A stretch of 36,564 nucleotides of DNA from Ignavibacteria bacterium. GTDB taxonomy: Bacteria; Bacteroidota; Ignavibacteria; UBA10030; SZUA-254. The position numbers were made by a program, and so were the translations under genes. The notes under the pieces were generated by a model. That model was not told the DNA's origin and made no database searches. It was given only the letters and a program-made list of their open reading frames with translations. The stretch lies in the NCBI GenBank assembly GCA_016178625.1, contig JACOSX010000034.1, forward strand, positions 1 to 36,564. The letters run 5' to 3'. Below are positions 1 to 36,564 of this stretch, piece after piece (within the stretch, counting starts at the first letter, position 1; the number at the start of each line of letters is the position of its first letter).

Positions 1-1
1 G

Positions 2-97
2 CAAGGTTCGACGCTTCTCTTGAGATTCGAAGGGGTGGACGAAAGCGATGCCTTGCAGGCAGTGGTCGATTTGTTCGAACGCGGGTTCGATGAATAG
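2..97 (+). CDS. ptsH: Phosphocarrier protein HPr, C-terminal fragment (gene begins before the window)
   Basis: The first bases hold the last 31 codons of an open frame ending in TAG at 95-97. The translation (GSTLLLRFEGVDESDALQ followed by a short amphipathic helix) matches the final strand and helix of HPr, the small phosphocarrier that accepts phosphate from enzyme I. The stop is followed after three bases by the ptsI start codon, the classic ptsH-ptsI order, which supports the call despite the short fragment. The active-site histidine and regulatory serine lie outside the window, so it cannot be said whether this is a sugar-transport HPr or a regulatory paralogue. Confidence 0.75.
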   Translation, partial: QGSTLLLRFEGVDESDALQAVVDLFERGFDE

Positions 98-100
98 CTC

Positions 101-1873
101 ATGAAGTCCGATCAACCGCTACGCAGAGAAAAAATTCTGAAAGGTGTTCCCGCTTCTCCGGGGATCGCCATAGGATCAGCGCACCTGTTCTCTCAGGACA
201 TCCCGCGTGTCGAGGAGCGTTCGTTGAGCGATGGCGAAGTGGCTCTCGAATTTGACCGCGTAATCCGGGCATTGGAAAAGTCCTCCAAAGAATTGGATAA
301 GATTCTCGTGTTCGCCCAGCAGAAGGTGGGCGACGCGAAAGCGAAGATCTTCGAGGCGCAGATCATGGTGCTGCATGATGACGTGCTGATCGACACGATT
401 AGAAAGCGTATCCGACAGGAAAAGAAAAATGCTGAGTTCATTGTCAGCGATGAGATTGGGAAATACGCGAGCCTTATGCTCAGGGCACATGACGAATACA
501 TGCACGAGCGCGCACACGACATGGAGGATCTCAAGAATCGCATCATACGAAACCTCCTGCAAGAGAAACTCATCTCCAAGCTCGAAGGCTCTGTCATCAT
601 TGTTGCCCACACACTCACCCCAGCCGACACGATGATCCTCAGCAGAAATCACGTGCTCGGCTACGCGACCGATATGGGCGGAGTTACTTCTCATGCCGCG
701 CTCTTTTCACGCTCTCTGAAAATACCGGCAGTTGTCGGTCTCGGCGATGTCAGCCGCGAAGTGGAAACCGGGGACATGCTCATTATTGATGGCTATAGCG
801 GCACCATCGTTGTTCACCCTACACAGGAGCGGATCGAAGAATTCGAGCAGAAGCATGAGCGGTTATTGACCTTTGAAGCACAACTCGCGCTGCTCAAAGA
901 ATTGCCCGCGGAGACGCTGGATAAGCACAGCGTTGAACTTTCAGCGAACATCGAGTTGCCGGAAGAGCTGGAGTACGTTGTCGTACAAGGCTCACAAGGC
1001 GTGGGACTGTACCGAACTGAGAGCTTGCTTATCGGGCGCGACGACTTTCCATCGGAGGAAGAGCAGTATCAGGAATATAAACGCGTTGTCGATCGCATTT
1101 ACCCGAACCGTGTCATCATGCGCACGTTCGATATCGGTGGGGATAAGATTGCTCCTGGGATGGCAGAAGAAGCTAATCCGTTCCTCGGCTGGCGCGGTAT
1201 CCGAGTGTGTTTTGATCGCCCTGATCTGTTCATGAACCAACTGCGCGCGATGTTGCGCGCAAGCACTCGAAAAAATCTTGCCATCATGTTCCCGATGATA
1301 TCCACCATCGGCGAAGTGCGAAAAGCGAAAGAATACATCCTCAAGACGAAGACGGATCTCCGGGCGAAGCAGGTGAACTTCGATGATAACATTCAGGTCG
1401 GAGTAATGATCGAAGTCCCTGCCGCTGCGCTCACTGCATCTCAAATTGCCGCCGAAGTGGATTTCCTCAGCATCGGTTCCAATGACCTCATTCAATACCT
1501 CATCGCCGTCGATCGGGGCAACAGTCTGGTTGCCGGACTCTATCAGGAGTTCGAGCCAAGTGTGTTGACGACACTGAAACATGTCATCAATGCCGGACAC
1601 AAGGAAGGCATCTGGGTCGGCATCTGTGGTGAGATGGCTGGCAATCCGCTGGCGACCGCTCTGCTTATCGGACTTGGTATGGACGAGCTGAGCGTTGTTC
1701 CTGCCGTCCTTCCGGAGATCAAGAAAATCATCCGCTCGATGAACTATTCCGAAATGCGAAGGGTGGCGACCGAAGCCCTGCGCTTGACGACAGGGGAGGA
1801 GATTGAACTCTATCTTCGTACCGTTTTCCGGAAAGCATTTCCGGAGATACCACTCGACAATAACAACAGTTGA
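101..1873 (+). CDS. ptsI: Phosphoenolpyruvate-protein phosphotransferase (PTS enzyme I)
   Basis: A 590-residue protein of normal enzyme I length. It transfers phosphate from phosphoenolpyruvate to HPr in the cytoplasm, the first step of the phosphotransferase system. The N-terminal HPr-binding domain is followed by the swivelling phosphohistidine segment GGVTSHAALFSR, with the active histidine at residue 198. The C-terminal PEP-binding TIM barrel shows GVGLYRTE, the Mg-binding stretch SIGSNDLIQY, and GICGEMAGNP with the catalytic cysteine near residue 508. The ATG lies three bases after the ptsH stop, so the two genes are co-transcribed. No sugar-specific EIIB/EIIC gene is in the window, so a mainly regulatory role is possible. 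Confidence 0.96.
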   Translation: MKSDQPLRREKILKGVPASPGIAIGSAHLFSQDIPRVEERSLSDGEVALEFDRVIRALEKSSKELDKILVFAQQKVGDAKAKIFEAQIMVLHDDVLIDTIRKRIRQEKKNAEFIVSDEIGKYASLMLRAHDEYMHERAHDMEDLKNRIIRNLLQEKLISKLEGSVIIVAHTLTPADTMILSRNHVLGYATDMGGVTSHAALFSRSLKIPAVVGLGDVSREVETGDMLIIDGYSGTIVVHPTQERIEEFEQKHERLLTFEAQLALLKELPAETLDKHSVELSANIELPEELEYVVVQGSQGVGLYRTESLLIGRDDFPSEEEQYQEYKRVVDRIYPNRVIMRTFDIGGDKIAPGMAEEANPFLGWRGIRVCFDRPDLFMNQLRAMLRASTRKNLAIMFPMISTIGEVRKAKEYILKTKTDLRAKQVNFDDNIQVGVMIEVPAAALTASQIAAEVDFLSIGSNDLIQYLIAVDRGNSLVAGLYQEFEPSVLTTLKHVINAGHKEGIWVGICGEMAGNPLATALLIGLGMDELSVVPAVLPEIKKIIRSMNYSEMRRVATEALRLTTGEEIELYLRTVFRKAFPEIPLDNNNS

Positions 1874-1922
1874 AAGACAAAATCATCCTGAACCTCGATC
1901 TCACTATCTCAAACGATTAATT

Positions 1923-2972
1923 ATGACTGAATCCGCAATTCAACAATATGACAAGTCCGATATGCGCAAGCTGCTTGTCGATTTTCCAAAGCAGATTGAA
2001 GACGCAGTCCGCATTGGCAAGACAGCCGCATCGTCGCTCACAGCAAGAGAAGCTGAAAACATTGTCATCACCGGACTGGGCGGTTCTGCAATCGGAGGAG
2101 ATCTGCTCCGCTCCTATCTTGCAGATGAGCTGCGTGTGCCGTTCGTTGTCAACCGACATTATTTTTTGCCAGAGTTCGTGAATGACCGGAGTTTGGTGAT
2201 CGTCTCGAGCTATTCCGGCAATACCGAAGAAACGATCGCCGCGCACGCCGATGCTGCGAAGCGCAACGCGCAGGTCATCTGCATCAGCACCAACGGAGAG
2301 ACCGAGCTGATGGCGGCGAAGTTCGAGCAGCCATTGATCACTATTCCGAAAGGACTCCCGCCCCGCGCGGCGCTCGGATACTCGTTCTTCTCCCCACTGA
2401 TTGCGCTCACGGCGCTTAAGCTTGTTTCCTCGAAGGAAAAGGAAATTAAGGAAACGCTCTCGTTGCTGAAAAAGAAATCCAAGGTATATTCATCGCTGCT
2501 GAGCAAACAGAATCAAGCACTCGAGATTGCCAAGCAGCTCTATACGAAATTGCCCGTGATCTATTCGTCTGCCGATCGCTTCGATGTCGTGAACACGCGC
2601 TGGCGCGGACAGCTTGCCGAGAACGCCAAGGTACTCGCGTTCGGGCACGTGTTGCCGGAGATGAGCCACAACGAGCTTGTCGGGTGGAAGGTGCTGCGGC
2701 GCATCATGCAGGATATGGTTGTCATCTTTTTGCGCGATAAAGGAGATCACCCGCGGGTCCAGGTGCGAATGAACATTACGAGGGAAATTGTCGATCAGTA
2801 TGCCGCGAAGGTAATTGAAGTGCAGAGCGAAGGTAAGTCGCTCCTTGCGCGGATGTTCTCGCTGATTTATCTTGGAGATTGGGTGAGCTTCTATCTCGCC
2901 ATCCTGAACGGCGTTGATCCGACACCGGTGAAGGTAATAGATTATCTCAAGAATGAGCTGGCGAAGGCGTGA
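1923..2972 (+). CDS. Bifunctional phosphoglucose/phosphomannose isomerase
   Basis: A 349-residue SIS-fold isomerase that interconverts glucose-6-phosphate or mannose-6-phosphate with fructose-6-phosphate. The sugar-phosphate loop TGLGGSAIGGD (residues 50-60), the SSYSGNTEET motif, KGLPPRAALGYS, and the C-terminal HNELVGW segment are characteristic of the archaeal/bacterial bifunctional family. The open frame extends upstream to an ATG at 1803, but that would overlap the 3' end of ptsI by about 70 bases and add residues that do not look like the family. The ATG at 1923, 50 bases after ptsI, gives the usual length. It probably lies in the same transcript as ptsI, linking PTS phosphotransfer and upper glycolysis. 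Confidence 0.9.
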   Translation: MTESAIQQYDKSDMRKLLVDFPKQIEDAVRIGKTAASSLTAREAENIVITGLGGSAIGGDLLRSYLADELRVPFVVNRHYFLPEFVNDRSLVIVSSYSGNTEETIAAHADAAKRNAQVICISTNGETELMAAKFEQPLITIPKGLPPRAALGYSFFSPLIALTALKLVSSKEKEIKETLSLLKKKSKVYSSLLSKQNQALEIAKQLYTKLPVIYSSADRFDVVNTRWRGQLAENAKVLAFGHVLPEMSHNELVGWKVLRRIMQDMVVIFLRDKGDHPRVQVRMNITREIVDQYAAKVIEVQSEGKSLLARMFSLIYLGDWVSFYLAILNGVDPTPVKVIDYLKNELAKA

Positions 2973-3098
2973 GGATAGAAGGTGAAAGGTGTTGGGTTTT
3001 AGGTAGAAGTTTTTTTCATCGCAGATACGCGGAGGGAGAAAAAATTATATTGAGGAAAGAACACAATTAAAGATAAAATTTATACAAGGCAAAAAAAG

Positions 3099-4040
3099 AT
3101 GAGTTACGAAGGCGAAATGCTTAAAGACTTGAGAATGCCTCCTCGGAAGGATGTTGAAAAGGCATTACTGGTAACCTTATTTAAACATAATGGCATTATA
3201 AAAGAATTTGGTCCGAGACAAGAAATTGTCGATGAAATTGCAAATGAATTCAGGCTCAATGAGAAGCAGAGAGCGGCGTTTCTACAAACAATTTATCGTA
3301 AAGAAAATAGAGTTAAGAAATCTTTCCTTTGGCATCGTCTTTTGTTTCGTGCAGCCGATTCCTTAGCAAATGAAAAATTAGTTTCGAGACCAACGTCAAC
3401 ACTACAACTCACCAAGAAAAGAGAATGGATGCTCACGGAGAAAGGTTTTGATGAAGCACTAAAGCTTTTACGTATTCCAAATACACAAAAAGAATTCTTA
3501 CCGACAAAATCTTTTGAAGTTCAAAGAGTCATAAAGAAATTAACTGACACACGACGACCAAAAAGTTATAATCCATTTGATAATCAAAAGAAGACTGTAA
3601 AGGTGACGAGGAATTCTATATTAAGAGAAAGAGGCTTTCGCCAAGCTGTCATTGAAGCCTATGATTTCAGATGCGCAGCTTGTGGAATGAAAATTAATTC
3701 ACCCGATTCTTTATATTGGGAAGTCGAAGCTGCCCATATCGTACCCCATCGTCACTATGGCAAGGACGACGTTTGGAACGGACTTTCTCTGTGCCGTTTC
3801 CATCATTGGGCATTTGATGTGGGTTGGTTTGCTCTCCGAACTAACTTCACCATAGAAGTTGCACCAAAAATTAATTCTTTACCTGTTAGTGAGGGGAGAA
3901 TGGGAAACTATGAAGTTTTAAAAAATATATTGAAAAACGATGTAAAGATAATCTTACCAAAACAACCCAACGTATATCCACACGTTAATGCGATTCTGTG
4001 GCATCGGAAGCATATTTTTCATTCTTCAGAAAGGATTTAG
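3099..4040 (+). CDS. HNH endonuclease with Mrr_N-like winged-helix N-terminal domain
   Basis: A 313-residue protein with two parts. Residues about 15-125 resemble the winged-helix N-terminal domain of Mrr-type restriction enzymes, ending in the typical LTEKGFDEA strand-helix. Residues about 180-245 form an HNH/beta-beta-alpha-metal nuclease: C192-x2-C195, the EAAHIVPH motif with H213, N227 in WNGLSLC, and C232-x2-HH (H235/H236) followed by AFD. The family cleaves DNA; many members are stand-alone or modification-dependent restriction enzymes. No methyltransferase gene is adjacent. The DNA is visibly more AT-rich than both neighbours and the codon use differs (many AAA, AAT and ATA codons), suggesting horizontal acquisition. 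Target specificity cannot be read from the sequence. Confidence 0.82.
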   Translation: MSYEGEMLKDLRMPPRKDVEKALLVTLFKHNGIIKEFGPRQEIVDEIANEFRLNEKQRAAFLQTIYRKENRVKKSFLWHRLLFRAADSLANEKLVSRPTSTLQLTKKREWMLTEKGFDEALKLLRIPNTQKEFLPTKSFEVQRVIKKLTDTRRPKSYNPFDNQKKTVKVTRNSILRERGFRQAVIEAYDFRCAACGMKINSPDSLYWEVEAAHIVPHRHYGKDDVWNGLSLCRFHHWAFDVGWFALRTNFTIEVAPKINSLPVSEGRMGNYEVLKNILKNDVKIILPKQPNVYPHVNAILWHRKHIFHSSERI

Positions 4041-4053
4041 AGAGAGGTAACAT

Positions 4054-4251
4054 ATGATAGACACAGAAAGAATCGTGTACTCACTCAATGTTGAAGATAT
4101 TCAAGAAGTCGCGCGGCAAATTCTTGACAGAGAACTCACGGAAAAAGAAATCGCTCTTGTTGAAGAATCACTCGGTGATTACATCAGTTGGTTCGATGCG
4201 ATAGAGTTTGCCATTAGAAAACGCATAAAAATAGAAGATGACGACGAGTAG
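4054..4251 (+). CDS. Small acidic hypothetical protein (65 aa) downstream of the HNH nuclease
   Basis: A 65-residue protein, rich in Glu and Asp, with no signal peptide or membrane segment. It reads as two or three predicted helices (a repeated pattern of VEDIQEVARQIL and ELTEKEIALVEESL) and ends in an acidic tail EDDDE. It starts 13 bases after the nuclease stop, behind a GAGAGAGG ribosome-binding site, so it is almost certainly co-transcribed. I do not recognise the family. Position and charge would fit an inhibitor or partner of the nuclease, but nothing in the sequence proves this; it may be an unrelated passenger of the same acquired segment. Confidence 0.65.
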   Translation: MIDTERIVYSLNVEDIQEVARQILDRELTEKEIALVEESLGDYISWFDAIEFAIRKRIKIEDDDE

Positions 4252-4334
4252 CTATTTGTATCATTAAGTACAATAGTACCACATTTACTACGTGAAACCA
4301 GAAACTTGAACCGCATGTTGTTTATTATGACCCC

Positions 4335-7175
4335 ATGCTCAGAAAAGCCGCTTTATATTGCTGTCTCTTTTTCCTCTTCCTGACCTCCGCCTCCGCGCAG
4401 TTTTTCTACTTCGGTCGGAACAAAGTCCAGTACACCGATTTCGACTGGCACGTGCTCAAGACCGAGCACTTCGATATCTATTATTATCCTGAGATGCAAG
4501 ACCTCGCTGAGCGCGGTGCATTCTTCGCTGAGGAGAGCTACAAAGCGCTTGAGCAGAAGTTCAACCACAACGTCACCAACCGCGTCCCGCTGATCTTTTA
4601 TAGCTCGCATCTTCACTTCCAGCAAACAAATACAACACCCGGCTTCATCCCCGAAGGTGTCGGCGGGTTCTTTGAGTTCCTCAAAGGTCGTGTCGTCATT
4701 CCGTACAACGGCTCGATGTGGGATTTCCGCCACGTTATCCGGCACGAGCTGGTGCATGTCTTTATGCACAGCAAGATTAATCGCGTGCTGCTGGATCACC
4801 GCATGGCACAGGATCATCTGCCGCCGCTCTGGTTCGTGGAGGGACTTGCGGAGTACTGGTCGAATGACTGGGACATTCAAGCCGAAATGGTGCTGCGCGA
4901 TGCTGTCGTCAGTGGCTACCTTGTACCGTTGAGTGATATCGATCAGATCTTTGGATCATTCTTGATGTACAAGGAGGGACAAAACATCCTGCAGTTCATC
5001 GGAGAGCGACATGGTGAAGAAAAAATCCTCTTGCTCATGGAGAACTTCTGGAAGTCTAGCTCCTTCGACGATATCTTCAAGCTCACCATCGATCGCAGGT
5101 TCAAGGACTTCGACGACGAGTGGACCTACGCTCTGAAGAAAAAATATTATCCGTTGCTTGCATCATCTGATCAGCCGAGCGCGGTCTCCCAGCAGATAAT
5201 CTCTGAAGGGTTTAATTCGAAACCGGTGGTTTATAAGAATGGCGACAAGAAGGAGATCTATTTTATCGGTAACCACACCGGGTACACAAGCATCTTTCAT
5301 GTGCCGTATGGGATGCCGAAGGAAAAGCCGGAGACGGTGATTGAAGGTGAGAAGACGGATGAGTTTGAAGCCTTCCATCTCTTTCAGAGCAAGCTTGATA
5401 TTTCACCGAGCGGTATTCTCGCGTTCGTCACCAAGAGTGGCGAGAACGACGCGCTTCATCTCTACGATCTGAAGAACAATCGCATCGTCGAGACGCTGCG
5501 CTTCAAAGACCTCGTTGTGCTCGGTTCGCCCTCGTGGTCACCTGATGGAAAACGAATCGTCTTTACCGCAGTCGATAAATCAGGCAACAACGATCTGTAC
5601 ATCTGGGATCTCGACAAGACCACCTTGACACGTTTGACCAACGACGTCTATGATGAGCGCGATCCGGAGTGGTCGCCTTCCGGCAGGCAGATTGTCTTCA
5701 GCTCGGATCGCACCCCGTATGGTGAGCGGGGAGTTCACAACTTGTTCGTGTATGATGGTACGACAGGCGAGATCTCGTATCTCACCTACGGCAACGAAAG
5801 TTACTACTCGCCGCGGTATTCTCCGGACGGCCGAGCACTGATGTTTACGTCCGACATCGGTGGCGCGCGCAACGTGTGGATGATGAAATTTGATAGTCTC
5901 GGGTTCTCGAAGGAGATGCGGAAGATTACACAATTCACGACCGCCGCGTTTGACCCGACGTGGGCAGATAGCGATATGGTGTTTGTTGCCTTCGAGAATT
6001 TCAGCTTCCAGATTCGATCAGTGGAAAATGTCTATGCTGTATATGACTCGTCGAACATTGTTCGGCCCATAAACATCCTGGTGACAGAGAAGCCGTGGAA
6101 GCCTCAATCGATCGCAGGTACGCAGGAGGTGAAACCTCTCCGGTACACGGGTGAGTACAGCCTCGATATAGCGCAGAGCCAAATTGCCACCGATCCGGTC
6201 TTTGGAACCGCCGGTGGTGCGTTCCTCGCGTTAAGCGATCTGCTCGGGAATGAGCAGTACAATTTTCTATTGTATAACTCCGCGCAAAGCTCGGATGAAT
6301 TGCTTTCCAGTTTTAACATCGCCATCTCACGCCTTTCGCTGCAACAGCGTACCAACTACGCGTATGGAATCTACCGCTTCAGTGGTAGGCGATACGACTT
6401 GACCGATCCCGATCTCTTTTTCTTCGAACGAGTGTTTGGTGGCTACTTCACCTTGAGTTATCCGATCTCAAAGTTCAGGAGGATCGGTGTCCTCACAAGC
6501 ATCAGTAATTCCGAGAAAGATGCATCGGAGGCGGTGTTCTTCGATTCTCCGGGTGCGAATAATCTCGATCATGCTCGACGGGCTCTGTTTCTCTCGAACT
6601 CTATTTCATTTACCCACGACAATTCTCTCTGGGGACCGAGCGGTCCGCTCGACGGGAACAGGTTCAACATTACACTTGCGTACACAACCGACATCCAATT
6701 CTCGAATGCAAATTACTATTCGATCATTCTCGATTACCGCCATTACTTCCGGATTGCACAGCGTTCCGCGTACGCTACGCGGTTCTGGTTATTCTATAAC
6801 GATGGAAGAGAAGCGCGGCGGTTCTTCATGGGGGGAAGTTGGGATCTTCGAGGATACCCGCGGTGGTCGTTGCGGGGGAAAAAGTTATGGTTGACCAGTC
6901 ATGAGCTTCGCTTTCCGTTCCTCGATCAGCTTGCGATCAGGTTTCCGTTCGGCGGATTGACACTTGTCGGCATCCGAGGCGCGTTGTTCTTCGACGCGGG
7001 GAATGCATGGGATGATCAATACGATCAAACGCGGGGGAGCGTTGGACTTGGCATGCGCCTCAACCTCGGCGGCGTACTGGTGTTGCGCTATGACCTGGGG
7101 AAGCGTATCGAAGACAATTTCACAACCATTCAACAGGGATTGTTCCATCAATTTTTCTTTGGGTGGGATTTCTGA
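4335..7175 (+). CDS. Secreted fusion: gluzincin-type metalloprotease domain, PD40/TolB-like propeller, Omp85-type beta-barrel
   Basis: A 946-residue exported protein. A hydrophobic signal peptide ends near SASA-Q (residues 20-22). Residues about 30-270 resemble a peptidase-MA type gluzincin: HELVH at 137-141 gives the zinc-binding HExxH, and FVEGLAEYW supplies a candidate third ligand (E169 or E173). Residues about 285-590 carry WD40-like PD40 repeats such as PSWSPDGKRIVF, PEWSPSGRQIVF and PRYSPDGRALMF. The remaining ~330 residues look like an Omp85/surface-antigen barrel, with the signature GGSWDLRGYPRWSLRG, the strand HELRFPF and a C-terminal aromatic-rich end (FFFGWDF). Predicted location: outer membrane, with the head in the periplasm or outside. 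The stop codon overlaps the next ATG (TGATG), so translation is coupled to a BamB-like lipoprotein. Substrate unknown. Confidence 0.82.
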   Translation: MLRKAALYCCLFFLFLTSASAQFFYFGRNKVQYTDFDWHVLKTEHFDIYYYPEMQDLAERGAFFAEESYKALEQKFNHNVTNRVPLIFYSSHLHFQQTNTTPGFIPEGVGGFFEFLKGRVVIPYNGSMWDFRHVIRHELVHVFMHSKINRVLLDHRMAQDHLPPLWFVEGLAEYWSNDWDIQAEMVLRDAVVSGYLVPLSDIDQIFGSFLMYKEGQNILQFIGERHGEEKILLLMENFWKSSSFDDIFKLTIDRRFKDFDDEWTYALKKKYYPLLASSDQPSAVSQQIISEGFNSKPVVYKNGDKKEIYFIGNHTGYTSIFHVPYGMPKEKPETVIEGEKTDEFEAFHLFQSKLDISPSGILAFVTKSGENDALHLYDLKNNRIVETLRFKDLVVLGSPSWSPDGKRIVFTAVDKSGNNDLYIWDLDKTTLTRLTNDVYDERDPEWSPSGRQIVFSSDRTPYGERGVHNLFVYDGTTGEISYLTYGNESYYSPRYSPDGRALMFTSDIGGARNVWMMKFDSLGFSKEMRKITQFTTAAFDPTWADSDMVFVAFENFSFQIRSVENVYAVYDSSNIVRPINILVTEKPWKPQSIAGTQEVKPLRYTGEYSLDIAQSQIATDPVFGTAGGAFLALSDLLGNEQYNFLLYNSAQSSDELLSSFNIAISRLSLQQRTNYAYGIYRFSGRRYDLTDPDLFFFERVFGGYFTLSYPISKFRRIGVLTSISNSEKDASEAVFFDSPGANNLDHARRALFLSNSISFTHDNSLWGPSGPLDGNRFNITLAYTTDIQFSNANYYSIILDYRHYFRIAQRSAYATRFWLFYNDGREARRFFMGGSWDLRGYPRWSLRGKKLWLTSHELRFPFLDQLAIRFPFGGLTLVGIRGALFFDAGNAWDDQYDQTRGSVGLGMRLNLGGVLVLRYDLGKRIEDNFTTIQQGLFHQFFFGWDF

Positions 7176-8329
7176 TGAGACGATGTTCACTCTTCGCGAT
7201 GATTATCCTCATGCTCGGCGGAATCGGCTGCAGTTATATCCGTCTTCAGCAATCCCTATCGAGCCGACCAACTGATTGGGTCATGTATGGCGGAAATGCC
7301 GGCAGGCTCAACCTCGCACACGAAGTGCTGCAGCCACCGCTTTCCATGGCGTGGGAGTATGATGCTTCCGCAGGATTCGGGCCATCTTCCGCTGTTGCGG
7401 CTGACAGCTTCCTTTTTGTAGGAAATTTGCAAGGAGAGGTCCACGCCGTTCGCATCAGTGACGGCAAAGGCGCAGGAGTATTTGACTTCGGCTCAGCAAT
7501 TGTCGGAACGCCAGTGCTGGATCGTGATCTCCTCTATGTTGTACTTGCGCATGATGAGGAGAGCGTCATTGCGTATAATTTGCGGTTTGCCTCAATCAAA
7601 TGGAAAGCGAAAATCGGTGACGTGGAATCGTCCCCTCTGATATTAGACAAACGACTTTACGTCACGACCCTCACAGGGAAACTCGTGTGTCTTGAAAAGA
7701 ATGACGGTATGATAGCCTGGACGTACGAGCTTCCATCCCACGTTCGCACACGGATCATCCACTCATCACCTGCCAGCGACAGCACCCTTATCGTATTCGG
7801 TTGCGACAATGGGTCGGTATACGCTGTCGGTGCAAACGATGGAAAATTACGGTGGAGCATCAACACTCGTAAGAGTGTCGTTGCATCGCCTTCGATCTCC
7901 CGGGGAAAGGTCTTTATTGGTTCACTTGACAGTACCCTCTACGCACTTGATGTTTCGACAGGCAAACAACTATGGGCACAACCGCTCGGTGCGAAGATTT
8001 ATTCCTCTCAGGCAGTTGACCACAATCGGGTGTACGTGGGTACGGTAGGGAGAACCATCTACTGCTTGGACGCAGAAAACGGAACCATTATCTGGAAAGT
8101 GAACACGAACGGCGTCATCAACAGTCCACCCCTCATTTCAGGCAACGTCGTATACGTCGGATGCATCGATAAAGTGCTGTACGCGCTCCAGGGAGAAACT
8201 GGTGACGTGCTCTGGCAATTCAGGACGGAAGGACGGATCAAGACGATGCCGATAATCTCAAAAAATTATCTCTTCGTTCTCGCTGAAGATCGATCAGTGA
8301 TTGCATTCACACACTCAGGCGCGCGATGA
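7175..8329 (+). CDS. PQQ-repeat beta-propeller lipoprotein (BamB-like)
   Basis: A 384-residue protein with a lipoprotein signal peptide: MRRCS, a hydrophobic core, and a lipobox LGGIGC with the lipidated cysteine near residue 19. The body is a series of PQQ-like propeller blades, each with a G-x-(V/L)YAL-(D/N)xxTGKxLW pattern, for example SLDSTLYALDVSTGKQLW and DKVLYALQGETGDVLW. It resembles BamB, the propeller lipoprotein that assists BamA in outer-membrane protein insertion. The ATG at 7175 overlaps the upstream stop. A GTG at 7163 is also in frame, but it lies inside the upstream barrel gene and would spoil the signal peptide. Coupling to an Omp85-type barrel argues for a role in envelope assembly; the exact partner is inferred. 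Confidence 0.85.
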   Translation: MRRCSLFAMIILMLGGIGCSYIRLQQSLSSRPTDWVMYGGNAGRLNLAHEVLQPPLSMAWEYDASAGFGPSSAVAADSFLFVGNLQGEVHAVRISDGKGAGVFDFGSAIVGTPVLDRDLLYVVLAHDEESVIAYNLRFASIKWKAKIGDVESSPLILDKRLYVTTLTGKLVCLEKNDGMIAWTYELPSHVRTRIIHSSPASDSTLIVFGCDNGSVYAVGANDGKLRWSINTRKSVVASPSISRGKVFIGSLDSTLYALDVSTGKQLWAQPLGAKIYSSQAVDHNRVYVGTVGRTIYCLDAENGTIIWKVNTNGVINSPPLISGNVVYVGCIDKVLYALQGETGDVLWQFRTEGRIKTMPIISKNYLFVLAEDRSVIAFTHSGAR

Positions 8330-9129
8330 AAGGCATTTCCATCTTCATAGTTCTCCTCGCGATTCTTTCTGATTCGCGGTGTGTTACCGCCTCTACAGAA
8401 GATTCGCGATCCATGTCGCGTGATTCACTACAAGAAGACAATGGATCTCTCACTGTACACTGTGATCTTGCCGGGGTCCAGGTCGTGTTAGATACCATCC
8501 TGCTTGGTGTAGCTCCGCTTAACGGCACCGCAATCTCGGAAGGAGTTCACGTACTGCGCTTCATCCATCCTGAAAGCAAACAGTGGCAGTATTCTGCGCT
8601 GATCGAGACGGTCACCGTTCACCCGACGGAACATTTTGAGCGCACAGTCCATTTTCCGTATTTCTACCACATCACTTCCGAACCTTATGGAGCAACCGTA
8701 CGATTTCATGATTCGATTATTGGCGTAACACCCCTTTATTTCACAGGGTACGTACAGCAGAATTTCGTTTCGCTCTCTAAAGATGGATTTGAAGAGACAA
8801 CCATTCCCTTGTCGGGTGATCCGCGGGAAGTTCATGTTATCCTGAAACCTCTCCGAGGGTTCTCGCGGGATAAATCGTCTGATTACCTGTCGTTCGATCA
8901 ATCGAAGAATCCCGTACCGATCTATATCACGACTGGTGCAACAGTGCTTAGTGGTGTTGCCGCGGCGTACTTCAAAATCAAAGCTGACGGATATTACGAT
9001 GAGTATCGTCGGACATACGATCCGGGAACGCTTGATCAAGTTCATCGGTATGATGTTGTCTCGGGAATTTCGCTCGCGGCAAGCGAAATCAGCCTACTGG
9101 TGCTCACCTATTTGCTTCTCTCGCACTAA
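8326..9129 (+). CDS. PEGA-domain envelope protein with terminal transmembrane segments
   Basis: A 267-residue protein with an N-terminal signal or anchor (MKGISIFIVLLAILS). Two PEGA-type beta-sandwich modules follow: residues about 40-110 (GSLTVHCDLAGVQVVLD ... LGVAPL) and about 115-180 (ITSEPYGATVRFHDSII ... GVTPLYF). This SxPxGAxVxxxxxxxGxTP pattern is the PEGA signature, found in surface-associated proteins. Residues about 203-265 hold two hydrophobic stretches (YITTGATVLSGVAAAYF and ISLAASEISLLVLTYLLL) that could be membrane helices. The ATG overlaps the stop of the BamB-like gene (ATGA), making it the third gene of a coupled envelope operon. Precise function unknown. Confidence 0.75.
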   Translation: MKGISIFIVLLAILSDSRCVTASTEDSRSMSRDSLQEDNGSLTVHCDLAGVQVVLDTILLGVAPLNGTAISEGVHVLRFIHPESKQWQYSALIETVTVHPTEHFERTVHFPYFYHITSEPYGATVRFHDSIIGVTPLYFTGYVQQNFVSLSKDGFEETTIPLSGDPREVHVILKPLRGFSRDKSSDYLSFDQSKNPVPIYITTGATVLSGVAAAYFKIKADGYYDEYRRTYDPGTLDQVHRYDVVSGISLAASEISLLVLTYLLLSH

Positions 9130-9154
9130 ATTGGTCAAAATCTCATACAAAGAC

Positions 9155-9183
9155 TTGACTTTCAGTGACATGAGAACTATATT
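9155..9183 (+). promoter_or_regulatory. Sigma70-like promoter of the Crp/Fnr gene
   Basis: A -35 hexamer TTGACT (9155-9160) and a -10 hexamer TATATT (9178-9183) are separated by exactly 17 bases, in the 118-base gap before the Crp/Fnr-type gene. Transcription would start near 9190, leaving a leader of about 58 bases. The same hexamer pair and spacing recur at 14845-14873. Confidence 0.6.
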
Positions 9184-9247
9184 AAGTGCAAATTATTTTG
9201 AACAATAAGACTGGCTGTTACTCATTGACATTACATCGGATGCCGTT

Positions 9248-9976
9248 ATGAACCTTCCTAACATTTCCCCTCGTCAGCCACTACCTACTGATCTCGGCGA
9301 AGCGATGGAATTTATTCGCAATGTCCCATTTTTCAGCGATATTGAGGCAAACGAGCTTACCAAAATCGTTCGTGTTGGTGTGCGGAAAAAGTATAAGAAA
9401 GGAAGTATCATTCTTCTGGAGGAGGAAACGGGTGCTGCGCTCTTCGTGATCATTTCTGGCAAGGTCAAGATCGTCCGCACAGATGATGACGGCCGCGAGG
9501 TCATCTTATCGATCCTGGGCGAGAACGATTTTTTTGGAGAGATGTCGATCCTCGATGGATTGGCGCGCTCAGCGAGTGTTGTGGCGATTACGAAGGCAGA
9601 GTTATTCATGATTCACCGGAGAGACTTCTTGAAGTTGATGCAAGATGTCCCATCAGTCGCGATCTCGCTGCTGAAAGAGCTAACGATGCGTCTCCGCAAG
9701 GCAGACTCGCAAATTAAAAGCCTTTCGTTGAAAGACGCTGCGGGAAGGGTCGCGAATGTCATCCTCCAGCTTGCGGATGATATCGGAACCATCCGAAAGG
9801 GACGCGTGGAGATCGATGAATTGCCGCTCCAGCAAGATCTGGCAAACATGGCGGGCACGTCACGCGAAACAATCTCTCGAGTTGTGCACATGTTCATCAA
9901 GAAAAGTCACCTCGAATTACGGGGAAATAAACTTATCATCAACGATTACGAAAAGTTTAAGAGCTTATTCATCTAA
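9248..9976 (+). CDS. Crp/Fnr-family transcriptional regulator
   Basis: A 242-residue regulator. Residues about 25-145 form a cyclic-nucleotide-binding beta-roll, including FFGEMSILDGLARSASVVA, which matches the phosphate-binding cassette with the conserved E, R and S that contact cAMP or cGMP in Crp. A long dimerisation helix follows. Residues about 165-240 are the HTH_Crp domain, with the recognition region LANMAGTSRETISR. There are no N-terminal iron-sulphur cysteines as in Fnr. The gene has its own well-formed promoter just upstream and is followed by a PHP phosphoesterase in the same direction. Its target operons cannot be deduced from the window. Confidence 0.92.
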   Translation: MNLPNISPRQPLPTDLGEAMEFIRNVPFFSDIEANELTKIVRVGVRKKYKKGSIILLEEETGAALFVIISGKVKIVRTDDDGREVILSILGENDFFGEMSILDGLARSASVVAITKAELFMIHRRDFLKLMQDVPSVAISLLKELTMRLRKADSQIKSLSLKDAAGRVANVILQLADDIGTIRKGRVEIDELPLQQDLANMAGTSRETISRVVHMFIKKSHLELRGNKLIINDYEKFKSLFI

Positions 9977-10031
9977 CGGGCACGAAGATCCGGCAGAGAA
10001 CCGCTGGGTTACAGAAACTTTGGGGGAGTGT

Positions 10032-10859
10032 GTGGACGGAAAAGCAGATCTGCATATGCATACATCATACTCGGACGGTGCCCTCTCGCCATACGAGTTA
10101 GTCAAGAAGGCGAAAAGTGTCGGATTAAGCATCATCAGTATCACGGACCATGACAGCGTCAGCGCTCTTGATGAAGCGCAGGAGATCTCAAAGGAATTCG
10201 CTATTGAAATCATCCCAGGAACGGAACTTAGCGCAACACTCAACGGAGCCGAAATCCACATCCTTGGATACTTCATGGATTTTCACAACAAACTGTTTCT
10301 CGATTTTTTGGCGGAATCCCGTGGGGAACGCCTCAAGCGAGCTGAGCGCATTGTCAATAAGCTTAACCAGATGAATATTCCTCTGAAGATGGAATCCGTT
10401 CTCGCAAATACAACCGGCGATTCCGTCGGTCGACCCCACATCGCCAATGCTCTCGTCAATGAAGGTCATGCCCAATCGTATCATCAAGCCTTTAGTAAAT
10501 ATATCGGCAATGGGCGCCCTGCGTTCGAAAAAAAAGCAGAATGTTCGCCGGAAGAAATCGTACGGATCATTAATCAGGCGGGAGGTCTGTCGTTCCTTGC
10601 TCATCCCGGCCATTCGGTGAGTGATACATTACTTTTCCAGACTATTAAAGCTGGGGTTGATGGCATTGAGGTCGTTCATCCCAGTCACACACCCGATCTT
10701 GTGCGGTATTATCGCGGCATTGTGAACGAATACTGCCTGCTTGAAAGCGGCGGTTCGGATTTTCACGGCGGTCAGAAGGGGGATGAACATCTTCTCGGAT
10801 CGATCGGTATTCCTGTTTCTACCGTTGACATCATGCGACGTCGGCTGTTCTCCAACTAA
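10032..10859 (+). CDS. PHP-domain phosphoesterase (RNase AM / YciV-like)
   Basis: A PHP-family metal-dependent phosphoesterase of about 275 residues. The metal-binding motifs are in order: [12 protein letters not shown] at the N-terminus, ITDHDS, PGTELSA, the EIHILGYF segment, FLAHPGHS, and the C-terminal SGGSDFHG. This set and length match the PHP proteins related to YciV (RNase AM, which removes 5' nucleotides and degrades short oligonucleotides); other PHP members are histidinol-phosphate phosphatases. The frame stays open upstream into the Crp/Fnr gene. I chose GTG at 10032 because it sits directly before the first motif and has GGGGGAG just upstream, though the spacing is short; TTG at 10020 is an alternative. 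Confidence 0.82.
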
Positions 10860-10903
10860 GTACCCCGGTTAATCTCCTAAGCTTCAGTGAACATATATTC
10901 TCT

Positions 10904-11383
10904 ATGGTGAATATGGTAGAAGGACAGCTCTCCGCAGCTCCGTATAGCTTTGGTATTGTAGTGAGTCGGTTCAATGATTTTATCACGAAACGACTGCTGG
11001 ACGGAGCGCTTGACTGTCTACGAAGACACGGAGCGCAGGAGAAATTGATCGATGTCGTAAAGTGCCCCGGTGCATTTGAGATCCCGCAAATTGCCCAGAC
11101 GCTTGTCGCGTCCAGCAAATATGACGCTGTGATTTGTCTCGGGTGCATTATTCGAGGCGACACTCCCCATTTCGATTACATTGCCAACGCTGTCAGTGTG
11201 GGTGTGGGTCGTGTGGCGCTAGAATCACGGAAGCCAGTAATCTTTGGCGTGCTGACTACCGATTCACTGGAGCAGGCAATTGAACGTGCAGGTGCTAAGG
11301 GCGGCAATAAGGGATGGGAAGCCGCGATGGCAGCAATTGAGCTTGCCGATCTTCAGAAAAAGATCTCTTCCAAGGAAAAATAA
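10904..11383 (+). CDS. ribH: 6,7-dimethyl-8-ribityllumazine synthase
   Basis: A 159-residue protein of standard length that condenses 5-amino-6-ribitylamino-uracil with 3,4-dihydroxybutanone phosphate, the penultimate step of riboflavin synthesis. Diagnostic segments are [10 protein letters not shown] at the substrate site, [10 protein letters not shown], and [18 protein letters not shown] with catalytic H89, then [12 protein letters not shown] and [16 protein letters not shown] codons at 10904 and 10913 are both possible; the family N-terminus does not decide. The other rib genes are not present, and the 44-base upstream gap is too short for an FMN riboswitch, so this copy appears to be expressed with its neighbours. 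Confidence 0.96.
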
Positions 11384-11408
11384 TGTCGTGACGACGAGGT
11401 AGAATGTA

Positions 11409-13682
11409 GTGCGTGTGTGCTGGGTGATGGTGTTGATGAGTTTAGGGGGAATGAGTGCTTCGGCAGGTGTCGGTGAGTGGAAGACGTACACCGCGAAGCG
11501 CGACGTGCGCGATCTTGCCGCAGACACTGAGGGAGTCGTTTGGGTTGCAACGAGTGGCGGGATGTTCTCCTATCGATTTACCGACAGTACCTTTTCAGAA
11601 TATACCACCTCTGATGGCTTACGAACAAACGACCTCACGGCCATTACAACAGATAGCCGGGGAACAATCTGGATCGGTGCAGCAAACGGTTTTATTCACC
11701 GTTATCACCCCAACACAAAAACATGGGAGTACATTGCAGATATTGCTCTTCGCACTGATCCTAACAAACGCATCAACGGATTACAGGCTGTCGGTGATAC
11801 GCTGTTCATTCTCTCCGAGATCGGTGTATCGTTGTACTCCGTCTCTAAGCAAGAGTTCATCGCGACCTACTCGCGCTTCGGTTCTGGACTGAACCAGTTC
11901 ACTGGAAGTATTACCGCATTGAAAATCTTCAATGGGACCCTCTGGGTCGGAACGCGCAACGGTCTTGCGTCGACTCCGATCATCAATCCCAATCCTTCTG
12001 CGCCCGAATCGTGGCAAGTGTACACGACAGCGCGAGGATTACCGTCGAGTAACATCACGGGCATCGAAGTCCTAAATGATATTCTTTACGTTGGAACATC
12101 CGCGGGAGTTGTCTATTATTCTGGATCAGTCTGGAACAGTGTCTCAGGGACTTTAGGGTTGAATATCGAAGACATATCCTATGATCCCGGTTGTCTTCTC
12201 TGTGCTACCGTGATACCACCTACGGTGGCTTTCGTTACATCTTCTGAACTTGGAGCTATTCTCGACACTGATCTCGTTCGCCTTTCCTCGCTCACCCCTC
12301 CTTCAGCTCTCACTTCAATTTCAATCAAGGGTGGTGTAGCGATCGGAACTCAGGCGCATGGCATCATGATTTACGCTGAGACAGCGTTGGTTTCAAAAGC
12401 TCCTCCCGGCCCTCCATCCAACAAATTTGTTAGCATCGCTGTTGACCAACGAGGTGTACTGTGGTCGGGTACAGGGAGATCTAACGGCGATGGTTTCATG
12501 AGTGTTGACGGAAACGTATGGAGGTCATACACTGTCGCCCAAGATGCGCGCTTGAGATCCAATGATTATTACAAGGTCAGCATCGGGAAAGACAATGCGA
12601 AGTGGGTGAGCAGTTGGGGTAGTGGTATCGCACTGCTGGATGATGGCGGAACGGTTCGCAGAGTCTTCAATACCACCAATGGCTTGCCGCCGACTGCAGC
12701 TCAAGGTGATCCATTCATCGTTGTGGGCGGCATTGCGACTGACCAGGATGGTGTCACCTGGATAACGAACCGTACAGGTCTCGGCGACACGGCACTCACC
12801 AAATTTTATTCGGATTCATCATTGCGTTATGTTGTTGGGTTACCGATGAGAAATCCGGCAAATGTTTTCACCGATGTGGTTATTGATAACTACGGAACCA
12901 AATGGTTTGCCAACTCCAGTCGGTTCGAGCCTGAGCCGCCGATCGGTTTTTTTTACTATAATGAGCGTTTTGCTCTACCAGGTACGGTCAACGGTTGGGG
13001 GAAACTCACTGCGTCAGATGGATTAACAAGCAATCAGGTCAAGTCAGTCGCGGTCGATCATGATGGCGACGTGTGGGTTGGTTCTGAGCAAGGGATCTCC
13101 ATTATCCTCAATCCGCGAAGTCCCCGTAGTCAGATTGCATCATATCATCCACTGCGAGACCAAATTATCCAAGAAATCGTGGTTGACGCGCTGAACAATA
13201 AATGGGTGGCGACCAAACAAGGTGTCTTCGTGCTCTCCTCCGACGGAACATCCATCCTTGACCAGTATACTGTGGGGAACACCGCAGGGAAATTGCTTGA
13301 TGATGATGTTGCCTCTATTGCCATTAACCACAGTAACGGCACAGTCTATTTCGGGACTGAGAAAGGTCTTTCTAGTGTCACAACTTCTTCGGTGACGCCA
13401 AATCGATCGTTCAATGGGCTCACATTTGCTCCGAACCCATATTATCTTCCCTCCTTAGTCCCATTGAGCGTCAGCGGATTGGTTGCCGGATCGTCGCTGA
13501 AGATCCTATCGATTGATGGGAATCTCGTGAAAGAGATTCGAACGCCGGGTGGAAGAGTCGGCTTCTGGGATGGTAGGAATGAAAAAGGTGATCTCGTCGC
13601 AACTGCCGTCTATCTGGTAGTTGCGTTTTCAGAGGATGGGAGTAAAGTTGCCACAGGGAAGGTTGCCGTTGTGCGACGGTGA
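11409..13682 (+). CDS. PorZ-like two-propeller secreted protein with type IX secretion-like C-terminal domain
   Basis: A 757-residue exported protein with a signal peptide (MRVCWVMVLMSLGGMSASA). About ten two-component-regulator-type propeller repeats follow, each reading roughly V-x-x-I-A-x-D-xx-G-x-x-W-V-G-T-xx-G, for instance TAITTDSRGTIWIGAANG and KSVAVDHDGDVWVGSEQG. The first ~130 residues (GEWKTYTAKRDVRDLA, GGMFSYRF, ISDIA-like turns) resemble the N-terminal propeller of PorZ, part of the type IX secretion attachment complex, and the length also fits. The last ~85 residues (FAPNPYYLP ... WDGRNEKGDLVATAVYLV ... VATGKVAVVRR) form a beta-sandwich of the T9SS/FlgD-like sorting type. It starts with GTG 25 bases after ribH. 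A generic T9SS cargo protein is the alternative. Confidence 0.7.
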   Translation: MRVCWVMVLMSLGGMSASAGVGEWKTYTAKRDVRDLAADTEGVVWVATSGGMFSYRFTDSTFSEYTTSDGLRTNDLTAITTDSRGTIWIGAANGFIHRYHPNTKTWEYIADIALRTDPNKRINGLQAVGDTLFILSEIGVSLYSVSKQEFIATYSRFGSGLNQFTGSITALKIFNGTLWVGTRNGLASTPIINPNPSAPESWQVYTTARGLPSSNITGIEVLNDILYVGTSAGVVYYSGSVWNSVSGTLGLNIEDISYDPGCLLCATVIPPTVAFVTSSELGAILDTDLVRLSSLTPPSALTSISIKGGVAIGTQAHGIMIYAETALVSKAPPGPPSNKFVSIAVDQRGVLWSGTGRSNGDGFMSVDGNVWRSYTVAQDARLRSNDYYKVSIGKDNAKWVSSWGSGIALLDDGGTVRRVFNTTNGLPPTAAQGDPFIVVGGIATDQDGVTWITNRTGLGDTALTKFYSDSSLRYVVGLPMRNPANVFTDVVIDNYGTKWFANSSRFEPEPPIGFFYYNERFALPGTVNGWGKLTASDGLTSNQVKSVAVDHDGDVWVGSEQGISIILNPRSPRSQIASYHPLRDQIIQEIVVDALNNKWVATKQGVFVLSSDGTSILDQYTVGNTAGKLLDDDVASIAINHSNGTVYFGTEKGLSSVTTSSVTPNRSFNGLTFAPNPYYLPSLVPLSVSGLVAGSSLKILSIDGNLVKEIRTPGGRVGFWDGRNEKGDLVATAVYLVVAFSEDGSKVATGKVAVVRR

Positions 13683-13771
13683 TCGCGCCCTTGATTACGA
13701 CATCGTTTATATGAATATAAGTTTCGCGTAATTCTAATCCACAATCCACTTTTACGAAGGAAGAACTGCCT

Positions 13772-14062
13772 ATGGACACTATTGATACAGTTCAGGAAAA
13801 CATTTTCTCTCGGAGAATCCGCGCCGGTAAACGGACCTATTTCTTCGACGTGAAGGCGACGAAGTCCGCCAAGGATTTTTATGTCATCATTACGGAGAGT
13901 CGCCGCGTGAGCGAGGAGAAGTATGAAAAGCACAAACTCTTTCTCTACAAAGAGGACTTCAAGAAATTCGTCGACGCGCTAGCGGAGACTGTGAACCATG
14001 TTGAGAAAGAGCTGCTAGAGAAGCTCACGGTAGAGACCATCGACAGACCAGTGGAAGTATAG
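13772..14062 (+). CDS. PUR-family nucleic-acid-binding protein (DUF3276)
   Basis: A 96-residue protein with the single PUR-repeat fold of bacterial Pur-alpha relatives. The pattern is an N-terminal strand (IFSRRIRAGKRTYFFDVKAT), a second strand (DFYVIITESRR), a basic turn with EKHKLFLYKEDF, and a C-terminal amphipathic helix (FVDALAETVNHVEKELLEK). Homologues are typical of Bacteroidetes and relatives and of spirochaetes, where they bind single-stranded DNA or RNA and can regulate gene expression. GAAGGAAG lies 11 bases before the ATG. It stands alone between the PorZ-like gene and a degraded glycosyltransferase. The nucleic-acid target here is unknown. Confidence 0.87.
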   Translation: MDTIDTVQENIFSRRIRAGKRTYFFDVKATKSAKDFYVIITESRRVSEEKYEKHKLFLYKEDFKKFVDALAETVNHVEKELLEKLTVETIDRPVEV

Positions 14063-14134
14063 CTCCATTGTGGGAAGATTTCTTGGCTGATACTCTGGAA
14101 GCGACGCTTACGCGTCCATGGGATCGGCCAAAGT

Positions 14135-14807
14135 ATGAACATGGCATAGAATCTATCTGTAAGGGCGGTAATCATCAATTATCGCACACCTGATCTGACG
14201 GAGGGGGGAAGCGCGTTCATTCCGCCGATTCTATCCGACGGTGCCGCTGCTGCTGATCGATAACGGCTCCCACGGTGAGAGTATATCTAAGGTAAAGAAG
14301 CTTCAGGAAGAAATCCCTGAGCATACTACAGTTCTTTTCAACGATCGGAACATCCATCATGGTCCCGCCATGGATCAAGCATTGCATCAGCTTGCATCAC
14401 CGAACATTCTCTTGCTTGATTCGGACTGTGAAGTTAGGGATGGCGGTTTTATTGAAGCGATGACAGCCCTCCTCAGTCAGTATGGGGAGAGCTACATCAT
14501 TGGGAAGCGCATTTTTATGAACAGACGAGGCTTCGATGTGGAGGAAAGCGCAAACGCCATCCCTTATATCCGTCCAATGTGCATGATGGTGCGGCGCGAA
14601 TACTACCTGACTCTCCCCAAATTCCAGAAGCACGGGACCACCTGTCTTGAGAATATGAAAGCCGCCGTGCAGCGCGGATTTGTGCTTCTTCACTTTCCGA
14701 TCGAAGACTATATTCACCACGAAGGCCGCGGGACAGCTGGCAAGTTTGGGTACCAACTCGGGTGGAGAGGAAAGTTGAATTATCTGTTGAACAGATTTGG
14801 AATTTAG
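14135..14807 (+). pseudogene. Family 2-type glycosyltransferase, broken by a nonsense codon and a frameshift in a G6 tract
   Basis: The C-terminal part is an open frame from GTG 14241 to 14807 (PLLLIDNGSHGE, LLLDSDCEVRDGGF with a DxD-like metal site, ENMKAAVQRGF, HHEGRGTAGKFGY), a GT-A glycosyltransferase. It lacks the first strand of the fold. That strand (VRAVIINYRTPDLTE) is found immediately upstream at 14159-14203, in another frame. Removing one G from the six-G run at 14203-14208 joins the two into RTPDLTEGEARSFRRFYPTVP. Further upstream, ATG codons at 14135 and 14141 are in frame with the N-terminal part but are separated from it by TAG at 14147-14149; no start codon lies after that TAG. 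Two lesions suggest a pseudogene; sequencing error or phase variation at the G tract is possible. Confidence 0.72.
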
Positions 14808-14844
14808 TCTGTGCCTCTCGATCCTCGAGGGTAAGGTCGTTTCC

Positions 14845-14873
14845 TTGACTCTCGCTCCATTATTTTCTATATT
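14845..14873 (+). promoter_or_regulatory. Sigma70-like promoter of the DUF177-rpmF-plsX-fab operon
   Basis: TTGACT (14845-14850) and TATATT (14868-14873) are spaced by 17 bases in the 114-base gap before the DUF177 gene, giving a leader of about 55 bases. Both hexamers and the spacing are identical to the pair at 9155-9183. It is not the Bacteroidetes-type TTTG/TAnnTTTG promoter. Confidence 0.62.
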
Positions 14874-14933
14874 ATTGATGTTTTTAATGAAAATGGATTG
14901 ATTTTAAGCGAATAAGTAGGGGTGGAGCTGGAT

Positions 14934-15458
14934 ATGAAACCCGAGAAAAAGAATGAAGAACTTAAAATTCGCATATCCGGGCTCTCCAACGGTCTGCATG
15001 ATTATCGCTTCTCAGCCGATCCCTCAGCGATAGGTCTTGAGAACAATTTTAACAAACCGGTTGAGGTTGATGCACATCTTGACAAAACCTCTCGCCAACT
15101 TTACCTGACCGTTGATATCCGGACATCGGCACATTTCGAATGTGATCGCTCTCTCGATGAATTTGAACAGCCATTGACAGCTCATTTCAACATGTTCTTC
15201 GTTTATGATGAGCTTGAAGCTGATAAGTATCCACCTGATGAGGTTCATGTTATCGCGCCAGATACCGTTTCTCTGGATCTAACCAAGGACATCCGAGAGA
15301 TGGTGCTGCTATCGGTCCCGTTGAAGTTGCTGTGCAGAGAGAACTGCAAAGGACTGTGTCCGCAATGTGGAACAAATTGGAATCACGAGTCGTGTGATTG
15401 CAAAGAGGAAGTCAGTGACCCGCGATGGAGCGGGTTAAAAGATTTATTGGACAAATGA
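14934..15458 (+). CDS. DUF177 / YceD-family protein
   Basis: A 174-residue protein of the DUF177 (YceD) family, which sits almost universally directly before rpmF and has been linked to ribosome or 23S rRNA assembly. The N-terminal half is beta-rich (KIRISGLSNGLHDYRF, VEVDAHLDKT). The C-terminal half carries the family signature: LLSVPLKLLCRENCKGLCPQCGTN with a run of cysteines likely to bind zinc, then CDC and a final DPRW-x-xLKDLL motif. A GTG at 14922 is in frame, but ATG at 14934 is preceded by GGGGTGGAG at proper spacing, so I start there. First gene of the long fatty-acid operon. Confidence 0.9.
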   Translation: MKPEKKNEELKIRISGLSNGLHDYRFSADPSAIGLENNFNKPVEVDAHLDKTSRQLYLTVDIRTSAHFECDRSLDEFEQPLTAHFNMFFVYDELEADKYPPDEVHVIAPDTVSLDLTKDIREMVLLSVPLKLLCRENCKGLCPQCGTNWNHESCDCKEEVSDPRWSGLKDLLDK

Positions 15459-15479
15459 TAATAACGAGGAACAACACCA

Positions 15480-15662
15480 ATGCCTAATCCAAAACGCCGA
15501 CATTCGAAATCCCGTGGGGCGAAGCGCCGCACACATTACAAAGCGGTAAAACCATCACTTGCCGAATGTCCTAATTGCCACGAACAAAAACTCCTGCACC
15601 GCGCATGCCCTAATTGTGGGTATTACCACGGGCGCTCGATCATTATTCCCAAAGAGTCGTAA
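15480..15662 (+). CDS. rpmF: 50S ribosomal protein L32
   Basis: A 60-residue basic protein with the universal L32 start PNPKRRHSKSRGAKRRTHYK and a C-terminal zinc ribbon, CPNCHEQKLLHRACPNCGYYHGR, with two CxxC pairs (the zinc-binding form of L32). An ACGAGGA ribosome-binding site lies upstream of the ATG, 21 bases after the DUF177 stop. The adjacent DUF177 and plsX genes are the conserved neighbourhood linking ribosome and membrane lipid synthesis. In bacteria with two L32 copies the cysteine-free form is induced by zinc starvation; only this zinc form is seen here. Confidence 0.97.
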   Translation: MPNPKRRHSKSRGAKRRTHYKAVKPSLAECPNCHEQKLLHRACPNCGYYHGRSIIIPKES

Positions 15663-15759
15663 GGTTGCCTTGAGGGCAATTCCTTGTGAAGATCACAGCG
15701 TATCGGGCTCGGAGAGACCGTTCATCGCATAAGCATCCAGAAGTTCACTTGTCATTCCG

Positions 15760-16785
15760 TTGAAAGCTGAGCAGTCACACATACGGATTGCTGTTGATGC
15801 TATGGGGGGCGATTACGCGCCTCACAATGTGATTGCAGGAGCGATCGACGCGTTGCGTGAGACCAACAATCGGTTTGAAGTCCTCTTTGTGGGACCTCAG
15901 TCGATCGTGAACGCTGAGCTCAGTCCCGTCCAATACAACGGATTTACCTATCAGGTGATCGATGCCTCACAGGTAGTGGATATGCATGACTCTGCGATAG
16001 CCGCTCTCAAACAGAAACGTAACTCCTCTATTACTGTGGGGCTGGCTCTCCATAAAGAAGGTAGAGCTGACGCCTTCGTGAGTGCGGGACATTCCGGTGC
16101 CGTGATGTCGACGTCCACATTAATACTCGGGCGCATCGAAGGAATCGGGCGACCTACCATCGGCGCTTTCTTTCCAAGTGAACGGGGCGTGTGTCTCCTT
16201 CTTGATGCCGGCGCCAATGTCGATTGCAAGCCACAGCACCTCTATGAATTTGCCGTTATGGGATCTATCTACACCAGCGAGATGTTCCACGTCAAGAATC
16301 CCACAGTCGGCTTGTTGAACATTGGTGAAGAAGAGTCAAAAGGCAATGAGGTTGTTAAGGAAGCCCATAAACTCCTCCAGCAAAGTAATCTAAACTTTAT
16401 CGGTAATGTGGAAGGTCGTGATATCTTGCAAGGGAAAGCTCATGTGGTTGTCTGCGATGGCTTTGTTGGCAATGTCATGTTGAAGTTTGGTGAGAGCATT
16501 CCAGGATTTTTCAAGAGCCGAATGAAACAAGTGATGAAAAAGAGTTTGTTAATGAAATTGGTCGGCGCTCTTACTCGCAGTACATTACGGGCAGCGTTGA
16601 AGAGTATGGACTATGAAGAATACGGCGGTGTGCCAATTCTCGGTGTGAACGGCGTCTCGATCATCGGACACGGGAAATCAACACCGAAGGCGATCAAGAA
16701 TATGGTTCTCAAAGCGGAAGAGATGGTACAGAAAAAAATCAACCATCATATCCAGGAAGCACTAGCAGGAGCAGCCCACGCATGA
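15760..16785 (+). CDS. plsX: Phosphate acyltransferase PlsX
   Basis: A 341-residue enzyme that converts acyl-ACP and phosphate to acyl-phosphate, the donor for PlsY in phosphatidic acid synthesis. Family hallmarks are IAVDAMGGDYAP at the N-terminus, SAGHSGAVMS, LLLDAGANVDCKP, LNIGEEESKGNE and CDGFVGNVMLK. The frame opens at a TAA at 15730-15732 and the only usual start before the first motif is TTG at 15760, giving normal length; no strong ribosome-binding site is evident. A 97-base gap separates it from rpmF. The 3' end overlaps fabH by four bases (ATGA), so these two are translationally coupled. Confidence 0.96.
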   Translation: MKAEQSHIRIAVDAMGGDYAPHNVIAGAIDALRETNNRFEVLFVGPQSIVNAELSPVQYNGFTYQVIDASQVVDMHDSAIAALKQKRNSSITVGLALHKEGRADAFVSAGHSGAVMSTSTLILGRIEGIGRPTIGAFFPSERGVCLLLDAGANVDCKPQHLYEFAVMGSIYTSEMFHVKNPTVGLLNIGEEESKGNEVVKEAHKLLQQSNLNFIGNVEGRDILQGKAHVVVCDGFVGNVMLKFGESIPGFFKSRMKQVMKKSLLMKLVGALTRSTLRAALKSMDYEEYGGVPILGVNGVSIIGHGKSTPKAIKNMVLKAEEMVQKKINHHIQEALAGAAHA

Positions 16786-17804
16786 ATAATTCCAACGGAC
16801 GTATTCGCGCAGCAATCACTGCTGTAGGGCATTACTTCCCTGAGAAGATTCTGTCCAATGCCGATTTCGAGAAGATGGTTGATACAACGGATGAATGGAT
16901 TCGGACGAGGACTGGCATCCGCGAGCGGCGCATTCTCGAGCATGGTGCCACATCTGACCTCGGTGCGAAGGCGACTGAGATGCTTCTGAAGAACCGCGGC
17001 ATGGATGCTGAAGAAATTGAAGTAATCATTGTTGCTACTGTTACGCCGGATATGATGTTTCCACCGACCGCGTGCATTATTCAGGAAAAAATCGGTGCCA
17101 GGCGGGCATGGGGGTTCGACCTCTCTGCCGCGTGCTCAGGATTTGTTTTCGCATTGGCAGTGGGTCGACAGCTCATTGAGACCGGATCCCACAAGAATGT
17201 GCTCGTTGTCGGTGCCGATAAGATGAGTTCTATTACCGACTACACCGATCGCAATAATTGTATTCTCTTTGGTGATGCGGGCGCAGCCGTGTTGCTCGAG
17301 CCGACCGGTGAGCCTGATGTCGGATTGATCGATCAAGTTCTCTATTGCGATGGATCGGGTGGAAAGTATCTTTACATGGCGGGCGGGGGCAGTCTTCACC
17401 CACCAACGCATGAAACCGTCGATAAGAAGATGCATTACATTTTTCAAGACGGTAAGTCTGTCTTCAAGGTTGCAGTGATTGGGATGGCGGATGTCTCTGC
17501 TGAAATCATGCAGCGCAACAATCTGACGGGTAACGACGTTGATTACCTTGTTCCGCATCAGGCGAACCTGCGTATCATCGATGCGTGCCGCGAGCGCATG
17601 GGAATCGATCCATCCAAAGTCATGATCAACATCGATAAGTATGGTAACACGACAGCTGCGACGATTCCATTGTGCCTTTCTGAGTGGTGGCATTGTGGAA
17701 AGTTGAAACGTGGGCACACACTCGTTCTTTCAAGTTTTGGTGCCGGTTATACATGGGGCGCAATCCTATTAAAGTGGGCGTTTGATAATCCTAACAAATC
17801 TTAA
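16782..17804 (+). CDS. fabH: Beta-ketoacyl-ACP synthase III
   Basis: A 340-residue initiating condensing enzyme that joins an acyl-CoA starter to malonyl-ACP. The catalytic triad is visible: C118 in DLSAACSGFVFAL, H259 in VPHQANLRI and N289 in DKYGNTTAAT. The N-terminal DEWIRTRTGIRERR is the CoA-contact segment typical of FabH. It overlaps plsX by four bases, as in many bacteria, connecting initiation of fatty-acid synthesis to phospholipid assembly. Substrate preference (acetyl or branched starter) cannot be read with confidence. Confidence 0.96.
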   Translation: MNNSNGRIRAAITAVGHYFPEKILSNADFEKMVDTTDEWIRTRTGIRERRILEHGATSDLGAKATEMLLKNRGMDAEEIEVIIVATVTPDMMFPPTACIIQEKIGARRAWGFDLSAACSGFVFALAVGRQLIETGSHKNVLVVGADKMSSITDYTDRNNCILFGDAGAAVLLEPTGEPDVGLIDQVLYCDGSGGKYLYMAGGGSLHPPTHETVDKKMHYIFQDGKSVFKVAVIGMADVSAEIMQRNNLTGNDVDYLVPHQANLRIIDACRERMGIDPSKVMINIDKYGNTTAATIPLCLSEWWHCGKLKRGHTLVLSSFGAGYTWGAILLKWAFDNPNKS

Positions 17805-17830
17805 TTGTAAATCACGCGGTAGGAGGATTT

Positions 17831-18571
17831 ATGCTTAAGATCATTTTGGGAGTGATGGTAATGCTCTGGTTTGCGGGATGTCGGAAGGGAAATCCAGTTG
17901 AAGTCAACGATCCGGTCCAGCGGTACTTTCCACTTGCGGTTGGTAATACGTGGGACTTTTACTTGACGACAAATCTCGGCGGAGGGGATACAACCTCCCC
18001 CTATCATGTTGCACTTGATAGTCCGTTCGTGTTACATGGAATAAAGTGGTACGCAGTGGAAAACGTTTGCTTGGATGCAAGGATCTTGAGTCCTATTCCG
18101 CTCGTATGTGGGCTGTGGGCTCGAAGCGGAAACAAAATATTAGCTCAGCGTGAAGGCCCTGGTCCTACAATGGACGCACCGGAAGTGATGCTCGACTTCC
18201 CGTTGTCTAACGGAAAGCAGTGGACGATCTATAATGTAGATACGACATACGTTCAGGAACCTGGAGATACCGTACGTATGATTCGGTTGAGTAAACGGTA
18301 TGTTCGCGGATTCGAAATCGTTACAGTTCCGGCGGGGGCATTTATAAACGCTGTCCACGTTGGTGACAGTACGTGGTACATTTACACAAACACACATTCA
18401 CCGCGGTCGGTTTCTGAATCCACCGTCACTGCCACCGATGAATGGTATGCCATAGATGTAGGGATGGTGAAACAGTTCATCAAGTATACAAGCAAAAGCA
18501 GCGATACATCCGAGTACAGTAGGCATTGGATGTATGAGCTTAGGAAATTTAACATTCGATTGAGCGATTAA
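17831..18571 (+). CDS. Lipoprotein of unknown function inserted between fabH and fabD
   Basis: A 246-residue protein with a clear lipoprotein signal: MLKIILGVMVMLWFAGC, the cysteine at residue 17 being the likely lipidation site. The mature part begins with a YFPLAVGNTWDFYL segment, a pattern common in FCB-group outer-surface proteins of unknown role, and is predicted to be mostly beta-strand (alternating patterns such as KRYVRGFEIVTVPAGAF and DSTWYIYTN). A strong TAGGAGG ribosome-binding site precedes the ATG. It lies 26 bases after fabH and its stop is only four bases before fabD, so it is read within the fab operon although nothing links it to fatty-acid synthesis. The function is unknown. 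Confidence 0.75.
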   Translation: MLKIILGVMVMLWFAGCRKGNPVEVNDPVQRYFPLAVGNTWDFYLTTNLGGGDTTSPYHVALDSPFVLHGIKWYAVENVCLDARILSPIPLVCGLWARSGNKILAQREGPGPTMDAPEVMLDFPLSNGKQWTIYNVDTTYVQEPGDTVRMIRLSKRYVRGFEIVTVPAGAFINAVHVGDSTWYIYTNTHSPRSVSESTVTATDEWYAIDVGMVKQFIKYTSKSSDTSEYSRHWMYELRKFNIRLSD

Positions 18572-18575
18572 GTCA

Positions 18576-19496
18576 ATGGCGACAACAGCATTTCTTTTTC
18601 CCGGTCAAGGTTCTCAATATGTTGGGATGGGAAAGGATTTATACGAGAGAAGCGCGATTGCGAGAGAGTATTTTGAGAGAGCAGACGCTTTTCTATCGTT
18701 TCCACTCAGCAAGATCTGTTTTGAGGGACCGGAGGAGGAACTCAAAAAAACAAAGAACACGCAACCTGCGATATTCCTTCATAGCATCATCCTTACCAAG
18801 ATTATGGAGAGTGATGGTGCAACCATGGTTGCTGGTCATTCCCTTGGGGAGTATTCGGCGTTGGTCCATGCCGGGGCGATGACATTTGAGGATGGATTGA
18901 AACTGGTTCGTCTTCGCGGGGAGCTAATGCAGCGTGCCGGTGAAGAGCGCAAAGGTACGATGGCGGCAATCGTGGGCATTGAATCGACGGTCATCGAAGA
19001 GATTTGCCGCGAAGCAAAATCTGTAGGTGTAGTACAATGTGCGAATTTTAATTCACCGGGGCAAATTGTTGTGAGCGGTTCTGTAGACGGAGTGAGAAAG
19101 GCAATGGAAGATGCAAAAGGCCGCGGTGCAAAGTTGGTAAAGGAATTAATCGTGGGCGGGGCATTTCATTCACCGTTGATGGAGAGTGCGCGCTCCGGCT
19201 TGAGGGTTGCCCTCGCAACGACACCGATCCAGGATGCGGTCAACGCTGTCTATGCAAATGTCACAGCAAGACCGATGCAAAAGGCTGAGGAAATTCGTAC
19301 ATTGCTTGAGGAACAGCTGACAAGCGTTGTCCGCTGGGAAGAATCCATTCGACAGATGATCGCAGACGGCGCGACAACGTTTGTTGAAATTGGACCGGGT
19401 AAAGTTTTGCAGGGTTTGGTGAAGCGGATCGATACTACAGTTGAGGCTCGCGGCATCGACAAATTCGAAGATATAGAAAAAGTTGTGACAGCCTGA
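18576..19496 (+). CDS. fabD: Malonyl-CoA:ACP transacylase
   Basis: A 306-residue acyltransferase of standard length that moves malonyl from CoA to acyl carrier protein. It shows FLFPGQGSQYVGMGKDL at the N-terminus, the nucleophile elbow VAGHSLGEYSAL with S89, the arginine in LVRLRGELMQ, and H198 in GGAFHSPLM, completing the Ser-His dyad. The C-terminal FVEIGPGKVLQGLVKR is also typical. The TGA stop overlaps the fabG start (TGATG), so the two are coupled. Confidence 0.96.
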   Translation: MATTAFLFPGQGSQYVGMGKDLYERSAIAREYFERADAFLSFPLSKICFEGPEEELKKTKNTQPAIFLHSIILTKIMESDGATMVAGHSLGEYSALVHAGAMTFEDGLKLVRLRGELMQRAGEERKGTMAAIVGIESTVIEEICREAKSVGVVQCANFNSPGQIVVSGSVDGVRKAMEDAKGRGAKLVKELIVGGAFHSPLMESARSGLRVALATTPIQDAVNAVYANVTARPMQKAEEIRTLLEEQLTSVVRWEESIRQMIADGATTFVEIGPGKVLQGLVKRIDTTVEARGIDKFEDIEKVVTA

Positions 19497-20248
19497 TGCC
19501 TGCAAATACTCTAGAGAATAAAATTGCATTTGTGAGCGGTGGATCGCGGGGTATTGGGCGATCGGTCGCGCTAACACTGGCAGATGCAGGCGCGCATGTG
19601 ATGATTTCCTATCGAAGCGCGGCACAGGAAGCGCGGTCAGTGGTTGATCAGATACAACAGATGGGACGAGAATCGGTAGCGTTCCAGGTGGATGTTTCCC
19701 AGTTCAATCTGTCACGAGAGATCGTTGAGAAAGTAGTAGAACAATTCAAGAAGTTGGATATTCTTGTGAATAATGCTGGTATCACCAAAGACAATCTCCT
19801 AATGCGCATGAGTGAGGAGGATTGGGATGCTGTCATAAACACGAATTTGAAGAGTGTTTTTAACATGACGAAAGCGGCAATCCGACCAATGATGGCTCAA
19901 CGATCTGGAAAGATCATCAACATTACGTCGATTGCCGGAATTATCGGCAACGCCGGACAGGCAAACTACGCTGCCTCGAAGGCAGGGATGATCGGGTTTA
20001 CAAAGTCGCTCGCGAAAGAGTTGGGTTCGCGGAATATTCAAGTGAACGCTGTCGCACCGGGTTTCGTGGAAACTGACATGACGGCGAAGCTTAGCGAGGA
20101 ACAGCGGAAGAAGTTGGTTGAGAATATTCCCCTCAGACGTACGGCAAAACCTGAAGAGATTGCCGCCGCCGTGAAGTTTCTTGCTTCTGCCGCAGCAGAT
20201 TACATCACCGGACAGGTAATCTGTGTCGATGGCGGTATGGTGATGTAA
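19496..20248 (+). CDS. fabG: 3-oxoacyl-ACP reductase
   Basis: A 250-residue short-chain dehydrogenase that reduces 3-oxoacyl-ACP with NADPH. It has the cofactor loop SGGSRGIGRSVA, NNAG at 92-95, the catalytic S145, Y158 and K162 (YAASK), and VAPGFVETDMT typical of FabG. Start and stop are well defined, with the ATG overlapping the fabD stop. The C-terminus ITGQVICVDGGMVM is the usual tetramer-interface end of FabG. The position between fabD and acpP supports the specific assignment over other short-chain dehydrogenases. Confidence 0.96.
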   Translation: MPANTLENKIAFVSGGSRGIGRSVALTLADAGAHVMISYRSAAQEARSVVDQIQQMGRESVAFQVDVSQFNLSREIVEKVVEQFKKLDILVNNAGITKDNLLMRMSEEDWDAVINTNLKSVFNMTKAAIRPMMAQRSGKIINITSIAGIIGNAGQANYAASKAGMIGFTKSLAKELGSRNIQVNAVAPGFVETDMTAKLSEEQRKKLVENIPLRRTAKPEEIAAAVKFLASAAADYITGQVICVDGGMVM

Positions 20249-20312
20249 AGGAAAAATGTGAATCGTTGCAATCTATTATTCATCAGCACTCACTATCAAA
20301 GGAGCATCCACT

Positions 20313-20549
20313 ATGGCAGATGTTGAAGCAAAGGTTAAAGAGATCATCATGAACAAGCTTGGGGTTGAAGCTTCGCAGGTCACCCCGGAAGCATCGTTTA
20401 CGAACGATCTTGGCGCAGATTCGCTCGACACCGTGGAATTAGTCATGGAATTTGAAAAGGCGTTCAATCTCCAGATTCCTGATGAAGACGCGGAGAAAAT
20501 TTCAACTGTCGGCGACGCCGTCAAATATTTATCAGGAAAAACTCAATAA
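20313..20549 (+). CDS. acpP: Acyl carrier protein
   Basis: A 78-residue acidic four-helix protein that carries growing acyl chains. The phosphopantetheine attachment site is S37 in [15 protein letters not shown], a perfect ACP motif. A strong AAAGGAG ribosome-binding site lies eight bases before the ATG, in keeping with the high expression of ACP. The 64-base gap after fabG shows no clear hairpin terminator, so read-through from the upstream operon is likely, though a separate promoter for this abundant protein cannot be excluded. Confidence 0.97.
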
Positions 20550-20618
20550 CAGTCGTTCAACCGTTTGTTCATGTTCGAGTGACACGATCACAGTACATTG
20601 AACAATGGTGGAGTCTCA

Positions 20619-21881
20619 ATGAATATAACCAATCATCGTCGTCGGGTCGTTGTTACGGGAATGGGCGTCGTCACTCCCATCGGATTAGGAATTAAAGAAT
20701 TCTGGGAAAACTCTCTCAAAGGAGTTAGTGGTGCCGCTCCCATTGCCAGTTTCGATGCGAGTCAGTACGACACGAAAATTGCATGTGAGGTGAAAGGATT
20801 CAATCCATTGGACTTTATGGATAAGAAGCTGACCAACCGAATGGACCTCTTCACGCAATATGCCATTGCCTGTGCGGAAATGGCGGTCAAAGATTCATGT
20901 CTGAATCTGGAGGCAGAAAATCGAGAACAGATCGGCGTAATCTTTGGCTCAGGGATTGGTGGGATGTGGACGTGGCACAAGCAGATGCAGACTGTTCATG
21001 AGACTGGTGGACCACATCGCATCAGTCCGTTCTTTGTGCCGATGATGATCGCTGATATTGCTGCAGGCTATATCTCCATGCGTTTCCAGGTGAAGGGTCC
21101 GAATTATGCAACTACCTCGGCATGTGCAACCTCGTCTCATGCAGTTTCGGATGCCTTCATGTTGATACAGCGTGGTGATGCAGACATTATCTTTACCGGC
21201 GGATCGGAAGCTGCCATCACGCCGATGGGCGTTGGTGGATTCAATGCCATGAAAGCACTCTCGACGCGAAACGACGCTCCAGAAAAAGCAAGCCGCCCGT
21301 TTGATGCACAACGAGATGGTTTTGTGATGGGTGAAGGGGGCGGCATGTTGGTTCTTGAAGAGCTCGAACATGCGAAAAAGCGAGGGGCGAGAATTTATGG
21401 AGAGATTGTGGGAATCGGACTCACTGCCGATGCGTACCATATCACCGCGCCGGCGCCTGGTGGTGAGGGTGCTATTCGATCGATGCGACAATGTTTGAAG
21501 GATGCCGGTCTTAAACCGGAAGAGGTAGATTACATTAATGCCCACGGAACATCTACGCCATTTAACGATAAATCGGAAACGCAAGCGATCAAAGCGGTGT
21601 TTGGTGGACATGCGTATACACTGCACGTCAGCTCGACCAAATCGATGACGGGCCATCTCCTCGGGGCGGCAGGAGCGGTGGAAGCAATAGTCAGTGTTCT
21701 GACGCTCTACCATAACATGATCCCTCCTACCATCAATTATGAGTTCAAAGATCCTGATTGCGATTTGAATTATGTTCCAAATACATGTATCCAGAAAGAG
21801 GTCAACGTTGCCGTGAGCAATACATTTGGCTTTGGCGGGCACAACGCATCGTTGGTCTTCAAAAAGTATCAAGAGAATTGA
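20619..21881 (+). CDS. fabF: Beta-ketoacyl-ACP synthase II
   Basis: A 420-residue elongating condensing enzyme. The N-terminal [15 protein letters not shown] and the Cys-His-His triad C169 (TTSACATSS), H309 (NAHGTSTP) and H346 ([12 protein letters not shown]) identify it. The frame also contains a TTG at 20598, but ATG at 20619 has GGTGGAG upstream with good spacing and begins close to the first strand, as in other FabF. A long open frame on the opposite strand covers most of this gene but has no protein-like features. It follows acpP by 69 bases and precedes rnc by 12. Confidence 0.96.
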
Positions 21882-21893
21882 TCGTGGAAATAT

Positions 21894-22706
21894 ATGGGAC
21901 TATTACGTAGTCTCTATGCGCTGATCACGCGAGGCGTTCACCATCGTGACGCGGATACATTCGGAGGAATCGACTTCCAAAGACTCCAGCAGGTTCTCCA
22001 TCATACCGTTCGCAATAGACAGTATTTTTGTGAGGCACTCTCTCACCGTTCGTATCTCCAGGTAACTGAAAACGAATCCGCCGTTTCCAATGAACGACTC
22101 GAGTTTCTCGGAGACGCGATCTTAAACCTCGTTGTGGCAGAATATGTGTTTCATCGAGACACATCGGCCGCCGAAGGTGATCTCACAAAAATCCGATCAC
22201 GTCTGGTAAACCGCAAGGCGTTGACGGCATATGCCCGCCATCGCCATCTCGCTGATTTCATACTGATGAGTCCGAGTGCATCTCAAGTCCCGGGTCGTGG
22301 GATGGAAACTATCCTCGCTGACGCATTCGAGGCAATGATCGGAGCAATCTATCTTGACGGTGGTTATGAGGACGCGAAGAGATTTGTTCAGGGATGTTTG
22401 CTCGAAGCCCTGACCGAAGGTACTGTGAAGATGGAGGATGAAAATTTTAAGAGCCGTCTGCTTGAACAAGCACAGGCTGGCGGTTTTGGCACCCCTCGAT
22501 ATTCCACGGTGAATGAGGAAGGTCCAGACCATGATCGTACCTTCACGGTCGAGGTGTTTATCGGTAACGTATCCTACGGTGTGGGACACGGCAAGAATAA
22601 GAAGGATGCGGAACAAGCCGCCGCTGAACGAGCACTGCAACAGTTCAGGTTTTCCGCGAAACAGGCTCACGGCGTTAATGAGACGGGAAATGCACAGAAC
22701 GACTAA
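21894..22706 (+). CDS. rnc: Ribonuclease III
   Basis: A 270-residue double-stranded-RNA endonuclease that processes rRNA precursors and other transcripts. The signature NERLEFLGDAILNLVVAEY supplies catalytic E70 and D74, and LADAFEAMIGAIYLDGG supplies D143 and E146. Residues about 185-255 are the double-stranded-RNA-binding domain (ends with KNKKDAEQAAAERALQQF). It has an N-terminal extension of about 25 residues and a short polar C-terminal tail of about 15, slightly longer than the E. coli enzyme. It ends the conserved fab cluster; the next gene begins two bases after its stop. Confidence 0.96.
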   Translation: MGLLRSLYALITRGVHHRDADTFGGIDFQRLQQVLHHTVRNRQYFCEALSHRSYLQVTENESAVSNERLEFLGDAILNLVVAEYVFHRDTSAAEGDLTKIRSRLVNRKALTAYARHRHLADFILMSPSASQVPGRGMETILADAFEAMIGAIYLDGGYEDAKRFVQGCLLEALTEGTVKMEDENFKSRLLEQAQAGGFGTPRYSTVNEEGPDHDRTFTVEVFIGNVSYGVGHGKNKKDAEQAAAERALQQFRFSAKQAHGVNETGNAQND

Positions 22707-22708
22707 CG

Positions 22709-23128
22709 ATGGTAACTCTGTCAGACCAAGAGATTAATAATATTCTCCGTAGCGCGACAACGATTGCGGTTGTTGGTGCATCGCGAAAGCCGTGGAGAGA
22801 CAGCAACAGCATCATGCATTTTCTGATGGAAGCAGGCTACACAGTGTTTCCCGTCAACCCGACGTACGACGAGATATCCGGGGTAAAATGTTATGCAAGT
22901 TTGTTATATATTCCTGCCCCAATAGACATCGTGAACATTTTCCGGAAACCCGAGGCTGTCATGACGATCGTTGAAGATGCTATCGCTGTAAGGGCAAAGA
23001 CAATTTTGACGCAATTGGGGATCATTCATGAAGAAGCAGCTTCGGCTGCACTGCGCGCTGGGATGAAGGTGATAATGGATCGATGCATTGCCGTCGAGTA
23101 TCGGCACTTCTCTCGTGCAGCAATGTAG
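22709..23128 (+). CDS. CoA-binding domain protein (YccU type)
   Basis: A 139-residue stand-alone Rossmann-fold CoA_binding_2 protein. It shows the nucleotide loop VVGASRKPWRDSNSIMHFL, the VFPVNPTYDEISGVKCYASL stretch and IDIVNIFRKPE, all family features, and ends in the conserved MDRCIAVEYRHF, where the MDRC cysteine is invariant in close relatives. These proteins bind CoA; their physiological role is poorly defined. The ATG is two bases after the rnc stop, indicating co-translation with rnc. Confidence 0.9.
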   Translation: MVTLSDQEINNILRSATTIAVVGASRKPWRDSNSIMHFLMEAGYTVFPVNPTYDEISGVKCYASLLYIPAPIDIVNIFRKPEAVMTIVEDAIAVRAKTILTQLGIIHEEAASAALRAGMKVIMDRCIAVEYRHFSRAAM

Positions 23129-23191
23129 CTGCATCAGCCGATAATTCTGTTTACTGATTGCATAATTGATGAACACGCCTTCAGTGATACC

Positions 23192-24517
23192 ATGAAATTC
23201 ATTGCCCTCAATAGCATTCTATTTTGCTGCTGCTTCTCTTACATCCGAAGTCAAGAATCTCTACGCATATCGTCCACTGGAACGGATTCAGTTATCGTTG
23301 TTGACAGAGTAATCCTCATCGGGAATTCCCATACGAAAGACTTCGTGATAACTCGTGAGATGACCTTACGTCCCGGTACACCTATTACCACTGAGTTGCT
23401 GCAATATGATCAAGATCGTATCTACAGCCTGAGGCTCTTCAATCAAGTCCAGCTCCGCGTGATTCCATCGTCACCGGGCATGGCAGACCTGATCGTCGAA
23501 GTAAACGAGCGATGGTATGTTTTCCCCTTTCCGATCTTTGGGATCAGAGACAGGGATTGGGCGAAGATTTACTATGGGGTTGGCTTGCTTCACTCTAATT
23601 TTCGCGGCCGCAACGAAAAACTCTATACGACAGTAGTGTTCGGTTACGATCCCTCGTTTGGTCTTGCATACAGGAATCCGTTTCTCAGCGAGGAGGGGAT
23701 GTATATTCTCGACTCACGGCTCACATACAACAAAGTTCGGAACAAGAGCATACAAGCTCAAGCGGGACTAGAAAATTTTGACGAGCGCCATTTCTCTATC
23801 TCACTCAGTATCGGAAGGAGGTTTAGCATCGAACACACCGTATGGCTGAGTGCTGGATATGAAATCGTTGATATTTCAGATTATGTTCCTGTCAGGACAC
23901 TTTCTCCCACTGGTAAAGACATATTCCCTGTTCTTGGAATAGGGTACACCTACGATTCACGCGATCTGCTGGATTACCCAGGCGCGGGAACATTGGTCCA
24001 AGGGTCAATAACAAAGGTCGGCATGCCTAACAATGATGTTGACCTCGTCCGTTACGGCATTGACCTCCGACGATATACTCCTTTTCTGGGAACCTTCGTG
24101 TTGGCAAACCGGATTTTCACTAATGTCGTCGCTGGTGGAAAAACGCCGAGTTACAATCGGACATATTTTGGATACGGTGAACGCATCCGCGGTCATTTCA
24201 AAGAGGTTGTCGAGGGTGAAAATATTTTCGGCGTGTCATCCGAGTTGCACTATATATTATTATCGCCTATTTATTTCAACGTCAATTTCTTACCGTCGGA
24301 GTTTGGTGTGTGGAAGTTTGGCATCATCGCCGCAGCATTTGGTGATGCTGGGACTGTATGGTTTCGTGGTATGCCATTCGCGCTTAATGCCTTTCTGAGA
24401 GGATACGGCGTTGGAATCCATTTCCTGTTGCCATATAGCGCGGTCCTCCGAACCGAGTATGGCTGGAACGAGGTGCGACGTGGTGAATTCATCGTCGATA
24501 TCGGGACTGCTTTTTAA
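23192..24517 (+). CDS. Short Omp85-family outer-membrane protein with one POTRA domain
   Basis: A 441-residue exported protein. The signal peptide is MKFIALNSILFCCCFSYIRS. Residues about 30-110 form a single POTRA-like domain (VDRVILIGNSHTKDFVITREMTL, LFNQVQLRVIPS, ADLIVEVNERW), and the rest is a barrel with Omp85 features such as LGIGYTYDSRDLLDYPGAGT, YGERIRGHFKEVV and the C-terminal strand GEFIVDIGTAF. Full BamA has five POTRA repeats and TamA has three, so this is a reduced member, more like the minimal BamA-type surface antigens of the FCB group. The gene sits between the CoA-binding gene and rsmE in the same direction. Function, whether assembly, transport or adhesion, is unresolved. Confidence 0.82.
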   Translation: MKFIALNSILFCCCFSYIRSQESLRISSTGTDSVIVVDRVILIGNSHTKDFVITREMTLRPGTPITTELLQYDQDRIYSLRLFNQVQLRVIPSSPGMADLIVEVNERWYVFPFPIFGIRDRDWAKIYYGVGLLHSNFRGRNEKLYTTVVFGYDPSFGLAYRNPFLSEEGMYILDSRLTYNKVRNKSIQAQAGLENFDERHFSISLSIGRRFSIEHTVWLSAGYEIVDISDYVPVRTLSPTGKDIFPVLGIGYTYDSRDLLDYPGAGTLVQGSITKVGMPNNDVDLVRYGIDLRRYTPFLGTFVLANRIFTNVVAGGKTPSYNRTYFGYGERIRGHFKEVVEGENIFGVSSELHYILLSPIYFNVNFLPSEFGVWKFGIIAAAFGDAGTVWFRGMPFALNAFLRGYGVGIHFLLPYSAVLRTEYGWNEVRRGEFIVDIGTAF

Positions 24518-24572
24518 TTCCGACTCATCCAGGAACCTTTTTTGTCTTTGAATTCTTATTGTATTTTGACAC

Positions 24573-25289
24573 ATGGACTACTTTTATTGTTCTCCTGAAA
24601 AGATTATCGAGAGTACTCTTGAAATTGATGGTGAAGAATTCTCTCACCTTGTCCACGTAATGAGGAAGAAGGAAGGAGATGAAATTCGCGTCGTCGATGG
24701 ACGAGGTACAGCATACGATGTCTGTCTCGACTTGATCAAGAAGAAGACGGCGAGAGGGACGATCCATGCAACGTATGCGCATCACCATGAGCTACCTTTC
24801 GATGTAACGCTTGCCGTCGGCATTCTCAAGAATCCCTCCAAGTTCGATTTTCTTGTTGAGAAAGTCACGGAGCTCGGAGTGAAAGAGATTATTCCCCTTC
24901 AAACAGACAGAACCATTCCGTCGCATGCGAAAGCAGATCGATGGAAGAAGCTTGCGCTCTCTGCAATGAAACAGTCGGGGAGATCGGTTCTTCCGCGAGT
25001 AAGTGAATTGACAACTCTTGAAGAATTTATCAGGGAAGCCGGTTCGTTTGATGTCAAGCTGATTGCGCACGAGCGTTCGGTCGACGCACATGCTGGATTG
25101 ACCATGGTTCAATCCAACGCGCGTGCCGTTGCAATCCTTGTCGGTCCCGAAGGCGGTTTCAGCGACGATGAAGTAGAACGCTGTGTCGCTATCGGGTGGA
25201 CTCCTGTCTTTCTTGGTGAGAGAAGATTCCGGACGGAGACGGCGGCTATTGTGATGACGGCCTTGACGGTGTTCCTTCAAAGCCGGTAA
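24573..25289 (+). CDS. rsmE: 16S rRNA (uracil-1498-N3)-methyltransferase
   Basis: A 238-residue SPOUT-class methyltransferase that methylates U1498 of 16S rRNA with S-adenosylmethionine. It has the N-terminal PUA-like part (EEFSHLVHVMRKKEGDEIRVVDGRG), the trefoil-knot region LVGPEGGFSDDEVE, and the terminal LGERRFRTETAAIVM, all specific to RsmE. KVTELGVKEIIPLQTDRT is also a family feature. It is the last gene of the forward half of the window, ending ten bases before the convergent fchA. Confidence 0.96.
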   Translation: MDYFYCSPEKIIESTLEIDGEEFSHLVHVMRKKEGDEIRVVDGRGTAYDVCLDLIKKKTARGTIHATYAHHHELPFDVTLAVGILKNPSKFDFLVEKVTELGVKEIIPLQTDRTIPSHAKADRWKKLALSAMKQSGRSVLPRVSELTTLEEFIREAGSFDVKLIAHERSVDAHAGLTMVQSNARAVAILVGPEGGFSDDEVERCVAIGWTPVFLGERRFRTETAAIVMTALTVFLQSR

Positions 25290-25299
25290 TTGGTGAGGC

Positions 25300-25932
25300 T
25301 TACGACGGAAAAATTTTTTCCCTAGCCAACTCCAGGGCTCTCTCCACAGCGCCCCTGCTCGTTCTCAGCAGCGAAACCACCTCCTCGCCATGCCATCCGG
25401 TAAACTCTGAATCGGTGATACTGCTGAGGTTGATTTGCACATTGAGCGCGGCACTCTCTGCCGCCGCGTACAACATCAGCGCACTCACTCCGGTATCGCT
25501 CACTGAATTCGCATTTCCTTTTTCCGCGACAACTTTTGCGAGCGCGAGTGCATCGACGACGTGCTTCATTACCCGCAACGGAACGAGAGCCGCCTCTTTC
25601 GTCGCTTCCTGGATCGCAGCAGTGCGAAGCGCTTTCTGGTCATCGGTTTCTTTCGGAAGACCGTATGCCTCCATCACCTTGTTGAACGCGAGTGTATCCT
25701 GGTCGATGAGGGTGGTGAAGGTTCTACGCAGCTCCTCAGATTTGGTGAGAATAGTTTTCATCTCGGCGTCGACATCGAGATATTTCTTCTTGCCGACGGT
25801 GAGAGTGCACACCATTGACATCAGCGCAGCGCCAAGCGCGCCCGAAAGAGCAGCCACGCTGCCACCGCCGGGTGCCGGAGAGCCGGAAGCAAGTTCATCA
25901 AGAAACTTGTTGATCGATTGTTCTGTAAGCAT
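25300..25932 (-). CDS. fchA: Formimidoyltetrahydrofolate cyclodeaminase
   Basis: A 210-residue all-helical enzyme that closes 5-formimidoyl-tetrahydrofolate to 5,10-methenyl-tetrahydrofolate and releases ammonia. Typical are FLDELASGSPAPGGGSVAALSG at the N-terminus, LIDQDTLAFNKVMEAYGLPK, and the C-terminal ALNVQINLSSI. In vertebrates this domain is fused to the transferase; here it is a separate gene directly after ftcD with a 53-base gap. An AAAGGAA ribosome-binding site precedes the ATG. With ftcD and hutI it forms a glutamate-yielding, folate-coupled end of histidine degradation. Confidence 0.94.
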   Translation of the reverse strand: MLTEQSINKFLDELASGSPAPGGGSVAALSGALGAALMSMVCTLTVGKKKYLDVDAEMKTILTKSEELRRTFTTLIDQDTLAFNKVMEAYGLPKETDDQKALRTAAIQEATKEAALVPLRVMKHVVDALALAKVVAEKGNANSVSDTGVSALMLYAAAESAALNVQINLSSITDSEFTGWHGEEVVSLLRTSRGAVERALELAREKIFPS

Positions 25933-25985
25933 AGAATGGTTCCTTTGGATTATTCTCGGTCTACGGAGAGAACATATATGGAGGG

Positions 25986-26987
25986 CTAAAGCATGTATTC
26001 GATGATTTTTTTTTCCGGAACAAACTGTTCAAATTGACTGAGCCCAAGTGCCTGAATCGCACGTGCAATGAGCTGATCCTCATTGAGCTTGTGATGCTTC
26101 ACGTCGGCATAGAATTTCCCCGCCATCAGCATCGCTTCTTTGGGGATCAATCCCACGATCTCGCTGCCGCTGACATTGACGCCAAGTTTTTGCGCTTGCT
26201 TAGTTACCTCCTCAAATGCAATGTGAGGAGGTGTGATGTTGAAGTTGATGAGATTAATGGATACTTGCGCGATGTTGAAACGTTCAAGCAACACTCCCAT
26301 GGCTCGTACTGCCTTCAGCGAGCCCGGAATTTTCACGCTCTTCCCAGTGCCATCCTTAACTGTTCGTCCACTCTCGCGGATTCGGAGCGCGATCTCGTGA
26401 GCGATGTCTTTGTTGTTCGTTGTGAGATTGACATTGTATGCAATAAGGAAGACACGCGCTCCCGTCACCGTTGCACCAGATTTTGCATTGAATACTGCCG
26501 CGCCAAAGTCTGGCTTCCATGCGGGGTCCTTGAGCTTTTCAACGAGCCCTTCATATTCGCCTTTCCGAATGGTGGCGAGGTTTTGTCGTTCTGGTGTTCG
26601 CGCGGCTTCTTCGTAAAGATAGATCGGGATATGTAATTCGTCAGCAACACGCTTGCCGTAATCGTTCGCAAGGCGAACACATTCCTCCATTGACACACCA
26701 CTCACGGGCACAAACGGGACAACATCTGTTGCGCCCATGCGAGGGTGTTCACCCTTATGCCTACTCATATCAATCAGTTCCGCTGCCATCTTTGTTGCTT
26801 GAAAGGCCCCATCCTTCACTGCCTCTGGCTCTCCGATGAACGTCACAACGCTTCTATTGTAGTCTTTGTCTGGCTCCACGCTCAGCAGCTTCACGCCTTT
26901 CACGTTTCGGATACTGTCGCCGATGGCGTTGATGATCTTCATATCGCGTCCCTCACTAAAGTTTGGGACGCACTCGACAATCTTCAT
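25986..26987 (-). CDS. ftcD: Glutamate formimidoyltransferase
   Basis: A 333-residue enzyme that transfers the formimino group of N-formimino-glutamate to tetrahydrofolate, giving glutamate. It shows the invariant N-terminus KIVECVPNFSEGRD, the MSRHKGEHPRMGATDVVPFVPV segment carrying the catalytic histidine, and YLYEEAARTPER. A GTG lies one codon upstream (26990); I prefer the ATG, though the ribosome-binding site is weak for both. It lies between hutI and fchA on the same strand, with gaps of about 50 bases, so a three-gene operon is likely. This route conserves the one-carbon unit instead of releasing formamide or formate. Confidence 0.95.
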   Translation of the reverse strand: MKIVECVPNFSEGRDMKIINAIGDSIRNVKGVKLLSVEPDKDYNRSVVTFIGEPEAVKDGAFQATKMAAELIDMSRHKGEHPRMGATDVVPFVPVSGVSMEECVRLANDYGKRVADELHIPIYLYEEAARTPERQNLATIRKGEYEGLVEKLKDPAWKPDFGAAVFNAKSGATVTGARVFLIAYNVNLTTNNKDIAHEIALRIRESGRTVKDGTGKSVKIPGSLKAVRAMGVLLERFNIAQVSINLINFNITPPHIAFEEVTKQAQKLGVNVSGSEIVGLIPKEAMLMAGKFYADVKHHKLNEDQLIARAIQALGLSQFEQFVPEKKIIEYML

Positions 26988-27040
26988 CACCGTGAGTTCA
27001 AAAGTAAAAAGTTAAAATGAAAAAATATTGTCCCCACAAA

Positions 27041-28288
27041 CTAAAATTCCAGGACAACGCCGTTCTTCACCACCTTTTCCACGTGGTTCTCTCCGAAATG
27101 ATATGGGAGAAATTTATAGTTCGGAATGCTAAGGATGATCATATCCGCCTTCTTGCCTACTTCAATACTGCCGCGCTCATGGGAGAGGTTCAACGCACCA
27201 GCACCGTTAAGGGTTGCGGCAGTGATAACTTCCTCCGGGGACATCTGCATATGTGTGCAGGCAATAGTCATCATCAACGGCATGCTGTACGACATGCACG
27301 ATCCAGGATTGAAGTCACTTGCAAGTGCTACAGCGACGCCAGCATCGATCAGTTTGCGCGCCGGTGCGTACCGGTGGTTCAAGAAAAATGAGACGCCGGG
27401 AAGCAACGTCCCAACAACATTCGCGTTCGCAAGTGCAGTGATACCGGCATCAGAAATATGTTCGAGATGATCTGCAGATGCTGCGCCAACCGCCGCTGCA
27501 AGCTCAGCGCCACCGCTTGCCGAAAGTTCGTCGGCGTGAAGCTTCGGAATCAATCCGTACGTCTTTCCCTTGTTGAAGATCGCTTTGCAGTCATCCACAT
27601 CGAAATATCCCTTTTCACAAAAAACATCGCAGAAGGAAGCAAGTCCTTTTGTGGCAACGTACGGAATGAGTTTGTCAATGATAACCTCCCGAATATATTC
27701 ACCCTTGCGACCTTTGAATTCAGGAGGGATCGCGTGTGCGCCGAGGAAGGTAGAAACGATGGTCATGACCTCTTCTTTATTAAGCTCGTTAATAGCTTCG
27801 AGCATTTTGATTTCATGATCTCGATCGAGTCCGTAGCCGCTCTTGACCTCGACCGTGGTCGTGCCGTGCTGCAACAAAGCGGTGAGCCAACGGCGAGCCT
27901 GCTTTTTTAGTTCCTTCTTTGTCGCTTCTCGGACGTGGCTCATGGTTTTCACGATGCCCCCGCCGCGTTCGGCAATCTCCTGATAGCTCACACCGTTGCT
28001 GCGCATGGCAAACTCGTCCTCACGACTTCCGGCAAAGAGCAAATGCGTGTGTGAATCTACAAATCCTGGCATAACAACCCTATCCATACAATCAAGGATA
28101 TCTGTTTCTTTCAAATTGCCCATCGACAGGTCCTCCATCCGACCGATCCATGTGATGTTCTCTTCCTCGATCAACACCGCTCCGTTCTCGATGATGCCAA
28201 GCTCGCGCATATCGGTACCGGTCTTCACACGCTGACCTTGTGCAGGGACAGTGACAAGCTGCTTGATGTTAATAAGAGCAAGATTCAT
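27041..28288 (-). CDS. hutI: Imidazolonepropionase
   Basis: A 415-residue amidohydrolase that hydrolyses imidazolone-propionate to N-formimino-glutamate, the third step of histidine breakdown. Zinc ligands are visible as H80 and H82 in GFVDSHTHLLFAGSRE; later motifs include VEVKSGYGLD, FLGAHAIPPEFKG, LHADELSASGGAELA, SADHLEHIS and ASDFNPGSC. Length and motifs match the family. It is the first gene of the hutI-ftcD-fchA operon. The upstream 175-base gap holds a plausible promoter (28353-28381), so it need not depend on the GNAT gene behind it. Confidence 0.96.
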   Translation of the reverse strand: MNLALINIKQLVTVPAQGQRVKTGTDMRELGIIENGAVLIEEENITWIGRMEDLSMGNLKETDILDCMDRVVMPGFVDSHTHLLFAGSREDEFAMRSNGVSYQEIAERGGGIVKTMSHVREATKKELKKQARRWLTALLQHGTTTVEVKSGYGLDRDHEIKMLEAINELNKEEVMTIVSTFLGAHAIPPEFKGRKGEYIREVIIDKLIPYVATKGLASFCDVFCEKGYFDVDDCKAIFNKGKTYGLIPKLHADELSASGGAELAAAVGAASADHLEHISDAGITALANANVVGTLLPGVSFFLNHRYAPARKLIDAGVAVALASDFNPGSCMSYSMPLMMTIACTHMQMSPEEVITAATLNGAGALNLSHERGSIEVGKKADMIILSIPNYKFLPYHFGENHVEKVVKNGVVLEF

Positions 28289-28352
28289 GAATACACTATT
28301 AACGAATAGGTTTGAATTGGACTAGAGAGAGTCTTCACCGATCGTGCAACTC

Positions 28353-28381
28353 AAAATACGGAAAAACTTTTCGTTCCACAA
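28353..28381 (-). promoter_or_regulatory. Possible sigma70-like promoter of hutI-ftcD-fchA
   Basis: Read on the - strand, TTGTGG (28381-28376) and TATTTT (28358-28353) are separated by 17 bases, with the start codon about 65 bases downstream. The -35 is a weaker match than those before the Crp/Fnr and DUF177 genes. The spacer contains an imperfect inverted repeat (GGAAC GAAAA GTTTTTCC), which could be an operator. Confidence 0.35.
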
Positions 28382-28463
28382 ACTGGAGGGCTTCAATCTC
28401 AAGTGACAGAGAAGGAATGTTATGTACTGAGGTTTCGATTCTGTGAGGGGGTGGGTTTGCAGC

Positions 28464-28919
28464 TCAGATCTCTAAGCGATAGAAGAACCAATTGTTCAGA
28501 TGCTGTGCACCCAGGTGCTTGTAAAACCGGATCGCATTGATGTTCCAATCTAATACCATCCATTCCATCCTGCCGCAGCCACGGCGCTTCGCCTCGGCAA
28601 AACAGGCGCGAAACAACTTTAGTCCAATATGTTGCTTTCTGTGTTCTGGAAGGACGAAGAGATCTTCAAGATATAATGTTGGTCGCGCGAGAAACGACGA
28701 GTATGTTTCGAAAATGATCGCGTAGCCAACCGCCTTTGTATCCACGAAAGCGAGATAGGCATCGAATCGTTTCTTCTTTCCGAAAGCATCGCGCAACAGT
28801 CGTGTCCGGGCAGCTCGTGTAGGACGTTTCAACTTTTCAAAATCTGCTAGGGCATTAATAAGAGAAAGAAACACCGCGGCATCAGATTTCTTCACACGTC
28901 GGATTGTCACGCGATTCAT
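28464..28919 (-). CDS. GNAT-family N-acetyltransferase
   Basis: A 151-residue acetyltransferase of the Gcn5 fold. It starts with the usual RRVKKSDAAVFLSLINALADFE, has the core strand LYLEDLFVLPEHRKQHIGLKLF, and ends with WNINAIRFYKHLGAQ, the conserved GNAT motif B. The arrangement EDLFV followed by a short basic loop, and the overall length, resemble spermidine/spermine (SSAT-like) acetyltransferases. In the CoA pyrophosphate loop the first glycine of the usual RxxGxG is histidine here (RKQHIG), a mild deviation. The ATG overlaps the stop of a small four-cysteine gene (ATGA), so it is the last gene of the unknown operon. Substrate unknown. Confidence 0.85.
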   Translation of the reverse strand: MNRVTIRRVKKSDAAVFLSLINALADFEKLKRPTRAARTRLLRDAFGKKKRFDAYLAFVDTKAVGYAIIFETYSSFLARPTLYLEDLFVLPEHRKQHIGLKLFRACFAEAKRRGCGRMEWMVLDWNINAIRFYKHLGAQHLNNWFFYRLEI

Positions 28920-29137
28920 GAGGATACTTCAGAGGTTTTCCGTGATGATGGAGGTTGGTCACGAAATCCTTCACACTGGAGAACTGGCAACCCAGGATAC
29001 TTAGGATAGGATGGGTCAATCTTCGAATAACCGCACATGATGAATTCACTCCCCTTGCTGCTTCTAATTATCTCTCCGTGAATACAGCGATTACAGAGGC
29101 CAGAGGGGAGTGAACTTTTTGGTGGTGAACAGGGAAT
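28916..29137 (-). CDS. Small four-cysteine (zinc-ribbon-like) protein with apparent ATT start
   Basis: In this 239-base gap a frame stays open on the - strand from a TAG near 29150 to TGA at 28918-28916. Its translation holds CNRC, then RSSKGSEFIMCGYSKIDPSY, PKYPGLPVLQC and EGF: a CxxC pair and two further cysteines, as in small metal-binding proteins. I recall short bacterial proteins with a similar DPxFPKYPxLPV-x-C ending but cannot check this here. The TGA overlaps the GNAT ATG (ATGA). No ATG, GTG or TTG precedes the CxxC; the best start is ATT at 29137, with GGAGA six bases upstream, giving 73 residues. ATG at 29038 would give 40 residues and lose the CxxC. Alternatives are a start lost to mutation or a sequence error. 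Confidence 0.6.
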   Translation of the reverse strand: MPCSPPKSSLPSGLCNRCIHGEIIRSSKGSEFIMCGYSKIDPSYPKYPGLPVLQCEGFRDQPPSSRKTSEVSS

Positions 29138-29143
29138 AGCGTA

Positions 29144-29148
29144 TCTCC
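29144..29148 (-). promoter_or_regulatory. Ribosome-binding site supporting the ATT start
   Basis: GGAGA reads 5' to 3' on the - strand at 29148-29144, six bases before ATT at 29137-29135 and just after the stop codon of the zinc-ribbon gene. Its spacing to ATT is ideal, and no other start codon in the frame is near it. Confidence 0.4.
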
Positions 29149-29158
29149 GCTACAGTGC

Positions 29159-30469
29159 TCATTCGTGTTTCTTGTGGGATGCTTCCGCCGTCTCAAGCTG
29201 TTCAATAACTTTCCCAAGTCCTTTCGAGACAAGTGTGTCGAGGAGGGTGCCTGTCAACTTGATTGTGGGTTCATCAAGATGTTTTAGACTTTCTTCTGAT
29301 TTTTTGACCTCCGGGAGAACAGAGTCAGCAAGGTCGATGACAGATGGCTCGCTCGTCACATCATTTGTTGTTGCACTGCCGACAGCACCGAGAGCAAACT
29401 TGGCTCCAAGCTCCTTGATCGGTTGGAAAAATCCCTCTGGCACTTCACGGGCAGTTGCCGAGATGAGTTGACCGACATCCGACATCCGTCGATCAAGCGA
29501 CCGTCCTCGCAGCTTTGATGATCCTGCAATTGTGTACATCGCACTGGTAATGTTGGAGCTGAGAGCTTGCGACGATGATTGCATAGCACGACTTAAACTT
29601 CCTCCGCAATTCTCGATATGTTGGCCAAGCGCTGATAAGCCATAGTGTACTGATTGCCCGAGTGATTCCAACCCTTTTCGCACATGCATGCCGTGCTGGA
29701 CTGTTGAATGAGCTGCAATCTTCGCTGCTTCGATTTGCGATGCACCTTGTGTATACGACGTCAGGAGCTGTGTTGTGCGTTCGATATCAAATTGGATGCG
29801 ATCCACCATCTTGTTGTTTCGGTTCTCGTAATAATAACCGCGGGCTTTGTAGAAATGCCAGATGGAAACCTGAGACATCACCTGCAAAAGGTTTTGATCT
29901 GTGCTAACGGTTCCCATTGCTTTCTCGCCGATGTGGAGATTCACCGCCGCTTCCCAATCTTTCGAGCCTAATCGCATGAACCACTGCCGTGCGGCGACGA
30001 GGTCATTGAGATCTTCCATTGATCGAATTTCTTTTTCAGCGCCACGCTGTGCATAACCCATCGCCGCCATGTAGGCAGCTGTCGCTGCTGATTTGTGGAT
30101 ACCTAATTCCGAGAACAGCCGAAATGCAACGATCAGTTGATCAATGACTTTGTCGGAAAGGTTACCCTTGGTGTAATGTTCTTTCACCTTTAGATAGATT
30201 TCCTGCGCTCGTTGTAACGAGAGTTCGGCAATCTCGCGATAGCGTTGCTTCAGGAGTACAGTGCGCTTAGCATGTTTATCGAGATATTTCTTATCCTCTT
30301 TGCGCAATGCTTGAATCGATTCGCGGATTTCTCTGAGAGAAATACATTCTGAAATGATCGTGCTGCCGCAGAGATAACACGTTCCTCGGACCCCCTCGTA
30401 ATCGATCCAACGGTGACCGCAACTTGTACAGCGCTCCATTCCTAATTTCATTGTCATCGCATCGTTCAT
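29159..30469 (-). CDS. Zinc-ribbon protein with long helical body, unknown function
   Basis: A 436-residue soluble protein I do not recognise. Residues 14-34 are a zinc ribbon (C14-x2-C17 ... C31-x2-C34, with CTSCGHRW and CYLCGST). Residues about 50-240 are predicted helical (RYREIAELSLQRAQEIYLKV, KVIDQLIVAFRLFSELGIHKSAATAA), in a TPR-like rhythm. Residues about 250-330 form a long stretch rich in Ser, Ala and Gln (SLGQSVHYGLSALGQHI, LSRAMQSSSQALSSNI), perhaps an amphipathic or coiled region. No signal peptide or membrane segment is seen. The start overlaps the stop of the upstream helical gene (ATGA), indicating equal production and probably a complex. Only the zinc ribbon hints at protein or nucleic-acid binding. 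Confidence 0.8.
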   Translation of the reverse strand: MNDAMTMKLGMERCTSCGHRWIDYEGVRGTCYLCGSTIISECISLREIRESIQALRKEDKKYLDKHAKRTVLLKQRYREIAELSLQRAQEIYLKVKEHYTKGNLSDKVIDQLIVAFRLFSELGIHKSAATAAYMAAMGYAQRGAEKEIRSMEDLNDLVAARQWFMRLGSKDWEAAVNLHIGEKAMGTVSTDQNLLQVMSQVSIWHFYKARGYYYENRNNKMVDRIQFDIERTTQLLTSYTQGASQIEAAKIAAHSTVQHGMHVRKGLESLGQSVHYGLSALGQHIENCGGSLSRAMQSSSQALSSNITSAMYTIAGSSKLRGRSLDRRMSDVGQLISATAREVPEGFFQPIKELGAKFALGAVGSATTNDVTSEPSVIDLADSVLPEVKKSEESLKHLDEPTIKLTGTLLDTLVSKGLGKVIEQLETAEASHKKHE

Positions 30470-31668
30470 TGCTTTCTCTCCTGCAACTGCCGGATGAGAC
30501 GATTGTATTCGTCGTCGGAGAGCTCACCGAAGGCATATTTTGTTTCAATAGTCTCTCGATCGAAATGTTGACGCGCCTTCACAGTCACTTGTTTGAACGT
30601 CTCCGCTGCTCGTATGCGCACAAATCCTCGCAGCGTTTCCATTTCCTCCTGGTAAAGCGGCGAGAATCGACTGAGATCACCTGAGAGGTCGAACGGTTTC
30701 TCACCTTTGGAGATGCGACGAAAATTTGAGAGTTCTGCAAATTCTTTTACGCTGATGTTTTGAAGTAGCTCGAGAGCGACCTCAAACTCTTTTGCCTTGT
30801 AATAGAAATGGTACGCCGACTTGAATTCGCTTTCCTTGAGATACCAGTTGGCGAGTTCCTTATACTCGGCGACTGTGAACAGTGTCCGATCGTAAATAAA
30901 GAACGAGGTAGCATGATCTCCGGCATTTCGCTTGAGAGCGCCAAGGCTATGCATATCGTTCTCGACCCAGAAATACCATTCTTCAAGCTCGTTCCGGTTT
31001 TCCGTTCTTGCAAGGTTGAGAAAATCTGATGTACGATCCCATGCCTTGAAGAAACAGTAAGCAAGCAACGCTGTGTCAATATTGTGTGGATTGTTATTGA
31101 CAGCTTGACGGAGAAGCTCGATCAGCTTCTCCTTCTCATTTCCGGGAAGGGCGAAGAACAGTTTAATTGGCACGCGCGGTATTCGCCTTTCAGCGCGAGT
31201 ATGATCATAGAAAAGTTGAAGATGCTGTGGATTCGAATCTGGCATTTCAAGTTCAAGCTGCTCGATAGCGGAATAAAACCGATCAGTTACCAGAATTTTT
31301 CTGATGCCGGAATACCACGGCGTGTCTGCTTCCCGGAACGCGCTCTCAAGAAACATTCTCCATGAGCTCATCGTGCTCTCGATGAAGGAATTTTCCGCAA
31401 GGGGGATGGTTGTCTTAAAAATTTCGATGAGATTATTGTCACGCGTAATCAAATCGTCCTGCGTCGTCCCGTTGCGCAAAAGCTGCATAATGAAATAATG
31501 TTTGACCCATGGACGCGTCAGCGGTTCATTGATCGTGTGGCGAAGTTCGATCTTCTCCTTCGTAGGTTCGATCAGGTGTTCAGGGTAGGTTCCCTGAATC
31601 CCTAGTCTCAGTCGCTCTTTATGTGTTTGAAAGAGTTGGAGCTGTATCAACGACCTAAATCCTTCCAC
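30466..31668 (-). CDS. Helical-repeat protein with SHOCT-like C-terminus, unknown function
   Basis: A 400-residue soluble protein without signal peptide or membrane segments. The body is predicted almost entirely helical. Residues about 270-320 resemble TPR or solenoid repeats (YKELANWYLKESEFKSAYHFYYKAKEFEVALELL). The last ~27 residues (ETIETKYAFGELSDDEYNRL and on) match the SHOCT pattern, a short two-helix oligomerisation motif usually at the C-terminus. It begins the operon: the 177-base region before it has no other gene, and its stop overlaps the next start. The N-terminal ~180 residues contain an EPTKEKIELRHTINEPLTRPW segment of unknown meaning. I cannot assign a function; the conserved pairing with the zinc-ribbon gene would be the first thing to establish. 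Confidence 0.78.
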   Translation of the reverse strand: MEGFRSLIQLQLFQTHKERLRLGIQGTYPEHLIEPTKEKIELRHTINEPLTRPWVKHYFIMQLLRNGTTQDDLITRDNNLIEIFKTTIPLAENSFIESTMSSWRMFLESAFREADTPWYSGIRKILVTDRFYSAIEQLELEMPDSNPQHLQLFYDHTRAERRIPRVPIKLFFALPGNEKEKLIELLRQAVNNNPHNIDTALLAYCFFKAWDRTSDFLNLARTENRNELEEWYFWVENDMHSLGALKRNAGDHATSFFIYDRTLFTVAEYKELANWYLKESEFKSAYHFYYKAKEFEVALELLQNISVKEFAELSNFRRISKGEKPFDLSGDLSRFSPLYQEEMETLRGFVRIRAAETFKQVTVKARQHFDRETIETKYAFGELSDDEYNRLIRQLQERKQ

Positions 31669-31845
31669 TCAGATTAACCAGTTACCATGTAACTTTAAAT
31701 TATCACCAAAACAATAATGGCAGATAAGGGTTACATTGGATATGAATATACAAATTTTTTTCTGGAAGTCCACAAGTATGACCAGATAGGGATGATTTAC
31801 TCAATTCCGATCATCACTCAAAACGATGGATATTGTTGTTTTTCA
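31669..31845 (-). promoter_or_regulatory. Gene-free region upstream of the unknown operon
   Basis: An AT-rich 177-base gap between the gluzincin stop and the start of the helical-repeat gene. It should contain the operon promoter. On the - strand a TATATT lies near 31747-31742, but the best -35 (TTGTGG) is 19 bases away, so the assignment is weak. GTTAC-CAT-GTAAC at 31681-31693 is a short perfect inverted repeat close to the start codon and could be an operator. No hairpin terminator with a T tract was seen. Confidence 0.3.
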
Positions 31846-33000
31846 CTATTTTGAGGAAATTTGCCGGACGATTGAATCTGAGAGCTTCGGCAGGTTACTA
31901 TCTTGGCCTATGAGGTTGATGTACTTTTGGAAGAAATCGGCAGGATCGCGAGCGATCGATTCGATGAGGGCAGCCCTTCCCATACGAAGATCAATCTCAC
32001 GAGCAATGAACATGCCTGTCATCGCACCGTAACTTTCCCAGTACCCGCTGAGGTTAGCAGTTCGGATCAACTCACCGGCGCGTCGAGGAGTGAGAGTCGG
32101 AGAAAGAAGCTCTGAAGCATTTTTATTGAAGGTTGAAAAGACCTCGCGTGTTCTGTTGAACCAGTCGCGAGGTAGATATCCTTGACCTCTTTGATCGAGT
32201 GAAAGGTAGTACGCGATGCCTTCGTTCTGCGTCAGATCAAGGAGTTCATCGAAAGGAGTTTGATGCTTACCGGAATAGCGGTTCCATGATGAAGAGGTTG
32301 CCTTGTACGCACCAAACGCAGCATGGAAGACTTCATGAGCAACCACCCCCAGCAACGAGACAAAGCGTTCCTCAAGATCCAGTCCATAATCGACGGCGTG
32401 AGACAGATTGATGACGATTGTGAGCTCACCTTCGTTCTCGCCGACGAACTGCGGTGTGTCTCCGTGCCAAACGATACGCCGGACGAATGCGTCGACGTTT
32501 TCGTGCCCGAGTGTAACAACGTAGACGGGGATAGTAACATCGATCTCTGCATCGGAAGGGAAAATCTGTTCGACGGTTGCAATAACACGGCGATTGAAGT
32601 TCCGTTTCTTCATCTCATCGAGCAACTGTTTGATTCCTGTAACGTTGTCTCGAGCCTTTTCGAGGTGATAGATGTCATCCTTGACGACCTGATGGTACTT
32701 GATGGAATCGAGATAGCTGCGCAATTGGGCAGCAATGACATCTCGATCGGCAATCAAGCCAGTCGTTGACGCGGCAATGCGATTTCCCCTCAACTCAGTG
32801 AGCGCATCAATGTTGACGAGCTCTCCGTCCAACAAGGCGACACATTGTTCGGCGGCTGAGTAGTCGAAGAGAAGGCTAACATTGAATTTGGGATGCGTTT
32901 GAGCGGATGATATCGAGTTGAAGCAGTGAAGTGTTACAGTTATCAGGGCAGCCGCCAGGACGAAGCGCCACTCGCTGATTCGTCCGTTGTTGGTTACCAT
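31846..33000 (-). CDS. Secreted gluzincin-like zinc metalloprotease (DUF5700/DUF2268-like)
   Basis: A 384-residue exported protein with a signal peptide after a short polar start (FVLAAALITVTLHCFNSISSAQ). The zinc motif is HEVFH at residues 222-226 in VVAHEVFHAAFGAYK, and NEGIAYYLS (E260) provides the probable third ligand; together they resemble the uncharacterised DUF5700/DUF2268 peptidase group. Residues before 200 form a helical prodomain-like region. It overlaps the doxX stop by seven bases (ATGGTAA), so the two are translationally coupled. The substrate is unknown. This is the second exported HExxH protein in the window, after the fusion at 4335. Confidence 0.8.
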   Translation of the reverse strand: MVTNNGRISEWRFVLAAALITVTLHCFNSISSAQTHPKFNVSLLFDYSAAEQCVALLDGELVNIDALTELRGNRIAASTTGLIADRDVIAAQLRSYLDSIKYHQVVKDDIYHLEKARDNVTGIKQLLDEMKKRNFNRRVIATVEQIFPSDAEIDVTIPVYVVTLGHENVDAFVRRIVWHGDTPQFVGENEGELTIVINLSHAVDYGLDLEERFVSLLGVVAHEVFHAAFGAYKATSSSWNRYSGKHQTPFDELLDLTQNEGIAYYLSLDQRGQGYLPRDWFNRTREVFSTFNKNASELLSPTLTPRRAGELIRTANLSGYWESYGAMTGMFIAREIDLRMGRAALIESIARDPADFFQKYINLIGQDSNLPKLSDSIVRQISSK

Positions 33001-33434
33001 TGCTTAAGTACGACGAAATCAATTGAGAATTTTCCAGAGCCGAAGACGACGAGAACGAGCGCCATTGTCACCAGAGCGAGATCAAGCTCGTAACCACCGA
33101 CCCAGCCTCCCTCCATTACTTTGGAAATCAGTCCTGTTTTATACTTTACTTTGACGATCGCAATGAACATATTAATGACGATTAGCAACGCTGCGACCCT
33201 TGTCAGCAGACCGAGGATGAGAAGGATTCCGCCAAAAAACTCTACACTGCCGACGACATAAGCGAAGAACAATGGCGCTGGAACACCGATATTCTTAAAA
33301 AATCCCGCCACCCCTTTGGGACCCGGCTCTTTAAAGAGTTTCTGATATCCATGCGGAATAAAAATATATCCTAGCGCGAGACGAAGCAAGAGCGCCGAGA
33401 GGCTTGGATGAAAACCGATGTATTGACCAATCAT
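32994..33434 (-). CDS. DoxX-family membrane protein
   Basis: A 146-residue inner-membrane protein with four predicted helices. It begins ALLLRLALGYIFIPHGYQKL, typical of DoxX, followed by LFFAYVVGSVEFFGGILLILG, RVAALLIVINMFIAIV and DLALVTMALVLVVFGSG. DoxX proteins are linked to respiratory or redox membrane complexes, or to membrane integrity, in different bacteria; the role here is open. A consensus AGGAGG site precedes the ATG. It lies 68 bases downstream of hutU and is coupled to the gluzincin gene. Confidence 0.88.
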   Translation of the reverse strand: MIGQYIGFHPSLSALLLRLALGYIFIPHGYQKLFKEPGPKGVAGFFKNIGVPAPLFFAYVVGSVEFFGGILLILGLLTRVAALLIVINMFIAIVKVKYKTGLISKVMEGGWVGGYELDLALVTMALVLVVFGSGKFSIDFVVLKQW

Positions 33435-33502
33435 AGTTCCTCCTTATTGAAAGAAGATCCTTTGTTCCCACGCCACGTGCACTCATGAAGGCAGCAATGT
33501 AA

Positions 33503-35164
33503 CTACATCATCGGCACATTCACGCCGAACTTCTTCGCGTTCTGCATAGCTCGCTCGTATCCGGCGTCGGCGTGGCGCAAGATGCCCATACCCGGATCGT
33601 ACGTGAGCACACGATTCAGTCGTCGTTCGGCTTCTTTTGTCCCATCAGCAACAACCACCATTCCTGCATGGATCGACATGCCGATGCCAACACCCCCGCC
33701 ATGATGAACACTCACCCAGCTTGCACCTCCAACTGCATTAAGCAGTGCGTTGAGGATGGGCCAATCAGCGATAGCATCACTTCCGTCTTTCATTTTCTCC
33801 GTCTCACGGTTTGGTGAAGCGACAGAGCCGCAGTCAAGATGATCTCTGCCTATGACAATGGGCGCCTTCACTTCGCCGCGTGCAACGAGGTTATTGAAAA
33901 TTGTTCCCATCTTGGCGCGTTCGCCGTACCCGAGCCAACAGATGCGTGCAGGGAGTCCTTGGAACTTCACCTGTTTCTGTGCTTTCTCAATCCAACGGCA
34001 CAGCGGTTTGTTGTCTGGAAAAGTCTCCATCACCGCTTGATCTGTCCGATAAATATCCTCCGGATCTCCTGAGAGCGCTGCCCAGCGGAACGGTCCTTTA
34101 CCGTCACAGAACAGGGGGCGAATGTATTCCGGCACGAAACCCGGAATCTCAAAAGCATTCTTCAGACCATTAGCGAGCGCTTCGCCGCGGATGTTGTTTC
34201 CGTAATCGAACGTGATAGCTCCCTTCTGCTGAAGTCCAAGCATTGCCTGTACATGCTCGATGATCGAAGCCTGGGCACGCTTCACATATTCTTTCGGATC
34301 ACTTTTCCGTAGGTCAAGTGCTTCTTCGTATGGCATGTGCGCAGGCACGTAGCCATTCAATGTGTCGTGCGCAGATGTCTGGTCGGTAAGGACGTCGACC
34401 TTAATGTTGCGGGCGAGAAGTTCCGGGAGTACTTCGGCGGCATTTCCAAGAAGCGCCACCGATTTCGGCTCTTTGAATTCTTTCGCGGTCTGAAGGATCA
34501 AGAGCGCTTCATCGAGAGAGTCGGTCATCTCATCGACATATTTCGTTGTGAGACGCTTCTGGATGCGCGATCGATCGACTTCAATGGCAAGACATGCCGC
34601 ACCGTTCATCGTCGCCGCAAGTGGCTGAGCGCCGCCCATTCCGCCGAGTCCTGCAGTTACAAGAAGCTTACCTGCGAGGGTTCCGCCGAAGTATCGCTCG
34701 GCGACGGCGGCAAAGGTTTCATACGTTCCTTGTAAGATTCCCTGCGTACCTATATAGATCCAGCTTCCTGCGGTCATTTGGCCGTACATCGTAAGTCCGA
34801 GAGCCTCAAGTCGCCGGAATTCATCCCATGTTGCCCACTTTGGTACGAGCATCGCGTTTGAGATCAAAACTCGCGGTGCATCAAGATGCGTTTTGAAAAC
34901 CCCCACGGGCTTGCCGGATTGGACGAGCAAGGTCTCGTCATTCTCTAAGCTCTTCAGAGAGCGCACGATTGCCCCATAGCATTCCCAATTTCGCGCCGCT
35001 TTACCCGTTCCACCGTACACGATAAGTTCATCCGGCTTCTCTGCGACATCGGGATCGAGGTTGTTCATCAACATGCGGAGGGCAGCTTCCTGAAGCCATC
35101 CCTTGCATATGAGCTGTGTGCCGCGAGGGGCACGAATCACTCGTTCTTCAGTCAATGTTTCCAT
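33503..35164 (-). CDS. hutU: Urocanate hydratase
   Basis: A 553-residue enzyme, standard length, that hydrates urocanate to imidazolone-propionate with tightly bound NAD. Highly conserved segments are [71 protein letters not shown] and [12 protein letters not shown]. It stands about 5 kb from hutI on the same strand, and histidine ammonia-lyase (hutH), which produces its substrate, is not in the window. GGAAACAG precedes the ATG as a moderate ribosome-binding site. doxX follows downstream. Confidence 0.97.
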
Positions 35165-35292
35165 AGATCTGTTTCCTGTTCCACGCCAGCAGTTTTATGT
35201 CCCTCAGAATCCGGATGACGTTTTGTTGTGCGATTCGTGAGGCATGTTTAAAAGCTCAATCTTTTCTGCATCTGATGTTTAGAGATCGATCT

Positions 35293-36564
35293 TTAATCTC
35301 CGTCCGCCGTGAGCGTCACGTTTCGGATGCTCGGCATCAATAAAACACTATTCAGAAACAGTTTGTTCAAACCATCCCAAAACAATCTGAAGTTGGGATC
35401 GTCGGTATATAGCACGATATTTCCTGATCCGAGCTGTTCATGAACGAGGAAAGGAGTTTCCTCTAACATCTTTTCATTTTCTTTGGAAAGGTATCCGCTC
35501 AACCGGGGTGATGTTGTGTAGAGCCCGACGTTATATCCTTTCTCACTCAGTTCGAACATCGTCTGTGTTGTTTTGAGCACTGCAATTGTTGTATCATATC
35601 CAAACCCGAGGGGGTGTGAGTGATCCAGCTTCACTCGAAGCATTGTTCCCGGAATCGATTCAAGTCTCCGTTTGCGTTCTTTCTCTTCGACGGTCATACG
35701 TTTCTCAAGCTCTTCTTCCGAGAGCTTCTCCCCCTTTTTACCTGTGGTATCTTTCTTTGCGTCCTTCTCGTCTCCCTTTTTCTTTTCTTTGATCTTGATG
35801 CTGGAAAGTTTTCCCAGCGATGCAAACGCAGCACCGCCTTCAATGCCGATAAACGTTCCGCCGCCGGCAATCCATGTCTTGATTTTCTGAACGGCATTGG
35901 AGTCGAGTTGGCTCCGATACCCCTGTCCGCCTGCATTGTCATCGGGGAAGATGATTGCCGTGTAGTCATGCAGGTCGGCATTGCGTATCTGAGCAAGCCT
36001 CATCGGGATGAAATCAATCCCATACTGCCGATCGAACATCGACCACATTGCTCCAAACGATTCGGTGCTCACGGGTGAGTTTGTCGCTACGATAATTCTC
36101 GGTTTCTTGAGGCGAACGGCGCGGTCGGATCCAAGATTGATTCCACTCTCGGTGAAACCGCTCTGGGCAGCATAGATCGTCAGGTGAAACCGTTCCGCGA
36201 GTTCCTGAATTTTCGCATGGATCTCAGGCTTGTTTGTGGCAACTGGAACAATGATGGCTCCGCGTGAGAAGTGTTCTCCATTCAAAGTGAATTCTTTCAT
36301 GGCGACATTGACTTTGAAATCCCCTTGGAGTAGTAAGACCAGCGCTCTGATGGCGTCGTTAGAGTTCCAGGGGAAGAGATAAGCATAAGATGCTTTTCCC
36401 CCAACGATTGACCCATGATGGAGGTCGGGCTCAAGAACTTTTATCGTGGGAACGGAAATGGTACCTCCTGTCCAATATGTCTCCATCCCATATGCAACGG
36501 GGAGCGACCATGTGGAGATATCATAAAAGAATGTATCGCTGAGCGCTGGTTCTTGTTCCATTAA
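35293..36564 (-). CDS. C-terminal part of an M14-type carboxypeptidase-like secreted protein (gene continues beyond the window)
   Basis: The frame is open to the end of the window: the codon before the first Met reads TTA (Leu) and no stop is seen, so that Met is probably internal. The 423 visible codons match the C-terminal half of large zinc-carboxypeptidase-like proteins: SDTFFYDISTWSLPVAYGME, then a beta-sandwich and a glutamine-amidotransferase-like Rossmann domain (IIVATNSPVS, AIIFPDDNAGG, WIAGGGTFIGIEGGAAF). A roughly 45-residue block of Lys and Glu (from about residue 255) interrupts that domain. The M14 zinc-binding half lies upstream, outside the window. Location is probably periplasm or outside. 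Confidence 0.65.
   Translation of the reverse strand, partial: LMEQEPALSDTFFYDISTWSLPVAYGMETYWTGGTISVPTIKVLEPDLHHGSIVGGKASYAYLFPWNSNDAIRALVLLLQGDFKVNVAMKEFTLNGEHFSRGAIIVPVATNKPEIHAKIQELAERFHLTIYAAQSGFTESGINLGSDRAVRLKKPRIIVATNSPVSTESFGAMWSMFDRQYGIDFIPMRLAQIRNADLHDYTAIIFPDDNAGGQGYRSQLDSNAVQKIKTWIAGGGTFIGIEGGAAFASLGKLSSIKIKEKKKGDEKDAKKDTTGKKGEKLSEEELEKRMTVEEKERKRRLESIPGTMLRVKLDHSHPLGFGYDTTIAVLKTTQTMFELSEKGYNVGLYTTSPRLSGYLSKENEKMLEETPFLVHEQLGSGNIVLYTDDPNFRLFWDGLNKLFLNSVLLMPSIRNVTLTADGD

Follow-up and report, generated by a model that had tools for sequence, protein, structure and literature searches.

A contig assigned to an Ignavibacteria bacterium (JACOSX010000034.1; the whole 36,564 nt stretch analysed is referred to here as the window) carries an open reading frame that appears to join a peptidase-like head, a propeller and an outer-membrane barrel in one chain. 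This raises the question of whether such a combination represents a genuine and maintained protein architecture and, if so, what it would do at the outer membrane.

Architecture and predicted metal site of the fusion protein

The gene occupies nt 4335–7175 of the plus strand, as do all features described below unless stated otherwise, and specifies a protein of 946 aa that was delimited using the full-length ORF, profile searches, alignment and an AF2 model. Residues 1–21 (nt 4335–4397) were judged by eye from the sequence to be a signal peptide (LTSASA/QF), and the predicted first mature residue, Q22, is conserved in at least 97% of the aligned short-form homologues (see below). A Peptidase_MA (gluzincin-like) head follows (residues 22–275, nt 4398–5159), assigned from PF13485 matches in relatives and from gluzincin matches in the PDB, and then a TolB-like PD40 beta-propeller (residues 276–560, nt 5160–6014), assigned from PF07676, TIGR02800 and TolB structures. 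The Omp85-type, 16-stranded beta-barrel (residues 606–946, nt 6150–7172) was placed by PF01103, the AF2 strands and structural matches to BamA, and its aromatic terminus (QFFFGWDF) ends the ORF. A local fusion artefact or frameshift was considered and rejected, as the frame is open over its full length in dozens of genomes.

The propeller matches PD40 (PF07676) at E = 6e-21, above the Pfam cut-off, and TIGR02800 (TolB) at 4e-31 by NCBIfam, while the barrel scores 46 bits against PF01103 (cut-off 24, E = 5e-12). The full-length AF2 model, built on a 14-sequence alignment (pLDDT 75, pTM 0.72), falls into three blocks, with helices in the head, only beta structure in the propeller and 16 strands at the C-terminus. 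Foldseek comparison with the PDB linked the propeller to TolB and the barrel to BamA (4k3c, 3e-8; 6qgw, 9e-8), and the strands are predicted to form a BamA-like barrel. The three-part fusion of gluzincin-like head, TolB-like propeller and Omp85 barrel proposed in the initial annotation is, therefore, borne out by Pfam, the AF2 blocks and Foldseek. A search of solved structures with the full protein also recovered the TolB propeller; matches to triosephosphate isomerase and CapE in the same search were dismissed as chance.

Both Omp85 signatures are kept in the barrel. The loop-6 RGF/Y motif is present as R839-G840-Y841 (nt 6849–6857; R839 100% and G840 99% conserved), and the FxDxG motif as F885-F-D887-A-G889 (nt 6987–7001; D887 at least 97% conserved), so that conservation of R839 and D887 lies at 97–100%. 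The FxDxG motif is the usual partner of the loop-6 arginine. Classical members of the Omp85 superfamily carry one or more N-terminal POTRA domains. None was matched in the fusion by Pfam up to E = 1, in agreement with the earlier suggestion that protease and propeller take their place, and the linker between propeller and barrel (residues 561–605) is short and poorly conserved.

The profile PF13485 (Peptidase_MA_2; Pfam cut-off 32.4 bits) scores 29.6 bits against the whole fusion protein, 32.3 bits against the head alone and 32.7 bits in a whole-genome frame search. Every one of the 14 relatives aligned over the head matches this family, and the long paralogue does so with 53 bits, clearly above the cut-off. 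Searching PDB sequences with a profile of the head gave no match. With a head-only model (pLDDT 80), the top 50 structural matches in the PDB were all gluzincin-type peptidases or contained a relative of them. They comprised M1 aminopeptidases, the peptidase domains of M9 collagenases, and M61 or related gluzincins, together with an Akkermansia metallopeptidase and a TFIID complex, the last presumably through its M1-like TAF2. The E-values are weak (best, 2.5e-3) and the class is consistent. Within the short set, mean column identity is highest in the head (0.70), followed by the barrel (0.64) and the propeller (0.54).

The HELVH motif (residues 137–141, nt 4743–4757) and the two glutamates, E169 and E173, of the segment WFVEGLAE (W166 to E173, nt 4830–4853) are located where the initial annotation had placed them. 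H137 and H141 are the presumed zinc ligands, E138 the presumed catalytic base, and E169, 28 residues past H141, the presumed third ligand. Conservation was examined in 78 homologues, comprising 56 sequences of the short set and 22 of the long set. H137, E138, H141, W166, E169, G170, E173, D189 and Y212 are identical in all 78, no homologue having lost the HExxH residues, and this rejects a chance occurrence of the motif. The spacing between the zinc ligands His527 and Glu555 of collagenase G is, we take it, equal to that between H141 and E169; Glu555, His523 and Tyr599 are located at the active site of that enzyme. By sequence and predicted structure, the head is of Peptidase_MA type and gluzincin-like, and may bind zinc and cleave proteins.

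Homologues and the BamB-like neighbour

A phylogenetic tree separates the homologues into a short clade of about 945 aa, to which the window protein belongs, and a long clade of about 1070–1130 aa, with SH-aLRT values of 100 and 99. Each clade spans many families, and the sequences identify the two forms as ancient clades. One KSB1 member (L011) belongs to the short set by score yet is placed with the long clade in the tree. At a threshold of 1e-20, matches were found in 212 of the 296 sampled genomes of the window's phylum, the weakest of them probably being matches to the propeller only. Relatives outside the phylum occur in Neomarinimicrobiota, Calditrichota and KSB1. The window's own genome also carries a third, distant paralogue on contig C59 (L107:6434-9586), with a HEFTH head that has a longer insert, a PD40 propeller and weak similarity to the barrel; it lies in a gene cluster that also contains porV and an inactivated, T9SS-dependent M6 metalloprotease.

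The stop codon of the fusion gene overlaps the start codon of the next gene (TGATG, nt 7173–7177), and the two are thereby coupled. The second gene (nt 7175–8329, from the ATG at 7175; a GTG at 7163 is also possible) codes for a PQQ_2 propeller protein (PF13360, TIGR03300); no other PF13360 protein was found in the genome. Its product matches the BamB model TIGR03300 at 4e-52 with 177 bits, below the equivalog cut-off of 285, and is by this measure BamB-like and not BamB proper. It is also a predicted lipoprotein. A cysteine follows the N-terminal hydrophobic stretch in every downstream protein read, and 37 of 43 rows match a lipobox-like pattern; in the window's protein the lipobox (GIGC) is atypical.

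Of 46 short-form loci, 41 have a BamB-like gene downstream, against none of 10 long-form loci, where long-form loci were counted if at least 3.3 kb had been read, L011 was taken as a long form and duplicate loci were counted once. The five short-form loci lacking the gene (L007, L036, L039, L040 and L054) fall in two groups of the tree, suggesting two independent losses, and show that the neighbour is not strictly required. In relatives at the order level, the PF13360 match directly adjoining the fusion is usually the best or close to the best, and one genome in which no short form was found (G120) has only a weak PF13360 match. This neighbour, overlooked in the initial annotation, is the best clue to the function of the fusion.

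The overlapping run continues with a third gene (nt 8326–9129) for a PEGA-domain protein, seen at this place only in close relatives. A homologue of PorZ, a type IX secretion protein (window 11409–13682; NF052228, 282 bits, above the cut-off of 260), shares a co-directional block with the fusion and is syntenic in close relatives. The window also encodes a second Omp85 protein (23192–24517) of 441 aa with one detected POTRA and a barrel, and, on the minus strand, a DUF5700 protein that is a putative zinc-dependent peptidase (31846–33000). Between the PGI and fusion genes is an HNH_2 nuclease gene (3099–4040); the relatives compared gave no HNH match at the corresponding position, and the gene may, therefore, be a recent insertion. 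Other Omp85 proteins of the genome give better matches, so the fusion is an additional one.

A possible role at the outer membrane

The interpretation we prefer, with a probability of about one half, is that the fusion is a periplasm-facing factor in outer-membrane protein assembly or quality control, one that carries its own metallopeptidase and has a BamB-like partner dedicated to it. It starts from the domain architecture, metal-site conservation, two clades and conserved coupling to a lipoprotein homologue of BamB observed here, and from these we infer zinc binding, proteolysis, periplasmic topology, a physical complex and a class of clients. The barrel would lie in the outer membrane, with the TolB-like propeller and the gluzincin-type head facing the periplasm in the position of BamA's POTRA domains. 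Together with the co-encoded lipoprotein, it may make up a complex devoted to assembly or quality control that exists alongside canonical BamA, and within which both propellers would bring client polypeptides to the barrel or keep them there. Cleavage by the head would affect clients that have stalled, the kind on which BepA acts at BAM, or clients that require maturation. The weak E-values of the structural matches to the head, and the score of the neighbour below the BamB equivalog cut-off, count against this reading, and PQQ_2 propellers serve many roles.

If the head does not cleave, the fusion might still assemble outer-membrane proteins, the head being a pseudopeptidase that binds clients or serves as a structural stand-in for POTRA domains. 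To date, the characterised Omp85 proteins are mainly ones that insert or translocate proteins, the BamB-like coupling fits a scaffold, and a TFIID complex, presumably matched through the non-peptidase TAF2, is among the structural neighbours of the head. However, pseudoenzymes normally lose some of the ligand, base or flanking-motif residues, and in the fusion all of these are 100% conserved over two ancient clades, making a non-cleaving head unlikely. A doubtful proposal is that the fusion is a maturation or export device for surface proteins, the barrel passing or docking cargo (e.g., of the type IX or a surface-lipoprotein pathway) and the head processing it during export. A porZ gene scoring above its cut-off (282 bits) belongs to the conserved surroundings of the fusion gene in close relatives, and the distant head-propeller paralogue lies near porV, but the porZ synteny also takes in unrelated housekeeping genes. 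Furthermore, SprA, the type IX core protein, occurs in many families (e.g., f28, f25 and f35) with no fusion match or with one at the propeller level only. The frequent presence of SprA in the absence of a full fusion weakens the case for a type IX role, and an obligatory link to the T9SS was rejected on the same grounds.

By convention, the N-terminal domain of an Omp85 protein is on the periplasmic side. Both this convention and the precedent of PlpD, whose enzyme domain stays periplasmic although fused to an Omp85 barrel (PMC11116518), argue for the same topology in the fusion, and make it unlikely that the head processes substrates at the barrel mouth, as had been suggested initially. A further rival follows the early type Vd proposal for PlpD: the peptidase-propeller part would be a passenger that the barrel carries to the cell surface. 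A single polypeptide with an N-terminal enzyme and an Omp85 barrel fits this proposal, but the enzyme domain of PlpD itself turned out to be periplasmic (PMC11116518), some 540 residues of head and propeller with a conserved fold would be a poor passenger, and a coupled BamB-like lipoprotein argues for a location on the periplasmic side. Surface delivery is, accordingly, quite improbable.

The preferred assembly or quality-control reading can be extended, tentatively, to a second BAM-like machine. One chain, carrying a metallopeptidase and a propeller on an Omp85 barrel, would act with its dedicated BamB-like lipoprotein to couple outer-membrane protein insertion or export to proteolysis, and the machine would occur widely on the Ignavibacteria side of the phylum, as well as in some neighbouring phyla.

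Comparison with known Omp85 systems

The propeller-plus-barrel part of the fusion belongs to the WD40-Omp85 subfamily, one of ten Omp85 subfamilies named by Heinz and Lithgow in 2014 (PMC4104836). The main text of that paper describes it as POTRA-less, proposes an analogy with a BamA–BamB fusion, and notes Omp85 diversity in Bacteroidetes/Chlorobi and Ignavibacteria. The C-terminal Omp85 barrel, the TolB-like propeller directly N-terminal to it and the lack of POTRA domains are common to the subfamily and the fusion, whereas no peptidase head, two-clade split or BamB-like neighbour is described in the same main text (PMC4104836). Three elements go beyond the subfamily as presented there: an invariant peptidase head, a division into two ancient clades, and a coupling to a BamB-like lipoprotein that is specific to the short form. 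In the literature searched, no paper on the peptidase-propeller-barrel combination was found. As far as the literature searched shows, WD40-Omp85 proteins have been without known function since they were named, and the invariant peptidase site and coupled lipoprotein make that function directly testable.

Another Omp85 subfamily carries the domain PF00149, which we take to be a metallophosphoesterase family and not a HExxH peptidase. This 'Metallo' subfamily is described in the main text of PMC4104836 as Omp85 with a metalloprotease domain, PF00149, a domain different from the head of the fusion. For the topology of the fusion, the closest experimental precedent is PlpD, a patatin-Omp85 protein, in which an enzyme domain likewise lies N-terminal to an Omp85 barrel and has been shown to be periplasmic; unlike the fusion, PlpD has a patatin lipase and POTRA, with no propeller and no metallopeptidase (PMC11116518).

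For a metallopeptidase acting at BAM, the closest precedent is BepA, which acts on stalled clients there (PMC13067283). In E. coli, BamA–BamB and BepA bring together an Omp85 barrel, a BamB-type propeller lipoprotein and a metallopeptidase, as the fusion and its partner may do. The E. coli components are separate proteins, BamA has POTRA domains and BepA is of family M48, not Peptidase_MA, whereas in the fusion the peptidase and a second propeller are joined to the barrel. Three M48 peptidases are present in the window's genome, so the BepA niche may already be filled and a simple replacement of BepA is not implied. If the assembly or quality-control reading is correct, a single chain would both build or export outer-membrane proteins and cut them, and an Omp85 protein would have BamB-like partners outside the Proteobacteria, the group in which BamB arose according to a 2026 review (PMC13067283).
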